DNA of 64,000 nt from Sneathiella sp. HT1-7 (GTDB taxonomy: Bacteria; Pseudomonadota; Alphaproteobacteria; Sneathiellales; Sneathiellaceae), in NCBI RefSeq assembly GCF_020731145.1, contig NZ_JAJFZN010000004.1, positions 1-64,000 on the forward strand. Direction: 5' to 3'. The translations under genes and the position numbers were made by a program. Below, in pieces: positions 1 to 64,000 of this stretch (the first letter of the stretch is position 1; each line of letters begins with the position of its first letter). The notes under the pieces are model-generated. The model worked only from the letters and a program-made list of their open reading frames with translations. It was not told the DNA's origin and ran no database searches.

Positions 1-43
1 TAACCGGAAGGACATCAAACCCCTTCCAGAAAAACAAAATTAC

Positions 44-123
<80 letters not shown>

Positions 124-128
124 AATAC

Positions 129-163
129 AACGGCTTAGCAGGAAACTGCCGAGCCGTTTTTTG
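129..163 (+). terminator. Rho-independent terminator after tRNA-fMet (island side)
   Basis: The arms AACGGCT (129-135) and AGCCGTT (152-158) enclose an inner stem GCAG/CTGC with a GAAA tetraloop. A T-run follows through 162. It lies inside the island, so the element brings its own terminator for the tRNA it interrupts. Confidence 0.8.
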
Positions 164-169
164 TTGACC

Positions 170-190
170 GGAAGCATAATGGAAGCATAA
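170..190. repeat. Left integrase arm-type repeat
   Basis: Two tandem copies of GGAAGCATAA lie at 170-179 and 181-190. The 18-mer GGAAGCATAATGGAAGCA (170-187) recurs exactly at 9018-9035, beside the integrase start. Matching short repeats just inside both ends of an integrated element are typical arm-type binding sites for its integrase or excisionase. That role is inferred. Confidence 0.6.
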
Positions 191-482
191 AAGTATTTTT
201 GTGCAATTTGATATCAAAATCTCCAATACGTTTTAAATATCTCAATGACCGTGGAAAAGGTTAAATTAATCGAAACTATTTTCTATTAATGATAGCGTCC
301 AAAAATAAGACCTGTTACCTTCCTTTGTATTGCTGATTGAAGTGAAATAGTATGCACGGTAATTTGATGGCATCGAGTAAGGGAAGTGAGCCACTGTCGA
401 ATTAAAATATCTAAATCACTTTATTTGGTATCCAAAAAACAAAAAAATCAGTAACCATTTGTTTGGGGAGAAAGGTGGAGCC

Positions 483-1460
483 ATGATAGCCTCAAAGCAT
501 CTGATAGCGCTGCTACGAAGCCATATCGATGGCGACAATGAGCAGTTCTTGTCTGTGGCTATGCAGGTTGCGGCTCATGAAGCGCGTCAGGGGCATGGTA
601 ATCTTGCGCAGCAACTCCGAGATTTAGTCGATGAGGCACGCTCACTTAAGCAAAGCCGGTCAAGCAGGCCTGTGCCTTTTGCCCAGCCCAAGGGCGATCT
701 TGCTGCACTCATTTCGGCCAGCTATTCGGAAACACGTTTGTCCAGTATGGTATTACCGACGGCGCTAGAACAGCGCCTAAAGCGTATAATTACAGAGCAG
801 CGGCAGCAACATAGACTCGTCGAGCACGGCCTGCACCCAAGACGGAAGATATTGCTTATTGGCCCGCCTGGATCAGGCAAGACGATGACGGCTGCGGCTC
901 TGGCAGGCGAGCTTACATTGCCACTTTTCACAGTTGTTTTCGACTCTCTAATCACCCGGTTTATGGGTGAAACAGCGTCCAAACTGAGGCTCGTTTTTGA
1001 CGCTATGCTTCAGACAAGGGGTGTGTATTTTTTCGACGAATTTGATGCAATCGGCGCCCGTAGAGCTGAACGCAATGACGTTGGAGAGATCCGGCGGGTG
1101 CTGAACTCATTTCTTCAGTTTTTGGAGAATGACAACAGCGAAAGTCTCATTATTGCCGCGACAAATCACCCTGAATTGCTTGATCCAGCCCTTTTCCGGC
1201 GGTTCGATGATGTCATCCACTACGATTTGCCTAACCCTTCCATTGCCTCAAGCATTTTGAAAGCACGTTTGTCAGGATTTGATACTAAAGGTATGCAGTG
1301 GAAGGATGTCGTAAAAGAAACCTCTGGGTTGAGTCAAGCCGAGGTTTCACGGGCCGCTGACGAGGCGGCAAAGCGGGCAATTCTCGCTGAACGTACTAAA
1401 GTTACGCGTGATGATCTATTGGGAGCAATAGCCGAACGCAAAGCGTCTACTGAACGGTAA
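483..1460 (+). CDS. ietA: AAA+ ATPase, IetA-like component of a two-gene defence system
   Basis: This is a 325-residue cytoplasmic AAA+ ATPase. Walker A GPPGSGKT is at about 127-134, Walker B FFDEFD at about 183-188, sensor-1 Asn in AATNHP near 228, and the arginine finger in FRRFDD near 239-240. The first 115 residues are helical and specific to this protein. I chose the ATG at 483, which is preceded by AAGGTGGAG, over an in-frame TTG at 459. The subtilase gene begins 15 bp after the stop, so the two are co-transcribed. In known anti-phage IetAS systems an AAA ATPase is paired with a subtilisin-like protease in this order. That the ATPase controls or feeds the protease is inference. The family call from domains and gene order is fairly secure, but the defence role is untested here. 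Confidence 0.85.
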   Translation: MIASKHLIALLRSHIDGDNEQFLSVAMQVAAHEARQGHGNLAQQLRDLVDEARSLKQSRSSRPVPFAQPKGDLAALISASYSETRLSSMVLPTALEQRLKRIITEQRQQHRLVEHGLHPRRKILLIGPPGSGKTMTAAALAGELTLPLFTVVFDSLITRFMGETASKLRLVFDAMLQTRGVYFFDEFDAIGARRAERNDVGEIRRVLNSFLQFLENDNSESLIIAATNHPELLDPALFRRFDDVIHYDLPNPSIASSILKARLSGFDTKGMQWKDVVKETSGLSQAEVSRAADEAAKRAILAERTKVTRDDLLGAIAERKASTER

Positions 1461-1475
1461 TTGGAGGCGCAACGT

Positions 1476-4019
1476 ATGGCAGGAGAAGATCAACGCCCAC
1501 TTCCACATATTTATTTACCCGCACATGGCGAGAGAGAAGATTTCACATCGCCACAAAGCGGTGGGGGCGGCGTAACAATCCCCCAGCGGAACCGTGAGCA
1601 ACACGCCCAGCGGCTTGATCAAATGCTTACAGTAGCTGTTGACGTGGCTCAGGAGCGGATCGTCAATCGTGATCTTGAAATCAGTGGCGGCACGCCGGGC
1701 TTCTATCTTGAATTTGCGCTCCCACAATCTCAGCAGTCTATGCTGGATAAGCTGGAAAATAAACGAGGAAGAGAGCACATCGAATTAGTGGCCGCACGGC
1801 CGTCCATCGATGATCCAAATCTCATCAAGGCAACTGTGTTTGTCCCCGAATCAAAGCGTGAGTACTATCTAAGCAAAGTTCGCGCTTATAGGGAAGAGGA
1901 TAATATCCGGTACCAGAAGGACGATGAGGGTAACTTCATACAAGATGAAGCTGGAAATCGCGTTGAAAAATCCCGCCGCCCCAAGAACGAAGACTTGGTT
2001 GCTTCATTGGAAACGGTGAGGATTGCAGAGGCGGAGTCACTTTACACGGATGATCTACAATTATTTCCGGCGGCGGGGCAGGAAGTCTGGTGGGAGGTAT
2101 GGCTAAGAAATGATGGCCGCCCGATTCTGGAACATGCTGCGGGTCAACTCGATCTGATGACAAAAGAGCATTCCGTGACCTTTCCCGAACGGGAGGTGGT
2201 CTTACTTTGCGCTGCCCCAGAATCAATTGGTCTGATCATTGCCAATACCGATGCGATAGCCGAGCTTCGAATGGCACGGGATACTCCGTCCTTCTTTATG
2301 GAGATGAACGGAGCAGAACAGATTGAGTGGTCACAAGAGCTTGCTGGTCGAATTGTTGCGCCGGGAGTAAATGCTCCTGCCGTATGCTTGCTCGATAGTG
2401 GAACCACGCGTCGTCATCCACTCATTACTCCCGCTCTTGCAGAGGAAGATCAGCAGGCTTGGAATGCTGACTGGAACGTTGAAGATGTTGGTGCTCAGTG
2501 GCTCGGGCACGGCACTCAGATGAGTGGCGTAGCACTATATGGTGACCTGATAGATGCGCTTGTGGCAAATGGGCCGATTGAACTTTCTCACCGACTCGAA
2601 TCCGTAAAAATTCTCCCTGATCATGGTGCCAATGATCCTGATCTATATGGCTATATTACGGCCGCTGCTGTGGGACGCACAGAAGTTCAGGCGCCTGAGC
2701 GGCCCCGAGCCTATTGTCTTGCTGTCACTAGCGTGGGCGATTATTGGCGTGGCAGACCGTCTTCATGGTCCGCTGCGTTGGATGACCTTGCATATGGCGA
2801 TGGAGAAGATCAGAGACTGATCGCAGTTTCCGCAGGTAATATTCGAAACTACTACCCGGCAGGAGAATACTTAGATCAGAATGATACCGCAGCTGTAGAG
2901 AATCCTGCTCAGGCATGGAATGCGCTTACTGTCGGTGCCGTCACAGAGAAGATCACGATTACAGACCCTGATTTCTTGGGATGGCAGGCAATGGCTCCTA
3001 CAGGAGACCTTTCACCCTCCAGCCGGACATCGGTAAGCTGGCATCACGATTGGCCCATCAAGCCCGACGTTGTATATGAAGGCGGCAATCATGGTGTCGA
3101 TCCGGCGACCGGTAACAGCGATCATATTGACGATTTGGCTCTACTAACGACATTTAACCGGCCCGAAGAGCGGGCGTTCACCGTAACCGGCGACACGAGC
3201 GCTGCTACTGCGCAAGTTGCCCATCTGGCTGCACAGGTTCTTTCCGGCCGACCAGAATTATGGCCAGAGACTGTCCGCGCATTGATTGTTCATTCTGCGG
3301 AATGGACTCCGGCAATGCTACGGCATTTACCGGCCCACCCGAACCAAGGTGATCAACGTCTTATCTTGCGCCGTTATGGTTATGGTGTGCCAAGCCTTGA
3401 TAGGGCGCAGCGCAGCTTCAACAGTGACGTGACACTGGTCGTAGAATCTGATTTGCAGCCTTACCTTCTTGAAGGGTCACGGACAAGCAGCTGCGATATG
3501 ATGCTTCATGATTTACCATGGCCAATCGACAAGCTCAACGAGTTAGGCGAAACACCAGTAGAGATGCGTGTCACGCTGAGCTATTTTGTAGAACCCAATC
3601 CGGGTGAGCGAGGCTGGACGAAACGGCATCGTTATGGTGGGCATGGCCTGCGCTTTTCTGTCAAGCGCCCGGAAGAGAGCATTGATCGATTCCGTTGGAG
3701 AGTTAATGCCGCTGCGCGTGAAGAAGATGAGCGCGTCGGCAGAGCTGGTAACGATGAGGGCTGGGTACTTGGCCCACGGCTTCGCGATAGAGGGTCGCTA
3801 CATTCTGATGTTTGGCGTGGTACGGCTGCTGATCTTGCTAACCGCCATGCTATTGGGATATTCCCTGTCGGAGGATGGTGGCGCGAGAAGCCAAGGTTAG
3901 ATCGAGCTAATCGCCGTGTACGATATGCTCTGGTTGTGAGTCTTCGAGCTAACGTGGATATCGATCTTTACACAGAGATTGCTAACGCTGTTGGTATTGA
4001 GGTCGATATAGATACGTAA
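1476..4019 (+). CDS. ietS: S8 subtilisin-like serine protease, IetS-like
   Basis: This 847-residue protein has no signal peptide, so it probably acts in the cytoplasm. The subtilase triad is complete: Asp about 307 (LLDSG), His about 345 (GHGTQMSG) and Ser about 575 (GDTSAATA). The oxyanion Asn is in SAGN near 455. About 300 residues precede the catalytic domain and about 200 follow it. Neither resembles a classical inhibitor I9 propeptide, and both could be sensing or substrate-recognition parts. The start is the ATG at 1476 with GGAGG nine bases upstream; an upstream TTG at 1461 abuts the ietA stop and overlaps that ribosome site. It follows the AAA ATPase directly, matching the IetAS arrangement. 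The trigger and substrate are unknown. Confidence 0.85.
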   Translation: MAGEDQRPLPHIYLPAHGEREDFTSPQSGGGGVTIPQRNREQHAQRLDQMLTVAVDVAQERIVNRDLEISGGTPGFYLEFALPQSQQSMLDKLENKRGREHIELVAARPSIDDPNLIKATVFVPESKREYYLSKVRAYREEDNIRYQKDDEGNFIQDEAGNRVEKSRRPKNEDLVASLETVRIAEAESLYTDDLQLFPAAGQEVWWEVWLRNDGRPILEHAAGQLDLMTKEHSVTFPEREVVLLCAAPESIGLIIANTDAIAELRMARDTPSFFMEMNGAEQIEWSQELAGRIVAPGVNAPAVCLLDSGTTRRHPLITPALAEEDQQAWNADWNVEDVGAQWLGHGTQMSGVALYGDLIDALVANGPIELSHRLESVKILPDHGANDPDLYGYITAAAVGRTEVQAPERPRAYCLAVTSVGDYWRGRPSSWSAALDDLAYGDGEDQRLIAVSAGNIRNYYPAGEYLDQNDTAAVENPAQAWNALTVGAVTEKITITDPDFLGWQAMAPTGDLSPSSRTSVSWHHDWPIKPDVVYEGGNHGVDPATGNSDHIDDLALLTTFNRPEERAFTVTGDTSAATAQVAHLAAQVLSGRPELWPETVRALIVHSAEWTPAMLRHLPAHPNQGDQRLILRRYGYGVPSLDRAQRSFNSDVTLVVESDLQPYLLEGSRTSSCDMMLHDLPWPIDKLNELGETPVEMRVTLSYFVEPNPGERGWTKRHRYGGHGLRFSVKRPEESIDRFRWRVNAAAREEDERVGRAGNDEGWVLGPRLRDRGSLHSDVWRGTAADLANRHAIGIFPVGGWWREKPRLDRANRRVRYALVVSLRANVDIDLYTEIANAVGIEVDIDT

Positions 4020-4141
4020 TAAATTTGTTATTACTGTGCAAGATATTGATTTGTATTTGAAAATATTTAGTTTGAGAGAGAATATTTCATACATAATTGT
4101 TACGATATTTATTTTTAGTGAATGTGAGTTCGTTTCATTTT

Positions 4142-5290
4142 CTATCTTGAAATAAACACATACCGCCTTTCCGCCTTTTTGAGCTTGGAATAAAAATATT
4201 CCGTATCCCGGCAAAGGCTTTCGTACACCAGCTTTTGAACAGTCTCGGGTAGGGTTTCCGGGGACGCCGCTCGCCGATCCTCCAGTATCGCCGCATAGGA
4301 GGCGGAAAGGCCGGTTATTTGCCGCCCCAGCATCTCGGCATGTTCATGCCGGATTATCTCTTTCACGGCGCTCGGAGAGGCGTTGCAGGACATTTCAAAG
4401 AGGTCGAAACGCATTTCATGTTGAACCCGGTCCCAAAGCGGATCAATGGGCCAGCGGGCGCGATTGGTATCGCTCGACGGGATGCAGTATCGGATGGCGG
4501 ATAGCGTTTCCTGCATCAAATCGCCGAGCTTATCGTCAAGGTCAGTCCATTTGCGGATATCCCATCGATCTTTGAGAAGCTTTTTGCCTGCCCGGCATTC
4601 AACCCGCCAGACTTGGGAAGCATCCCTGTCTTGCGGATCAATCGGCGGGAGTCCGTCCGCTTTCAGATTGGCATTCCAGATTTCCCACCATTCCGCTTTT
4701 CGCTTGGCGATAACGTCTGCCCGCTTGTCATAAATGGCGATCTGCCGTCCCGGCATCTTACCAATGCGCACGCCCGTCACGCGGCCCGAGCGGCCATGCA
4801 CTTCCATTTCATGATTATCAATGCGGCTGCAACGTGAATGCATGACAAAATGCTCCGGGAAAAGCTGAAAGCCGGGGATGAGAAAATCAAGGCAGCAATC
4901 GACGCGGCCAATGCTCTCCGCACCGTCTGGATAGGGCGCGCCAATCACTTCCATAAAGTCGAACAGTCGAGTCCGGACGCCGCCCAGACCATAGAGGGCG
5001 AGGGAAAGGGATTTGACCGATACCCGAATGCCCCATGGATCGCGGGGATTGGGCTTCCTGAAGAACCAAGTCTCCCCGTCCGGGCCTGTATCCACCCGGT
5101 AGGCGTAGCCGCCTTGTGCGCCACTTTCAGCGACATGCATCAAAGCGCCGTTATAGTCCAGCAACTGCGTCTCATGGGAGGCGGCAGCTTCTTCTTTTGC
5201 CGTTTCCAATAGCGCCGCTAGTTCTTCCGGAATGCGTGATTGGAAGGCGATATCCAGTCCGTCAAAGCCTTTGTGTATCAGTTTCATCAT
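4142..5290 (-). CDS. Replication initiation factor (Rep_trans-like)
   Basis: This 382-residue protein shows features of the rolling-circle Rep/relaxase-like 'replication initiation factor' family: a hydrophobic RVDCCLDF strand, the conserved GRQIAIYDK motif, and WRVECR further on. Such proteins nick one strand at a double-strand origin through a tyrosine. Candidate tyrosines include the one in AIYDK, but I cannot assign the nucleophile. An excellent AGGAGG lies just before two adjacent ATGs at 5290 and 5287. It sits between the defence pair and the AlpA-like gene, and is preceded by about 235 bp of inverted repeats. It may allow the excised island to replicate, as in some integrative elements. 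The family assignment rests on motifs only. Confidence 0.7.
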   Translation of the reverse strand: MMKLIHKGFDGLDIAFQSRIPEELAALLETAKEEAAASHETQLLDYNGALMHVAESGAQGGYAYRVDTGPDGETWFFRKPNPRDPWGIRVSVKSLSLALYGLGGVRTRLFDFMEVIGAPYPDGAESIGRVDCCLDFLIPGFQLFPEHFVMHSRCSRIDNHEMEVHGRSGRVTGVRIGKMPGRQIAIYDKRADVIAKRKAEWWEIWNANLKADGLPPIDPQDRDASQVWRVECRAGKKLLKDRWDIRKWTDLDDKLGDLMQETLSAIRYCIPSSDTNRARWPIDPLWDRVQHEMRFDLFEMSCNASPSAVKEIIRHEHAEMLGRQITGLSASYAAILEDRRAASPETLPETVQKLVYESLCRDTEYFYSKLKKAERRYVFISR

Positions 5291-5525
5291 GATTTCCTCC
5301 TACTTACTTCGGTGTATTTCTGGAGGGGGGTGTTACAAGACCCCCCGTTTACGGAATTGTTCCGTTGGTTTGTGATAGTTAGTTTGCTGTTTGGTGCGCT
5401 CCGCGCAGGGGAAGTTTTTAGGGGTTTTGAGGGAGGGGGCCGGAAAGCATCCCCTCCCGTGGGAGACAAAACACGGGAGGGGTGAGGGCTCCGCTCACAA
5501 CCAGCCCTTCTGAGCGGAGCAAGGG
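5291..5525. other. Inverted-repeat cluster, candidate replication origin of the island
   Basis: No gene is seen here. Four perfect inverted repeats occur: GGGGGGT/ACCCCCC (5325-5331, 5340-5346), ACGGAA/TTCCGT (5351-5356, 5360-5365), CCCCTCCCGTG/CACGGGAGGGG (5451-5461, 5472-5482) and GCTCCGCTCA/TGAGCGGAGC (5488-5497, 5511-5520). In the last, AGCCCT in the spacer can also pair with AGGGCT just upstream, giving an alternative fold. The placement directly upstream of the rep-like gene suggests a double-strand origin, a rep control region, or both. A strong attenuator for rep transcription is an alternative for the individual hairpins. Confidence 0.5.
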
Positions 5526-5762
5526 TCAAGACGCGGAAAATGCGGAGGTGTTGGAAATCAGCAAAGACTCGGACCACGCAACTAATTCCCTGCGGCGATA
5601 TCGAATGGAGCGGGAAGAGACTTTGACAAACTTCGGGCCGCCACCGCGCACCCGCCAATTTTGAAGAGCGCGGACGGTGTAACCTAGAAATTCTGCCGCT
5701 TGTTGCTCATTAATGAGCTGGTCAGGATCATATTTTATGTCTTGAGTATTGGTCGGCTGCAT
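5526..5762 (-). CDS. AlpA/MerR-type helix-turn-helix protein, probable excisionase/regulator
   Basis: This protein of about 78 residues carries a compact winged HTH: LINEQQAAEFLGYTVRALQNW followed by the wing, with KVSSRSIRYRRREL as the second recognition stretch. This 'helix-turn-helix domain' form is common in integrative elements as an excisionase or regulator of integrase and rep. I chose the ATG at 5762, with AAGGA eight bases upstream, over the ATG at 5777. It is transcribed toward the rep-like gene, 235 bp away, and may control both rep and excision. Residues after the HTH are non-conserved. Confidence 0.75.
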   Translation of the reverse strand: MQPTNTQDIKYDPDQLINEQQAAEFLGYTVRALQNWRVRGGGPKFVKVSSRSIRYRRRELVAWSESLLISNTSAFSAS

Positions 5763-5770
5763 CGGTGTTC

Positions 5771-5797
5771 CTTTCATCGTTAGTCATGTGATGAAAG
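5771..5797. promoter_or_regulatory. Inverted repeat at the alpA-like gene start
   Basis: Perfect arms CTTTCATC (5771-5778) and GATGAAAG (5790-5797) are separated by 11 bases, beginning 9 bp upstream of the alpA-like start codon and covering its ribosome-binding site. This is a plausible operator for autoregulation or a translation-blocking hairpin. Confidence 0.45.
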
Positions 5798-5814
5798 AAC
5801 CTTGACCCAGTAGC

Positions 5815-5866
5815 CTGTCTAAAAAAATGTCTATAAAAGGGATCGCAATTTATAGTTTTTAGACAG
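5815..5866. other. Long imperfect hairpin between two island genes
   Basis: CTGTCTAAAAA (5815-5825) pairs with TTTTTAGACAG (5856-5866), and inside it CTATAAA (5831-5837) pairs with TTTATAG (5849-5855). The only interruption is a 5-base bulge on one side. It lies just after the stop of the 230-residue gene (minus strand) and may end its transcript or serve as a protein-binding site. Confidence 0.4.
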
Positions 5867-5877
5867 TGCGAGTGGGC

Positions 5878-6570
5878 TTATTTGTGTTTCGCAATGAGCG
5901 GATTGACGATATTCGCCATTGTCTTATCGCCAAGACCACGTTCGCCAATTTCATTATCTGGGTAGTTGGCAAGGACCCATTGCCGGATAGCGGGATAGTT
6001 GGATTTCATAGGGCCGGAGAAATCAAGCAGCCCTTCCTTATAAAGCGCGTGAAAGGCCTCATTGATTTGATTTTGTCGGCTGGGCCGCCCGATGCTTTTT
6101 TCGGATTCTTGGCTGCTGGGCAGCATGTCCGGCGGCGCAATACGAACGCCAACAAAGGTTATTCCGTTTGCGGATACGGTTCCTTCATGCCAGTCTACCC
6201 AGTCTTCCCATGTATCAGGCGGGAGGAGTTTGGGAGAGCTTTCCGGCTGACGAGGTGCCCGAAAGCCAATCGTTTGAATTTTTCCGGATATTAGAAGTTT
6301 GATAAAATCTGCCTCCCAATCGTTAATTATCTCCGGCGGGGCTTTTGGATAATAGAGCTCTCTCGCTTCATAGATATACGCTTCCGGCAGAAGCTCCGCA
6401 GCTTCTTCCAAGATAGGCCATATATCCGAGCCAATAGCTTGATCGTACCGTGAACGCTCTAATTCAGCTTGGCACGCAGTTTTATATTTTTCTCTGAGCG
6501 TTTCGTCTACATCGGTGATAATAGCAGCCTCGATTGGAATAGCGGATTTCCAAGTATCCCAATTTGTCAT
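5878..6570 (-). CDS. Island protein of unknown function
   Basis: I do not recognise this 230-residue protein. It is soluble with no signal peptide. The N-terminal two thirds are acidic and rich in Trp, Glu and Pro. The C-terminal 70 residues form a distinct module beginning GRPSRQNQINEAFHALY and ending near GDKTMANIVNPLIAKH, which resembles the small DNA-binding tails seen in many alphaproteobacterial hypothetical proteins of prophages and islands. It is transcribed in the same direction as the alpA-like and rep-like genes. A role in element control rather than host metabolism is inferred from context only. Confidence 0.7.
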   Translation of the reverse strand: MTNWDTWKSAIPIEAAIITDVDETLREKYKTACQAELERSRYDQAIGSDIWPILEEAAELLPEAYIYEARELYYPKAPPEIINDWEADFIKLLISGKIQTIGFRAPRQPESSPKLLPPDTWEDWVDWHEGTVSANGITFVGVRIAPPDMLPSSQESEKSIGRPSRQNQINEAFHALYKEGLLDFSGPMKSNYPAIRQWVLANYPDNEIGERGLGDKTMANIVNPLIAKHK

Positions 6571-6895
6571 GTTCTTCGTTATCCTAATCGACGAGCAATA
6601 CAGAGTAATGGTGTGATACTAACCGTTTGTCGATTGGAAATTCCAGCATCTTGAATGAAGCCGCGCCCCTGTATCGTTTCCTATTGTATCGAGCACGGTG
6701 TGAGTTAGGGGAATTTGCGCCTTACGTAACGATACGTATCCTATTCAATCGGCAAAATTCGATTGTAGCTGGTGTAGTATTGTATCGATATGAAGGACAC
6801 TATTATCAATTTCGAGCGCTTGAAGATTTTTATTCTCTCGGTAAAGTACTCTGAATGATGGAAATATTTGAAGGTAAATTCCTGAAAGGTAACGA
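6571..6895. other. Divergent intergenic region with iterated motif
   Basis: This A+T-rich spacer separates the minus-strand unknown gene from the plus-strand lipoprotein gene. Three copies of a motif of the form T-T-C-C-T-A-[AT]-T ending in ATCG occur on the plus strand: TATCCTAATCGA (6580-6591), TTTCCTATTGTATCGA (6677-6692) and GTATCCTATTCAATCGG (6736-6752). They may be operators for the divergent promoters. A 75-codon frame starting with TTG at 6627 has no good ribosome site, and I do not call it. Confidence 0.4.
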
Positions 6896-7447
6896 ATGTC
6901 TTTCAAACTTCTGATAGTTGCGGGATTAGTCGGGTTGCTGGTCGCCTGCAATGGTGCAAACACGGATACAGCAGTGAAGGATGAGTCGCCGATGAAGGCG
7001 ACGCTTTCAAACTACTTCTATCATCAACTGATGGCAGCCGCAGGTGTGGGAAAAGTAAGTGACAAATCTTATAATGCGGAGATCAAAATCGGCGACACTA
7101 ACCCTTACAATAATGGAAGCTTAATTCATCAGTACAAGGCGATGGCCATGTGCGTGAGCTGGGATGTCAATACATCGTCGGACAAAAAGACGACGGAAAA
7201 CGCCGAAACAATAGTAGAAACGAAAACTACTAATTTCCAAATCTTTGCGAGGCCAAAAGCGGTTGAGATTAGCAACAGTGATGATTGGAACGTCGCCGGT
7301 TTTAATTCGTTACGAAATTGCGAGCAAAAGAAATTGCAGAAAGAACTGAACTGTAATTGTCAACTGGTAGATCGAGACGATACTAATGTTCTCGAAATTC
7401 CTGATGATATTTTGCAGTTCGTTCAACCCAATAATATTTCCCAGTGA
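6896..7447 (+). CDS. Putative lipoprotein of unknown function
   Basis: This 183-residue protein has a classical lipoprotein signal: a short positive N-end, the hydrophobic run LLIVAGLVGLLVA, and the lipobox LVAC with Cys about 18. The mature part is hydrophilic and contains several cysteines (MCVSW, RNCEQKK, LNCNC). It should be anchored in a membrane facing the periplasm. The ATG at 6896 has GAAAGGT upstream. The gene is A+T-rich and paired with the small membrane protein 45 bp downstream, inside the island. I know no family for it. Envelope modification such as exclusion or immunity is possible but unsupported. Confidence 0.7.
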   Translation: MSFKLLIVAGLVGLLVACNGANTDTAVKDESPMKATLSNYFYHQLMAAAGVGKVSDKSYNAEIKIGDTNPYNNGSLIHQYKAMAMCVSWDVNTSSDKKTTENAETIVETKTTNFQIFARPKAVEISNSDDWNVAGFNSLRNCEQKKLQKELNCNCQLVDRDDTNVLEIPDDILQFVQPNNISQ

Positions 7448-7492
7448 GTTGCTGGGATGGCTCGCGCCTGATCTGCCAACTACTGAGGCAAA

Positions 7493-7816
7493 ATGAAAAG
7501 TTTTTTGATCATCTACAACGTGCTTTTGGTGATGTCGTTATTGCTATGGCCCATGCTTCTGATTGGGTCGGTATTTGCGTTTGATGCCCCCGGCTCAGAA
7601 AATTCGCTTTTAACGAAGATGTTTGTTTTCTCTATTGCGGTGTATCCAGTGGCGGCTCTGGTTGGCGGGATAGGGTTTTGGATAGCGCTCAAGAAAAATA
7701 GCCTATCGAGTATGAAGTCATTTTCTTGTATTTCGGCAATTTCTCCAATTTTCATTGTTTGTTCTATCGCTCTGTTACAAGTCGTTTGCGGGGGCGAATT
7801 CAGCTGTAGAATTTAG
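7493..7816 (+). CDS. Small integral membrane protein
   Basis: This 107-residue protein has three predicted membrane segments: about 3-30 (rich in Leu and Val), about 42-66 (VFSIAVYPVAALVGGIGFWIAL) and about 78-98 (SPIFIVCSIALLQVV). The ATG at 7493 is preceded by GAGGC. It follows the lipoprotein gene by 45 bp and probably shares its transcript. It ends 18 bp before the convergent integrase stop. No family is recognised. It is an island cargo gene of unknown function. Confidence 0.65.
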   Translation: MKSFLIIYNVLLVMSLLLWPMLLIGSVFAFDAPGSENSLLTKMFVFSIAVYPVAALVGGIGFWIALKKNSLSSMKSFSCISAISPIFIVCSIALLQVVCGGEFSCRI

Positions 7817-7834
7817 GGTTTTATGGCTGTAGCA

Positions 7835-8995
7835 CTATATGCTTGATCCTTTCAACAGCCTCGCCAATTCACTCGATACGCGCTCGGCGGCGTTTTGCAT
7901 GGGATCGTCGGCAAGGTGCGCATAGCGGGCGGTTGTCTGCACCTGACTGTGCCCCAGCAGCTTGCCGATCATGGGAAGGCTCTCGCCCGATCCGACGGCG
8001 ATGGAGGCGAAGGAATGCCGGAGATCATGAAGGCGCACATCTTTGAGATTGGCCGCCTTTCTTATCCGCCGCCATGGTTTCTGCATATCCGTGATATGGG
8101 AACCGGGGAGTTTTCCGGTAATGACGTAGGGGTTATCCTCGATACGTTCGACATTTGCGAGAACCTCCAACGCCGCCGGGCCGAGATAAATCCGTTTCGG
8201 GCCCGTCTTTGAATCCGGCAGATACGCCGAATTGCCTTTTATGAAGTCCCATTTGAGGGTTTGTATCTCTCCAAGGCGGCAGCCGGTCAGGATCAAAAGC
8301 CGGATACAATTAATTGCCGATCGTGATTCAATGCCTTCCGCTTCCAGATCGGCAAGTGTCTGGCCAAGGCGGGAAAGCTCCTCACCGCTCAAATACCGCT
8401 CTCGCTTCTTCTCCTCATATTTTTTGACATGACGGCAGGGATTGGTTCCCTCGGGGCGAAGGCCCCAGACTTCCGCCTGATTGAACATGACCGAAAGAAC
8501 GCCCAAGGTCCGGTTCGCCTGATAGGGTTTGTCCCGGTGCTTGTGATGCAGATCGGCGATATCGCTTCGCTGCACTTCCTCCACCTGTACCGTTCCAAAG
8601 GCAGGCTTGATAAAAAGGTCCATGCAGCGGCGATATTCCTTCGCTGTGCTGTCCCGGCAATGAGAGGGGACATAATCCGACATAAACCTCTCGCAAAGTT
8701 CCGACACAATAGCCGCCCCGCGCTTGCGCTTGGCTTCTTCCGCAGGGTTTGCCCCATGGGCAACGCCTCCCAGCAGCTCACGGGCCTTGTCCTTGGCTTT
8801 TTCGGCGGTTACCGTCCCGTATCGCCCCAGCCCTTTCCGCCGGGTGCGCCCGCCGCCGTCCCGGTATTGAATGAGGAATGTCTTGCGCCCGGACGGCAGC
8901 ACCCGCAAGCCATAGCCGGGCAGGGTTTCATCCCAGACAAAGTAGTCTTTCTCTTTCACTAAAAGGCCGTCAATGTTACGCTTGTTCAATCTCAT
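7835..8995 (-). CDS. Tyrosine recombinase/integrase of the island
   Basis: This P4-like integrase of about 386 residues has an N-terminal arm-binding domain (DUF4102-like, around LPGYGLRVLPSGRKTFLIQYR), a central SAM-like core-binding domain, and a C-terminal catalytic domain. The active-site residues are visible: Arg in TGCRLGEI, His and Arg in HDLRHSFAS, His in LGHSQ, and the Tyr nucleophile in TTARYAHL. It catalyses integration into and excision from tRNA-fMet. An in-frame ATG lies at 9007, but the nearest GAGGA abuts it. The ATG at 8995 has a better-spaced GGA, so I prefer it. The gene lies 170 bp inside attR, reading inward. Confidence 0.95.
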   Translation of the reverse strand: MRLNKRNIDGLLVKEKDYFVWDETLPGYGLRVLPSGRKTFLIQYRDGGGRTRRKGLGRYGTVTAEKAKDKARELLGGVAHGANPAEEAKRKRGAAIVSELCERFMSDYVPSHCRDSTAKEYRRCMDLFIKPAFGTVQVEEVQRSDIADLHHKHRDKPYQANRTLGVLSVMFNQAEVWGLRPEGTNPCRHVKKYEEKKRERYLSGEELSRLGQTLADLEAEGIESRSAINCIRLLILTGCRLGEIQTLKWDFIKGNSAYLPDSKTGPKRIYLGPAALEVLANVERIEDNPYVITGKLPGSHITDMQKPWRRIRKAANLKDVRLHDLRHSFASIAVGSGESLPMIGKLLGHSQVQTTARYAHLADDPMQNAAERVSSELARLLKGSSI

Positions 8996-9017
8996 ATTCG
9001 CTTCCATTCCTCAATCT

Positions 9018-9035
9018 GGAAGCATAATGGAAGCA
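9018..9035. repeat. Right integrase arm-type repeat
   Basis: GGAAGCATAATGGAAGCA is an exact copy of 170-187. An inverted partial copy (AATGGAAGCG on the minus strand, 8999-9008) overlaps the integrase translation start, so binding here could also repress int. Confidence 0.6.
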
Positions 9036-9165
9036 AGTGACAGCGAAAATCAAGATATTTATGAGAAGGCAAGAGTAACGATTATATATAATATCACAAT
9101 TATAACAATGCTATATGTCTAACTATGCGACTAAATGCTAATCCGTGATAACATTAAAAAACTAA

Positions 9166-9213
9166 CTCATAACCTGAAGGTCGTAGGTTCAAATCCTACC
9201 CCCGCAACCAAAT
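9166..9213. repeat. attR: 48-bp direct repeat of tRNA-fMet 3' end
   Basis: This is an exact copy of 76-123 with no 5' tRNA half before it. It marks the right boundary of the island. A minus-strand reading frame through it yields the familiar GVGFEPTTFRL shadow peptide, not a gene. Confidence 0.93.
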
Positions 9214-9214
9214 T

Positions 9215-9243
9215 AAAAAGGGTCCCTTCAGGGACCCTTTTTT
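9215..9243 (+). terminator. Strong terminator after attR
   Basis: AAAAAGGGTCCC-TTCA-GGGACCCTTTTTTT is a perfect stem followed by T's. It is probably the original tRNA-fMet terminator, now separated from the tRNA by the island. Confidence 0.85.
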
Positions 9244-9392
9244 GTTCGGTGGCAAGGGCCAGGATGAAAAGCTTAGGGAAGTCCATCAAGGCTTTCCGAG
9301 GTTCGCGGCCAGCGCGAAGCGCGCCAGTCGCACGCATCACGGCGAAGCCGCGAGGACGCAAAAGCCGACTTCCGTAACCAATATTATTTTAG

Positions 9393-9413
9393 CCCGCCCT
9401 TCGGCGGGTTTTA
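9393..9413 (+). terminator. Rho-independent terminator (plus strand)
   Basis: CCCGCC-CTTC-GGCGGG is followed by TTTTA. No protein gene precedes it on this strand. The 150 bp upstream contain two short GAA-loop hairpins (GCGC-GAA-GCGC near 9315 and CGGC-GAA-GCCG near 9343) and end with GTAACCA. Confidence 0.6.
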
Positions 9414-9453
9414 TGTTGTTTAGGGTGAGTATCTTTAAGTGCTGCTGTTGGTA

Positions 9454-9756
9454 TCAGACGGCATGCCATGTGAAATTTAGATCTTCGCGGAATGCAAACC
9501 GGGCAAGATGTTGGGCGATGATATCTTGCAGGCGTTCAACTTCTGAATTGTCAGGAGTCACAACTGTCATTGTGAGCATGGTTTCATCGGCAGCCAATCT
9601 GCACTCTCCCATTGGAAAAGTGATTTTTCCGGCCTGTTTGTCAAAAGATACCTGAATTTTATGAGCGAAATGCTTGCATAGTTGCTGCAAATACTTCTGG
9701 GCGTTGGGAGTATCGATACTACAGATACTTTTTGTTGGTGATATTAATTCAGTCAT
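9454..9756 (-). CDS. DUF2218 domain protein
   Basis: This 100-residue protein matches the DUF2218 pattern: T-x-x-A-x-x-Y-L-x-Q-L-C-K-H-F-A-H-K at the start, FPMGECRL in the middle, and HLARFAFREDLNFTWH at the end. DUF2218 proteins are often encoded with PadR-type regulators and siderophore-interacting reductases. That reductase is absent here. The gene overlaps the end of the upstream padR-like gene by 8 bp, so the two form one operon. The biochemical role is unknown; a link to iron handling is inferred only from typical neighbours. Confidence 0.85.
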   Translation of the reverse strand: MTELISPTKSICSIDTPNAQKYLQQLCKHFAHKIQVSFDKQAGKITFPMGECRLAADETMLTMTVVTPDNSEVERLQDIIAQHLARFAFREDLNFTWHAV

Positions 9757-10306
9757 TTCTATTCTCTACTAACTTGGCGGCTGCATCGATTGCAGCGGCT
9801 ATATTTAGAGCGGATTGCTCATCAAGATTTTTCTCTTTCAGGCGAAGGCGTATTGCGATTTTTAAGTTTTTCACAGCCTGAAGAATAGGGCCCGGAATTC
9901 GTACTGAATCTGGCCCTACACGTGTCAATAGGGCCTCTGCCGCCGTACGGTTTGCTGTTAGGAATGCATGGCCCTCTTTTGTAATACCATAGCTTTTTCG
10001 ACCGCCAGAACTCGCTGTGTCAATTGAGGTGTATCCCATGTCGTTAAGCCAGGCGAGGGTCGGGTACATGACACCGGGACTCGGCGAGTATGCGCCGTCA
10101 AATCTCTCTTCAATCAATTTGATAAGCTCGTATCCGTGCCGAGGTTCTTCGGCGATCATCATAAGAACAAGAAGGCGGAGTTCCCCATAGTCGAAAAGGC
10201 GGCCACCGCTGCGATGGTGCCGTCTTTTTTGGGAAGTATGGTCCGACATTTTATCTGGGTGGTCGGATCGGCAAACGTCCTTTTGATGGTTGTCTATATT
10301 TTTCAT
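9749..10306 (-). CDS. PadR family transcriptional regulator
   Basis: This 185-residue regulator has a PadR winged HTH at about 38-110 (ELRLLVLMMIAEEPRHGYELIKLIEERF, then SPGVMYPTLAWLNDMGY and the wing ending in GRKSYGIT). A helical C-terminal dimerisation region follows. The start at 10306 gives a charged 35-residue leader. An internal ATG at 10249 is an alternative. A double palindrome lies immediately upstream, indicating autoregulation. It is co-transcribed with the DUF2218 gene through an 8-bp overlap. Confidence 0.9.
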   Translation of the reverse strand: MKNIDNHQKDVCRSDHPDKMSDHTSQKRRHHRSGGRLFDYGELRLLVLMMIAEEPRHGYELIKLIEERFDGAYSPSPGVMYPTLAWLNDMGYTSIDTASSGGRKSYGITKEGHAFLTANRTAAEALLTRVGPDSVRIPGPILQAVKNLKIAIRLRLKEKNLDEQSALNIAAAIDAAAKLVENRND

Positions 10307-10320
10307 AGTTCCGATATATA

Positions 10321-10350
10321 TTTAGATATATCTAAAAACAAGATATATCT
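10321..10350. promoter_or_regulatory. Palindromic operator upstream of the PadR gene
   Basis: A perfect 16-bp palindrome TTTAGATATATCTAAA (10321-10336) is followed 4 bp later by AGATATATCT (10341-10350). Repeated AGATATATCT palindromes in front of a PadR gene fit a binding site for its dimer, giving autorepression. Confidence 0.7.
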
Positions 10351-10400
10351 AAAAAAATTTAGTTGCTGGTTTGATAATGAAACAGGAGGGCTGGCTATTA

Positions 10401-10688
10401 TCAGCAGGAGTATTTTGAAGCAAAGCGGACAGCATTGGCAAAGGTATCGGTATTATCCGCGGTGATAACAAAGGCCCCATTGCCACCAATGATATGGTCT
10501 TTGAATGCGAGTTCAAGGTCATAGTTGTTGGGTAGACCGGAACAATAGCGGCAAAGAATCGCAAGGCCATTGATTGTGATACCGGCAGCAATAACTTCCT
10601 GCCGTGCCAGTTCAATTGGCGACCCATCCCAATTATTGGCGCTATCTGCGAAAATATCGATAAGGCTCTTTCCGAAGAAGAATGGCAT
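10401..10688 (-). pseudogene. C-terminal fragment of a DUF1194 (von Willebrand-like) protein
   Basis: The 95-residue frame aligns with the last third of DUF1194 proteins. LIDIFADSANNWDG corresponds to the usual RVIDVSGDGxNNxG, followed by AGITINGLAI, HIIGGNGAFV and a final helix. Family members are usually around 230-260 residues with an N-terminal metal-binding VWA fold, which is missing here. The conserved SGDG has changed to FADS. No missing half is found in the 118 bp before the next gene. It reads as a decayed remnant beside the padR operon. Confidence 0.65.
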
Positions 10689-10809
10689 TGTAATCGCGTG
10701 CTTTTCTCCGTTGCCGCCTTGCTATCGGTAAATTGACGCGGCTATAGTAGCGCTGAAGTGAAACGACAAGATTTATGCCTCAAGTATGGGGTGAGACGGA
10801 GGAAAAGTG

Positions 10810-12477
10810 GTGAGTATTCCTGATGTAGTCCCAATCGGTGTTGAGTTGCTGGACGAACCAATTCTGAACAAGGGCACGGCTTTTACTGTTGAGGAACGAG
10901 AAAAATACGGCCTGCTTGGCCTGTTGCCGCCGCATGTTGAAACCCTTCAGGAACAGACGGACCGCGCATATGACGCGCTCAAGGCGAAAGATACCGATCT
11001 GGAACGGCATATCTATCTCCGCGCGCTTCAGGATACGAATGAGGTACTTTTCTATAATCTGGTGATTAGCCATGTGGAAGAAATGATGCCGCTGATCTAC
11101 ACCCCGGTGGTGGGGGAGGCATGCGAAAAATTCAGCGAGATTTACCGACGTCCGCGCGGATTGTTCATTTCATATCCGCATCGGGATGAAATCGATAAAA
11201 TACTCGATAACGCGATGAACGAAACAGTCGAGGCAATTGTCGTCACCGATGGAGAGCGTATTCTCGGCCTTGGCGATCAGGGAACCGGAGGCATGGGAAT
11301 TCCCATCGGCAAGCTCGCGCTCTATACTGCGGCGGGCGGGGTGGATCCCTCTGTTACCTTACCGATTATTCTCGATGTCGGGACCAACAATCAGGAACGG
11401 CTCAACGATCCGCTCTATATCGGTTGGCGGCATGAACGGATCAGCGGCGATGACTATTTTGCCTTTGTTGATCAGTTCGTGCAGGCGGTGAAACGCAAAT
11501 GGCCAAAGGTTCTCTTGCAGTTCGAGGATTTTGCCCAGCCACATGCGGAGCCGTTGCTCGCTAAATACCGCGATCAGCTCTGCACTTATAATGATGACAT
11601 TCAGGGGACGGCGGCCGTTGCGGCGGGTACCTTGCTGGCGGCCTGCAAGATGCTGGGCAAGCCACTTTCGGCCCATCATATCGCCTTCCTAGGCGCAGGT
11701 TCGGCGGGCGCGGGCATTGCTGAGCAGCTTATCCGCATTATGATGGATGAAGGGTTATCGGAGGCGGAGGCCCGGAAGCATATCTATATGGTCGATCGCT
11801 ATGGTCTTTTACACAGTGATATGGATGGGCTGATGGAATTCCAGCAGCGGCTCGCGCAGGATCATGGAAGCGTTGCCTCCTGGTCGAGCGCGGATGACGG
11901 CAGCATCAGCCTGATGGATGTAGTGAAAAACGGGATGCCGGATATCCTTATTGGCGTATCGGGGCAGCATGGCCTCTTTACCGAAGAGATTATCCGCGAA
12001 ATGGCAAAGAATACGGAGCGGCCGATTATCTTCCCGCTCTCCAACCCGACATCAAGGGCGGAGGCTGTGCCAGCGGATATTCTTGAATGGACCGATGGCA
12101 AGGCGCTGATCGGGACGGGGAGCCCGTTCGATCCGGTGACCTATAAAGGCGTGAGCCATCACATTGCCCAGAGCAACAATACCTATATTTTTCCGGGCGT
12201 CGGCCTTGGCGTGCTTGCCTGTGAGGCAACGCGTGTCACAGATAACATGTTCATGGCGTCATCAAAGGCGCTTGCGGCGCTGTCACCAGCGCTGACGGAT
12301 CCAACCGCCCCCCTGTTGCCGCCGGTCTCCGACATTCGAAGTGTTAGCAAGGCAGTCGCGGTTGCTGTTGCCAAGCAGGCCGTAGCCGACAAGGTCGCCC
12401 CAGGGCGGAGCGATGCGGAGCTAGAGCGCTGCATTGAGGCAGCGGTCTGGACACCCGCATACAAAAAACTGACTTAA
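10810..12477 (+). CDS. maeA: NAD-dependent malic enzyme (oxaloacetate-decarboxylating)
   Basis: This protein of about 555 residues is of the large MaeA/SfcA type rather than the phosphotransacetylase-fused type. It converts malate to pyruvate and CO2 with NAD reduction. Visible motifs are [17 protein letters not shown], the conserved [14 protein letters not shown], the metal-binding region [19 protein letters not shown], and the NAD-binding [15 protein letters not shown]. Two adjacent GTG codons could start it (10807 and 10810). GGAGG at 10798-10802 is better spaced for 10810. The HPPD-like gene follows 26 bp downstream, suggesting co-transcription and a link between aromatic breakdown products (fumarate to malate) and pyruvate. 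Confidence 0.93.
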
Positions 12478-12503
12478 AACACGGATTTATAGAGGGTTAT
12501 TTT

Positions 12504-13751
12504 ATGGCATTCGATTACGCAGGGTATCAGCCAAAAGGGGACAAGAAGAATTCAGAATTCTTTGATGAGTTCCGCCTGAAAATATTTGAACGACGTAAAT
12601 CCAGCGGGATAGAGGATCTTGTCGGTAATATGCGCTGCTTGGTCACGCAGGTGGATCCGGGAACCAGCCTTGCGACGATGATTGAGCTTTACGAGATGAC
12701 CCCCTATCGCCACGCGGCGAGTTATATCGGCGAAACCCATAAGTTTCATGTGCTCCACAGTCGCCCCGTCTTTCCTGCCTTGATCCTGATGGAGCCTTTA
12801 AGCGGTGCATTCGAGGAATATATCACCCGCGTCAACCGGATGTATCCGCTGTCGCGCGCAACCCCTCACAGCCGCTACGTCGGGGAAATTTACGAAAGCA
12901 GAAATAACGACGAAATTCGCAAGACCCTTGAAGATCAGGCCGCAAGATTTGAGTATCATGGCGAGGTTGAAAATCCTTTCTATGCCGCCGATGGATTTCT
13001 CTTCACCATGCCGTCGGATTTTACCGGTAATCGCATTGGCTACAGCGGTCATGATTTTAACAATCCGGACAGTTTGGGCCTCGGCGGGCGGTATGAATTG
13101 TCCGCGACGGAGCAGGCACAGCTTGAGGCGGCGGCAGCATTCTCCGAAAGCTCGGGTGTTGGGGAGCTTCTCCTCGGGGTGGATCATATGGCGACCCGTA
13201 TTCTCGCAGCAGATCGGGAAGATGCTATTCTCGAATTCCTCACCCATGTGCCTTATTATTTCTGGGGAGCCTATAACATCATGGATATGAATTCATCGAC
13301 CAACGTCAATCGTAATGGCTCGGTCATGGATGACAAGCTTTCCCCGGCCAAGGTCTTTACCGCCAACAATACGCCTTCCTTCGTGAATAGCTTCGAGAAC
13401 CGGCCCATGCCGACGGAGACTTTCGTCCGGAACTACGGTCGACGGATGCATCATATTGCGATTGAGGTACAGGACGGCGATCATGCGACGGGCGAAAAGA
13501 ATGTCGATTTTGTTGTGGATGCGCTGAAAGAGAAGGGCGTGGCTTTTCTTGCCCATGTCGTTGGCGAGTGCAAGGATGAGCCAAACCTGAAGCAGATATT
13601 CTCGAAACATTCAAAAAATACCATCCTGATCACGGAATATGTCGAGCGGTGTCATGGCTTTGACGGCTTTTTCACCAAGGACAATGTCGCGGCGCTTACT
13701 GCGGCGGCGGGCCAGGATGAACAGTTCAAGCATGGACAGGTCTTCGACTGA
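12504..13751 (+). CDS. 4-hydroxyphenylpyruvate dioxygenase-like VOC-fold protein
   Basis: This 415-residue protein is built of two VOC halves. The C-terminal half has the iron facial triad expected for HPPD-family dioxygenases: His about 228 in GVDHMATRI, His about 316/317 in MHHIAIEV, and Glu about 378 in LITEYVERCHGFDGFF. The spacing matches HPPD, but the conserved C-terminal gate region is altered and the protein is longer than the usual 350-380 residues. It probably uses a 2-oxoacid or aromatic substrate with O2. Whether it is true HPPD (tyrosine catabolism) is uncertain. It lies between malic enzyme and the FMN protein on the same strand. Confidence 0.75.
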   Translation: MAFDYAGYQPKGDKKNSEFFDEFRLKIFERRKSSGIEDLVGNMRCLVTQVDPGTSLATMIELYEMTPYRHAASYIGETHKFHVLHSRPVFPALILMEPLSGAFEEYITRVNRMYPLSRATPHSRYVGEIYESRNNDEIRKTLEDQAARFEYHGEVENPFYAADGFLFTMPSDFTGNRIGYSGHDFNNPDSLGLGGRYELSATEQAQLEAAAAFSESSGVGELLLGVDHMATRILAADREDAILEFLTHVPYYFWGAYNIMDMNSSTNVNRNGSVMDDKLSPAKVFTANNTPSFVNSFENRPMPTETFVRNYGRRMHHIAIEVQDGDHATGEKNVDFVVDALKEKGVAFLAHVVGECKDEPNLKQIFSKHSKNTILITEYVERCHGFDGFFTKDNVAALTAAAGQDEQFKHGQVFD

Positions 13752-13801
13752 CGGGTTACTTTCCGAGAAATTGGTCAAAACAGGGACAGGGGCGGCGCAT
13801 C

Positions 13802-15379
13802 ATGGCACGTAATATCTTTTTCGGAATATCCGTAGCAGGATTGCTCCTGATCTTTCTCGTGCAGTTTTTCTGGCCGCCGGTCATTCATCTGCTTTGGGTG
13901 CTGATCCCCTATATCCTGCTGGGCTTTTATGACATGCATTTCGCGCATCATAACGTCCTCAGAAATTATCCGGTGATTGGTCATTTGCGATACGCATTTG
14001 AATTTATCAGCCCGGAAATACAACAGTATTTTATTGAGACCAACGAAAGCGGTCGTCCCTATAATCGGCAGCAACGCAACCTTGTTTATGCGCGCGCGAA
14101 CCGGGGTCTGGATACCCAGCCTTTCGGGACGCAATGGGACATCACCGATGTCGGGTATCAGCGGGCAAGCCACTCGCTGGCACCCAAGCATGTCGATCCG
14201 AGTAAGGGCAGAGTTCTTGTCGGCGGTCCGCAGTGCAAGAAACCTTATAATGCGTCACGCCTGAATATTTCCGCCATGAGCTTTGGCGCGCTCAGCGCAA
14301 ACGCGATCCATGCGCTCAACGCCGGCGCGAAAATAGGTGGTTTTGCTCACAACACGGGGGAAGGGGGGCTCAGCCCGTATCATCTCGCGGGGGGTGGGCA
14401 TATCATTTGGCAGATTGGCACCGGCTATTTCGGTTGCCGCACGGCGGAGGGGAATTTTGATCCCGAGAAATTCAAGGCCGCCGCAAATCGCGACGTGGTC
14501 AAGATGATCGAGATTAAACTCAGCCAGGGGGCGAAGCCGGCTCATGGCGGAGTATTACCTGCGGCTAAGGTGGATGAGGAAATCTCTAAAATTCGCGGTG
14601 TGCCCATGGGTAAGGATGTTCTTTCTCCTCCTGCTCATTCCGCATTTTCCTCGCCGGAGGGACTGCTTCATTTCATGGAGGAATTGCGGAACATGACCGA
14701 TGGCAAACCTGTCGGGTTCAAGCTCTGCATTGGACGTCGCAGTGAATTTATGGGCATCTGTAAAGCCATTCTGAAAACCGGTATTCAGCCTGATTTCATC
14801 ACCGTTGACGGGGCAGAAGGCGGCACCGGTGCGGCCCCACTTGAATTTTCCAACCGTCTTGGCGTTCCCATCGATGAGGCATTGATTTTCGTTCATAACT
14901 GCCTGGTCGGAATTGGTCTTCGCAAAGAAATCCGCATCATCGCCAGCGGTAAGGTCGTCACCGGTTTCGACCTGATGGAAAAAATAGCCCTTGGCGCGGA
15001 TATGTGTAATGTCGCGCGGCCGATGATGTTTGCGCTTGGTTGTATCCAATCGCTCCGCTGTAATACCAATACATGCCCGACAGGGATCGCCACGCAGGAT
15101 CAAACGCGCGCACGCGCCGTGGATATCCCAACCCGGCGGGAGCATGTCGCCAACTATCATGACGCGACGATTGAGAGTTTCCGCGAGTTATTGGGAGCCA
15201 TCGGTCTTGACGATCCCGAAGATCTGACTCCGCATCATATATTCCAGCGGGTTGCCGATCATACAGAACTGTCGACCGATCAGATCTATGAGTATCTTGA
15301 TGAACGGGAATTGCTTTCGGATACAATCCGGCCAAGCTATCAGAACGACTGGAATAGCGCTCGCGCAGAGGCTTTTTGA
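13802..15379 (+). CDS. FMN-binding glutamate synthase-like protein, membrane anchored
   Basis: This 525-residue protein has two N-terminal membrane segments (about 4-24 and 26-42) followed by a TIM-barrel FMN domain of the glutamate synthase large-subunit type. Visible features are NISAMSFGALSANAI, HNTGEGGLSPYH, KLSQGAKPAHGGVLP, the FMN phosphate region TVDGAEGGTGAAP, and a CIQSLRCNTNTCPTGIATQ cysteine motif that would bind a 3Fe-4S cluster. The amidotransferase domain of true GltB is missing, so it does not use glutamine by itself. Such 'GltB2' proteins have no firmly known reaction. It starts 50 bp after the HPPD-like gene. Confidence 0.88.
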   Translation: MARNIFFGISVAGLLLIFLVQFFWPPVIHLLWVLIPYILLGFYDMHFAHHNVLRNYPVIGHLRYAFEFISPEIQQYFIETNESGRPYNRQQRNLVYARANRGLDTQPFGTQWDITDVGYQRASHSLAPKHVDPSKGRVLVGGPQCKKPYNASRLNISAMSFGALSANAIHALNAGAKIGGFAHNTGEGGLSPYHLAGGGHIIWQIGTGYFGCRTAEGNFDPEKFKAAANRDVVKMIEIKLSQGAKPAHGGVLPAAKVDEEISKIRGVPMGKDVLSPPAHSAFSSPEGLLHFMEELRNMTDGKPVGFKLCIGRRSEFMGICKAILKTGIQPDFITVDGAEGGTGAAPLEFSNRLGVPIDEALIFVHNCLVGIGLRKEIRIIASGKVVTGFDLMEKIALGADMCNVARPMMFALGCIQSLRCNTNTCPTGIATQDQTRARAVDIPTRREHVANYHDATIESFRELLGAIGLDDPEDLTPHHIFQRVADHTELSTDQIYEYLDERELLSDTIRPSYQNDWNSARAEAF

Positions 15380-15381
15380 CC

Positions 15382-17103
15382 CTATTGCAGGATTGCGGCG
15401 TCTTTCAGGGCGTTTGAAATTTCTGTCACCGTGACCACCCCGACGAGGTCCGCCGCGGTTTGCGCATTCGGGGCCGTCGATACGAGCGCGATATCGGCTT
15501 TGTTCTGGTCAAGAATTTGCAGTACGTCAATCATACCGTCTGTCTCGGCGACAATGACGTAATTTTCCGGCTTGCCGACAGAGAGAGTTTCCTCTGGACG
15601 GGTCTTATCAACAAAGCGCCGCTCTGTCTTGATGATCCGTCCTTCCCGTGTCCAGACAAAGATACCGGGACTATTGGGTGGAATATCACCCTCCGTCAGG
15701 ACGATAAAGGTACGGGTCATGATATCTTTGACCTTTTTCGCCGCCAGGAACGCAGAATTCATGCCTTCCGGTACCGCATGACCGCGCCGATTAAGCTTAA
15801 GGGTATAGATACTGGCCGGAGATAAATGTCGGCGCACTACATAGGCGGAGGCCGCTGTGAGGATGGTTGGCAAAACAGTGTTGTGGTCGCCTGTCATCTC
15901 CGCCAGCATGACGACGCTGGTAAAAATTGCGCCTGTGGTTGAGCCAATCATCGCTGCCATACCGGCAATCGCGAAGACCGGGATACCAACGTCAAGTACC
16001 GGAAAGATCATATGCATAACACTGCCGAAGGCCGCGCCCAAAGTCGCTCCCATAAATAGCGAGGGTGAGAACACGCCGCCGGAGGCGCCGGAACCGAGCG
16101 TCAGGCAGGTCGCAATCATTTTCAGGACGAACAACAGCAGCAGGAACCACGGATCAGAGAGGGCATTTGTCAGGACATCCAGAATGGTCGCATAGCCAAC
16201 GCCCTGCACATAGAAATGCCCGGCATAAAGCTGCATAAGATAGATCATCACCCCGACCAGCCCCATACCCAGCATATGGCGGCTGTAATAATTGCCGGGC
16301 ATGGCGTCGAATTTGTCTTCTGCCCAATAGATAGCCCGCACGAAGACCGTGGCCGCAACACCGCAAATGAGGCCGAACGGCAGGAACAGGATCAGGCCCC
16401 AGTTTGCGCCAATCCCGAATTCAGGGATCTGTAACGCGGGCACATCGAAGCTTGGGGTCATACTCAGAAGTTGTCGCCCGATATAGGTGGCCAAAATTGT
16501 CGATGTGACGACAAGAAAAATACTCTGTGCGCTGACGGATACCAGCAACAGTTCGACCGCAAACAATATGCCGCCAAGTGGCGCGTTGAAGGTAGCGGCA
16601 ATTCCGGCGCCGGCCCCCGCCGCTACGAGGATAACCCGCTGATGCGCAGGCATGGAAACCCAGCTTCCCATCATAGAGCCGAAGGTGGCGCCAATCTGGA
16701 TGATAGGCCCCTCCCGTCCGATGGCACCGCCGCTGCCGATGGAGAGGGCGGACGCGATGGATTTCACGACCACGACAACGGGCCGGATATGTCCGCCGTT
16801 ATAATAGATTGCGTCCATTACCTCAGGCACGCCATGACCCTTGGCCTCCGGCGCGAAGGTCTTGACCAGCCAGGCGACGCCGACCGCGCCAACCACAGGC
16901 ACAAGAATGACCCACGCGCCCCAAATATCTGTGGCGGTGTGAATATTGGCGTCATAATGGAAATCGAATTTCTGCAAAAAGAGGAGATTGTGGAAAAAGC
17001 CGATCAACAGCCGGAAAATCCATGCCCCGATACCGGCGATAACCCCGACAAAGATAGCAAGCACACATAACAGCACAATGCTGCGATTTTCAGTATCCGG
17101 CAT
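15382..17103 (-). CDS. ClC family chloride channel/transporter with CBS region
   Basis: This 573-residue protein has the ClC membrane domain: GSGGAIGREGPIIQIGA (the selectivity GREGP), GSGASGGVFSPSLFMGA and about ten hydrophobic helices. A cytoplasmic tail of about 130 residues from KVKDIMTRTF onward has the CBS-pair pattern. It conducts or exchanges Cl- across the inner membrane. The gating glutamate is present in GREGP. The ATG at 17103 has AGGGAAG upstream. It converges with the FMN gene with only 2 bp between stops. Confidence 0.93.
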   Translation of the reverse strand: MPDTENRSIVLLCVLAIFVGVIAGIGAWIFRLLIGFFHNLLFLQKFDFHYDANIHTATDIWGAWVILVPVVGAVGVAWLVKTFAPEAKGHGVPEVMDAIYYNGGHIRPVVVVVKSIASALSIGSGGAIGREGPIIQIGATFGSMMGSWVSMPAHQRVILVAAGAGAGIAATFNAPLGGILFAVELLLVSVSAQSIFLVVTSTILATYIGRQLLSMTPSFDVPALQIPEFGIGANWGLILFLPFGLICGVAATVFVRAIYWAEDKFDAMPGNYYSRHMLGMGLVGVMIYLMQLYAGHFYVQGVGYATILDVLTNALSDPWFLLLLFVLKMIATCLTLGSGASGGVFSPSLFMGATLGAAFGSVMHMIFPVLDVGIPVFAIAGMAAMIGSTTGAIFTSVVMLAEMTGDHNTVLPTILTAASAYVVRRHLSPASIYTLKLNRRGHAVPEGMNSAFLAAKKVKDIMTRTFIVLTEGDIPPNSPGIFVWTREGRIIKTERRFVDKTRPEETLSVGKPENYVIVAETDGMIDVLQILDQNKADIALVSTAPNAQTAADLVGVVTVTEISNALKDAAILQ

Positions 17104-17271
17104 TTACTTCCCTTAAATATACATAATGGCGGCCATCATAGGGATTTTAACATAGGGATAAAGTGTTTAAAGGGCCCTAATTTTGGATGCTGGTTTAAAT
17201 TTTCCTCTTTCTGTTGAAATTTGTCTCTGTTCCCCCTCATTATGAGGGTCCTTGATTGAGGAGAAAACCAG

Positions 17272-18261
17272 ATGTCCGAGCCCTTACCGTCCTGGCGCAA
17301 TGCGAATGTTCCGAACCCTATCCGGAGCGAGATGGAGACCTTGCGCCAAAAGCTCGATCTCGATGTACCGGCAAAAAGGGACGTGAGCCGCAATCTGCTG
17401 ATCGCGACCTGGAATATCAAGGCCTTTTCCTCCCTCACCGAGAAATGGCTGGCCGGCGATGATGACATTCCGAAACGGGATTATCGCGGCCTCTGGGCGA
17501 TTACCGAAATTATCTCGCGCTTTGATGTCATAGCCCTTCAGGAGATAAAGGGTGACTTAAAAGCACTTCGCACCATGATGAAGACACTGGGTCCGAATTG
17601 GCAATTTCTGATGACGGATGTCACCCGTGGCGACGCGGGGAATAGCGAGCGCATGGGCTTTATCTTCGATAGCCGTCGGGTGCAGCTTTCCGGGCTCGCC
17701 GGTGAACTTGTCATCCCCGAAGATGGTGTCATCGGGAGTGGCGCATTGCAGCGCCAGTTCGCCCGCACGCCCTATGCGGTCAGCTTCATTGCGGGCAAGG
17801 ATACCTTTATCCTGACTACGCTGCATGTCGATTTTGGCGCGAATTCAGCGGGCCGTATCCCGGAGCTGACAGGCATAGCCGAATGGCTCTATGAATGGGC
17901 GGGGCAGGCAAATTCCTACGGACAGAATTTTATCGCCCTCGGTGATTTTAACATCGACCGCCATGGCGATGCACTTTGGCAGGCGTTTACGAGCAGCGGT
18001 CTGACCGTTCCGCCTGAGCTTCATGGCGTAAAGCGCTCCATTTTCGCGAAAGATAACGATCCGCAACTTAAGAAATATTATGACCAGGTTGCCTGGTTTG
18101 AAAGTGGCGGCAAGCGGAAGCTTAATCTCGACTATGTGACGGCAGGCAGTTTTGATTTCGTGCCGTTGATCTATACCGAGACAGATTTCACCAACGCCAC
18201 GAAACAGCACCGCCTGTCCGATCACTACCCGCTCTGGGCGGAGTTCAACTGCCGGAGTTAG
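17272..18261 (+). CDS. Endonuclease/exonuclease/phosphatase family protein
   Basis: This 329-residue protein has the EEP fold: ATWNIKAFS (first Asn), ALQEIKGD (metal Glu), TTLHVDFG, LGDFNIDRHGD (Asp/Asn pair) and the terminal LSDHYPLWAEF with the catalytic His. No signal peptide is visible, so it is probably cytoplasmic. It may cleave nucleic acid or a phosphodiester. The substrate cannot be told. GAGGAG precedes the ATG at 17272. It is monocistronic, convergent with the aldo/keto reductase gene 3 bp away. Confidence 0.9.
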   Translation: MSEPLPSWRNANVPNPIRSEMETLRQKLDLDVPAKRDVSRNLLIATWNIKAFSSLTEKWLAGDDDIPKRDYRGLWAITEIISRFDVIALQEIKGDLKALRTMMKTLGPNWQFLMTDVTRGDAGNSERMGFIFDSRRVQLSGLAGELVIPEDGVIGSGALQRQFARTPYAVSFIAGKDTFILTTLHVDFGANSAGRIPELTGIAEWLYEWAGQANSYGQNFIALGDFNIDRHGDALWQAFTSSGLTVPPELHGVKRSIFAKDNDPQLKKYYDQVAWFESGGKRKLNLDYVTAGSFDFVPLIYTETDFTNATKQHRLSDHYPLWAEFNCRS

Positions 18262-18264
18262 CGG

Positions 18265-19257
18265 CTAACCGTAAACAGCAGTCCCCCAGAGCTGGTTATG
18301 GGTATAGCGGGCGCCATGAGCGAAACCGACGGGGAGGATTTTCTCAATCTCCGCCAGATCAGACGCCGTGAGATTCATGGCATCCGCCTCTGCGCATTCC
18401 TGCAAGTGATCCGCACTTCTTGTGCCAGGGATCGGGACCATATCGCCATCCAGCGCGAGTACCCAGGCAATAGCGAGGGTGGCAGGCGTAACGCCCTTAT
18501 CCGCGGCCATGGCGTTGAAAGGTTCAAGTGCCTTCATGTTGTAGGTGAAGTTCGGCTCGATAAAGCGGGGATTGTTCTTCCTGAAATCCGTGTCCTTGAA
18601 GGTCGATGGGTCGAGAGGTTTCTGGCTGAAGATGCCGCGTCCGACGGGAGAGAAGGGAACGAAGGTGACCCCGAGTTCCTGACAGGCCTGCACCATGCCA
18701 AGTTCGGGCATCCGGGTCCAGAGGGAGTATTCGCTCTGTACGGCCATGACCGGATGCACCGCATGAGCACGGCGAAGGGTGGTCGGTGCAATCTCTGAAA
18801 AGCCGAAACCGCCGATCTTGCCTTCCTTCTTGAACTTGACGAGCGTTTCAACCACTTCTTCAACCGGGCGGGTCTGGTCCTGCCGATGGATATAGTAGAG
18901 TTCAACATGTTCGACACCAAGGCGCTTGAGCGATTTCTCAAGTTCACCGCGTAAGTAGTCTTCACTATTGTCAAATGTGCGTTCCGTAGCGCCGGGTTCA
19001 CGTTTGATGCCGCCCTTGGTCGCAATCTTGAAGAAGTTCGGATGGTCCTTGATGAAGGCGCCGATAACCTCTTCCGACTTACCCGCACCATAGACATTCG
19101 AGGTGTCGAGAAAATCAACCCCGAGATCCATGGCTTTCGCCAGCGTCGCATGGCTTTCCTTGATGTCAGTTGCCCCGTAAAAACCTGCAAAACTCATACA
19201 GCCAAGGCCAACAGCCCCCACCATCAATCCGTCACTTCCAAGCGGTCGCTTCTGCAT
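18265..19257 (-). CDS. Aldo/keto reductase
   Basis: This 330-residue TIM-barrel oxidoreductase has the AKR tetrad: Asp in FLDTSNVYGAG, Tyr in the same segment, Lys in KIATKGG, and His in YYIHRQD. The NADPH-binding end includes IPGTRSADHLQE. It matches the AKR13/YajO-like group that reduces aldehydes and ketones. The natural substrate is unknown. Its promoter faces the divergent DsbA-like isomerase gene across 105 bp containing the inverted repeat TTTTTTATCC/GGATAAAAAA (19287-19296, 19331-19340). Confidence 0.93.
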   Translation of the reverse strand: MQKRPLGSDGLMVGAVGLGCMSFAGFYGATDIKESHATLAKAMDLGVDFLDTSNVYGAGKSEEVIGAFIKDHPNFFKIATKGGIKREPGATERTFDNSEDYLRGELEKSLKRLGVEHVELYYIHRQDQTRPVEEVVETLVKFKKEGKIGGFGFSEIAPTTLRRAHAVHPVMAVQSEYSLWTRMPELGMVQACQELGVTFVPFSPVGRGIFSQKPLDPSTFKDTDFRKNNPRFIEPNFTYNMKALEPFNAMAADKGVTPATLAIAWVLALDGDMVPIPGTRSADHLQECAEADAMNLTASDLAEIEKILPVGFAHGARYTHNQLWGTAVYG

Positions 19258-19362
19258 ATAACAACTTCCTTTTTTTCAGCGTCTTGTTTTTTATCCAATA
19301 ATGTTACTATGTTAGGATCACGGCGCAAGCGGATAAAAAAATAAATAGAAGGGACCGACCCC

Positions 19363-19971
19363 ATGCATAAACTTGAATTTTTCTTTGATTGTTCCAGCCC
19401 CTGGACGTATCTGGCTTTTGAAAGCCTACAGCAAATGCTGACGCGCCATCCTGATCTTGAGGTAGCCTATCGGCCATTTCTGGTGGGGGGCGTATTCAAT
19501 ACGGTAAACCCTTCGGTTTATGCATCGCGAGAGAACCCGGTGATCCCGAAGCAGCGTTATGGCAAGAAGGACCTGCAAGACTGGGCCGAGTATGTTGGCA
19601 TCAAGATCATTCCGGCATCCGATCTGAAGGTTTTCCCCGTCAATAGCGTGAAAGCCATGCGTGGCGCTTTCGTCGCGATAGAGGAGGATTGCCTCGTTCC
19701 TTATGCCCGCCGGGTGTTTGAACGCTATTGGAGCGAGGGCGCAGATATTTCTCAGGAAGAGGAGTTGAACGGTATTATTGCCAATGTCGGGCTCGACAAG
19801 TTCGAATTCTACGACAAGATCAATGACCAAAAATACAAGGATATGCTGAAGGACAATACCACGGAAGTGATCGAGCGCGGCGGCTACGGCACGCCGACCA
19901 TGTTCCTTGACGGCACGGATATGTATTTCGGCAATGATCGGTTCCCGCTTATTGAAGCGAAACTAAAATAA
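19363..19971 (+). CDS. DsbA-fold 2-hydroxychromene-2-carboxylate isomerase family protein
   Basis: This 202-residue protein has a thioredoxin fold of the kappa-GST/HCCA isomerase type: FFFDCSSPWTYLAFE with the glutathione-activating Ser, and a C-terminal GGYGTPTMFLDG cis-Pro loop with helix insertion. It is expected to be a glutathione-dependent isomerase or transferase in the cytoplasm. It leads a three-gene run with a second glutathione transferase (26 bp downstream) and a YqaA-like protein, which supports a detoxification role. No naphthalene-degradation genes are nearby, so the HCCA name describes the family only. Confidence 0.88.
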   Translation: MHKLEFFFDCSSPWTYLAFESLQQMLTRHPDLEVAYRPFLVGGVFNTVNPSVYASRENPVIPKQRYGKKDLQDWAEYVGIKIIPASDLKVFPVNSVKAMRGAFVAIEEDCLVPYARRVFERYWSEGADISQEEELNGIIANVGLDKFEFYDKINDQKYKDMLKDNTTEVIERGGYGTPTMFLDGTDMYFGNDRFPLIEAKLK

Positions 19972-19996
19972 TAATAAAGATATATAAGGTATTAAA

Positions 19997-20695
19997 ATGA
20001 TTGATCTTTATTACTGGCCCACACCGAACGGCTGGAAAATTTCCATCGCGCTTGAAGAAATGGGCATCGACTACCGCGTCGTCCCGGTGAATATCGGGAA
20101 GGGTGAACAGTTCGAGCCGGATTTCCTTAAAATCAGCCCGAACAACCGCATGCCCGCCATCATCGATCAGGACCCGGCCGACGGTGGGGAACCGATTTCT
20201 GTCTTTGAGACCGGTGCGATCCTGATCTATCTCGCGGAGAAGACGGGCAAATTCATGCCAAGTGATATTCGGGGCCGCAAGGAAGTGATTGAATGGGTAA
20301 TGTGGCAGATGGGCGGTCTTGGCCCAATGCTCGGCCAGAACGGGCATTTCAAGTTCTATGCGCCTGAACAAATCCCTTACGCGCAGGAACGCTACTCAAC
20401 GGAGGCACTCCGGCTTTTTGACGTGCTGAATACCCGGCTGGAAGGGCGGGATTATATCTGCGGGGAGTATTCCATCGCCGATATGGCCTGCTGGCCCTGG
20501 ATCATTACCTATAAGCGGCAGGAGATTGACCTCGGCGAGTTTCCCAATATCCGCCGTTGGTATGACACCCTGAAATCCCGGCCTGCCCTCCGGCGGGGGT
20601 ATGAAGTCGGCAAGGATATCAGCAAACCAATTGGAAAATGGAGCGAGGAATCGCGAAAACATCTGACAGCGCAGCGGCAACCAGCCAAATCGTAA
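19997..20695 (+). CDS. Glutathione S-transferase (YfcG/Ure2-like)
   Basis: This 232-residue protein has an N-terminal thioredoxin-like domain (IDLYYWPTPNGWKISIALEEM, NNRMPAI cis-Pro and the VFETGAILIYLAEKTG glutathione site). The helical C-terminal domain has SIADMACWPW. The Thr-Pro-Asn-Gly motif near residues 9-12 matches YfcG/YghU-type disulfide-bond oxidoreductases, which use glutathione without a catalytic cysteine. It is part of the isomerase-GST-YqaA run, with the next gene 10 bp away. Confidence 0.92.
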   Translation: MIDLYYWPTPNGWKISIALEEMGIDYRVVPVNIGKGEQFEPDFLKISPNNRMPAIIDQDPADGGEPISVFETGAILIYLAEKTGKFMPSDIRGRKEVIEWVMWQMGGLGPMLGQNGHFKFYAPEQIPYAQERYSTEALRLFDVLNTRLEGRDYICGEYSIADMACWPWIITYKRQEIDLGEFPNIRRWYDTLKSRPALRRGYEVGKDISKPIGKWSEESRKHLTAQRQPAKS

Positions 20696-20705
20696 TTTTA
20701 ACTGA

Positions 20706-21146
20706 ATGAGCGATTTGACCGCTTATGTGAGCCTGTTTTTCAGCGCTTTACTCTCGGCAACGATCCTGCCCGGCACGTCAGAGGCGGCAATGGTGCTGCT
20801 CCTGAATGAAGGACAGGGCCTGCCCGTCCTGTTGTTTACCGTTGCGGTGATCGGGAATGTGTTGGGATCGGTCGTGAACTGGATTCTTGGCCGGTACTTC
20901 ACTCATTTCAAGGACAGGAAATGGTTCCCGCTGAAAGAGAAACAATATGATCGGGCGGTGGGGTGGTTCGACCATTATGGGAAATGGACGTTGCTGCTTT
21001 CCTGGGCGCCGTTCTTTGGTGACCCGCTGACCATCGTCGCCGGGGCCATGAGGGTGCATTTTGGTTTTTTCTTGCTGCTGGTGACCCTCGGTAAGGCAGC
21101 GCGTTACCTGTTCGTTGTTCAGGCCGCGCTTGCCGTACTGGAATAG
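20706..21146 (+). CDS. YqaA family inner-membrane protein (SNARE/VTT-like)
   Basis: This 146-residue protein has four hydrophobic segments and the DedA/VTT-related pattern: LPGTSEAAMVLLL, GNVLGSVVNWILGRY, and WAPFFGDPLTIVAGAMRVHFGFFLLLVTLGKAARYL. VTT/DedA relatives scramble or transport lipids or small solutes. The exact function of YqaA is unknown. It is translationally coupled to the GST gene, 10 bp apart. Its stop meets the convergent SH3-protein stop end to end (21146/21147). Confidence 0.88.
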   Translation: MSDLTAYVSLFFSALLSATILPGTSEAAMVLLLNEGQGLPVLLFTVAVIGNVLGSVVNWILGRYFTHFKDRKWFPLKEKQYDRAVGWFDHYGKWTLLLSWAPFFGDPLTIVAGAMRVHFGFFLLLVTLGKAARYLFVVQAALAVLE

Positions 21147-21530
21147 TTAGTCTGCGCCGTCAGCTTCGAGATACTGACCGGCCGTCCAGCCAACCATACC
21201 ATTATACTGGATATTGCACCATTTACGTCGAGTCTCAACCTTGCGAATGGCGGTTGTTGAATTGCGCCATTCAAGATAGGGCATACCGACATGGCAGCCC
21301 AGATTGACAATGCCGTCAGTTTGGGCGGGCAGGGAACCTATCTTTTTACCCTTGAGAGACGGGTCTTTTCGAACATTTAGTGTGGCCCCTGGCTTCATAT
21401 TGACCTTGAAATAATCGGGATTATCAATTTCAGCGTTCGCCGTGGAGGCGAGGGGGGCAATCGCGACACTTAGGCCGGCGGCCATAACGCTGATACGCAG
21501 GGCAGTTTTAACGGTAGAGATCGCTTTCAT
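21147..21530 (-). CDS. Secreted SH3b-domain protein
   Basis: From the ATG at 21530 this is a 127-residue protein with a clear Sec signal peptide (KAISTVKTALRISVMAAGLSVAI, cleavage after ANA near residue 33). A single bacterial SH3 domain follows: LNVRKDPSLKGKKIGSLPA at the start and KWCNIQYNGMVGWTAGQYLE at the end, with two cysteines (LGCHVG, KWCNI) able to form a disulfide. A longer frame from 21572 would bury the signal peptide behind 14 residues and is less likely. The periplasmic protein may bind cell wall or a protein partner. Confidence 0.85.
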   Translation of the reverse strand: MKAISTVKTALRISVMAAGLSVAIAPLASTANAEIDNPDYFKVNMKPGATLNVRKDPSLKGKKIGSLPAQTDGIVNLGCHVGMPYLEWRNSTTAIRKVETRRKWCNIQYNGMVGWTAGQYLEADGAD

Positions 21531-21572
21531 CGCAACAAATGCATCCTGTTTATGGCTCACAACACACCTCAT

Positions 21573-22016
21573 CAGATTATTAATCTAAATTGACATTCCC
21601 CGATGATCAACAAAAGTTATTAAAAAACGGTTGTTAATAAAGGTTAACAATTTGTGAAATTAGGTTGGGCTGAGTTTATTATGATATTTTACACAGATTT
21701 TTCCTGCAAAAAAATTTGCTTGGCGTGATCCTTTGAGACCAGAAATTTCCGCGCTATGAATTAACCATATTATGCGCCGGACCGGTAAGGTCCGGATTCT
21801 ATAAGGGAATTTACCCGCCGAATGGTGATATTTACATATATTTAATTATAGATTCAAAGATGGATACTAATGCATTGATTTTTATTAAAAATTTTTTCTA
21901 TTATTTTTTCAACATATCCCCCGAATGAGGTATGAAAATCCTAATCTCCTCCGATATTGTTTTCACACTCATAGTCTGCCGGCCGTCTTCTGTTGTAAGG
22001 CTGACCGACGAATATT
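21573..22016. other. A+T-rich intergenic region
   Basis: About 440 bp without a gene. It contains a hairpin CCGGACC-GGTAA-GGTCCGG (21777-21795) without a T-run, a GTTGTTAATAAAGGTTAAC partial repeat near 21630, and long A/T runs before the next gene. It probably carries promoters for the flanking genes. I see no RNA gene. Confidence 0.4.
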
Positions 22017-22571
22017 ATGGATAGAAAAATGTCAGTGAATGAGATTGGCGAGGAGATTGTTTTTTCGGATGATGAAAGCGATACGCTTTTCATTTCTGCC
22101 GGAAAACATGACCTTGAGGCCTTCGAAAATATTAAGAATTTTTCTCATATGCTCGGGAATGAGGGCGAAGAATTCATTGCGTTTGCGTCTCTGGCTGGCT
22201 CAGAACCTGGGGATATGGACAACTTCGTCTATGCCGAGGAAGATACTTTCGATCTTGATCTGGTTCTGGCCACTACCACAGCGGAGGACGCGCCTCGGTC
22301 GTCACTTTCTATCAATGAGGCCCTGCCGGAAATTGCGGAAAGCAGCATAGATCTTGATCAACTTTTCGACATTATGCAGATTAATGCTGTGCTGTCTTTC
22401 TCTGAAACTGTTGATCTTGAATTAAGCGCGCCTGATGCGGTTGCTGATTCCGCACGGGAGATGGCTCTGCTGGATAGCTCTGCCCTTCCTGTATCGTTTC
22501 TCGACAGTCTTGATCCTTGTGCCGGGGTTGAAGATCTTTTCAAAAAACTGGTTCTTGCCGAAGAAAGCTAA
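22017..22571 (+). CDS. Acidic protein of unknown function
   Basis: This 184-residue protein is unusually acidic, with many Asp and Glu and few Lys or Arg. It has no signal peptide and no membrane segment. The text EEIVFSDDESDTLFIS near the start and repeated SxDLDLxL/SIDLDQLF runs suggest amphipathic helices. One cysteine occurs (DPCAGVEDLF). It could start at 22017 or at the ATG 12 bp later; ribosome sites are weak for both. I recognise no family. It stands alone with A+T-rich DNA upstream and the acyl-CoA ligase 104 bp downstream. It may be an anti-sigma-like, DNA-mimic or lineage-specific protein, but there is no evidence for any of these. Confidence 0.6.
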   Translation: MDRKMSVNEIGEEIVFSDDESDTLFISAGKHDLEAFENIKNFSHMLGNEGEEFIAFASLAGSEPGDMDNFVYAEEDTFDLDLVLATTTAEDAPRSSLSINEALPEIAESSIDLDQLFDIMQINAVLSFSETVDLELSAPDAVADSAREMALLDSSALPVSFLDSLDPCAGVEDLFKKLVLAEES

Positions 22572-22675
22572 GTCATCACATATTTCTTGCGATGATATGA
22601 TGACGACATAGGCTTTGACGCGGCCCGTCGTTCGGCTATCATCCCCTAAACTAGAATAAAAAGAATGGGGGAAAG

Positions 22676-24223
22676 ATGACCACGATCGACGATACCAATA
22701 TATTCCTGCCCGACCTTTGGTCCACTCACGCTACCTTCAGTCCGGATAAAGATGCCCTGATTTGCGGAAACGAGCGGCGGAGCTGGGGCAATTTCGACAA
22801 GAATATGAGCCGGATTGCCAATGCGCTGATTAATCGGAACATCGGGCAGGGGGATAAGGTCGCCGTACTGGTCAGCAATAATATCGAGGCGGTGGAGATC
22901 ATCTTCGGCGTCACGCGGGCCGGGGCTTGCGTAGTGCCATTGAGCGGGTTGTTGACGGCAGAACAGCTCGCCGTGCTGATCGATGATTGCGATGCGAGCC
23001 TTCTGATAGCCACCGAGAGCTATCTTGAACGCATCACGGATATCCGGGAGCGGCTCAAGAAGATTCCGGCGAAGAATTTTATCGCCGCGGATTTTACCGC
23101 CGATGGCTGGGTTGGCTTTGAGAGTTTTCTCGGCGACGCCTCCGATGCGATGCCAACGGTTGATTATCGCCTGGAGGATGATTTCAATATCATCTACAGC
23201 TCTGGCACGACGGGCCTGCCCAAGGGAATTGTCCAGACCCATCGCGCACGTCAGCACTGGTCCTACAGCAATGCGCTTGAGCTTCGCTTTCACAGAAATG
23301 CGGTGGCAATGACCACAACCTCGCTTTACTCGAATGGCACCTGGCTTATGATGCTGCCGATCCTGTTCCTGGGTGGTACGCTTGTCATCATGCCGGAATT
23401 CAGCCCGGAGGCATTTCTGGAAACAGCGGTCACCTACAAGATCACCCATACCTTTATGGTTCCGACACAATTCATCGTCACGCTGGATCACCCAAAATTT
23501 GATGACTATGACCTGAGTTCCCTGGAGTCGGTCCTCTGCGCGGGATCACCACTCCGGCCCGATACAAAGGCGGAAGTGTTGAAGCGCCTGACTCCGAACT
23601 TGACCGAGCTTTATGGCTGTTCCGAGGGCTTCGGGTCCATGTGTCACCCTGATATGCATGCGATCAAGCCTGGAAGTGTCGGCAAGCCCGTGTTGGGCTT
23701 TGATCTGAAAATTTTCGATGATGATGGCAATGAACTACCCCGTGATGAGGTTGGGGAGATTTGCGGATATGGCGCGGGCATGATGAAAGAATACTACAAG
23801 CGCGATGACCTGAGTGAGGCAATTGTCGTCCGTGACAGTCACGGGCGCAGCTTTCTCCGCTCCGGCGATATCGGCCGCATCGACAAGGACGGGTATCTCT
23901 ATATCATGGACCGCAAGAAGGACATGATTATCTCCGGCGGTTTCAATATCTTCCCTGCGGATATCGAGGCGATAGTCGGCGAGCATCCGGATGTTCTGGA
24001 TGTGACGGTGATCGGCGTGCCCCATGAAAAATGGGGAGAAACGCCGCTCGCGCTTCTTATTGGGCGGGACGGGGTTGAAGATACGGTGGAAATAGTTAAA
24101 TGGGCCAATGACCGGCTCGCCAAGAGCCAACGCATCATCGGGGCGGAATTGCTTGCGGAGTTCCCGCGCAACGCGCTTGGCAAGGTTGTAAAACGCGAAC
24201 TCAGGGATCCCTACTGGGAATAA
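22676..24223 (+). CDS. Acyl-CoA synthetase / AMP-dependent ligase
   Basis: This 515-residue member of the ANL superfamily activates a carboxylic acid as acyl-AMP and passes it to CoA. Visible are the P-loop YSSGTTGLPKG (A3), YGCSEGFG (A5), RSGDIGRIDKDGYLYIMDRKKDMI (A7-A8 with hinge Asp) and the catalytic Lys in ALGKVVKRE (A10). It resembles medium/long-chain or aromatic CoA ligases. The substrate is unknown. The hydrolase-OsmC fusion gene follows after 25 bp, so the two may share a transcript. Confidence 0.93.
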   Translation: MTTIDDTNIFLPDLWSTHATFSPDKDALICGNERRSWGNFDKNMSRIANALINRNIGQGDKVAVLVSNNIEAVEIIFGVTRAGACVVPLSGLLTAEQLAVLIDDCDASLLIATESYLERITDIRERLKKIPAKNFIAADFTADGWVGFESFLGDASDAMPTVDYRLEDDFNIIYSSGTTGLPKGIVQTHRARQHWSYSNALELRFHRNAVAMTTTSLYSNGTWLMMLPILFLGGTLVIMPEFSPEAFLETAVTYKITHTFMVPTQFIVTLDHPKFDDYDLSSLESVLCAGSPLRPDTKAEVLKRLTPNLTELYGCSEGFGSMCHPDMHAIKPGSVGKPVLGFDLKIFDDDGNELPRDEVGEICGYGAGMMKEYYKRDDLSEAIVVRDSHGRSFLRSGDIGRIDKDGYLYIMDRKKDMIISGGFNIFPADIEAIVGEHPDVLDVTVIGVPHEKWGETPLALLIGRDGVEDTVEIVKWANDRLAKSQRIIGAELLAEFPRNALGKVVKRELRDPYWE

Positions 24224-24248
24224 CCCGAACAAAAGAAGGAAGAGGCAA

Positions 24249-25469
24249 ATGCGCTCCGAAAAAGTAATGTTTAAGGGCACAAGTGGCATGTTGGCGGCAC
24301 GGCTGGACCTACCCGTCGGCACACCGCTGGTGTATGCGCTTTTTGCCCATTGTTTTACCTGTTCGAAGGATGTGTTTGCCGCGTCGCGTGTCTCGACAGC
24401 GCTTGCAAATCTCGGGATTGCTACCTTGCGGTTTGATTTTACTGGTCTTGGGGAGAGTGATGGGGAGTTCGAGAATACAAACTTTACCTCGAATATCGCC
24501 GATCTTCTCCACGCTGCGGAATTCCTTGGCGAAAAGTTTGACGCGCCAAAACTGCTAATCGGGCATAGCCTTGGCGGGGCGGCGGTGCTCGCCGCGGCGG
24601 CGGATATCCCATCGGCAAAAGCCGTTGCCACTATCGGGGCTCCCTTTGATCCGGCCCATGTCGGTCATCATTTCATCGATCAGCATGAAAAAATTAGATC
24701 AGAGGGCGTGGTCAAGGTCGATATCGGCGGGCGTCCGTTCAATGTCAGCCGTCAGTTCCTGGAGGATATCGAGGATCAGGCTCAGGCGGAAAAGCTCCAT
24801 CATTTGCGAAAAGCCCTGCTGATTTTCCACAGCCCGACAGACAATATCGTTGGCATCAGTAATGCTACGAATATCTTTGTTGCGGCCAAGCATCCGAAAA
24901 GCTTTATCTCCCTCGATAAGGCCGATCATTTACTCAGCCGGAAAGAGGACTCCCAATATGTTGCGGAAGTCATAACAAGCTGGGCCCGGCGCTATATCCC
25001 GGAGCTCACGCAAAGCAAGGCGAGAACCGGCTTGAAACGACAGGAGGGGGATACGCTTGTTGTGGGCGCCCCACCAGAGAAATTCCTGCAATATGTTGAT
25101 AGTAACGGGCATTCCCTGTTGGCTGATGAGCCGTTTGATTATGGCGGAACCAACCGTGGGCCGTCACCCTATGATTTATTGCTGTCCGGCCTTGGCGCCT
25201 GTACCTCAATGACGATCAGGATGTATGCGGATCGCAAGAAATGGCCGCTGGAGAATGTCGCGGTACGTCTTCATCACAAGAAGATACATGCAGAGGATTG
25301 TGATGACTGCGAAACAGGGACGGGAAAAATTGATGTCATGACCCGGCAAATAGAACTTACCGGCGAATTATCGGATGAACAGCGCGGTCGTCTGATGGAA
25401 ATTGCTGATCGCTGCCCGGTGCATCAAACCCTGATGTCGGAAATAAAAATTGAAACGGTCATGGCCTGA
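24249..25469 (+). CDS. Fused alpha/beta hydrolase and OsmC-family protein
   Basis: This 406-residue protein has two domains. Residues 1-250 form an alpha/beta hydrolase with nucleophile elbow GHSLGG (about 101-106), acid Asp in FHSPTDNIV and His in ADHLLS. Residues 265-406 are an OsmC domain with the peroxidatic pair Cys in GLGACTSMT and Cys in DRCPVHQ. OsmC proteins reduce organic hydroperoxides; the hydrolase part may act on the ester or acyl form of the same molecule. The same two-domain fusion occurs elsewhere in proteobacteria. It probably shares a transcript with the acyl-CoA ligase upstream. Confidence 0.93.
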
Positions 25470-25790
25470 TACGGGGACGGGGCGCGTCAGTTATTCTGTC
25501 TCTTGCGAAAAGATAGATTGATGCGCGATGGTGCCACATGTATCTAGATCGGGAATCAGGGAATTACCCGATTCAAAACACAGTTTCGCCACGATTGTAT
25601 TGGATAATGTAAAACTCGGTAAAGTTTTACCAAAATGCATCCCAAATACAACAGATTTTGGGCCTTGGAAAATTCCTTATCCCGTCATTTCCCCAAATTA
25701 ACGATATGTTAATACTTCCCTGAGAGATTATCTGCAGGACCACTGTAACCATCGTTTTAGTATTGCGTATCGATGTAAGGATATTTTCTC
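25470..25790. other. Intergenic region upstream of the sensor kinase
   Basis: About 320 bp without a gene. It holds ATCGGG and CCCGAT as an interrupted inverted repeat near 25546-25573 and A+T-rich stretches that may contain the kinase promoter. No RNA fold or terminator with a clear T-run was found. Confidence 0.35.
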
Positions 25791-27542
25791 GTGACGGAGC
25801 AATTTCATAAGCATTTTGGCGTTATTCTCGCCTTTCTCGCTGCGCTTTTTGCGCTTCTGTTCTTCTGGACTTATCAGGTTTATTCCCTGAATGCGCCAGC
25901 CCGTTGGCTCGACGCGGACCAGCATTTTGTCGATACCACAAATAACAATGAACAGGTTATGAGCCTCGTCGGCTTCCACAGTATGATCCACAACTTTAAG
26001 GATTATTTGCTGCGTGGTGAGTCTGAGGATAAGGACCGTTTTTTTGAACATTTCGATGATGCCCGCGAAGAGTTAGATATCTTGCGCGCTCATTTTGGCG
26101 CAGAGGTAGAGACGGAAGTGCTGGCGATTGATGCGATCTTGCGCGACTATTTCGTCTCCATCAACCGGGTTGATCAACTCCGCGAAGAAGGCAAGTCGAT
26201 TGCCGAGATTGATAAGGCGATCTCCATCAATGACACGGCCGCCTTCAACGCATTTCGCAAGATTCTGGATTTGTATGAAGCGGAAAAAGCAGAAGTCCGC
26301 ACTCTCGTTCTGGGGGCAATGGATCAGGATCGTGACAATCTGCAATCTCTTTATACAACCCTGTTTGCGATAGGTCTGCTGCTTGCCATTGCTGTGGTAA
26401 TGGGTCTGCGCTTTGAATATTTGAAACGCCGCGCGTTGCAGGAAAAATCAGAAACGAAGTCACTGCTTGAAAGCTTTCTTGATTATTCGACGGTGCCATT
26501 TTTGATCGCCGGTCCCGACAGGATTATTCGTCATTGCAATAAGGCCGCTGCACAGCTTCTGGAAACAAAGCCTGCCAATCTCGTCGGGGCATCGCTCGCG
26601 CAGATTATTGAAACCGATGTACCTCTGAATGAGGTGCTATCGTTCGACATCGGCCGCACCAAGCGGATCAGTACAGAGATTGAACTTCAAAGCGGTCGCA
26701 AGCTGCCTGTGCGTGCCGATTTTTCGACCAACCGAGATGGTACGATGCGGATAGTTGCGCTGTTCGATCAAAGCAAGGAGTTGAAAATTCGCGAACGTAT
26801 CCTGTATGAGGCTGAGCATAAGATGACCAACGACACGATAGATGGGAGTCTCTCCATCCGCCGTGATATCCAGAAATTCAACGATTTGGTGGCTGAATTC
26901 GCCGAGCATATCGGCTATGACAAGAAGGATTTCGCGCGACGGGCACTCGATATTGCACAATCGCTTAAATCTCATGTCGGAAACTTCATGTCGCAGTCCA
27001 ATCCGGTTACAGAAGGACGGTTAGCGCTTAATCTGGATGGGCCGGTTTCGCAGAAGATCAGTGAGACAGTCTCCGCCACACTTGAGAAATTTGATAAAGC
27101 AATTCTGGATAATCAGTTGATGTTTAATTGGGTCAATCATGTGCCGGAGGTGCGGGAAATTGACTTTCCGGCGCAGCTTCAGCGCATCCTGAATAACCTT
27201 GTCAGCAACGCGGTTAATTACACCAAGCCGGGCGGAGCGATCAAGATCACCTCTTCAATAGAGGGGGAGTATCTGATCCTCAAGGTCGAGGATACCGGCA
27301 TCGGGATCGAGGAAGAGGATATCCCGCGCATTTTTGAACGCGGCGTGCGGATGAAGAACGCGGCGCAGATGTGCGGCGGCCTTGGCATTGGTCTCAATGC
27401 TGTGCAGGAAACATTGCGCAACCTCGGCGGCAAGATTACCTGCAATTCCTATGCGGGGATTGGGTCAGATTTTGTGGTGAAAATTCCTGTGGCGCAACAG
27501 CCAGGAACCACAAACTCAGTAACGACGGCGACGGCCTCCTAG
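25791..27542 (+). CDS. Membrane sensor histidine kinase-like protein with PAS domain
   Basis: This 583-residue protein has TM1 about 10-31, a periplasmic helical sensor about 32-187, TM2 about 188-207, a PAS domain about 225-325, a helical linker, and an HATPase_c domain about 460-575. The ATPase motifs are NNLVSNAVNYTKPGG (N box), DTGIGI (G1), IFERG (F box) and GGLGIGLNAV (G2). The usual H-box HELRTPL is absent; the only plausible phosphorylatable His in the right place is His about 343 in EAEHKMTND. It starts with GTG. No response regulator gene lies next to it, so it is an orphan kinase. It may use an atypical dimerisation domain or act without autophosphorylation. Confidence 0.85.
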   Translation: MTEQFHKHFGVILAFLAALFALLFFWTYQVYSLNAPARWLDADQHFVDTTNNNEQVMSLVGFHSMIHNFKDYLLRGESEDKDRFFEHFDDAREELDILRAHFGAEVETEVLAIDAILRDYFVSINRVDQLREEGKSIAEIDKAISINDTAAFNAFRKILDLYEAEKAEVRTLVLGAMDQDRDNLQSLYTTLFAIGLLLAIAVVMGLRFEYLKRRALQEKSETKSLLESFLDYSTVPFLIAGPDRIIRHCNKAAAQLLETKPANLVGASLAQIIETDVPLNEVLSFDIGRTKRISTEIELQSGRKLPVRADFSTNRDGTMRIVALFDQSKELKIRERILYEAEHKMTNDTIDGSLSIRRDIQKFNDLVAEFAEHIGYDKKDFARRALDIAQSLKSHVGNFMSQSNPVTEGRLALNLDGPVSQKISETVSATLEKFDKAILDNQLMFNWVNHVPEVREIDFPAQLQRILNNLVSNAVNYTKPGGAIKITSSIEGEYLILKVEDTGIGIEEEDIPRIFERGVRMKNAAQMCGGLGIGLNAVQETLRNLGGKITCNSYAGIGSDFVVKIPVAQQPGTTNSVTTATAS

Positions 27543-28249
27543 AGGCGAGTGACACCTTTATCTCTCAAGCTGTCGGCAATATAGGCACTTAACCATTTGC
27601 TGTGATCTAGATACCGTTCCCGTGCGTGTTTTTCATCGGCGGAGAGCAGTAGTTCCTTAATTTCGTTATGATCGCGCAGACAGCGCTCCTTCTGCTCGTG
27701 CTCGATATGACGCATTGCCTCAAAATTAGCCCGTTGAATAATATCGCGGAAAGAAAGACCCGTTTCCTGCAGTTTGGTGTTGCCGTTCAGGATAAACAGG
27801 CTGCGGTGAAATTTCTCGTCCGCCTCTGCCCAGGCATCGGCATTATCGCTTCGAAGCGCAGTTTCCTCGCTGGATAGTGAATAGAGAAGCGGCATGATAT
27901 CGGTCCGCGATAACTTGCGGGTACAGATATTGCCGATGGCCTGCATTTCCAGTCCGGCAACAACCTGATAATACTCTGCGAGTTCAACGGCGCTTAAGGC
28001 AAGAATACGAATGCCGCGCTTGGGCACAATCTCAACGACTTTTTCCGTCTGCAGGCGGAGCATGGCCTCCCGGATCGGAGTCCGGCTCATGTCGAGCTGG
28101 CGTTCGATCTCTGGAATATTGATGAAGCTGTCGAGCGGAATTTTACCCGTATTGATCTCCGCCTTGATGGCCGAATAGGCCATGTCGGTCAGTGATTGCT
28201 TCCTCGGCACCAGAGACGGGCGCGCTTTATATTGCAAGGCAGTAGTCAT
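27539..28249 (-). CDS. GntR family transcriptional regulator (FCD subfamily)
   Basis: This 236-residue regulator has an N-terminal winged HTH (SLTDMAYSAIKAEINTG, then MSRTPIREAMLRLQTEKVVEIVPKRG) and an all-helical FCD ligand domain with metal-binding candidates Asp/His in DEKFHRSLF and terminal His residues. FCD regulators respond to organic acids and usually repress nearby catabolic genes. The gene is convergent with the kinase, overlapping its stop by 4 bp. Its target is not obvious; the transporter-nagA cluster or the pobA-nagK intergenic palindrome are candidates by inference only. Confidence 0.92.
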   Translation of the reverse strand: MTTALQYKARPSLVPRKQSLTDMAYSAIKAEINTGKIPLDSFINIPEIERQLDMSRTPIREAMLRLQTEKVVEIVPKRGIRILALSAVELAEYYQVVAGLEMQAIGNICTRKLSRTDIMPLLYSLSSEETALRSDNADAWAEADEKFHRSLFILNGNTKLQETGLSFRDIIQRANFEAMRHIEHEQKERCLRDHNEIKELLLSADEKHARERYLDHSKWLSAYIADSLRDKGVTRL

Positions 28250-28504
28250 AATGAAGACAGTTTGCCGTGAGGATGGTTGAAAAAGCGTTAATTAAACTCG
28301 GGTATTTGTCTGTCATGTCGGTGGGGCAGGGCATACGCCTGCTCTAGGAGAGGCAGATCAGGGTGTATTGGAAAACAATATAATATATTAAGGATTGTTT
28401 TACGTGCTTTTATTATAAGCTCGCTAAATATTTCATTAAACTTTAGAGAGTGGTTTTCGCCCCGTCCAGTTTGCAGGTCTTACTCCATTAATAATCTCAT
28501 CAGC

Positions 28505-29464
28505 ATGAGCCCCGGCCTCTTTCGGCTGTTGCTCGCCTCCCTCGTCGTCGTAAGCCATGTCTCGCGATATGACGTCGGGCGCCCGGCAGTTTTTATCTTT
28601 TTCGTCCTGAGCGGGTATTGGGTGTACCGCATGTATGATAGCAAATACCGGCGGTTTTCCAACCCCGTCAAAGCCTTCTATCTGTCTCGGTTTTTGCGTA
28701 TCTGGCTATTTTTTGTCGTCTGCTGCCTGGTCGCCATCGTCCTTAGCGGTCATTTCGTGCCGGAGGACCTGTATGCCCTGCTGATTATCGGTGTCGCCTC
28801 GCGAAGCCACGATCCGCTCGGGGTGTCCTGGTCGCTCGACTATGAAATACAGTTCTACCTACTGCTGCCGCTGATCTGGCTGCTGTTCAACCGCATTACC
28901 GACCTACAGATCGCGGTGCTGTCGATCTCGCTTCTGGTGATCGTGATGATGGCCGGCGCACATGCCCTTGAAGCCTATTACGGAATCCTCACTGTGTTCG
29001 GCTTGCTGCCGCTGTTTCTGGCAGGTTGCTTGCTGGCGAGGCTTGACTACTGCCCGTCTGTCCACGCCGCAGCGATCAGTCTGGTCCTAACGGCGGTTGC
29101 CGTCATCGCCGTGTATTTTGTCCCGGCCACACATGACCTCTTGATCAAGGACGCTGGGAATCCGATCACCAAGGATTTGTTCTTCATTTTCATCTCGGGC
29201 ATGCTGCTGCCGTTCATCGCCTATAATGTATCGCAAAAAAGCGACGGGCTGGATCGCCACGCTGGCAACTGGTCCTATGCCCTCTATCTGCTGCACAGCC
29301 CGATCATCACGGCGACCTATGCCCTGATGGCGGCGAAGATGGGGCAGCCCGCACTCAAAATTGTCGCCGTGGCCTGCGCATATGGAGGATCGCTGTTGAT
29401 GTATCTTTTGATCGACGCCCGGATTGAGCGATGGCGTACCCGAAAATTCGAGGCCATCCGCTGA
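28505..29464 (+). CDS. Acyltransferase 3 family membrane protein
   Basis: This 319-residue protein has about nine to ten hydrophobic helices. The N-terminal family signature is RLLLASLVVVSHV with the conserved His, then PAVFIFFVLSGYWVYRMYDSKYRRF, and LGVSWSLDYEIQFYLLLPLIW in the middle. Members O-acylate surface polysaccharides or lipids from an acyl-CoA donor. No polysaccharide cluster lies nearby, so the target is unknown. It is single, with about 255 bp of free DNA upstream. Confidence 0.9.
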   Translation: MSPGLFRLLLASLVVVSHVSRYDVGRPAVFIFFVLSGYWVYRMYDSKYRRFSNPVKAFYLSRFLRIWLFFVVCCLVAIVLSGHFVPEDLYALLIIGVASRSHDPLGVSWSLDYEIQFYLLLPLIWLLFNRITDLQIAVLSISLLVIVMMAGAHALEAYYGILTVFGLLPLFLAGCLLARLDYCPSVHAAAISLVLTAVAVIAVYFVPATHDLLIKDAGNPITKDLFFIFISGMLLPFIAYNVSQKSDGLDRHAGNWSYALYLLHSPIITATYALMAAKMGQPALKIVAVACAYGGSLLMYLLIDARIERWRTRKFEAIR

Positions 29465-29483
29465 CGCTACAAAAAATCGCCGC

Positions 29484-30299
29484 TCACGCCCGCCATTTCA
29501 GGAAGTACTTTTCCGCTTTCCCGATGATCCAGGCGAAGATGAGACCGATGCAAGAGAGGATGGCGACGCCTGTAATTAATTGGTCCGTCGCCATCAGGCT
29601 ACCCGCGATCAGGATGTAGGCGCCGATACCATATTCGGCGGCGATCATCTCAGCGGCGACCAGAAGGATAATCGCGATGGCGGCGGAAATCCGCGCGCCG
29701 GAAAGAATAGCGGGCAGGGCACCCGGCAGGATAATTTTCCGGATTATCGACATCCGCGTAAGGCCAAAGGACTGTCCCATGCGGATCAGGCCGCGATCTA
29801 CATTATCGATCCCGCCATAGGTGGCGATGACCGTTGGAAAGAAAGTCCCGAACAGGATGGTGGCGACCTTCGATCCCTCGCCAATGCCGAACCAGATGAT
29901 GAACAGCGGCAGGAGCGCGATTTTCGGGATCGGGAAGATCGCCGAGACAAGCGGTTGCAGGCCGGACCGGGCAATCGAGAACAGCCCGATCAGGGTGCCG
30001 ACGATAATACCGAGCATGGTGCCCGAGAACCAGCCGATCAGGAGCCTTTGTAAGGAGGCCGCGAGATGCTGCCAGAGAAGGCCGGAATTCACCAGATTCA
30101 TAAAGGCATCAAATGCCTCCGACGGGGCAGGCAGGATCAGCGGGCTGATAAAGCCCGTGCGGCACCCCCATTCCCAGAAGGCTATAATCAGGATAAAAAC
30201 AATCGGCGCGACGATTTTTCTCGATTTCGGCAGGAAACCGCCGCCGCGGTAGGGAACCGGTTTCCCTGTTATCTGATTGCCGACAGTTTCATCACTCAT
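29484..30299 (-). CDS. ABC transporter permease (NitT/TauT/SsuC type)
   Basis: This protein of about 271 residues has six membrane helices and the permease EAA-like loop around GGIDNVDRGLIRMGQSFGLTRMSIIRKIILPGALPAILSGARIS. It forms the channel for a nitrate/sulfonate/taurine-type importer. I take the ATG at 30299, which overlaps the ATPase stop by 8 bp, instead of an upstream ATG at 30332. It is the third transporter gene of the set that starts with the binding protein at 32101. Confidence 0.93.
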   Translation of the reverse strand: MSDETVGNQITGKPVPYRGGGFLPKSRKIVAPIVFILIIAFWEWGCRTGFISPLILPAPSEAFDAFMNLVNSGLLWQHLAASLQRLLIGWFSGTMLGIIVGTLIGLFSIARSGLQPLVSAIFPIPKIALLPLFIIWFGIGEGSKVATILFGTFFPTVIATYGGIDNVDRGLIRMGQSFGLTRMSIIRKIILPGALPAILSGARISAAIAIILLVAAEMIAAEYGIGAYILIAGSLMATDQLITGVAILSCIGLIFAWIIGKAEKYFLKWRA

Positions 30300-31059
30300 C
30301 AAGAAGCTCCATATCGGCGGCGCGGGCCTCATCGCGCATCAAATTCCAGAGCCGTTTCTGGATCGCCTCCAGCTCCGCATTCTCGGTTGTCCGTGCGGAA
30401 AGGGGCATATCAATTTCAACAATATCGCGGATCTCGCCGGGTCGACGGGACAGGACGACGATCTTGTGCCCCAAGCGCACGGCCTCGGCAAGATTATGGG
30501 TGACGTAAGCGGCGGTATAGTTTTCCTTTTCCCACAAATCGACAAGATCATCCATGAGCAGTTCCCGCGTCTGGGAATCGAGGGCGGACAACGGCTCATC
30601 CATCAGCAGGACGGCGGGCCGGACGGAGAGGGCGCGGGCAATGGCGACGCGCTGTTTCATGCCACCGGACAGCTGCCGGGGATAGGCCTTCCTGAAATCG
30701 CTCAGTTTCGTGCGGGCAAGCACATCAGCAATGATCTCCTCGCGCGCGGCGGCATCGAGGGGGTGGTTCTCTAGCACGAGGCTGATGTTTCCTTCCACCG
30801 TCCGCCAGGGGAGAAGCGCGAAATCCTGAAAAATATAGGTGAGGGGATTGAGGCAGTCTGCCGGCGGTTCGCCAAGTTGCAAAACCTCCCCCGAGGCCGG
30901 GCGCTCCAGACCGCCAATCATACGAAGAAGCGTTGACTTCCCGCAGCCCGACGGTCCGATAATGCAGACAATCTGCCCCTGTTCGATATCCAGATTGATA
31001 TCGCGAAGGACCTCAACCTCATCATAGCGGTGAGTGATATGGCGAAGACTGAGGTCCAT
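30292..31059 (-). CDS. ABC transporter ATP-binding protein (NitT/TauT/SsuB type)
   Basis: This 255-residue ATPase has Walker A GPSGCGKST (about 36-44), Q-loop IFQDFALLPW, signature LSGGMKQR, Walker B VLLMDEPLSALD and H-loop YVTHNLAEA. The sequence is closest in style to TauB/SsuB. It energises import with the downstream permease. It starts 7 bp after the binding-protein gene stop, so all three components are translated from one message. Confidence 0.94.
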   Translation of the reverse strand: MDLSLRHITHRYDEVEVLRDINLDIEQGQIVCIIGPSGCGKSTLLRMIGGLERPASGEVLQLGEPPADCLNPLTYIFQDFALLPWRTVEGNISLVLENHPLDAAAREEIIADVLARTKLSDFRKAYPRQLSGGMKQRVAIARALSVRPAVLLMDEPLSALDSQTRELLMDDLVDLWEKENYTAAYVTHNLAEAVRLGHKIVVLSRRPGEIRDIVEIDMPLSARTTENAELEAIQKRLWNLMRDEARAADMELLDE

Positions 31060-31066
31060 CTGCTAT

Positions 31067-32101
31067 TTAGAAGGTCTCGACATAGTCGGTGTTGACCAGA
31101 GTTTCGATTGTGATGCTGTCCTTGACCAGACCTTCTGATTTGAACCAGTTAAGCTGGTCCGTCACATTGGTAAGGTTAAGTGCGGCCCCTTTGTTGACAC
31201 GCATGGCACCATTTCGGATAGACGGGCCTGCCTTCTCGATCGGCCGGTCAGCATAGACATATTTATGGATCAGCTCCACCATGGCGGTGGCACCTTCTTC
31301 ACCTGCGGTCTTGTCGACAAGAGCCGCATTGAAGTCATCCGCGCCCTTGGAGAAGGCGGCCAGGAAACGCTTCACGAGATCGGGTTTTGTTTCTGCGTTT
31401 TCGGTCGAGGTAAATACCGTTGTCACCTGATAGTCAGGGATGTAATCGGCAACCATGCCGATCTGGACAACGGCAGGACCCTTGGCGAGAGCCTTCGCGA
31501 TATGCGGCACGATGGACCAGCTATCGACCTGTCCTGATTTGAGGGCACCGATGATCGCGCCAACTTTTTGCAACGAAACCAGTTTCATATCAGATGTGGA
31601 AAAACCTTCCTTCTCGGCAATTTTTGACGCCATGTAATGGAAGGAGGAACCAGCCTGCGTGATGCCGAAGCTGCGGCCCTTCAATTTCGCCGGGCTGGTG
31701 ACGCCCTCATCATAGGCGGCTTTGGAAACGAGGATGATCTGCCCGTCAATGCCGGGTTCTTCCTGCAATGCGCCGCCGATTACCTTGATCGCGCCCTTGT
31801 CTGCGAGATTGATCAGACCACCTGATATGGCGGTCACGCCGAAATCCACATCGCCTGAGGCAATGGCGACGGCCATTGGCTGCGCGGCTTGGAAGAATTT
31901 GAACTCGACTTCCAATCCTTCGTCGGTGAAATAACCTTTTTCAAATGCGACAAAGCTCGGTGCATGGGACGTGAAGCGGAGCGCACCAACAGTGATTTTG
32001 TCGGCGGCGGCGGCCGTGAGCGTTGTGCCCCCGATTGCGGTAAGGGCGACAAGGCCACCGAGAAGCGCCTTTTTAAATGCCCGTCTTGATATTGACATCA
32101 T
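31067..32101 (-). CDS. ABC transporter substrate-binding protein (NMT1/SsuA-like)
   Basis: This 344-residue periplasmic binding protein has a signal peptide with twin arginines (SRRAFKK, hydrophobic GGLVALTAIGGTTLTA, cleavage near AAA-ADK about residue 34). The body is of the NMT1/THI5-like type: APSFVAFEKGYFTDEGLEVEF, then ASGDVDFGVTA and GSSFHYMASKIAEKEG. It captures a small organic or anionic solute. No thiamine riboswitch is visible upstream, so a thiamine-precursor role is unlikely. It is 98 bp downstream of nagA on the same strand, which raises the possibility of an amino-sugar-related substrate. Confidence 0.9.
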   Translation of the reverse strand: MMSISRRAFKKALLGGLVALTAIGGTTLTAAAADKITVGALRFTSHAPSFVAFEKGYFTDEGLEVEFKFFQAAQPMAVAIASGDVDFGVTAISGGLINLADKGAIKVIGGALQEEPGIDGQIILVSKAAYDEGVTSPAKLKGRSFGITQAGSSFHYMASKIAEKEGFSTSDMKLVSLQKVGAIIGALKSGQVDSWSIVPHIAKALAKGPAVVQIGMVADYIPDYQVTTVFTSTENAETKPDLVKRFLAAFSKGADDFNAALVDKTAGEEGATAMVELIHKYVYADRPIEKAGPSIRNGAMRVNKGAALNLTNVTDQLNWFKSEGLVKDSITIETLVNTDYVETF

Positions 32102-32199
32102 GGAATTATTCCTCCCGAAAGGATTGATTTTTGGATCGCGTGATTTTGGCCTTTATCTACTTGGATATCCCGCCGGGAGTCAATTGATAAACTGCGGCT

Positions 32200-33330
32200 C
32201 TATTGCCCCGCAATCCAGCTTTTTACAACCGTCATATCCTCTCTAACGGCTACGATATCAGCGCGCATTCCGGCCGCAATCCGACCATGCGTCTTTTCGA
32301 GGCCAAGGAATGCCGCCGGGCTAGACGTTGCCATTATTACCGCTTCCTCCAGCGGGAGATCCAACAGGGTGACCGCATTGCGCACTGCCGCCGCCATATC
32401 AAGCGCGGAGCCAGCGAGCGTGCCATCCTTCGTGGTCAATCGACCATCCTTGAGAGTGATATCAGTCTCACCAAGTGTGAGATGGATTTCTTCTGTCCCA
32501 ATGGTGGACATGGCATCCGTGACCAGCATCATATGATCAAGGCCTTTTACGGCGAGGGCTGCTTTCAGGGTTGCCGGATGCACATGGTGACCATCATTAA
32601 TAATACCACAATAAACGTCCGGGGAATTTAGCGCCGCCCCAATGAGACCGGGCGCGCGGCTCTCCATCGGGGGCATGGCATTGTAAAGATGGGTGACGCC
32701 TGTCAGTCCGGCCTCTATCGCCGCCTGCATTTCTTTAAAGCTCGCGGTACTATGTCCGGCAGAGACATGCACGCCTTTCGCTGTCAGTTCCCGAATAATC
32801 TCCAGCGGGGTTTTTTCTGGTGCGAGCGTCACCAATACCTTGCCCAGATCGCCCGCAGCCACGAGATCGACAAAACGGTCGTCAATGTCGCGAATATGTG
32901 CTTCATCATGGACGCCTTTACGCGCCGGGTTGAGATAGGGCCCTTCGAAATGGATACCGAGAATTCCGGGCATGTCTTGCGCAATCGCCTCCCGGATCAG
33001 GGCGGCGATACGCTCCATCTTTTCCCAGCTATCGGTGATCAGGGTCGGGAGCATTGCCGTGGTGCCGAATTTCCGATGGGCAGCAGCAATAGTGGCAATG
33101 TCCTCAAGGTTTGTCGCATTGTTCAACATAACCCCGCCGCCGCCATTGACCTGCGTATCGATAAAACCGGGAAGCAAGCGATATCCGTCATAATTCTCGC
33201 ATTCATACCCGGCAGGGCAATCAGATTCCCGACAGAGGCCCGCAATCCGTCCGTCGTCGATCAGCAACGTAAGTTCATCCTGCCAGCTATGTCCGGTCAG
33301 AATTTCCGCGTTTATGAGCGCCTTTTTCAT
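32200..33330 (-). CDS. nagA: N-acetylglucosamine-6-phosphate deacetylase
   Basis: This 376-residue amidohydrolase removes acetate from GlcNAc-6-phosphate in cell-wall and chitin recycling. The metal and catalytic motifs are in place: PGFIDTQVNGGGG near 57, HFEGPYLNPARKGVHDE, SAGHSTA, GVTHLYNAMPPMESR, and the catalytic Asp in LVTDAMSTIG. The length is typical of NagA. Its start overlaps the end of the kinase gene by 4 bp, so the two are coupled. Glucosamine-6-phosphate deaminase (nagB) is not in the window. Confidence 0.93.
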   Translation of the reverse strand: MKKALINAEILTGHSWQDELTLLIDDGRIAGLCRESDCPAGYECENYDGYRLLPGFIDTQVNGGGGVMLNNATNLEDIATIAAAHRKFGTTAMLPTLITDSWEKMERIAALIREAIAQDMPGILGIHFEGPYLNPARKGVHDEAHIRDIDDRFVDLVAAGDLGKVLVTLAPEKTPLEIIRELTAKGVHVSAGHSTASFKEMQAAIEAGLTGVTHLYNAMPPMESRAPGLIGAALNSPDVYCGIINDGHHVHPATLKAALAVKGLDHMMLVTDAMSTIGTEEIHLTLGETDITLKDGRLTTKDGTLAGSALDMAAAVRNAVTLLDLPLEEAVIMATSSPAAFLGLEKTHGRIAAGMRADIVAVREDMTVVKSWIAGQ

Positions 33331-34238
33331 GAGCGTACCGTGCCGGTCTTATTGATCAGGCCCGTCCGGTTGTTAATCAGCCGGAGCGCGCCGTCGAAAA
33401 CATCGCCACGCGGCTGGGCCACATAGCGGCCATGCGCCTTGTCGAGCCAGGGGCGGATCGGTTCGGCCAGCCCGCCGACATGATGTATTTCCTTCACATC
33501 TCTTCTCACAAGGGCGCGGATTAGCTGATTGACTTCTTCGGCGATGGTCCGGACAAGGCTCTTTGCCACCTCATCCTCTTTTTCCGCATATTCGATGACG
33601 AGGCCCGCAAACGCGCCATAATCAACAGGCCTTGCCGTGCGGGCCCAACAGGAAACCTCAGCCGGATGGGCCCCGACTTCCGACAGCAGTTTCTTGCAAA
33701 AGGGGGAGGACGGCAGGATGTCATCATAGGCCTGCAGCGCCCGGCGCACGGCAAGATGACCGAGGCGCGCGCCCGACCCCTGATCGGAAACGGGAAAGCC
33801 CCATCCGCCGATATAGAATTTTTCGTCACCTTGCACCGCGAAGGCGCAGGAGCCGGTGCCGGTGATCAGCAAGCCGCCATCTCCGCCAGCAAAAGCCCCA
33901 AGCTGGGCGACGAAGGCATCCGTCTCTGCAGTCATGGAGGCAAACGGATGGGTGACGCGCAGGAATTCCTCCCGGCGCTCAGCCTCGACCAATCCGGCCA
34001 TGGCAAAACCTGCATGCAGGCGGGAAAGGGGAATCGACAACCCGTCCAGCTTAGAAAGAGCATTACGGGTGGCACGGAAAATTTCGCTCAGCACTGCATT
34101 CAACCCGAGAGAGGCATTGGCTGGTCCGCCATGCCCTTCGCAAAGCATGGTGCCATCCTGGTCGTACAGGCGGACACGGCAATTGCTACCACCGCAATCT
34201 GCCGCCAGATAGACCGGTGTGTCATCCGCTCCTGTCAT
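33327..34238 (-). CDS. BadF/BcrA-type kinase, probable N-acetylglucosamine kinase
   Basis: This 303-residue kinase of the ASKHA superfamily has the phosphate-1 loop YLAADCGGSNCRVRLYD at the N-terminus, ITGTGSCAFA as phosphate 2, and GWGFPVSDQGSGARLG as a conserved sugar-kinase region. It phosphorylates a sugar with ATP. Coupling to nagA by a 4-bp overlap makes N-acetylglucosamine the likely substrate. The promoter lies in the 134-bp gap facing pobA, which contains a perfect palindrome. Confidence 0.88.
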   Translation of the reverse strand: MTGADDTPVYLAADCGGSNCRVRLYDQDGTMLCEGHGGPANASLGLNAVLSEIFRATRNALSKLDGLSIPLSRLHAGFAMAGLVEAERREEFLRVTHPFASMTAETDAFVAQLGAFAGGDGGLLITGTGSCAFAVQGDEKFYIGGWGFPVSDQGSGARLGHLAVRRALQAYDDILPSSPFCKKLLSEVGAHPAEVSCWARTARPVDYGAFAGLVIEYAEKEDEVAKSLVRTIAEEVNQLIRALVRRDVKEIHHVGGLAEPIRPWLDKAHGRYVAQPRGDVFDGALRLINNRTGLINKTGTVRS

Positions 34239-34302
34239 GTAAAACCGTTGCCCGTCCCAAGCTTAAAGGAATTTCTTATTCCCTTTGTTTCAAATTGAAA
34301 TT

Positions 34303-34318
34303 AGGATCAATTGATCCT
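34303..34318. promoter_or_regulatory. Palindrome between divergent nagK-like and pobA genes
   Basis: AGGATCAATTGATCCT is a perfect 16-bp palindrome, 55 bp from the pobA start and 65 bp from the kinase start. It is a good candidate operator for a dimeric repressor or activator controlling one or both genes. The regulator is not identified. Confidence 0.55.
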
Positions 34319-34372
34319 CCCTATAGTATTGGAAAAATGACAGGCTGCAATGCTGTGATTAGGAAAAATTAA

Positions 34373-35554
<1,182 letters not shown>

Positions 35555-35560
35555 GGACGG

Positions 35561-37135
35561 CTACCAGACGCCGAAATAGATGCCGCGTTTTTTCGCGGTG
35601 TCAGTCTTCTTTTCGATTTCTTCATGCGACGTCGTCGTGCGATTTCGCCGGTGGCGGAGCCAGTGATTGAGCCGCTCTTCCATCTCAGCGCGGATTTCCT
35701 TGTGTAAGTCGCTTTCCCCAAGATCAATCAATTCGTCAGGATCTTTTTGTAAATCGAAAAGCTGCGGTCGGAAATTGTCGTATGAGATATATTTCCACCG
35801 TTCGGTCCGGAGCATATAGGCACGGGCCTGATCCGGCGGTAGCTCAAGCGAAAGACGTGCGCCTCGCCAGGAATAGTCTGCCTCGCTGATAACAAAATCG
35901 CGCCATTCAGAGCTATTATTTCCCTCAAGAAGCGGCAGGAAGGATTTCCCTTCCAGCTGATGCGGCTTCGCTTCACCGCCGAGAGCGTCGATAAAGGTCG
36001 GGATGAGGTCAATCGCCTCGATCAGGGTATGAAGTTCGCTGCCGCGCGTCCCGGCGCAATCATGGCCCGGGTGGCTGACGATCATCGGGATGCGCACGCT
36101 TTCCTCATGGAACATTTCCTTCTCGCCGAGCCAGTGATCGCCGAGATAATCACCATGATCACTGGTGAGCACAATCAGTGTATCGTCAAGCCGTCCCTGT
36201 TCTTCAAGGAAGCTCATCACCCGGCCGATGTTATCGTCAATCTCCGTGATCAATCCCATATAGGCAGGGATGACATGGCGGCGCTTTTCCTCATCGGAGA
36301 AATTCACACTTTCCTCATGTGCCATAAAGGCCTCGATCACCGGATGCGGATTTGCCCGCTCTTTTTCTCCGCGATTGGCGGCAATCACATCTTGCGGCGA
36401 GTACATATCGTGGTAGGGCGCTGGCGCGATATAGGGCCAATGCGGCTTGATATAGCTGAGATGCAGGCACCAGGGTGTATCGGCGAGCTCGGTGATCTTG
36501 CTCATGGCGCGGTTCGTCATATAGGCGGTTTCCGAATGCGCCTTGTCCACACGTGCGGGCAGATGCGCATTGCGAAGATACCATCCGCTGACCACTTCGC
36601 CCTTTTCATTGACGCCGGAGTTCGCGTAAGTATGCCAGGGGTTATCCCCGTCATACCCCTGATCGCGCAAATAGACATTATAGGCGAGGTTCGGATCGGT
36701 GGAGGCATCGGGGTGAAGACCGTCATCGCGCTCCCATGGCTCAAACCCGCATTCCGCGGCAAGGGTGCCTTGAACGCTGCCCCGGTCGATGCCAAGCCGT
36801 TTCATGCCTGCGGCATCCGCCGCCATATGGGTCTTGCCAACAAGTCCGGTGGAGACACCTAACTCTCGCATATGATCGCCGAGCGTCGGCTCCCCGATAC
36901 TGAGCGGTACGTTGTTATAGGTCGCGCCATGGGACTGCACATAACGCCCGGTATAAAATGACATCCGCGACGAACCACAGACCGGTGCCTGACAGAAGGC
37001 ATTGGGGAACAGGACGCCGCGTTGCGCCAAGGCGTCTATATTCGGGGTTTTGATGGATGGATGACCGGCGCAGCCGAGGTAATCGGCGCGGAGTTGATCA
37101 CACATGATGAAGAGGATATTTCTGACGCTACCCAT
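35561..37135 (-). CDS. Sulfatase (formylglycine-dependent, choline-sulfatase-like)
   Basis: This 524-residue member of the alkaline-phosphatase superfamily has metal Asp about 13 in FIMCDQLRADYLG, the modified Cys about 53 in CGSSRMSFYTGRY (matching C-x-S/P-x-R), and the second metal site TSDHGDYLGDHWLGEK. It hydrolyses a sulfate ester after conversion of Cys53 to formylglycine by a separate enzyme that is not in the window. No signal peptide is present, so it acts in the cytoplasm. It is convergent with pobA, 6 bp apart, and 28 bp downstream of the DUF427 gene. Confidence 0.93.
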   Translation of the reverse strand: MGSVRNILFIMCDQLRADYLGCAGHPSIKTPNIDALAQRGVLFPNAFCQAPVCGSSRMSFYTGRYVQSHGATYNNVPLSIGEPTLGDHMRELGVSTGLVGKTHMAADAAGMKRLGIDRGSVQGTLAAECGFEPWERDDGLHPDASTDPNLAYNVYLRDQGYDGDNPWHTYANSGVNEKGEVVSGWYLRNAHLPARVDKAHSETAYMTNRAMSKITELADTPWCLHLSYIKPHWPYIAPAPYHDMYSPQDVIAANRGEKERANPHPVIEAFMAHEESVNFSDEEKRRHVIPAYMGLITEIDDNIGRVMSFLEEQGRLDDTLIVLTSDHGDYLGDHWLGEKEMFHEESVRIPMIVSHPGHDCAGTRGSELHTLIEAIDLIPTFIDALGGEAKPHQLEGKSFLPLLEGNNSSEWRDFVISEADYSWRGARLSLELPPDQARAYMLRTERWKYISYDNFRPQLFDLQKDPDELIDLGESDLHKEIRAEMEERLNHWLRHRRNRTTTSHEEIEKKTDTAKKRGIYFGVW

Positions 37136-37163
37136 TTCTTCTCTTTTCTTTAATTGATAATGA

Positions 37164-37550
37164 TCAGATCACAGGATCGTCCAGCCGGTCCATATAGAAA
37201 GAAACATAACCCTTGATATCGAGCATCTCCGTAAACGGTTCCTCATAGGACCAGGCGAGATTGGCCTCGGTCCCGAAACTCCAGTAACTCGCCATGCCTT
37301 TATAGGGGCAATAGGTGTCCTTATCCGTCATTGCCGCTTGATCAAGGCGGACGTCTTCGGGCGGAAAATAGACCAGTGGCGGGTAATCGCCCTCCCGCAG
37401 GATAATCGCGCGGTTGCTGCGGGCGATGGTTTCCCCATGCAATGCGGCAACAAATTCCCGCTCCGGTCGTTCCAGAACAATCCGATAATCGGGGTTCTTG
37501 GCGAAACCGGGAGAGGGTTCAGAGACGTCATCCGTCATTTCTGTTTCCAA
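37164..37550 (-). CDS. DUF427 domain protein
   Basis: This 128-residue protein matches DUF427: RIVLERPEREFVAALHGETIARSNRAI, PPLVYFPPEDV, and CPYKGMASYWSFGT. The function is unknown, though the fold is a small beta barrel. A TTG at 37550 has AAGGAG at ideal distance. An ATG follows 12 bp later (37538) with only a weak GGAA, so the TTG is the more likely start. It is the first gene of a unit with the sulfatase. Confidence 0.88.
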   Translation of the reverse strand: METEMTDDVSEPSPGFAKNPDYRIVLERPEREFVAALHGETIARSNRAIILREGDYPPLVYFPPEDVRLDQAAMTDKDTYCPYKGMASYWSFGTEANLAWSYEEPFTEMLDIKGYVSFYMDRLDDPVI

Positions 37551-37625
37551 GTTTTTGTCTCCTTATCACATGGCGGGACGGGCGCTTAGTATGGCCGCGC
37601 TTATCACATGAATACAAGGATGTTT

Positions 37626-38312
37626 TTATTGGATTTTGGCAATCATTGGGCCGGAAAGGTCGACCGGCGCCTTTAGTGTTATTAATTCTTCTGACATTGG
37701 ATGGTGAAACTCAAGGCTTTCCGCGTGAAGCTGCAACCGGTTCGCGCGTTTGCGAATGCGTGTCTCAGCATAGAAACGATCCCCAAGGATGGCATGGCCG
37801 ATGGCCGCACAATGAAGGCGAAGTTGATGGGTGCGGCCGGTTTTTGGATAAAGCGCGAGCAGAGTTGCCTCATCACGCTTCTCCAGCACCCGCCAGCAGG
37901 TGAGGGAGGCTTTGCCCGTTTCCATATCGACTTTTTGCAGCGGGCGGTTCGGCCAGTCCGCTCCGAGCGGCAGGTCAATCTCTCCTTCTTCGTCTGACAG
38001 ATACCCATCGACCCAGGCGAGATAGCGCTTATGGACCTTCCGAGACGCAAAGAGGAGACTTAGGCGCCGATGTTCCTCCGCGCCCTTGCCGAACAGCAAT
38101 ATGCCAGAGGTATCCATGTCCAGCCGGTGAACCGTGCGTGCATTGCGGTCATGCGCTTTCGCCCGCGCCTCCGCACAGTCGCTCAAATGGTCTCCGCGTC
38201 CGGGGACGGAGAGAAGCCCGCTCGGCTTGTTGAGCGCCAGCAGATGTTCATCTTCAAAAATGATGTCACTTGGCTGTGCGATCGGCGGGTCGTATGAATG
38301 CATCGGCATCAT
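37626..38312 (-). CDS. RluA family RNA pseudouridine synthase
   Basis: This 228-residue protein has catalytic Asp in VHRLDMDTSGILLFGK, ALYPKTGRTHQLRLHCAAIGHAILGD and the terminal LHAESLEFHHPM. It has no S4 domain, like RluA itself. It converts specific uridines in rRNA or tRNA to pseudouridine. The start lies 5 bp after the exporter gene stop, so the two are in one unit. Confidence 0.93.
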   Translation of the reverse strand: MMPMHSYDPPIAQPSDIIFEDEHLLALNKPSGLLSVPGRGDHLSDCAEARAKAHDRNARTVHRLDMDTSGILLFGKGAEEHRRLSLLFASRKVHKRYLAWVDGYLSDEEGEIDLPLGADWPNRPLQKVDMETGKASLTCWRVLEKRDEATLLALYPKTGRTHQLRLHCAAIGHAILGDRFYAETRIRKRANRLQLHAESLEFHHPMSEELITLKAPVDLSGPMIAKIQ

Positions 38313-38316
38313 TAAC

Positions 38317-38637
38317 TCATGCGTCCGATGACATTTTCATCAGCACAAGGCCGGAAACAATGAGCAAGGCAGCGGCAACCCGCATCGGGCTTGCCAGCTC
38401 TCCCATCACGAATATTCCGACAAGGAACGCGCCAACTGCGCCGATCCCCGTCCAGACCGTATAGGCCGTCCCGAGGGGGAGGGTGCGCATGGCCAGCGAG
38501 AGAAGCGCGAAACTCGCGATCATGGTGACGATGGTGATAACACTCGGTGTCAGGCGGGAAAACCCCTCTGACTGTTTCATGGAATATGCCCACACAACTT
38601 CAAGGAGGCCGGCGGCGACAAGGTAGATCCAGGCCAT
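38317..38637 (-). CDS. sugE: SMR family transporter, probable guanidinium exporter Gdx (SugE)
   Basis: This 106-residue protein has four membrane helices. The SMR Glu (about 13) is in [16 protein letters not shown], which is the SugE/Gdx signature. [18 protein letters not shown] follows. It exports guanidinium in exchange for protons. An upstream mini-ykkC riboswitch supports Gdx function rather than general multidrug efflux. The ribosome site TGGAG lies about 8 bp before the ATG at 38637. Confidence 0.93.
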
Positions 38638-38657
38638 TTCATGGCTCCATCAAATGC

Positions 38658-38699
38658 CCGGGTCGTCCCGGAAATCATACTCATGAGAGGGTCGTCCCT
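38658..38699 (-). promoter_or_regulatory. Guanidine-II (mini-ykkC) riboswitch
   Basis: Reading the minus strand toward the exporter gene, two hairpins occur 16 bases apart: AGGG-ACGA-CCCT (38699-38688) and CCGGG-ACGA-CCCGG (38671-38658). Twin stem-loops with identical ACGA (ACGR) loops just before the ribosome site of a sugE gene are the defining features of the guanidine-II class. In the known class, guanidinium binding exposes the ribosome site and turns expression on. Confidence 0.88.
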
Positions 38700-38756
38700 T
38701 TCCCCGCCTAGATAATATATGAGTCGAAAGCGCGCAAGGGGAATTGACAGCGATAG

Positions 38757-39440
38757 TCAGGCGCGCTCCAGCATCACCGCATTGACCTTCGTGCGCGTGC
38801 GGAAGCCGAGATTCTCATAGACGCGAATGGCGCGTGTATTGGTTGCGAAAACCTGTAAGTACGGCTGATCCCCGCGCGCCAAAATCTGCTCCGCCACCTT
38901 CACGCAAAGCGCATGGGCGAGGCCGCGGCCAAGATAATCGGGATGGGTGCAGACGCCGCTTATCTCACTATATCCTGGATGCTTGAACCGCTCCCCCGCC
39001 ATGGCGATGAGCCTGCCGTCCTCCTTCACGCCCCAGAAATCGCCGAGAAGGCGGGTGTCGCGAAGATACGGGCCGGGCTTTGTCAGCGTCGCAAGTTCGA
39101 ACATATCTTTCGCATCGACCTCGGTCAGAGGCTGGATTTCAGGCGCGCTCGTTGTCGGTATCGTCAGCTTTTCCAGCAGCATCTGGCAGCCTTCCGCGGC
39201 CTTGGCGGCGCGAAGGCCATCCGGCAGGACAACCGGTGCTACCTGGATCAGGAAGAGATTCCCCTCTTCAGGCATCAGGCGGGTGAGGGAGGCAAGGCTG
39301 TCCGCGCTCTCATCCCTAACCCCGGCGAAGATACTGACAGTCGGCGTGAAGCGGCGGGCGCCGCCGTCGCCAATCGCGAAGGGGGCGTGCACGGTGGTGA
39401 GCGAGTTCCAGATCGGCCGGTCGAGAATATGGTCATCCAT
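38757..39440 (-). CDS. GNAT family N-acetyltransferase
   Basis: This protein of about 227 residues has a C-terminal GNAT domain: SEISGVCTHPDYLGRGLAHALCVKVAEQIL (acetyl-CoA pyrophosphate loop) and LQVFATNTRAIRVYENLGFRTRTKVNAVML. The N-terminal half is a degenerate GNAT-like domain. The substrate is unknown. The ATG at 39440 overlaps the marR-like gene end by 8 bp, so the regulator and the enzyme are one operon. A longer frame from 39560 is rejected because it runs inside the marR-like gene. Confidence 0.9.
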   Translation of the reverse strand: MDDHILDRPIWNSLTTVHAPFAIGDGGARRFTPTVSIFAGVRDESADSLASLTRLMPEEGNLFLIQVAPVVLPDGLRAAKAAEGCQMLLEKLTIPTTSAPEIQPLTEVDAKDMFELATLTKPGPYLRDTRLLGDFWGVKEDGRLIAMAGERFKHPGYSEISGVCTHPDYLGRGLAHALCVKVAEQILARGDQPYLQVFATNTRAIRVYENLGFRTRTKVNAVMLERA

Positions 39441-39960
39441 TTTTAATGCCCTCCTTCGTTTCCTTGACACGGGTATAGAGCGATTTTTCCTGCAGGCGGG
39501 TCTCAAGCGCGTCGAGCTGATCGAGGAGCGGACCGTCCGTGTCGGCGCAGATATCGGCAAGATGTGCCTCGATCAGGGGCCAGATCGTGCGGCGTCCGTC
39601 GGCGACCAGCATCCGGCCTTTCGCCGTCAACTCGACGCTTCTTTTCCGCTGATCGCGCGATCCGCGCCGGACCGTCACGACGCCCTGTTTGGCAAGCTGG
39701 CCGACGCTGCGGGTGACGCCGGGCTGACTGACGCCGAGCGCGGCGGCGAGATCCCCAACCGTCATCGGACCTATCTCGTCCAGCGCGGCGAGGAGGGGGT
39801 ATTGCCCCGTCTGCACCGCCATACCCTCCGCGTCAATTAACTGCTGGACATCCGCCTGCAACCGATCCCCGATGCGCTTGAACCGCGTGCCGAGGGTAAG
39901 ATAGCCCTTGCCGCGAACAAAATCTTCAACCATTGCCTTTCCCGATGTCGCTATATCCAT
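39433..39960 (-). CDS. MarR family transcriptional regulator
   Basis: This 175-residue regulator has a MarR winged HTH (ALDEIGPMTVGDLAAALGVSQPGVTRSVGQLAKQGVVTVRRGSRDQRKRSVELTAKG) flanked by dimerisation helices. The HTH and wing are complete. It lies immediately upstream of the GNAT gene and overlaps it. A near-perfect palindrome just before its start suggests autoregulation. The ligand is unknown. Confidence 0.92.
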   Translation of the reverse strand: MDIATSGKAMVEDFVRGKGYLTLGTRFKRIGDRLQADVQQLIDAEGMAVQTGQYPLLAALDEIGPMTVGDLAAALGVSQPGVTRSVGQLAKQGVVTVRRGSRDQRKRSVELTAKGRMLVADGRRTIWPLIEAHLADICADTDGPLLDQLDALETRLQEKSLYTRVKETKEGIKNG

Positions 39961-39968
39961 AACATAAA

Positions 39969-39984
39969 ATATAACAGGTTATAT
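39969..39984. promoter_or_regulatory. MarR operator candidate
   Basis: ATATAAC-AG-GTTATAT is a perfect 7-bp inverted repeat ending 9 bp before the MarR start codon. Size and position are typical of a MarR dimer site that blocks its own promoter. Confidence 0.6.
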
Positions 39985-40072
39985 AAATTGTCAATTCCCT
40001 GAAACCGGACAGGGGCCAGGACGGCGGTTTAATGCGGTTCACCGCGAGCGGGGTATATGGTAGTCTCTTTTC

Positions 40073-40966
40073 ATGGAGGATCCCTTCGCATTGCTGGCAA
40101 GACTGGAACTGGACGGCGTTTCCCTTGCCTATGACGATAACGGGACGGGTGCGCCGGTCGTCCTCGTCCATGGCGCGGCATCGGATATCCGGACATGGTC
40201 AGGGCAGTTACCGGCACTATCACGAAAGTTCCGGGTCATTACCTATAGCCGCCGCTTCGCCCGGCCCAACGCGCCCTTACCCGATGGCGCCGATGACCCC
40301 GTTGATGTTCATGTGAACGACCTTGCGCAACTGATGGACAAACTTAAATTAAATCCAGCGCATCTGGTCGGCCATTCCTGGGGCGGGTTGATCGTTTTGT
40401 TGCTGGCCTTGCAGAAACCGGAGAGGTTCCTGTCCATGACCCTGATCGAGCCGCCAGTCCTGCCACTGTTTACCGATGTGCCGCCAAAGTTGTCGCAGAT
40501 TGTGTCGCTGATGTTCCGCGACCCGCGCACCGCCATCGCCATTCTCAAGTTTGGCGTCGGCGTCATGGCCCCTGTCGAAAAAGCCTTTAGGCGAGGGGAT
40601 GACAAGGCCGCCATCGAGATATTCGGCAAGGGCGTGCTGGGGCCCGAAAAATTCGCGACATTATCAGAGGCGCGCTATGCGCAAATTTGGGAAAACCGCG
40701 CCACCGACAAGGCACAGATGTTGGGGGGTAATTTTCCTAGCCTGGATGTTGCCGAGATAAAACGCCTCACGATCCCGACCCTGCTGCTGGCAGGGGCGGA
40801 GAGTCCGCCGCTATTTCATCGGCTGTGTGAAGCTCTCTGCGATCTGCTGCCAGAAGCCGAACTTCATACTCTTCCCGGTGCCTCCCATATTGTGCAGGAA
40901 GACGCGCGGGAAGAGACGAGTGCCCGGTTGCTGGACTTTCTTAATCGGCAAGCAGGTCGCGGCTGA
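40073..40966 (+). CDS. Alpha/beta hydrolase
   Basis: This 297-residue protein has the oxyanion region LVHGAASDIRTWSGQLPALS, nucleophile elbow GHSWGG, acid site in LLLAGAESPP (acidic residue altered) and terminal His in LPGASHIVQED. The substrate is unknown; it resembles small-molecule esterases and epoxide or ester hydrolases. It diverges from the MarR gene, and its 3' end overlaps the end of the convergent acyl-CoA dehydrogenase by 26 bp. Confidence 0.9.
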   Translation: MEDPFALLARLELDGVSLAYDDNGTGAPVVLVHGAASDIRTWSGQLPALSRKFRVITYSRRFARPNAPLPDGADDPVDVHVNDLAQLMDKLKLNPAHLVGHSWGGLIVLLLALQKPERFLSMTLIEPPVLPLFTDVPPKLSQIVSLMFRDPRTAIAILKFGVGVMAPVEKAFRRGDDKAAIEIFGKGVLGPEKFATLSEARYAQIWENRATDKAQMLGGNFPSLDVAEIKRLTIPTLLLAGAESPPLFHRLCEALCDLLPEAELHTLPGASHIVQEDAREETSARLLDFLNRQAGRG

Positions 40967-42083
40967 TAATTTCCTTCATGATTTCCGTGGTGCCACCGGC
41001 AATGCGGGCCATGCGGTTATCGGCCCAGGCGCGGCAGATCGGGTATTCCCACATATAGCCATAGCCGCCATGCAGCTGCACGCAGTCATCAAGCACATCC
41101 CAGAGAACCTCCGTCGATTGCATCTTCGCCATGGCGGCGGTGACGGAATCAAGCTCGCCTTTTAGATGCGCCGCGATACAACGATCAACAAAGGCACGCA
41201 TCATCACGGCCTTTGACTTGATCTCGGCGAGCTTGAAGCGGGTATTCTGGAACTCGGCGATGCTCTGGCCGAATGCCTTTCGTTCCTTTGTATACTCGAC
41301 CGTCCATTCCAGCGCGGTCTCGATGCTGGTGGCGGATCGGACAGCGATGACCAGCCGTTCCTGCGGGAGCTGCTGCATCAGCTGCTTGAAGCCGCGCCCC
41401 TCGACGCCGAGCAGGTTGGATTTTGGCACCCGCACATCATTGAAGAACAGCTCCGAGGTGTCCTGCGCCTTATACCCGACCTTCTCAAGGTTACGCCCTC
41501 GCGAAAAGCCTTCGCGGTCGCCCTCGACCAGGACAAGGGAAACACCTTTGCCACCCGCATTCGGGTCCGTCTTGCAGGCAACCACGATAAGATCGGCAAG
41601 CTGGCCATTGCTGATAAACACCTTCTGGCCGTTGATCACATAGTCGTCACCATCGGCGATGGCAGTTGTCCGGATATTCTGCAAATCCGATCCTGCACCG
41701 GGCTCACTCATGGCGACGGCGGCAATCGCTTCGCCTTTCACCAGCTTGGGAAGCCAATGCTTTTTCTGTTCTTCCGTGCCATAGGCGGTGATATAGGGCG
41801 CGACAATCTCCGAATGCAGATGGAAGGAGGGGCCGCTCGTTCCGGCGCGCGCCAGTTCCTCCAGGAAGATCGCGCCAAACAGGAAGTCGCCGCCCGCGCC
41901 GCCATATTCCTCAGGTACTGAGCAACAGAGAAAGCCGCCTTCGCCAGCTTCCTGCCAGACTTCGCGGCTTACCTGGCCGTCTTTTTCCCACTGGGCATGG
42001 AAGGGGGCAATCCGCTCCTCGACAAAGCGGCGGGCGGAGGCCCGAAAGAGATTATGTTCTTCACTGAATAGTTCGCGTTGCAT
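40941..42083 (-). CDS. Acyl-CoA dehydrogenase
   Basis: This 380-residue flavoenzyme has helical N- and C-domains and a central beta domain with AVAMSEPGAGSDLQNIRTTA and DDYVINGQKVFISNG. The C-terminal catalytic-base segment is QLHGGYGYMWEYPICRAWADNRMARIAGGTTEIMKEII. It introduces a trans-2 double bond in an acyl-CoA and passes electrons to ETF. Chain-length preference is not evident. It is monocistronic with a long A+T-rich upstream region. Confidence 0.94.
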   Translation of the reverse strand: MQRELFSEEHNLFRASARRFVEERIAPFHAQWEKDGQVSREVWQEAGEGGFLCCSVPEEYGGAGGDFLFGAIFLEELARAGTSGPSFHLHSEIVAPYITAYGTEEQKKHWLPKLVKGEAIAAVAMSEPGAGSDLQNIRTTAIADGDDYVINGQKVFISNGQLADLIVVACKTDPNAGGKGVSLVLVEGDREGFSRGRNLEKVGYKAQDTSELFFNDVRVPKSNLLGVEGRGFKQLMQQLPQERLVIAVRSATSIETALEWTVEYTKERKAFGQSIAEFQNTRFKLAEIKSKAVMMRAFVDRCIAAHLKGELDSVTAAMAKMQSTEVLWDVLDDCVQLHGGYGYMWEYPICRAWADNRMARIAGGTTEIMKEIISRDLLAD

Positions 42084-42798
42084 GATGGTTCCATCTTGTT
42101 ATTGTTATTTTTATTACTCGATCCTTTATAATGCCCCGCTGTGGGGATGTAAATTATTGCTGACAGAATAGTCAATTTGATTTGGCAAATACGGACGGAC
42201 CGATGCCGGTTTTTATTGCCCGCAGGAAAATAAGGATATGAGTGTTTTTAGCCGTCTATTTGATTTTTCCCTGTCGGCTCTTATTTTTTAAAAGGTTCAG
42301 GCTATGGGCTTGGATGGTAGTAGGGTGGTTTGCGTTTCTGTAACGAGACAGTAATCCTATATATTATTACTTCATAAGATATAAGTAAAAAATAGATAAA
42401 TATCATTTAATTACGCAATGTTTGCTTTTCTTTGAGTATGTCAACAAAATTATTTTCAGTAGATAACCGTTATTAAAATAAATACATAATAATATGGATG
42501 TTTTTAATTATAACTATACTTTTAATAATTTGAAACATCCTGCTTTTTTTAATATTTTTATGAGTAAATAATATTTTTTGCTATCTCCATTGACGAGTTG
42601 CGCTTCGTTTCATTATGCTATGCGTTAACAAAGTCGAAAAGGATTGAAATTGCGGCATAATTTGCGTTGAACAGGAAAATTATAGTCGCAAAATGAACAA
42701 AATGGCTGCTGAAAAAATGTGACAGTCATATTATAAAAATAAAATTAACCAAGTAACCACAAATCGAAAATTTAACCTAAGATAGGGAGTTATCTCGT
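42084..42798. other. Long A+T-rich intergenic region
   Basis: About 715 bp without a gene, rich in A/T runs, between the divergent acyl-CoA dehydrogenase and peptide-transporter genes. No tRNA, riboswitch fold, terminator or significant direct repeat was found. It probably holds both promoters, and the unusual length leaves room for activator or nucleoid-protein binding. Confidence 0.4.
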
Positions 42799-44475
42799 AT
42801 GTCAGTCAAAAAGATGGATCATGAAGCGCCAGGGCGCATCCATCCCCTGATCGAAGATGTCACGGAACAATATAAGAGCGGCAAGATGGACCGCCGCGAA
42901 TTCCTGAGAACATCAACACTGCTTGGCCTGTCGGCCGCCGCCGCTTATTCCATCGTTGGCATGGCAGATCCGACGATTGAAGCCAAGGCCGCCGAACCTA
43001 AGAAGGGTGGCATCCTGAAAGTTTCCATGGAAGTCCAGGAAATGAATGATCCGGCCGTCTACAGCTGGACACCCCCGTCGAATGTTGCGCGCCAGATGTG
43101 CGAATATCTTGTCATTACAGGCGCTGACAATGTGACCCGTCCGTATCTTGCGGAAAGCTGGTCTGCATCCGATGATCTCAAGACCTGGACATTCAAGCTC
43201 CGTAAGGGCGTGAAATGGCATAACGGCGATGACTTCAATGCCGATGACGTGATGTTCAACTTCACCCGTTGGCTCGATCCGGCAACCGGCTCCTCAAACG
43301 TGGGCCTGTTTGATTCCATGCTGACCACTGTCGGTGAGGGGGATGATGCCAAGAAAGTCATGACGGAAGGCGCGCTTGAAAAGGTTGATGACTACACGAT
43401 CCGCCTCAATCTGAACTCGCCGGTCCTGTCCATTCCGGAAAATCTTTATAACTATCCAACGATGATCGTCCACCGTGACTTCAAGGGCAATATCGTCGAA
43501 CAGCCGAACGGCACTGGTCCGTTCACGCTGGTTGAATTCGCCGTTGGGGAGAAGGCCATCCTGAAACGGGTTGACCAGCCATACTGGGGCGGGGAAGTCT
43601 ATCTCGATGAAATTCATTACTTTGACCATGGTGCCGGTTCTGCCGCGCAGTTGGCCGCCGTCGCTTCCGGTCAGGTGGATATGAACTACGAATTTGACAT
43701 TGCCTCTCTCGGCATGGCGAAGTCCATTCCGGGGATGAAAATCCTTGAAGCCCGGACCGCACAGACTGGTGTGATGCGTATGAATATCACGCAGAAGCCG
43801 TTTGACGACAAGCGTGTCCGTCAGGCCTTGATGGCTTGTGTTGATGCGGAAAAATTTAACGAGCTTGTCTATCAGGGACGCGGCGATGTTGGTGAACATC
43901 ACCATGTGTCTCCGATCCATCCGGAATATTACCCACTCAACCGCCCTGAGCGGGATATCGACAAAGCCAAGCTCCTGCTGGCTGAGGCGGGATATCCGGA
44001 CGGGCTGGAGCTGACCATCGATGTTGGTAATACCAACGGCCCATGGCAGCAGCAGGTTTGTGAAATCCTGAAGGATCAGGCTGCGGATGCGGGGATCACC
44101 CTCAACCTCAACCTGATGCCGGCCTCCAAATACTGGGAAGTCTGGGCAACGACACCGTTCGGTCTCACCGCCTGGACCCATCGCCCGCTTGGCACAATGG
44201 TCTTGAGCCTTGCCTATCGTTCCGGTGTTCCGTGGAACGAAACGGCCTATAGCAACCCCGCATTCGAAAAAGCACTCGATAAAGCGGAAGCATTGGTTGA
44301 TGCGGAAAAACGTAAAGCCGCCATGGAGGAAGTTGAAAAAATCCTCCAGGATGACGCCATTATGATTCAGCCGCTCTGGCAGCCGAAATTCTTCCTGGCC
44401 AGTGAAAAGGTCATGAATGTGGAAGCGCATCCAACCCAGTACCATCAGTTTTATAAGGTTTGGCTCGACAGCTAA
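42799..44475 (+). CDS. Peptide ABC transporter substrate-binding protein (family 5)
   Basis: This 558-residue periplasmic protein has a twin-arginine signal ([20 protein letters not shown], cleavage near residue 62-68). The family-5 body begins [21 protein letters not shown], with [22 protein letters not shown] and [17 protein letters not shown]. It captures oligopeptides or similar compounds for the two permeases and the fused ATPase downstream. Tat export of a solute-binding protein suggests folding before secretion. It is the first gene of the transporter operon. Confidence 0.93.
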
Positions 44476-44488
44476 AATCGGGAATTGA

Positions 44489-44525
44489 AGATAAGGGCGA
44501 TATAATATCGCCCTTATCTGTTTTT
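44489..44525 (+). terminator. Strong hairpin between binding-protein and permease genes
   Basis: A perfect 14-bp stem AGATAAGGGCGATA-TAA-TATCGCCCTTATCT is followed by GTTTTT. It reads as a rho-independent terminator that is partly read through, so the binding protein is made in excess over the membrane parts, a common design in ABC operons. Confidence 0.85.
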
Positions 44526-44556
44526 AGCGCCATTTTGCCCCGGGGGGAGCAATAAT

Positions 44557-45489
44557 ATGCTGATACTGGCATTCCGTCGATTTCTCTCAATGGCCCTGAT
44601 TATGGTCATCGTCTCTTTTACACTTTTTGCCATTTTTGAATCCGATAAACTTTCCGTTGCCGGCAAGGTCCTCGGACCGTATTCAAACACAGAACAACGC
44701 GAGCTCTGGCTGGACCAGAATGGCTATAACGAGCCGTTTCTGGAACGCTATGTCACTTGGGTTGGTAATGCGCTTACGGGTGATTTCGGCTATTCTATCC
44801 AGTATAAATCCCCGGTCGCCGACGTGCTCTGGCCCCGGCTTGGGAATACCGCCATTCTTGCGGGGCTCTATATGCTCTTCATGATCCCGCTCTCCTTAAC
44901 GTTGGGTGTGATCGCCGGAATGAAGGAGGGATCGATACAGGACCGGGTGGTCTCGGTGGGGTCAGTCCTCACAACATCGGTGCCGGAGTTTGCCTCTGCG
45001 ACCTTCTTCTCCGCTATCTTCGTCTTCTGGTTAGGTTGGCTCCCCGGAACCTCCGCAATGACCAGCGGGTTTAGCTGGGCGGAGATATTCCTGCCTGTCT
45101 TTGTGCTGGTCATGTATGGCTTCGGCTATACAACACGCATGACCCGAGCCTCCATGGCGGAAGTCATGACCTCCCATTATATTCGCACGGCGGTGTTGAA
45201 GGGGATACCTTACCGACGCGTCATCATGAAACATGCGCTTCGCAATGCCCTGATCGCCCCCTTCACGGTGATCATCCTGCAGCTGAACTGGCTGCTCTCA
45301 GGTGTGATCGTGGTTGAGGTTTTCTTCGCCTATAAAGGCTTCGGAAAACTCCTTCTCGATGCCGCGCTGTTCGGCGATATTTTCGTGATTGAGGCCTGTA
45401 CCCTGGTCGCGGTGTTCGTCGCCGTGTTCTCGCAATTCATCTCGGATATCGGCTATACGCTGCTTAATCCGCGCATTCGGTTCACATAA
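44557..45489 (+). CDS. Peptide ABC transporter permease (DppB type)
   Basis: This 310-residue permease has six membrane helices. The family feature is the long periplasmic loop after TM1, with LWLDQNGYNEPFLERYVTWVGNALTGDFGYSIQYKSPV. The EAA loop around YRRVIMKHALRNALIAPFTVI couples to the ATPase. It pairs with the DppC-type permease 14 bp downstream. It starts 31 bp after the T-run of the hairpin. Confidence 0.93.
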   Translation: MLILAFRRFLSMALIMVIVSFTLFAIFESDKLSVAGKVLGPYSNTEQRELWLDQNGYNEPFLERYVTWVGNALTGDFGYSIQYKSPVADVLWPRLGNTAILAGLYMLFMIPLSLTLGVIAGMKEGSIQDRVVSVGSVLTTSVPEFASATFFSAIFVFWLGWLPGTSAMTSGFSWAEIFLPVFVLVMYGFGYTTRMTRASMAEVMTSHYIRTAVLKGIPYRRVIMKHALRNALIAPFTVIILQLNWLLSGVIVVEVFFAYKGFGKLLLDAALFGDIFVIEACTLVAVFVAVFSQFISDIGYTLLNPRIRFT

Positions 45490-45503
45490 AGGAGGGCGTT
45501 GAT

Positions 45504-46388
45504 ATGACCGCAGAAATTCAATCAAACGATACGTCGCCCTCGGCGATGTCCAAATTCTTCAAATCAGTCGGATTGCTTCGGGAAAGCCCGATTGCCATCT
45601 TCGGGCTCTCGCTGATCCTGTTCTGGGTGATCCTCGCGATCCTCGCGCCGATCCTCCCGCTCTATGATCCGAACGCGCCGCTGGAACCCTTTAAAATGCC
45701 GCTGTCAGACGCAAGAGACGGCGGGCTTTACTGGCTCGGCACCGATCACAAGGGCCGCGATATTCTCTCACGCGTCATCTTCGGCGCACAGCAAGTCCTG
45801 ATCTGGGCGACGACGGCAACGGCGGTCGCCTATATCGTCGGCATGTTGATGGGCGTTGTCGCGGGCTATCTCGGCGGCTGGTGGGATGAAGTAATTTCCT
45901 TTATTTCCAACGTGCTGCTCTCCTTTCCGGTGATCGTGCTTTACATCATCATCATCACCTATCTCGGCGCGACGGGCTTTAACATCGTGCTCGCGGTGAC
46001 CTTTGCCTCGGCGCCCGGCATCATGCGTATCGTGCGTGGCCTCGTGCTCGATCTTCGAACGCGAGACTATATCTTCGCCGCCCAGACCCGGGGCGAAAGC
46101 GCCATGTATATTATGCTGGTGGAACTGCTCCCGAATGCGCGCGGGCCGCTCATTGTCGATGCCTGCCTGCGGCTTGGTTATACGACGATCACCATCGCCA
46201 TGCTCGGCTATCTTGGGCTCGGCCTTCCGCCGCCAGATCCAGACTGGGGCAAGATGATCGCTGAAACCCAGCCGCTCGGCAGTTTCGCAGGACATATGGC
46301 GATTGTCCCGGCTGCGGCAATCTCGTCGCTGGTCCTCGGGTTTAACCTGCTGGCCGATGGTCTGCGCGAAATATCGATGAAGGATTAG
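45504..46388 (+). CDS. Peptide ABC transporter permease (DppC type)
   Basis: This 294-residue permease has the typical N-terminal OppC_N helix, LYWLGTDHKGRDILSRVIFGAQ as conserved entry sequence, five further helices, and the EAA loop DYIFAAQTRGESAMYIMLVELLPNARGPL. It forms the translocation path with the DppB-type partner. GGAGGG precedes its start. The fused ATPase begins 4 bp after its stop. Confidence 0.93.
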   Translation: MTAEIQSNDTSPSAMSKFFKSVGLLRESPIAIFGLSLILFWVILAILAPILPLYDPNAPLEPFKMPLSDARDGGLYWLGTDHKGRDILSRVIFGAQQVLIWATTATAVAYIVGMLMGVVAGYLGGWWDEVISFISNVLLSFPVIVLYIIIITYLGATGFNIVLAVTFASAPGIMRIVRGLVLDLRTRDYIFAAQTRGESAMYIMLVELLPNARGPLIVDACLRLGYTTITIAMLGYLGLGLPPPDPDWGKMIAETQPLGSFAGHMAIVPAAAISSLVLGFNLLADGLREISMKD

Positions 46389-46392
46389 GATT

Positions 46393-48480
46393 ATGGAAGA
46401 ACAGACACCTATTCTGGAATGCCGCAATCTTTGCATCTCCTACGATACGCGCGGCGGGGAAATCCCGGCAGTCATCGATTTCAACATGAAAGTGATGCCG
46501 GGGCAGGGCGTCGGCATCGTCGGGGAATCCGGCTGTGGCAAGTCCACGGTTGCCCTTGCCATCATGCAGTATCTCGGCTCCAACGGTTATATCAAGAGCG
46601 GGGAAATCTTCTTCCATGGCCGCGATATGCGCACCATGTCGGAGGAAGAACTGCGGGCCCTGCGCGGCTCCAAAATTGCGATGATCTATCAGGAGCCGAT
46701 GGCATCCCTCAACCCCTCCATGAAGATCGGGGACCAGCTGGCCGAAGTGCCGCTCTTTCATGAGGATGTCACGGTAAGCGAGGCCAAGGCCCGCGCCCTT
46801 GAACTGCTTGAGGCGGTGAAGCTCCCCGATCCGAAGCGGATTATGGATGCCTATCCGCATCAGATTTCCGGCGGTCAGCAACAGCGCGTGGTGATTGCCA
46901 TGGCGCTCCTCTCTAAACCTGATCTGCTGCTGCTTGACGAGCCCACCACTGCGCTTGACGTGACGGTGGAGCGGGGAATTGTCGAGCTGGTGAAGGAAAT
47001 TTCAGCCGAATTCGGCACCGCCATGGTCTATATTTCCCATAACCTCGGGCTGATTTTGGATACCTGCGACCGGGTGACGGTCATGTATTCCGGCGAGGCG
47101 GTTGAGGACGGCACGGTTAATGAAGTCTTTGACGAGATGTGCCACCCTTATACGAGCGGCCTGTTTGCCTCCATCCCGCTGCCCGGTGCGGATAAGAACG
47201 AAAGACCGCTGGTTCCCATTCCGGGGCAGTTACCACTACCGCATCAGCGCCCACAAGGATGTTTTTTCGGGCCGCGTTGCGCCTTCTTCAAGGCGGGAAC
47301 CTGCGATCAGGAAAAAGTCCCGATGCGTCCCGTCGAAGGAGAAGAAGGCCATACCGTCCGTTGCGCCCGGTTCGAGGATATTGACTGGGCAGAGGGTGAT
47401 CATGAAGCCGTAACTGTGAAATCCGTGAAATCCGGCAAGATCGTGCTAGATGTGAAGAACATGAAGAAATATTATGAGGTTCGCTCAAGCTCGATCTTCT
47501 CCATGATCCGCGGTGACGCCGTGAAAACCGTGAAGGCGAACGAGAATATCAACTTCAACGCCCGGGAGGCGGAGACGGTTGCCATCGTCGGGGAATCCGG
47601 CTGTGGCAAGTCAACTTTCGCGAAGGTATTGATGGGCCTTGAAGAGGCGACGGACGGTCAGGTTATCCTGAACGGTGAAGACCTCGCCCATGTGTCCGTG
47701 CAGAAGCGGAAGGCGCGCACTGTCGGCCATTTGCAGATGGTGTTCCAGAACCCGTTTGATACGTTGAACCCATCTCATTCCGTTGGCAGCCAGATCGCCC
47801 GAGTCATTCGCAAGTTCGGGGTCGAGAAAGATCCGGACAAGGTGCGCGAGAAGGTCAATGAACTGCTTGATCTTGTGAAACTTCCGCGCGATTTTGCCCA
47901 TCGCCGACCACGGCAACTATCCGGCGGCCAGAAACAGCGCATCGGTATCGCCCGCGCCTTTGCCGGCAATCCGGCGGTTGTGGTCGCGGATGAACCTGTC
48001 TCGGCGCTTGATGTGTCAGTTCAGGCGGCGGTGACGGGGCTACTTACCGAAATCCAGAACGACCTCCGCTCGACCCTGCTGTTCATCAGCCATGACCTGA
48101 GTGTTGTCCGCTATCTCTCTGATCGCGTTGTCGTTATGTATCTTGGCCATATCGTGGAGCAGGGGACGACGGATGAGGTTTTCTCGCCGCCCTATCATCC
48201 CTATACGGAGGCGCTTTTGTCCGCCGTACCGATTGCCGACACCTCGGTGGAGCAGAAGCAGATCATCCTGAAGGGCGATATCCCGTCGGCCATGAACCCG
48301 CCGCCCGGTTGCCCGTTCCAGACCCGCTGCCCGCGCAAGATCGGCAGCATCTGCGAGACGGAAATGCCGCCGGTGAAGGAGCTATCAAGCGGCCATACAA
48401 TCCTCTGTCATCTGGAAGATGATGTTCTGAACGCGATGGAGCCGGTGATTGTCACCCATAGCGAGGAAAAAATCGCCTGA
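46393..48480 (+). CDS. Fused dual ATP-binding protein of the peptide ABC transporter (DppD-DppF)
   Basis: This 695-residue protein contains two complete ABC ATPase halves. Each has Walker A GESGCGKST, a signature (ISGGQQQR and LSGGQKQR), Walker B (LLLDEPTTALD and VVADEPVSALD) and an H-loop His. Each half ends with an oligopeptide-transporter tail: CFFGPRCAFFKAGTCDQ and CPFQTRCPRKIGSICE. These Cys clusters may bind an Fe-S cluster in this family. The two domains are separate DppD and DppF proteins in most bacteria. It is the last gene of the operon. Confidence 0.95.
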   Translation: MEEQTPILECRNLCISYDTRGGEIPAVIDFNMKVMPGQGVGIVGESGCGKSTVALAIMQYLGSNGYIKSGEIFFHGRDMRTMSEEELRALRGSKIAMIYQEPMASLNPSMKIGDQLAEVPLFHEDVTVSEAKARALELLEAVKLPDPKRIMDAYPHQISGGQQQRVVIAMALLSKPDLLLLDEPTTALDVTVERGIVELVKEISAEFGTAMVYISHNLGLILDTCDRVTVMYSGEAVEDGTVNEVFDEMCHPYTSGLFASIPLPGADKNERPLVPIPGQLPLPHQRPQGCFFGPRCAFFKAGTCDQEKVPMRPVEGEEGHTVRCARFEDIDWAEGDHEAVTVKSVKSGKIVLDVKNMKKYYEVRSSSIFSMIRGDAVKTVKANENINFNAREAETVAIVGESGCGKSTFAKVLMGLEEATDGQVILNGEDLAHVSVQKRKARTVGHLQMVFQNPFDTLNPSHSVGSQIARVIRKFGVEKDPDKVREKVNELLDLVKLPRDFAHRRPRQLSGGQKQRIGIARAFAGNPAVVVADEPVSALDVSVQAAVTGLLTEIQNDLRSTLLFISHDLSVVRYLSDRVVVMYLGHIVEQGTTDEVFSPPYHPYTEALLSAVPIADTSVEQKQIILKGDIPSAMNPPPGCPFQTRCPRKIGSICETEMPPVKELSSGHTILCHLEDDVLNAMEPVIVTHSEEKIA

Positions 48481-48500
48481 ACCCCGACCGCAGCAATGAG

Positions 48501-48528
48501 AAAAAGGCGCTCTTCGGGGCGCTTTTTT
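48501..48528 (+). terminator. Operon terminator with TTCG tetraloop
   Basis: AAAAAGGCGCTC-TTCG-GGGCGCTTTTTT lies 20 bp after the last transporter gene. The stem has 12 pairs including two G-T wobbles, with a T-run in the right arm. Confidence 0.9.
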
Positions 48529-48632
48529 ATGCTCAAAACAACCGAAAAAGAGGCGGAAATTAACGGTTTCTTTATCCTGATTGGCTAAATTTCAGGCTCA
48601 ACTCAATTTACGGGTGGGTTTGAAGGGTAAAA

Positions 48633-49400
48633 ATGTCAACAGATACAAGCAATTATACAGAATTTGTTGTCCAGACGCTGTTCGATACCAAATGGCGCAG
48701 CTTCGGCCGTTATGAGGCGGAAACACCGGCACAGGATATCGCCCGCCAACTCATCGAGGAATGGGGCGGTCAGCGCGTGCGTATTCTCGGCGGGTATTTT
48801 TCCCGCAAGAAGGATCGCAACGTCTATCATGAAATTGAGATCACGGAGCGGGTCCGCTTTCGCGACACCCGTGCCTATAAAAATTCGAAATTTGCGGCGG
48901 GCAGCATGGCCCTTGGCGGGGCGATGCTCGCCGTCTTTCTGTTTGCCTATAGTATCGTGGCTCCCATGTCATCCATGGCGGACGACGGGAGAGGATCCGA
49001 GCAGGCGTCCAAGGGACAGCCGACCCAGATCGCTCCCATTGTCAAGCCCGTCAATCTGCGTGCACGCTTTACTGAAGTCATCAAGGTCCCCTATGACAAG
49101 GTGTGGGACTTCGATCGCGTGCCCCTGCGGCTGAGAGGTGCCTGGAGCACGGCTTGCAATACAGACGGAGTTGAAGTTGTCCTGGGTGAGCGGGAGCTGA
49201 TCCCTTCCGAGGATGCGTCACGCACCCCCCTGACCTCCGTCTGGCAGACCGGCCAGCGCTACGGCCTAGTCCTGAAAAGCGGTTCTGTTGATATGGTGGA
49301 CATGATCTCCGCTGATCGTCTGCAGAAGATCGGTACCATGAACCGCCACGGCGAGTTTACCGCCGATACCACCGGTGCCATCCTGAACCGCTGCCTCTGA
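48633..49400 (+). CDS. Single-pass membrane protein of unknown function
   Basis: This 255-residue protein has an N-terminal cytoplasmic domain of about 80 residues (YTEFVVQTLFDTKWRSFGRYEAE, then RVRILGGYFSRKKDRNVYHEIEITERVRF). One membrane helix follows at about 88-110 (AAGSMALGGAMLAVFLFAYSIVA), and then a periplasmic domain of about 140 residues with two cysteines (TACNTDG and the final NRCL). No family is recognised. It has its own promoter region after the transporter terminator, with no co-transcribed neighbour. About 285 bp of gene-free DNA follows, with a perfect AAGGGG/CCCCTT hairpin at 49534-49551. Confidence 0.65.
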   Translation: MSTDTSNYTEFVVQTLFDTKWRSFGRYEAETPAQDIARQLIEEWGGQRVRILGGYFSRKKDRNVYHEIEITERVRFRDTRAYKNSKFAAGSMALGGAMLAVFLFAYSIVAPMSSMADDGRGSEQASKGQPTQIAPIVKPVNLRARFTEVIKVPYDKVWDFDRVPLRLRGAWSTACNTDGVEVVLGERELIPSEDASRTPLTSVWQTGQRYGLVLKSGSVDMVDMISADRLQKIGTMNRHGEFTADTTGAILNRCL

Positions 49401-49686
49401 AGGAACATAACCCTTTGGGGCCGACCTAACCCCCGGCACACGTCGCCCGGCTCTCCGGCTTACAAATACCCGCGAGGGCTTAGCGCCCCCTACGCCGGGT
49501 ACATTTATTCGCATATATATGGAAAATAGCTGAAAGGGGCAGCCACCCCTTGTCACGTATCCTTGAGACTTATCAATGGCTCAACGTGAAGATGTATTAT
49601 AGGTTATTATTGCGTGTTTTGCAAGTTTTTTTGGGATATAGGACACTGGAAGGTAATTACATGAGCCGCCCAACTTTCTGGCTCTT

Positions 49687-51348
49687 CTAAGAAGGAATAC
49701 CTTTTCTGTTTGGATCATCGAACCATTTTTTCAAAGATTTTATAAACTTCCAAACATCATTCGATTTGGGCTTTAAATAACTTTTGCTGTTTGGATTGGA
49801 ACCCATTTTTTCAAAGATTGGAATAAGCCATTGAGAACCATGGCCAGTAGCTTTTAGGTTTTTCAACCATGACTCAACCTCACCTCCGCGTACCGTGAAT
49901 AACCCGTATTGATCAAGATTATCAAACAAGTTATTAGCAGCTTCCCTATCCTCATGTGCAAGAACGGCGACCCCACCATCTATTTTCATATCCTTTTCAG
50001 ATTCTTCAAGTTTCCTTTTTAATATTTTTCTTTGCTCGGATAACGGGCCGTGAGAAGCCTGAGGAATATAACCACTTTTTAAAAAGCTTGTCCAAACTAG
50101 ACCACCTTCTTTTAGTACATCAATATCAGTTATACCCGCTGCTGGAATACCAAGTTCGCGTAGCGGTTTAATAATTTTACGAATAGTTTGTTTGTTTTGT
50201 GCATTCAGAAAAAGGCAATTTGAGATACCTGAACTAGGCTTAAACTGAAGCAATCTTTCGTTTATTTCTTGATAAAATGCCCTATCCGTGTCTCCTTCCG
50301 TGACAACTACGTTCTCATAGAATAAACCCTCCAATACGCCTGTTGACCTGAGGAGTGGATCCCTCATAAGCAGTAGAACATCATCATTTGGCAATATTCT
50401 TGCTGTTGCGACTTTATTCTTATAGGTCAGCCTGACAATATTTAAGGGTACGCCTGATTGAATGCATCCCATTACAAAGTTAGAGCTATGCGTTGATACG
50501 AAGACCCTTTTGTTTGTACCTGCTGTAGCCGTTGCAATTTCTTTTCCTAATTTATGTGCCAAAGATGGATGTAAAAAGGCTTCAGGCTCGTCAATTAAAA
50601 GAATTTTTGGGTCACCTGCAATAATTTCAGTGATCATACCTGTAAAGGCTTTGACGCCATCACTTGCATTTTCTATTGGTTCTGCATTTGAGTGAAATTT
50701 AATAGCTTCATCATGTAGTCCGCATTCTTCACGGTTATCTTTTGGAGCGCGGTTGGAAAGCCTTGCTCTCAGGACTCCGCCTTTTGTTGGGTCAATAACG
50801 AAGTAAGAACCGAAGGCTTCCCTAATAATTCGTCTAACTTCTAACCTTTTTTCGTCATCTTTAAACAGCGATTGGAAACTGGTATGAGGGTTTTCTTGTA
50901 AATCCCCCATCCCTTGTTCGGCTACAAGTTTGATCCTATTTTTTCCGTCTAATTTGATAGTATCAAATCCTAGATACCATTGGCAAAACGACCTGGAATG
51001 ATCATTTGGAGCCTGCAATGCGCTCTTTAGGAGATCTTTGTTTACAGTAATTCTTTCCTGCCTTTTGCCAACTATAGTATTATTTGGACGAACATTCTCG
51101 CCTCTACGAGGCTTTAATTTTATTTCTTCCAGTGCTTTAGTATAATTGACATCCTCAAAATCCATATTTTCAAGGATTACATTACCTGTGTTTTCTCGGC
51201 CATCCCTACAGTACTGATATATCTCAGATAGTACTTCACTCTTGCCAGAATTATTAGGCCCCACAAAAACAGTTACAGGAGTGGTATCGATTGAAAGTGG
51301 TTCCGTGTTTGGAACGCGCCCAAATTTTAAAATTATATTTTTTATCAT
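49687..51348 (-). CDS. OLD-like ATPase/TOPRIM nuclease, probable acquired defence gene
   Basis: This 553-residue protein has an ABC-type ATPase half with Walker A GPNNSGKSE (about 30-38), signature-like NASDGVKAFTGM, Walker B ILLIDEPEAFLHPSLAHKL, and H-loop STHSSNF. A TOPRIM half follows, with VVVTEGDTDRAFYQEIN (catalytic Glu) and AGITDIDVL (D-x-D). This is the OLD-family layout of nucleases that act in phage defence and DNA repair. There is no adjacent UvrD-like helicase, so it is not Gabija, and no separate DUF4435 partner as in PARIS, though the C-terminal half has a similar GEVESWL motif. It is markedly A+T-rich compared with both neighbours, indicating recent transfer. Confidence 0.82.
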   Translation of the reverse strand: MIKNIILKFGRVPNTEPLSIDTTPVTVFVGPNNSGKSEVLSEIYQYCRDGRENTGNVILENMDFEDVNYTKALEEIKLKPRRGENVRPNNTIVGKRQERITVNKDLLKSALQAPNDHSRSFCQWYLGFDTIKLDGKNRIKLVAEQGMGDLQENPHTSFQSLFKDDEKRLEVRRIIREAFGSYFVIDPTKGGVLRARLSNRAPKDNREECGLHDEAIKFHSNAEPIENASDGVKAFTGMITEIIAGDPKILLIDEPEAFLHPSLAHKLGKEIATATAGTNKRVFVSTHSSNFVMGCIQSGVPLNIVRLTYKNKVATARILPNDDVLLLMRDPLLRSTGVLEGLFYENVVVTEGDTDRAFYQEINERLLQFKPSSGISNCLFLNAQNKQTIRKIIKPLRELGIPAAGITDIDVLKEGGLVWTSFLKSGYIPQASHGPLSEQRKILKRKLEESEKDMKIDGGVAVLAHEDREAANNLFDNLDQYGLFTVRGGEVESWLKNLKATGHGSQWLIPIFEKMGSNPNSKSYLKPKSNDVWKFIKSLKKWFDDPNRKGIPS

Positions 51349-51450
51349 ATAGAATCATCTTAATGTTGTATCATTTAGTAATGCTCAAAAATGGATTCTA
51401 CGTCTCCATTTAGGTTAGTGTACTAATCATTATACTACAGCAAGTTGGAC

Positions 51451-51519
51451 TTAGCGTACTTCTATTTCCACCCTAACCCCCACACCAAAATACTGCGTCC
51501 CAAACACCGGCATAAACCC
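51451..51519 (-). pseudogene. Stray copy of the azlD 3' end
   Basis: Read on the minus strand this piece encodes GFMPVFGTQYFGVGV, then RVEIEVR and a stop. The true azlD ends GFAAIFGMQYFGVGI about 400 bp away. At the DNA level, 51481-51520 aligns with 51892-51931 with only scattered mismatches. It has no start or preceding body, so it is a remnant of a second azlD-like gene or a partial duplication. Confidence 0.55.
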
Positions 51520-51598
51520 GCTTCTTGATTTATTTATTTTATCGGTCTTTAATCAGTCTCATAAAATACAGCGAGACATCAATCAAAAGAGGAAGCCG

Positions 51599-51886
51599 AT
51601 GCCGTTCAAGTACAAGCTAATTGGGGTTTTCGGGAATGCTGTCCTCTCGGCCATATCTGCTGTTATTACCTTGATATTACTGTTCACCGACAAATTTGGC
51701 CCCGCCAGTGTGTTGCTGGGGTTAACGATCCTGAGCGGGATCAACAGCTATATTATCTGGCGCGCCTCTCAGCTTTTTTCGGAAGAGGAATATCTGAAGG
51801 CCGAAATCCGGAAGGAGGAATTGCGCGAACAACTGGACGAGATGACCGGCAAGCACGCGGCTCCGGACAACAAGACTTTAAACTAA
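51599..51886 (+). CDS. Small membrane protein with coiled-coil tail
   Basis: This 95-residue protein has two membrane helices (about 7-28, LIGVFGNAVLSAISAVITLILL; about 34-52, ASVLLGLTILSGINSYIIW) followed by a charged helical tail (LFSEEEYLKAEIRKEELREQLDEM) likely to form a coiled coil. GAGGAAG precedes the ATG at 51599. It lies between the azlD remnant and the azlD end, converging with azlD and overlapping it by 4 bp. No family is recognised. Confidence 0.6.
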   Translation: MPFKYKLIGVFGNAVLSAISAVITLILLFTDKFGPASVLLGLTILSGINSYIIWRASQLFSEEEYLKAEIRKEELREQLDEMTGKHAAPDNKTLN

Positions 51887-52188
51887 ATCCCCACCCCAAA
51901 ATACTGCATCCCGAATATCGCGGCGAAGCCGAGCGCCATGGTGATCACGACGTTATTGGTGAGGATGGCCACAAGAAGCGCGAAGGCGGCGGCGATCCAG
52001 GTGAGGGGGCTCGCGTCGGCGAGGGAGGTGGCGACAAGGGCGACGATCAGGCAGCCCGGCAGATCATCGAGCAGGGTTTTCAGCTTCGCATTCTGCAAGA
52101 TCGCCTGTCCGCCAATCAGCCCGGCAAGACGGAGGCCATAGGCCCCCACGGCGAGGAGGGCAATCAGCAGCCAGTGATCAAGGGTCAT
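51883..52188 (-). CDS. azlD: AzlD family branched-chain amino acid export subunit
   Basis: This 101-residue protein has three to four membrane helices (LLIALLAVGAYGLRLAGLI, TLLDDLPGCLIVALVATSLA, WIAAAFALLVAILTNNVVITMALGF). It is the small partner of AzlC in export of branched-chain or related amino acids. I use the ATG at 52188, which overlaps the azlC stop in the usual ATGA fashion. A longer frame to 52353 lies inside azlC and is rejected. Confidence 0.9.
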   Translation of the reverse strand: MTLDHWLLIALLAVGAYGLRLAGLIGGQAILQNAKLKTLLDDLPGCLIVALVATSLADASPLTWIAAAFALLVAILTNNVVITMALGFAAIFGMQYFGVGI

Positions 52189-52871
52189 GGCAGCTCCCCC
52201 GTGTTTTCCTGCCGACGGAGGAGGGCGGCGACGGCAACACCCGCCAGACTGCCGAGCAGAATGGCATAGGCACTCTCCACTCCGAGCTTGACCAACAGGA
52301 TGGTAAAGAGAAAAGTCGCGGCCCAAGGCATGAGATTGCGCGGACCCCGCCACATCGCCCGCGCCATGGCGATAAAGGCGGCAGTGAAGGCAAAGCCGAG
52401 GCCGTAGCTCGCAAGATCGGGCATCTGTTGACCCAGCAGCGCGCCGAGCGCGGTGGAGGTCGTCCAGACCGTGATCATGGTAATGCCGGACCCGATCAGG
52501 AAGGCGGCGCCGATCTTCGGGTCTTTTGCGTGGCGCGCCATGGTGAGGGCCCAGTTCTCATCGCCGGTGATATGAATGGCAATCAGCTTCTGCCAGAGCG
52601 GCGTCTCTTTCAAAATCGCGGAGAGGGACGCGATGATGCCAAGATAACGGAGGTTGAGCGCAACGCCCGCGAGCGCCGCGCCGACCACCAGCCCATCGAC
52701 GGCGAACCGCTCCACCGCGACAATCTGCGATGATCCTGCATGGACGGAAAAACTCATCAGGGCGACGCCCCACCACGGATAGCCCGTCTGCGCGGCAAGA
52801 ATGCCAAAGGCAAAACCATAGGCCGCCGCGCCGATGGCGAAGGGGAGAATGCTATAGAATCCCTGTTTCAT
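52185..52871 (-). CDS. azlC: AzlC family branched-chain amino acid exporter
   Basis: This protein of about 228 residues has multiple membrane helices and the AzlC signature ILPFAIGAAAYGFAFGILAAQTGYPWWGVALMSFSVHAGSSQIVAVE, followed by LNLRYLGIIASLSAIL and TGDENWALTM. With AzlD it exports branched-chain amino acids or analogues. The ATG at 52871 is preferred over a GTG at 52880. Neither has a strong ribosome site. Confidence 0.92.
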   Translation of the reverse strand: MKQGFYSILPFAIGAAAYGFAFGILAAQTGYPWWGVALMSFSVHAGSSQIVAVERFAVDGLVVGAALAGVALNLRYLGIIASLSAILKETPLWQKLIAIHITGDENWALTMARHAKDPKIGAAFLIGSGITMITVWTTSTALGALLGQQMPDLASYGLGFAFTAAFIAMARAMWRGPRNLMPWAATFLFTILLVKLGVESAYAILLGSLAGVAVAALLRRQENTGELP

Positions 52872-52914
52872 GCGCGGCACAATAGCCGCGTGCGATCAGG
52901 CTGTCGAATTCCTT

Positions 52915-53322
52915 TTAGCGGCTCTCTCGCTCCAGACAGCGCCTGAACGCGGGGAGGTGGCGGGTTTGGGAAGAATCCCGCAAGTTTGAGAGCACATCAT
53001 GGAGGGTGGCGTCCTCCGTCGCCTTGAGAAGACGCTCATACATCTCCGCATTCTCAATCTCGGCGGCGATAGCTTCCTCGCAGGCCTCGCGCAGGGTTGC
53101 CGGGACCTTTGTATCATGCGCCGCCCAGCTGTTATGGGGTGGTTTCAGGCCGAGCCGCTGATACTGCTGAAGGAGGGCCGCCGCATGGCGCCCCTCCGAC
53201 TCGACAATATTCACGAACGGCTTGACCGGACCAAACGCCTTGATAATCGCGGCATAGGTTGCGCGGGCCTTGTATTCATCCTCCAACGCCTCGTCGAGGA
53301 TCTTCTGTAGCTGTTCGCTCAT
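52915..53322 (-). CDS. Ferritin-like DUF2202-type protein
   Basis: This 135-residue four-helix protein has paired metal-ligand positions: LEDEYKARATYAAII, then VESEGRHAAALLQQY, ACEEAIAAEIENAEMYERLL and SSQTRHLPAFRRCLERE. Two E-x-x-H/E-x-x-Y type sets fit a di-iron ferritin-like centre. It probably acts in iron or peroxide handling, which suits the peroxiredoxin 24 bp upstream on the same strand. GGAG precedes adjacent ATGs at 53325 and 53322. Confidence 0.85.
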   Translation of the reverse strand: MSEQLQKILDEALEDEYKARATYAAIIKAFGPVKPFVNIVESEGRHAAALLQQYQRLGLKPPHNSWAAHDTKVPATLREACEEAIAAEIENAEMYERLLKATEDATLHDVLSNLRDSSQTRHLPAFRRCLERESR

Positions 53323-53345
53323 CATTTTTCTCCGGTTAAGGTCCC

Positions 53346-53975
53346 TCAGCCAACGTTTGTCAGGCGGAGGTAAGGACGGATTTCATCCCAGCCCTGCGGG
53401 AAGATATCCTTCGCATCTTCATTGCTGATGGAGGGCGGGATAATAACCTTATTGCCCGGTTTCCAATCGGCCGGTGTAGCAATTTTCTTGGCGTCCCCAA
53501 GCTGGAGCGCATCAATAACCCGCAAAATTTCGTCGAAATTCCGGCCAACACTCATCGGGTAAGTCATGGTGAGACGGATTTTCTTGTTCGGGTCGATGAT
53601 AAAGACACTGCGCACGGCCGCCGTTTCACTCTCGGAGGGATGGATCATCTCGTAAAGTTTCGCGACCTTCAAATCCGGATCGGCAACAATCGGGAAGGTG
53701 AGGGTGGTGTTCTGCGTGTCGTTTACATCGAGAATCCAGTTCTTATGTTCTTCCACTGTATCCGTCGAGAGGCCGATCGGTTTTACATTACGTTTCTCAA
53801 ACTCATCGGCGAGCTGGGCGGTGCGGCCCATCTCCGTTGTGCAGACGGGTGTATAGTCAGCGGGATGGCTGAAAAAGAAACACCAGCTGTCACCAATCCA
53901 TTGATGAAAATCGATCGCGCCATTGGTGGTTTCAACGTTGAAATTCGGGGCGGTATCGCCAATTCTAAGACTCAT
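53346..53975 (-). CDS. 1-Cys peroxiredoxin (Prx6 type)
   Basis: This protein of about 209 residues has peroxidatic Cys about 45 in HPADYTPVCTTEMG and the Prx6-type tail PADWKPGNKVIIPPSISNEDAKDIFPQGW. No resolving Cys is evident. It reduces peroxides in the cytoplasm. AGGAGA stands just before the ATG at 53975. A frame extending to 54167 has no ribosome site and runs into the next gene, so it is rejected. The ferritin-like gene is next downstream. Confidence 0.94.
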   Translation of the reverse strand: MSLRIGDTAPNFNVETTNGAIDFHQWIGDSWCFFFSHPADYTPVCTTEMGRTAQLADEFEKRNVKPIGLSTDTVEEHKNWILDVNDTQNTTLTFPIVADPDLKVAKLYEMIHPSESETAAVRSVFIIDPNKKIRLTMTYPMSVGRNFDEILRVIDALQLGDAKKIATPADWKPGNKVIIPPSISNEDAKDIFPQGWDEIRPYLRLTNVG

Positions 53976-54009
53976 GCTCTTTCTCCTGTATTGGCCGTGA
54001 AAGCGGCGG

Positions 54010-54570
54010 TTATGCATAGACCCCATGCAGATGAACGTCATGGGCGGAATGTTTCTTGAGGATCGTAACGGCCTCTTGGCCGTGGGGCTCATCCCGGGCC
54101 CGCACCCAGAGAACCAGGCCGCCGTGATCAAGCTGATCCTGCAAATAATCTGCGTGATGTTTGTCAAGAAATGTCGCCAGAACTGTGCCGATCAAGCCAC
54201 CCGCCGCACCTGCCGCGGCAACGGCGGCAATGGTCAGGGCAATCGGACCGCCCGCAACCGCCATTATTCCCGCCGTAGTGGCCGCCGCGATATACATTGG
54301 GGTTCCAATGAGGGCGCCTTCGGCCTCCCCGATTGACTCGGTGGGAATATAGGCAATTGTCGGAACGTCCGGGTTGTCTTCAAGTTCTGCCACCTTTGTA
54401 TAGGCATGGCCGAGTTTTTCCTCGACAGTTGTTTCCCCAGCCAGCAGGCTAAGGTCTGCACGATCAAAGCCGGAGCTTTCAAGCTCATCTATCGCCGCCT
54501 GTAGAGACTCAACTTTATCAAAAACAGCTACGGCTTCACGAGCCTGAGATTTTACCTGATCGGACGACAT
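54010..54570 (-). CDS. General stress protein with YflT-type N-domain
   Basis: This 186-residue protein has an N-terminal YflT/heat-induced stress-protein domain (AVAVFDKVESLQAAIDELESSGFDRADLSLLAG). A glycine/alanine-rich hydrophobic segment of about 45 residues follows (two helices, IAAATTAGIMAVAGGPIALTIAAVAAAGAAGGLIGTVLATFL), then a C-terminal ferredoxin-like repeat ending in DVHLHGVYA. It probably sits at the membrane and is induced by stress. AGGAGGAG precedes the ATG at 54570. It lies 34 bp upstream of the peroxiredoxin gene. Confidence 0.9.
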   Translation of the reverse strand: MSSDQVKSQAREAVAVFDKVESLQAAIDELESSGFDRADLSLLAGETTVEEKLGHAYTKVAELEDNPDVPTIAYIPTESIGEAEGALIGTPMYIAAATTAGIMAVAGGPIALTIAAVAAAGAAGGLIGTVLATFLDKHHADYLQDQLDHGGLVLWVRARDEPHGQEAVTILKKHSAHDVHLHGVYA

Positions 54571-54720
54571 AATGCTCTCCTCCTGTGGATTATGCAGAGA
54601 AGATAGAAGATATTTGGATGTCTGTTGTTGATTGAGGTCAATGGATTTGCACATTAGAGTTATTATTTTTTGATATATAGAGTGGCCCTGCAACGCCGAT
54701 ATATGGCGAGAGGAGAAGTT

Positions 54721-55452
54721 GTGTATACGGATTTCTGGATTGCCTTCCTGGCAAGCTTTCTCGCCGCCGCGGTGACGACAATCGGTCTTTACGTGATTCA
54801 CCGGTTTGAGGACTGGGGTCGGCGGAACATGACCTATTTCGTCTGCTTTGCCGCAGGCGTACTGGTTTCCGTCTCCTTCCTGCATATCATTCCCAAAGCG
54901 TTTGAGATGAGTCCGAAGGCGCCCGCTTTCCTTCTCATTGGGTATCTGTTTATGTATTTCATCAATCGCTTTGTTACTGCCTTCGTTTGCGACAAACCGA
55001 CGACGGCGGATTATGCCATTGGCTTGGTTCCGATGCTGGGGATCGGGTTCCATTCCTTTCTGGACGGTGCAATTTATTCAATTACCTTTACGGTCAGCAC
55101 TCTCACGGGTGTCCTGACGGCGATTGGTATGGTCCTGCATGAATTTCCGGAAGGAATAATTACCTATCTTTTGCTGGTGCGGGGCGGTCTTTCCAATAGG
55201 GCCGCGTTGGTCGCGGCTTTTATCGCGGCCGCTGTGACGACACCGCTCGGCATGCTTGTCTCCTATCCCTTTATCAGCCAGATAGATGCCGATTTACTCG
55301 GCACCCTGCTTTCCTTGTCGGCGGGGGCGCTTGTCTATGTCGGGGCCAGTCATCTATTGCCGTCGGCCGAAAAAGACCCGCAGAAATATAGCTTCCTCGC
55401 CCTGACCGCCGGAATTGCCGTGGCGGTCGGTATTGTAGTTAGCAAGGGATAA
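54721..55452 (+). CDS. ZIP family divalent metal transporter
   Basis: This protein of about 243 residues has eight membrane segments. The metal path is visible in GIGFHSFLDGAIYS (TM4) and GMVLHEFPEGIITY (TM5), with LHIIPKAF near TM2. It moves Zn2+, Fe2+ or Mn2+ into the cytoplasm or between compartments. The GTG at 54721 follows GAGGAGAAG and gives a normal first helix. An upstream ATG at 54670 lacks a site. Its stop touches the convergent ArsR-like gene. Confidence 0.92.
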   Translation: MYTDFWIAFLASFLAAAVTTIGLYVIHRFEDWGRRNMTYFVCFAAGVLVSVSFLHIIPKAFEMSPKAPAFLLIGYLFMYFINRFVTAFVCDKPTTADYAIGLVPMLGIGFHSFLDGAIYSITFTVSTLTGVLTAIGMVLHEFPEGIITYLLLVRGGLSNRAALVAAFIAAAVTTPLGMLVSYPFISQIDADLLGTLLSLSAGALVYVGASHLLPSAEKDPQKYSFLALTAGIAVAVGIVVSKG

Positions 55453-56133
55453 TCAGACCGGAAAGGTTTCGAGGAAGGCTTTCTCGCCGCGCGCGCTGAA
55501 TGCGACAATTCGGGAGCTTTCAACGCGCTTCGCCCATTTAAGATCGTAAAAGCGGGTGAGGAGGGCGCTGCCCAGCGAACCGGCGAGATGGCTGCGGCGG
55601 TTGCTCCAATCGAGACAGGATTTGCATAAGGGACGCCGTAGTTTCTCAAGCGGTTCGAAATCGATCGCAAAATCCTCGAAAAAGGACTTCCCATCGTCAG
55701 TGAGGCCGAGGCCCTCGTTCTCCGGGGTGAGAAACCCTTTTGCAAGCAGGCTGTCCATCATCTGCACGCCAAGATCCCCGGCGAGGTGATTATAGCAGAC
55801 CCGCGCATAGCGGAGCGCCGGATCCTTCGGGCCGGTTCTGGTTCTGAGATGGCCTTTCTTGGCGGCGAGGCCCATCATCGCCTCCAGCACACTACCAACA
55901 TCATCATCGGCGAGGGCAAAATAGCGGTGCCGTCCTTGCTTGCGCTGCTGGAGCAGACCTGCCCCTTCCATCTTTGAGAGATGGGTGCTCGCCGTTTGCG
56001 GGGTTATCCCGGCTTCGCCGGCAAGTTCGCTCGCGGTAAGTGCCTTGCCTGACAAGAGCGCGGTCAACATGTTCGCACGCGCCGGATCGCCGATAAGGGA
56101 GCCTAGAAAGGCTATGTCTGGTCCTTCTTTCAT
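55453..56133 (-). CDS. ArsR-type winged-helix regulator with extended C-terminal domain
   Basis: This protein of about 226 residues has an ArsR HTH at about 1-85 (LIGDPARANMLTALLSGKALTASELAGEAGITPQTASTHLSKMEGAGLLQQRKQGRHRYFALAD). A C-terminal half of about 140 residues contains CLDW and CK/CY cysteines that could sense metal or electrophiles. The start at 56133 is inferred from the HTH; a frame extending to 56454 is rejected. It is divergent from the NIPSNAP-like gene, 72 bp apart, and may control it. Confidence 0.88.
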   Translation of the reverse strand: MKEGPDIAFLGSLIGDPARANMLTALLSGKALTASELAGEAGITPQTASTHLSKMEGAGLLQQRKQGRHRYFALADDDVGSVLEAMMGLAAKKGHLRTRTGPKDPALRYARVCYNHLAGDLGVQMMDSLLAKGFLTPENEGLGLTDDGKSFFEDFAIDFEPLEKLRRPLCKSCLDWSNRRSHLAGSLGSALLTRFYDLKWAKRVESSRIVAFSARGEKAFLETFPV

Positions 56134-56205
56134 AGTTCGATGGTAGACGAAGCATTTACAACGTGCAAGCGATATCATCGTGAAATCAAATTCAAGGAGA
56201 GACAC

Positions 56206-56511
56206 ATGCTTACCTGCTTTATCCGTTACCATATTGACCCGACAAAAAAAGACCAGTTCATGCAATATGCGCGAAACTGGGGGGAGGCAATTCCGCGCTG
56301 CGGCGGCGATCTTATTGGTTATTACGCCCCACATGAGGGGTCGAGCACGCTTGCCTATGGGGTGTATAATATCGAAAGTCTCGCCGCCTATGAGCAGTAT
56401 CGCGCGCGTCTTGCCGCTGATCCGCTGGGTCGCGAAAATTATGAATTTGCGCAAAAGGAAAAATTTCTGCTGCGGGAGGACCGGACATTCCTCAAACTCG
56501 CGTCTGGCTAA
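56206..56511 (+). CDS. NIPSNAP family protein
   Basis: This 101-residue protein has a ferredoxin-like alpha/beta fold of the NIPSNAP/dimeric barrel type: MLTCFIRYHIDPTKKDQFMQYARNWGEAIPRCGGDLIGYYAP, then AYEQYRARLAADPLGRENY. The function is unknown; relatives bind heme or small acids. AAGGAGA lies before the ATG at 56206. A frame starting at 56140 is rejected. It ends 3 bp before the convergent TPR gene. Confidence 0.9.
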   Translation: MLTCFIRYHIDPTKKDQFMQYARNWGEAIPRCGGDLIGYYAPHEGSSTLAYGVYNIESLAAYEQYRARLAADPLGRENYEFAQKEKFLLREDRTFLKLASG

Positions 56512-56514
56512 GCC

Positions 56515-57807
56515 TTAAGCCACATTTTCTTTTGGCAGGAGCGAAGCGGGCAGGCCATCTTTTGCGAGGCGCGGACGGCGCATGGTGAGGAGGCGGGTCG
56601 CTTCCTCCGTCTTGCCAAGCTGCAACAACGCATGAACAAGCGTAAACTCAATCAGGTCGCGCTGCGCATTGCTGCCACCGAGGCGTTCATGGCTACTCAT
56701 CAGGGGGAGGATGCCGTCAACCACCGCCTGCCAGTTCGCGCCGGCAAAGGCAGTAAAAACTTTACTGAGAATGCGCACCTGATCCGCCGCAGTGCCGGCT
56801 GTGGTTTCGCGCAGTTTTTGTAGTGCCATCTCTTGCCCAGCCATGGCGTGAGCCAGAGCAGCATGGGCATCGGCAAAACTCACCCCGGGCTCAGGGAAAT
56901 GAATGCAAGCATAGTCACTGATTTCACGCCATAACGCGTCTTTCCGGGGGAGGCCCGCAAGTTCCGCACGGAACAGGAAAGAGACCATATCAGTCAGGAC
57001 ATTAATCGGTGGGCCCCAGGCCGCGCCGGGCCTCACCGCATCCTCAACGACTGACCAAGCGCCAGCTTCGTCCCCGAGTTCCAACGACCAGAGCGCATCA
57101 TGCCAGGCGATATGACAATGCATCAGGCCTGCCGGATCGTATCCCGTCAACCAGTCACGCACAAACTCCAGGCCCGCTTTATGCTCTCCTGCCTCATAAT
57201 GGTAATGCGCTTTATAGTGGGCTGCATTGGCGTTGGACGGGTTGGCGCTGTAGGAGCGCTCCAAAATTGGTTCGGCATCACTCAAACGCCCCATCTCGGC
57301 CAATGCGAAGCCATAGACGCAGTCGAACCACCAGTTTTTATCAAACGCACCCTTAATGTTATCAAAAAAGGCAAAGGTCTCCGCCTCACGCGACGCACGA
57401 CCACTAAAGGCAATCAGGCTGAATACTCCGGCACAGGGCTGTAACGTGAGCATGTCACGGGGATAGTCCTGTATATGTGTCTTGATATCCCCATAGGCGC
57501 CTGCGGCATTGCCGTCAATCAGTTGCCCGATAATGGCAACATGGGCCTGCTCTCGCATTGTATAACCCGCGCCAAGTTCACGCGCCGAGATTATCGATTT
57601 AACGGCTTCCATCGGTTTGGCGTACATCTGGTGATGACGGGCGAGGGCCGCATGGGCAAGCGCGAAGGAGGGATCATGGGCAATCGCACGTTCGAACGCG
57701 GCACCGGCGCCGACCTGCGCCGCTAGAAAGAGATCCACCCCTTCGTTATAGGCATCAAGCGCCGCACGGGACCCAGTGCTCACCTCATTGCCATATTGAT
57801 CCTGCAT
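56515..57807 (-). CDS. Tetratricopeptide-repeat protein (TTC38-like)
   Basis: This 430-residue protein is made of helical TPR repeats across its length (for example GAAFERAIAHDPSFALAHAALARHHQMYAKP, GFALAEMGRLSDAEPILERSYSANPSNANAAHYKAHYHYEAGEHKAGLEF). The CHIAWHDALWSLELGD segment is typical of the TTC38 group. No enzyme motif is seen. It is probably a scaffold for protein contacts. It stands alone on its strand, about 100 bp from the hemerythrin gene upstream. Confidence 0.88.
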   Translation of the reverse strand: MQDQYGNEVSTGSRAALDAYNEGVDLFLAAQVGAGAAFERAIAHDPSFALAHAALARHHQMYAKPMEAVKSIISARELGAGYTMREQAHVAIIGQLIDGNAAGAYGDIKTHIQDYPRDMLTLQPCAGVFSLIAFSGRASREAETFAFFDNIKGAFDKNWWFDCVYGFALAEMGRLSDAEPILERSYSANPSNANAAHYKAHYHYEAGEHKAGLEFVRDWLTGYDPAGLMHCHIAWHDALWSLELGDEAGAWSVVEDAVRPGAAWGPPINVLTDMVSFLFRAELAGLPRKDALWREISDYACIHFPEPGVSFADAHAALAHAMAGQEMALQKLRETTAGTAADQVRILSKVFTAFAGANWQAVVDGILPLMSSHERLGGSNAQRDLIEFTLVHALLQLGKTEEATRLLTMRRPRLAKDGLPASLLPKENVA

Positions 57808-57908
57808 ATTCCTGCTTTCCTTCGTGTTACTTCAACAAAAAGGGTAACAATATATAGCAGTTGTGTCACGAATGCTGTGATAAGAGGGAGAAATTGAGGT
57901 TTTGACCG

Positions 57909-58331
57909 CTATGGTCGCTTAATGAGGCCCATTTCCTCCATATAGGATTTGAACTTCAGGTCTCCAGTGACGACATCGTCCACCAAAAAACTGAACATTT
58001 CATGGCAGCATTCTTTAAGATTATCCTTGGATTTGATGTCTCGGCAGACATTCATGACCGCTTTCGCCCGCGCGAGCAGTTCCGTATGATACTCCCTGTG
58101 ATGTTGCACATTCGGATATCCTACATCTTCCAGCATTTTCTCTTCGCGCTTGAAATGGGCAATAGTGAATTCGAGTAACTCTTCAAGCAATTCATTACAG
58201 AGGTCATAGGCTTCATTGTCTGCCGCGCGTTCAATTTTTTTCATGATCGCCAGCATACCGCGATGATCCTCGTCGACGTCTGTTATTCCTAACTCAAAGC
58301 TTTCAAGCCAATCAAATTTATCCAAAGCCAT
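57909..58331 (-). CDS. Bacteriohemerythrin
   Basis: This protein of about 140 residues has the di-iron ligand set of hemerythrin: His in DVDEDHRGM, His and Glu in FTIAHFKREEKML, His in VQHHREYH, and a terminal His-x4-Asp in CCHEMFSFLVDDVV. It binds O2 reversibly and may deliver or sense oxygen or protect Fe-S enzymes. The position near the SUF operon is suggestive, but the genes are separate. The ATG at 58331 follows GAGGGG; the ATG at 58367 has no site. Confidence 0.93.
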   Translation of the reverse strand: MALDKFDWLESFELGITDVDEDHRGMLAIMKKIERAADNEAYDLCNELLEELLEFTIAHFKREEKMLEDVGYPNVQHHREYHTELLARAKAVMNVCRDIKSKDNLKECCHEMFSFLVDDVVTGDLKFKSYMEEMGLIKRP

Positions 58332-58533
58332 ACCCCTCGTATCCTCGCCTCGAAAGCATGTGATCAAATTGATGCGAATTTTCCGTGGCGTTCATTGTTT
58401 TTTGGGAAATTAAGAGCCTGATTTCGAATTAAATCAATGATTTAATTGATCTTTATTTCATTTTTTGGAATATGCTAATATTAGCAATTATTGTTGATTA
58501 TTATTAAATAAAAGCAAATTCTCGTGCTAAATT

Positions 58534-58968
58534 TTACTCCTGAAACAAGGAAAAACCAGCCTCTTTCCAGCTAATGATACCCCCTTTAAGATGGGTCACA
58601 TCAATGAGGTTATTTTCCCGTAAAACGGATAGGGCGCGACCGCTTCTTCCACCTGAACGGCAATGCAGAACATAGCTTGCATTAGGATCAAGGGCGGTGA
58701 TCTGTTCATCAAAATCGGGGGCATAATAGTCGATATTGATGGCATTCTTGATATGCCCTTCGTTAAATTCAGCGGGCGTACGAATATCGAGAATGATTAC
58801 TTCTGGCGAATTCGCGATTATTTGGGCCGCCGCCGAGGCATCAACATGGATATACCCATATTGGTCGCGTGTATCGGCCGCGTCTGACGGCGCAATTTCC
58901 AAGAAAATGAAGGGGATGATTCCCAAAACAAGGACAACAAACCTTATCTTATTAAGAATCGGTGCCAT
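58534..58968 (-). CDS. Rhodanese-like sulfurtransferase, membrane-anchored or exported
   Basis: This protein of about 144 residues has an N-terminal hydrophobic segment (IRFVVLVLGIIPFIFLEIA) as signal or anchor, then a single rhodanese domain with active Cys in YVLHCRSGGRSGRAL. It transfers sulfane sulfur or binds sulfide. It starts 10 bp after the sufA-like gene and is the last gene of the SUF operon. That links it to sulfur supply, though its likely periplasmic location does not fit cytoplasmic delivery. The longer frame to 59106 overlaps the sufA-like gene and is rejected. Confidence 0.88.
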   Translation of the reverse strand: MAPILNKIRFVVLVLGIIPFIFLEIAPSDAADTRDQYGYIHVDASAAAQIIANSPEVIILDIRTPAEFNEGHIKNAINIDYYAPDFDEQITALDPNASYVLHCRSGGRSGRALSVLRENNLIDVTHLKGGIISWKEAGFSLFQE

Positions 58969-58978
58969 TCGCAATTTC

Positions 58979-59317
58979 TCACACGTGGAAGGAGGAGCCG
59001 CAGCCGCAACGGCCTTTTTCGTTAGGGTTTTCGAACGTGAAGCGTGATTGCAGGCCTTCTTCGAGCCAGTCCATCTCGGTGCCCGCAACAAACTGCACGG
59101 CGTCATGGTCGATCAACAGGGTGATATCGCCCGTATCCACCACGGCATCGTCCGGTTTCTGGTCGGATGCATAGTCCATGGTGTAGCTGAGGCCGTTGCA
59201 GCCGGTATTGGTAATCCCGATGCGAAGGCCGAGCGGTTTTTCAGATGCCTTGCCGAGGAGCGCCTTAACACGCGTCGCGGCACGATCTGTCATTGTCATA
59301 ATTTGCGTATCAGTCAT
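58979..59317 (-). CDS. sufA: A-type iron-sulfur carrier protein
   Basis: This 112-residue protein has the three conserved cysteines of A-type carriers: TGCNGLSY and the pair RCGCGSSF at the C-terminus. It receives a cluster from the SUF scaffold and passes it to apo-enzymes. An AATP-like ErpA function is possible. It lies 33 bp after the sufT gene, within the operon. Confidence 0.93.
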   Translation of the reverse strand: MTDTQIMTMTDRAATRVKALLGKASEKPLGLRIGITNTGCNGLSYTMDYASDQKPDDAVVDTGDITLLIDHDAVQFVAGTEMDWLEEGLQSRFTFENPNEKGRCGCGSSFHV

Positions 59318-59349
59318 ATATCACCTGTACTATCAATATAGTTACGCCC

Positions 59350-59718
59350 CTAAAACATTCCAAGGTCTAGCCTTGCCGCATCCGACATATTATCAGGATT
59401 CCATGGCGGATCCCACAGGATTTCAACCTCGACATTCTTCACACCCTCAACCGGGAGAACCGCGTCACGAACCCAGATCGGGATTTCCCCGGCAACAGGG
59501 CAGCCCGGTGCGGTCAAGGTCATGCCGATATAAACATCGCCATTTTCCGCAATATCAACCACATAAATCAGGCCGAGATCGAAGATATTGACCGGAATTT
59601 CCGGATCAAACACCTCACGGAGGGCCGCAACGACAGCCTCCTCCAGCGGGGAGCCAGTAGTACCTTCTTCAAACGGGCCAGTTGCGGCAGGGCGTTCTAT
59701 CTTGTCAATTGCCGTCAT
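59350..59718 (-). CDS. sufT: SUF system Fe-S assembly protein SufT (DUF59)
   Basis: This 122-residue protein has the DUF59/MIP18 fold: LREVFDPEIPVNIFDLGLIYVVDI, TLTAPGCPVAGEIP and VEILWDPPWNPDNMS. It helps mature Fe-S proteins. It starts 3 bp after the sufU stop, within the same operon. A conserved Cys is present in APGCPVAG. Confidence 0.94.
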   Translation of the reverse strand: MTAIDKIERPAATGPFEEGTTGSPLEEAVVAALREVFDPEIPVNIFDLGLIYVVDIAENGDVYIGMTLTAPGCPVAGEIPIWVRDAVLPVEGVKNVEVEILWDPPWNPDNMSDAARLDLGMF

Positions 59719-59721
59719 GAT

Positions 59722-60177
59722 CTACTCCGTCGAAACATCGGGCTTGTCATCCATGGCGGATGTCATCGCGTGCCAGGCAAGGGTCGCACATTTGACCCGC
59801 ATGGGGAATTCCTTCACACCGGCCAACACCATTAGCCGTTCCGTATCTTCCCCGGCGTCAAAATCATTTTCCTCGCCCTTGACGAGCTGCTGAAAGCCCT
59901 CAAAGATTTTTTTTGCTTCCGCTTCCGTCTTGCCCTTGATGATTTCGGTCATCATCGAGGCGGAGGCGAGGGAGATGGCGCAACCTTTCCCTTCAAACGC
60001 GGCATCCTCAATCAGGCCGTTATGACCCATTTTCAGATAGACATTCACTGTATCGCCGCAGAGCGGGTTATAGCCATGCGCCTCATGGTTCGCATCTTCC
60101 GGATGACGGAAGTTGCGGGGGTTCTTCGAATGATCCAGGATTACTTCCTGATACAGTTCGCGTAAATCATCAAACAT
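59722..60177 (-). CDS. sufU: SufU-type scaffold or sulfur-transfer protein
   Basis: This 151-residue protein of the IscU/SufU fold has three cysteines: YNPLCGDTVNVY, FEGKGCAISLASASM and VRVKCATLAW. The SufU-specific insertion between the second and third cysteines is present. It accepts persulfide from SufS. The start codon overlaps the sufS stop by one base. Confidence 0.94.
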   Translation of the reverse strand: MFDDLRELYQEVILDHSKNPRNFRHPEDANHEAHGYNPLCGDTVNVYLKMGHNGLIEDAAFEGKGCAISLASASMMTEIIKGKTEAEAKKIFEGFQQLVKGEENDFDAGEDTERLMVLAGVKEFPMRVKCATLAWHAMTSAMDDKPDVSTE

Positions 60178-61409
60178 CAGCCGAAAATCTCCTGTACCGA
60201 TTTCACCGCCGAGACGAGCGCATCGACATCGGCGCGGTTGTTATAAAGCGCAAAGGACGCGCGAGCCGTCGCCGCCACATCGAAATGATCCATCAACGGC
60301 TGGGCGCAATGATGGCCGACCCGGATGGCGACACCGCCACGATCGACAATGGTGCCGATATCATGCGGATGAATGCCGTCGAGGGTGAAAGAGATGATCG
60401 CGGCTTTATGCTTTGCCTGCCCGATAATGCGCAAGCTGTTGATCTGGCCAAGCTGTTCTGTGGCGTAAGCAAGCAGAGTCTGCTCATGCGCACTGATCTT
60501 TTCAAACCCGATCTCGTTGACATAGTTGATCGCAGCACCAAGACCAATGGCCTGCACGATGGGCGGGGTGCCCGCCTCAAACTTGGCATGGCCCTTGGCG
60601 TAAGTTGTTTTGGCGAAGGTCACCCGTTCGATCATGTCCCCACCACCGAGGAAAGGCGGCATGGCGTCCAGCAATTCGGCCTTGCCATACAGAACCCCGA
60701 TGCCCGTAGGCCCGAAGACCTTATGGCCCGTGAACACATAAAAATCTGCATCCAACGCCTGCATATCGATCTTCATATGCGGCGCGGCCTGACTCCCGTC
60801 GATGAGAACAACAGCGCCCGCGTCATGGGCGGCGTCAATAATCTGGCGCACAGGCGTGATCGTGCCGATGGCGTTGGAGATATGGGTGATCGCGACGATC
60901 TTCGTCTTCGGCCCCAGCATCTCAAGATAGGTATCCAGCATGAACTCCCCATGTTCATCGATGGGGACAGCTTTTACCACCGCGCCAGTTCTTTCAGCGA
61001 TCAACTGCCAGGGCACGATGTTCGAATGATGCTCCAGGGTGGAGAGGATAATCTCGTCGCCGGGCTTCAGATTGGCGGCGCCGTAGGTTTGCGCCACAAG
61101 GTTGATGCTCTCGGTCGCGTTCTTGGTGAAGATAATTTCCTCAACATTGGCCGCATTCATATGAGCGCAAACAATCTCGCGGGCGCCTTCATAAAGCTCT
61201 GTCGAGACCTGGCTCAGGTAATGGACCCCACGATGGACATTGGCATAGGTTTCCGCATAAGCCTTCTCCATGGTGTCGATGACCACTTGCGGCTTCTGCG
61301 CGGAGGCACCGCTATCAAGAAAGGCGAGAGGTTTGCCATGCACTTCACGCGTAAAAATCGGGAAATCGCGGCGGATTTTCTCAACGTCAAATGTTGTCAT
61401 GTCATTCAT
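60177..61409 (-). CDS. sufS: Cysteine desulfurase SufS
   Basis: This 410-residue PLP enzyme has the Schiff-base Lys in FYVFTGHKVFGPTGIGVLYG and the catalytic Cys in RVGHHCAQPLMDHF. It is class II (SufS/CsdA type) by length and the GHHCAQP loop. It removes sulfur from cysteine for cluster building. It starts 3 bp after sufD. Confidence 0.95.
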   Translation of the reverse strand: MNDMTTFDVEKIRRDFPIFTREVHGKPLAFLDSGASAQKPQVVIDTMEKAYAETYANVHRGVHYLSQVSTELYEGAREIVCAHMNAANVEEIIFTKNATESINLVAQTYGAANLKPGDEIILSTLEHHSNIVPWQLIAERTGAVVKAVPIDEHGEFMLDTYLEMLGPKTKIVAITHISNAIGTITPVRQIIDAAHDAGAVVLIDGSQAAPHMKIDMQALDADFYVFTGHKVFGPTGIGVLYGKAELLDAMPPFLGGGDMIERVTFAKTTYAKGHAKFEAGTPPIVQAIGLGAAINYVNEIGFEKISAHEQTLLAYATEQLGQINSLRIIGQAKHKAAIISFTLDGIHPHDIGTIVDRGGVAIRVGHHCAQPLMDHFDVAATARASFALYNNRADVDALVSAVKSVQEIFG

Positions 61410-61412
61410 CGC

Positions 61413-62714
61413 CTACACCTTATCCATCCAGCGGGCCGTCACTTTGGCGAAATATTCCCGCACGCCATCGTTAGAGATTTCTTCGAGCACATCCGCGAGA
61501 AACGCATCTATCAGCATCTTTCTCGCCGATTTCTCGTCTATTCCGCGAGATTGCAGGTAAAAGAGCGCATCTTCATCAAGTTCGCCAGATGACGCACCAT
61601 GACTGCATTTGACGTCATCCGCATGAATTTCAAGTTCCGGCTTGACCGAAACAGACGCCCGGTCGGATAGGAGCAGAGAGCGGCTTAACTGATCGCCATT
61701 AACCTGTTGCGCATCCGGCACAATCTGGATCTTGCCCTGAAAGACGCCCTGCGCTTCACCATCGAGAATGCCTTTATAAACCTGACGGCTTTCATTTTCC
61801 GGCACCAGATGGCGGGTGATGGTGGTCGTGTCCGCATGCTGCTGCCCGCGGATCAGATAGGCCCCGTTCAGAATACTGACTGCGCCTGAACCGGTGATCC
61901 GGCTTTCCAACTCGTTACGGGCAAGCCGGGCGCCAGTTGTCAGGGCGAAATTCTCATAAACCGCACCAGCGGCCAGTTCCGTATCCGTATTGGCGAGATG
62001 AAAGGCCGTATTGCTCTCCGCCTGATATTTATAGTGATTGAGTTTTGCATCGGCGGCCAAGGTAATATTGGTCATCGGATTGGCGAAATAGGCATGGCCG
62101 TCTATGCCCGCATGCTCCTCAACCAGTGTGATCGCCGAATTTTGACCGAGGCGGATGACGTTGCGCATATGATGGGCGTTTGTCCCCGTTCCCAGAAGGC
62201 TGAGAAAGCGGATGAGGATTGGCTCCGTGACGGAAACTCCATCTTCCACCATTAGTACAAATCCGTCTTCCATAAAGGCGGTATTGAGGGCTACAACGGC
62301 GCGTTTGTCCTCTGCATCTGAGCCAAGCAGTGCGCTATTGCCCGCATCCAACTCCGCCGCGACGGAAGAAAGCTTAACCCCGTCTGGCAGTTTATCAAGC
62401 CTGCTCTCATTCGCAGAAAAATGACCATTCACAAAAGTCATGATATGGGGCGTTTCAAACTCGGCGGCGGGTAGGGCTGCGTTCGCCGGCGCTTCTGTTG
62501 TCTCGATCCCTTTGGTCAGCGGGGAGAGGTTGGTGAAGCGCCATTCCTCGACTTTTCGACCTGGAAAATCGAGCGATGCGAAACGGGCGAGGCCGCTTTC
62601 ACGCAGCGCCACCACTGCCGGGTTATCATGACCGGGCAAGCTCTCTCGTGCCGTATCAAAACGGTCAAGGTACGTCTGAGCTAAAGGCGTTAAGTTTTTC
62701 ATCTTACTCATCAA
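61413..62714 (-). CDS. sufD: Fe-S cluster assembly protein SufD
   Basis: This 433-residue protein is the SufB paralogue of the SufBC2D complex. The C-terminal beta-helix segment carries VNGDQLSRSLLLSDRASVSVKPELEIHADDVKCSHGASSGELDEDALFYLQSRGI, the SufD signature. It works with SufC ATPase and SufB to build clusters. It starts 7 bp after the sufC stop. Confidence 0.95.
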   Translation of the reverse strand: MMSKMKNLTPLAQTYLDRFDTARESLPGHDNPAVVALRESGLARFASLDFPGRKVEEWRFTNLSPLTKGIETTEAPANAALPAAEFETPHIMTFVNGHFSANESRLDKLPDGVKLSSVAAELDAGNSALLGSDAEDKRAVVALNTAFMEDGFVLMVEDGVSVTEPILIRFLSLLGTGTNAHHMRNVIRLGQNSAITLVEEHAGIDGHAYFANPMTNITLAADAKLNHYKYQAESNTAFHLANTDTELAAGAVYENFALTTGARLARNELESRITGSGAVSILNGAYLIRGQQHADTTTITRHLVPENESRQVYKGILDGEAQGVFQGKIQIVPDAQQVNGDQLSRSLLLSDRASVSVKPELEIHADDVKCSHGASSGELDEDALFYLQSRGIDEKSARKMLIDAFLADVLEEISNDGVREYFAKVTARWMDKV

Positions 62715-62721
62715 TTTCTAT

Positions 62722-63465
62722 CTAGGCTGCGCTGAGGGCCGCATAGCCTTTTTCTTCCAGTTCCAGCGCGAGGCTCTTATCGCCCGATTTGACAATCTTG
62801 CCATCGGCCAACACATGCACGAAATCCGGCACGATATAGTCGAGCAACCGCTGATAATGGGTGATGACAAGCGCCGCGCGTTCCGGGCTGCGAAGACGAT
62901 TGACGCCGTCCGCTGCTATTTTGAGCGCATCGATATCAAGGCCGCTGTCTGTCTCATCCAGAAGCATCATATCCGGCTCCAAGAGGGACATTTGCAGCAC
63001 CTCGTTACGCTTCTTCTCGCCACCGGAAAAGCCGACATTGACGGCGCGTTTCAGCATATCGTCCTTGATGCCGAGTTCCTTGGTTTTCTCCCGGATGAGC
63101 TTCAGGAATTCCATCGCGTCGACTTCCGGCTCCCCGCGCGCCTTGCGCTGTGCGTTATAGGCGGTTTTCAGGAAGGTGGCCGACGGCACACCCGGAATTT
63201 CGACCGGATACTGAAAGGCGAGGAAAATACCCTTTGCCGCCCGCTCATCGGGGGAGAGATCAAGCAGGTTCTCTCCCTTGTAGAGGACTTCACCTGACGT
63301 CACTTCGTAGCCATCGCGGCCGGCGAGGACATAGGAGAGAGTCGACTTGCCCGCGCCATTCGGACCCATGACAGCATGAATTTCGCCCGCTTTGATGCTG
63401 AGCGTGATGCCTTTCAGGATTTCCTTACCGCCAACCGTGGCATGTAAATCTTTGATTTCCAACAT
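62722..63465 (-). CDS. sufC: Fe-S cluster assembly ATPase SufC
   Basis: This 247-residue ABC-type ATPase has Walker [10 protein letters not shown] (about 35-43), signature [13 protein letters not shown], Walker [17 protein letters not shown] and H-loop [12 protein letters not shown]. It energises the SufB-SufD scaffold. It starts 14 bp after the sufB stop. Confidence 0.96.
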
Positions 63466-63479
63466 AACTTTATCTTTCC

Positions 63480-64000
63480 TTAGCCGACGCTGCCTTCAAG
63501 GCTGATGCCGACGAGTTTCTGGGCTTCCACCGCAAATTCCATGGGGAGTTTCTGCAGCACTTCCTTGCAGAAACCATTGACGATCAGCGCCATGCTTTCC
63601 TCTTCAGAAAGGCCGCGCTGCTGACAGTAAAAGAGCTGCTCTTCACTCACCTTGGAGGTGGTGGCTTCATGCTCGATTGTCGCGGTGCGGCTCTGGTTTT
63701 CGATATAGGGGACCGTATGGGCGCCGCATTTATCGCCGATAAGAAGGCTGTCGCAAACCGTGTGGTTGCGGGCATTCTCGGCTTTGCGGCCCATGCGGAC
63801 GAGGCCGCGATAGGTATTTTGCGCCTTGCCAGCCGAGATCCCCTTGGAAATGATCGTGCTCGACGTGTTCTTTCCCAGATGGATCATCTTGGTGCCGGTA
63901 TCGGCCTGCTGCATATTATTGGTGATGGCGATGGAGTAAAATTCCCCGACCGAATTATCACCCTGCAGGATACAGGAAGGGTATTTCCAAGTAATCGCCG
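63480..64000 (-). CDS. sufB: Fe-S cluster assembly scaffold SufB (3' part only)
   Basis: The open frame runs to the window edge, and only the last 173 residues or so are visible. The segment includes [23 protein letters not shown], the catalytic-region [19 protein letters not shown] equivalent ([15 protein letters not shown]), [26 protein letters not shown], and the family C-terminus. It is the first visible gene of the SUF operon; any regulator (IscR) would be to the right of the window. Confidence 0.96.

Follow-up and report, generated by a model that had tools for sequence, protein, structure and literature searches.

An intact IetAS gene pair of the pTiC58 branch as cargo of a tRNA-fMet island in Sneathiella, with a putative toxin-antitoxin and defence role

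At one end of an integrated island in Sneathiella sp. HT1-7, an AAA ATPase gene lies directly ahead of a gene for a subtilisin-like protease. What is this pair, and does it serve phage defence, the stability of the element that carries it, or both? We examined the question in a stretch of 64,000 nucleotides (contig NZ_JAJFZN010000004.1, referred to here as the window), and the features that bear on it are collected in Table 1.

Table 1 Features of the ietAS island in the window.
Feature	Position	Strand	Description
tRNA-fMet (CAT)	44..120	+	integration target; ARAGORN
attL core	76..123	+	48 bp, perfect direct repeat of 9166-9213
Hairpin and T-run	130..162	+	island-supplied, behind tRNA; read in sequence
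18-bp repeat GGAAGCATAATGGAAGCA	170..187 and 9018..9035	+	perfect copies just inside both island ends
ietA	483..1460	+	ATG 483, stop 1458-1460; 325-aa classical AAA ATPase, putative antitoxin/regulator
ietS	1476..4019	+	ATG 1476, stop 4017-4019; 847-aa predicted cytoplasmic subtilase, putative toxin/effector
IetS residues 66-290	1671..2345	+	two beta-alpha-beta-beta-alpha-beta units; AlphaFold secondary structure
IetS residues 647-847	3414..4016	+	beta-rich C-terminal domain, KP-43/SubHal-like
Rep-like protein, 382 aa	4142..5290	-	distantly like Rep_trans replication initiators (alignment)
HTH_17 protein, excisionase-like	5526..5777	-	Pfam 1.6e-7; phrog_66 2.6e-7
230-aa island backbone protein	5878..6570	-	homologues in L030, L032
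183-aa accessory ORF	6896..7447	+	lipoprotein-like N-terminus; no family match (PADLOC, Pfam, NCBIfam, phrog)
107-aa hydrophobic accessory ORF	7493..7816	+	no family match (PADLOC, Pfam, NCBIfam, phrog)
Tyrosine integrase	7835..9007	-	Pfam; beside right att repeat
attR core	9166..9213	+	48 bp, perfect direct repeat of 76-123

The initial annotation had described an intact AAA+ ATPase followed 15 bp later by an intact subtilase, and the reading frames agree with it: both are uninterrupted, the gap spans 1461-1475, and a ribosome-binding-like sequence precedes each gene, with GGAGG upstream of ietS. Promoter and terminator scans gave no signal above shuffled sequences. Pfam assigns IetA to AAA and IetS to Peptidase_S8 (E=4e-60). 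A comparison with IetA and IetS profiles, which had also been proposed, yields a PADLOC match for both proteins, IetA with PDLC02196 (E=2.8e-75, residues 4-322 of 325) and IetS with PDLC02198 (E=2e-37, residues 290-839); the pTiC58 proteins, run as positive control, reach 2.6e-71 and 4.8e-25, respectively. On the NCBIfam anti-phage equivalogs NF042959 (IteA) and NF042956 (IteS), the window pair scores 209.7 against a cut-off of 510 and 41.3 against a cut-off of 900. The pTiC58 pair also falls below these cut-offs (198.8 and 39.9), and its proteins score slightly lower than those of the window on both the PADLOC and the NCBIfam models. Since the name-giving pair fails as well, the miss excludes the narrow equivalog and not membership in IetAS; judged by these scores, the branch credited by NCBI with anti-phage function is a different one from that of the window. 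The earlier equation of the pair with anti-phage IetAS thus stands for the profiles and the layout, but its anti-phage part is weakened, as both proteins lie far under the NCBIfam cut-offs and the nearest characterised relative is the plasmid-stability toxin-antitoxin module of pTiC58.

The homologue set covered 35 genome contigs, from which 34 IetS and 32 IetA sequences were compared. In 43 of the 44 loci with both genes, IetA comes immediately ahead of IetS, and the IetA and IetS trees are concordant (mirror-tree r=0.83, null maximum 0.30). In both trees the window pair groups first with a copy from Parvularculaceae, whose IetS is 85% identical, then with L041, Nitratireductor, and then with pTiC58. 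Against the nearest relative dN is 0.08 while dS is at least 0.9 or saturated, which indicates that ietA and ietS are under purifying selection; these rates, together with the PADLOC and Pfam E values, argue against a chance resemblance. The window pair is therefore a real, intact IetAS of the pTiC58 branch, of a kind already known and in a useful context. In a tblastn search of plasmids, the IetS of pTiC58 (Agrobacterium) is 59% identical to that of the window over its full length and adjoins an ATPase gene; we take this match to be the published IetS because it is the sole IetS-like place in that plasmid record. Conjugative plasmids often carry close relatives of IetS; they account for 339 of 488 plasmid records. 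One Rhizobium plasmid (NZ_CP022669.1) has, about 2 kb away from its IetAS, another S8 peptidase, which forms a pair with an MBL-fold protein.

The setting of the pair was confirmed as well. It had been placed as cargo at the attL end of an element integrated in tRNA-fMet, and the perfect 48-bp repeats, the tyrosine integrase and an unoccupied copy of the site on contig C4 of HT1-7, whose right flank is identical to window positions 9214-9253, delimit an island of 9.1 kb with ietAS at that end. The tRNA-Met (CAT) is of the initiator type, its C1:A72 mismatch being read directly. The window starts at contig base 1, 43 bp before the tRNA, and the left host flank lies outside it; in a complete relative (L104) the order is 23S-5S-tRNA, so that there the tRNA ends the rrn operon. 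Integration has displaced the native tRNA terminator to after position 9213, and the hairpin supplied by the island probably stands in for it. The 18-bp repeats just inside both ends are possible integrase arm sites. This repeat itself contains a 7-bp repeat. Three gammaproteobacterial loci (L051, L053, L058) carry a different IetAS branch about 200-350 bp behind a tRNA-Met, which suggests that sites of this kind have been used repeatedly. Around other IetAS loci, a search through tRNA 3'-end repeats found no second att site inside the stretches examined.

Five other genomes of the genus have integrases 91-96% identical to that of the island, and so does contig C8 of HT1-7. Islands with visible ends measure 8.6-11 kb, lie at tRNA-fMet and have the integrase, HTH and Rep-like genes in common, and the family consists of an integrase, an excisionase-like HTH protein, a Rep and one variable cargo slot. 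The HT1-7 genome alone holds three members, with IetAS, R-M-like and Dsr1-like cargo. The R-M-like island on contig C8, at another rrn-linked tRNA-fMet, encodes an Eco57I-like methylase, an N6/N4 methylase and a PLD-domain protein (L027 360-4563). The third, on contig C5 (L088 4920-14244), lies at tRNA-Lys between 49-bp att repeats 9,276 bp apart and carries a split Dsr1-like system, in which a SIR2-like 310-aa protein and a 929-aa partner, encoded by separate genes, match the two halves of the Dsr1 profile (E 7.8e-61 and 1.7e-120). Elsewhere, one island (L029 265-5391) holds a Tmn-like (YobI ATPase) gene (E 1.7e-87) and, reading in the other direction, a gene for a trypsin-like protease, and three (L028, L030, L032) hold metal-handling or metal-resistance genes. 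Among more distant islands, L091 and L092 carry type IIG R-M-like genes, and L090 has weak PD-T4-5-like matches. The ten islands thus carry IetAS, Dsr1-like, Tmn, three R-M-like systems and one weak defence match versus three sets of metal-resistance genes, a proportion that is indicative, as the sample is small and was drawn by similarity to the window island. The three metal-resistance siblings show that defence is not the only use of the slot.

The island Rep connects this family to tailless phages. The island Rep itself had no match in the phage collection; members of its family hit PF02486 with E values of 0.0016 and 0.016, which fall short of the cut-off. The same family is found in two alphaproteobacterial prophage loci of corticovirus-like type, in genomes G034 (L089 7489-11353) and G119 (L112 3965-7983). 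In both loci the gene order is Rep, packaging ATPase and double-jelly-roll capsid. Dif-like repeats of 18 bp, separated by 9.9 kb, flank L089. Homologues of the L089 capsid or packaging-ATPase genes are missing from all ten islands with Int, HTH and Rep; this screen concerns the L089-type capsid, and other capsid types were screened in some islands. Nor was a double-jelly-roll capsid gene found in the HT1-7 genome itself, so that no resident helper is seen. Gene content hints that the islands, which are possibly capsid-less, share an origin with corticovirus-like phages or are satellites of them. A bolder version, which we hold to be doubtful, is that the islands are an undescribed family of capsid-less, tRNA-integrating satellites of 8-11 kb that have the replication initiator in common with corticovirus-like phages, and whose single swappable slot, often anti-phage (IetAS, Dsr1-like, Tmn, R-M), would protect host and helper niche. 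If confirmed, the island family and its Rep link would extend the known satellite-helper relationships to helpers of corticovirus-like type.

What the two proteins may do was approached through their sequences and AlphaFold models. The catalytic triad of IetS, D307 (2394-2396), H345 (2508-2510) and S575 (3198-3200), and the oxyanion residue N455 are invariant in 34 relatives; the numbering of Ser575 is that of the initial annotation, counted from the ATG at 1476. The model (pLDDT 86, pTM 0.72) comprises an N-terminal part, a subtilisin domain and a beta-rich C-terminal domain. By inspection, the protein has no signal-like hydrophobic stretch at its start, in agreement with the description of a protease lacking a secretion signal.

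The extensions flanking the catalytic fold had been called unexplained, a view that the models do not support. At the C-terminus, KP-43 (1wmd) aligns with the IetS model over 380 residues (VIA-align Z 26.1, rmsd 3.1, model 297..823) and SubHal over 374 residues (Z 26), likewise reaching residue 823, whereas plain subtilisins align over about 245 residues and end near 646; the domain resembles a jelly roll of the KP-43 type that packs against the S8 domain. When solved structures were searched with the IetS sequence, no match appeared at E 0.001. At the N-terminus, the model contains two ferredoxin-like units (residues 75-146 and 204-266), and the second occupies the position of an I9-type propeptide, ahead of the catalytic domain. 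The claim that the protease has no propeptide is therefore doubtful: Pfam gives no Inhibitor_I9 or N-terminal domain match in any of the 34 IetS members, even at E 1, but with a ferredoxin-like unit in the propeptide position the absence is unproven. Foldseek ranks the pro-subtilase ProN-Tk-SP as the best match for IetS; the superposition is poor with a large overall rmsd, and a whole-model comparison of this kind probes the N-terminal part weakly.

The ATPase motifs of IetA are a Walker A, a Walker B with D185/E186, the sensor residue N228 and the Arg fingers R239/R240, and the Walker A glycines and lysine as well as the other residues named are invariant across 32 IetA sequences. In its model (pLDDT 84), an N-terminal three-helix bundle is followed by a classical AAA module.

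The reading that we consider probable is that IetAS is a cargo in which the toxic protease IetS is held by IetA, its release bringing about abortive phage defence and stabilisation of the element. IetS would be a cytoplasmic serine protease, toxic when free; IetA would bind IetS and hold it inactive as an ATP-dependent AAA ring, probably a hexamer. Control would be lost when infection disturbs IetA or when the island is lost, and the freed protease would then cut essential cell proteins, growth would stop, and the outcome may be abortive defence with the element also stabilised. We favour restraint of IetS by IetA because three homologous systems have a protease toxin and an ATPase antitoxin, namely pTiC58 ietAS and SGI1 sgiAT (PMC5006074) and Mycoplasma TA132/133 (PMC8562856). 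The earlier proposal that control falls to the ATPase fits these published data on homologues. The phage defence of ietAS is described as real and its mechanism as unknown (PMC11878078, PMC9958689), and a review names ietAS among the systems escaped through mutations in functional phage proteins (PMC10286901); our literature search found no paper on the IetAS mechanism. For the window pair, toxin-antitoxin activity appears better supported than phage defence, since the closest functionally named relative is the plasmid-stability module of pTiC58; defence would follow from diverged relatives and from the context. We count in favour of restraint and release that sibling islands bear other defence systems, and against it the metal-resistance siblings, a plasmid-rich distribution that fits stability equally well, the missed NCBIfam cut-offs, and the finding that sgiAT, when expressed from its native promoter, did not cause post-segregational killing (PMC5006074).

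It is also possible, if rather unlikely, that IetAS mainly acts as an addiction module, keeping the island stable and competing replicons out, with any effect on phages incidental. The pTiC58 and sgiAT pairs are described as stability modules (PMC5006074), the plasmid records noted above are largely conjugative, and an excised island that could be lost is plausible because an integrase and a Rep-like gene are present. However, the excised form is putative, and the sister slots hold Tmn, R-M, Dsr1-like or metal-resistance genes and not usually toxin-antitoxin pairs.

We consider it improbable that the pair forms an ATP-dependent protease of two components and follows no toxin-antitoxin logic; in such a machine, IetA would unfold proteins of phage or foreign origin and pass them on to IetS. 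IetA does resemble the PAN and FtsH motors: the AAA domain of its predicted model fits PAN, FtsH and Vps4 with Z of 23-25 (25.4 for the PAN AAA domain), and the hydrophobic pore-loop motif (F/L/Y)(F/L/M)G is kept in the alignment. Nevertheless, the homologous protease is toxic alone and the ATPase relieves the toxicity (PMC5006074, PMC8562856), so the ATPase is not required for the activity of IetS-type proteases. Neither subtilases nor AAA ATPases are a rare family, but that an unrelated ATPase stands beside an ordinary exported housekeeping subtilase is hardly credible given the strict pairing and co-evolution, the specific IetA/IetS profile matches and the lack of a signal-like N-terminus.

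The locus links the founding plasmid-stability branch of IetAS to a chromosomal island whose siblings bear recognised defence systems. A single gene pair can therefore be used to probe whether IetAS is selected for addiction, for phage defence or for both.

Among known systems, tailless Vibrio prophages with variable defence loci have already been described, and such PM2-like prophages (PMC11630473) resemble the island in a size of about 10 kb and in variable cargo, the Rep family lying beside double-jelly-roll capsid genes in two prophages; they use dif/Xer and carry capsid and packaging-ATPase genes, while the islands have a tRNA integrase and, among the ten, no homologue of those genes. The systems defined by PADLOC as ietAS and by NCBIfam as IteA-IteS share the layout of the window pair, which matches both PADLOC profiles but misses the NCBIfam equivalog cut-offs by far. 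In sgiAT of Salmonella Genomic Island 1, an antitoxin ATPase likewise precedes a subtilase toxin on an integrative island; sgiAT belongs to a more diverged branch, with 36% toxin and 50% antitoxin identity to the pTiC58 proteins (PMC5006074), and its element is mobilisable and much larger than the window island. The closest counterpart is pTiC58 ietAS (Yamamoto 2009), the founding IetAS and a plasmid-stability toxin/antitoxin module as cited in PMC5006074: gene order, short spacing, both folds, full-length IetS identity (59%) and clade are those of the window pair, but pTiC58 is a conjugative repABC plasmid, whereas the window pair resides on a chromosomal tRNA-fMet island.
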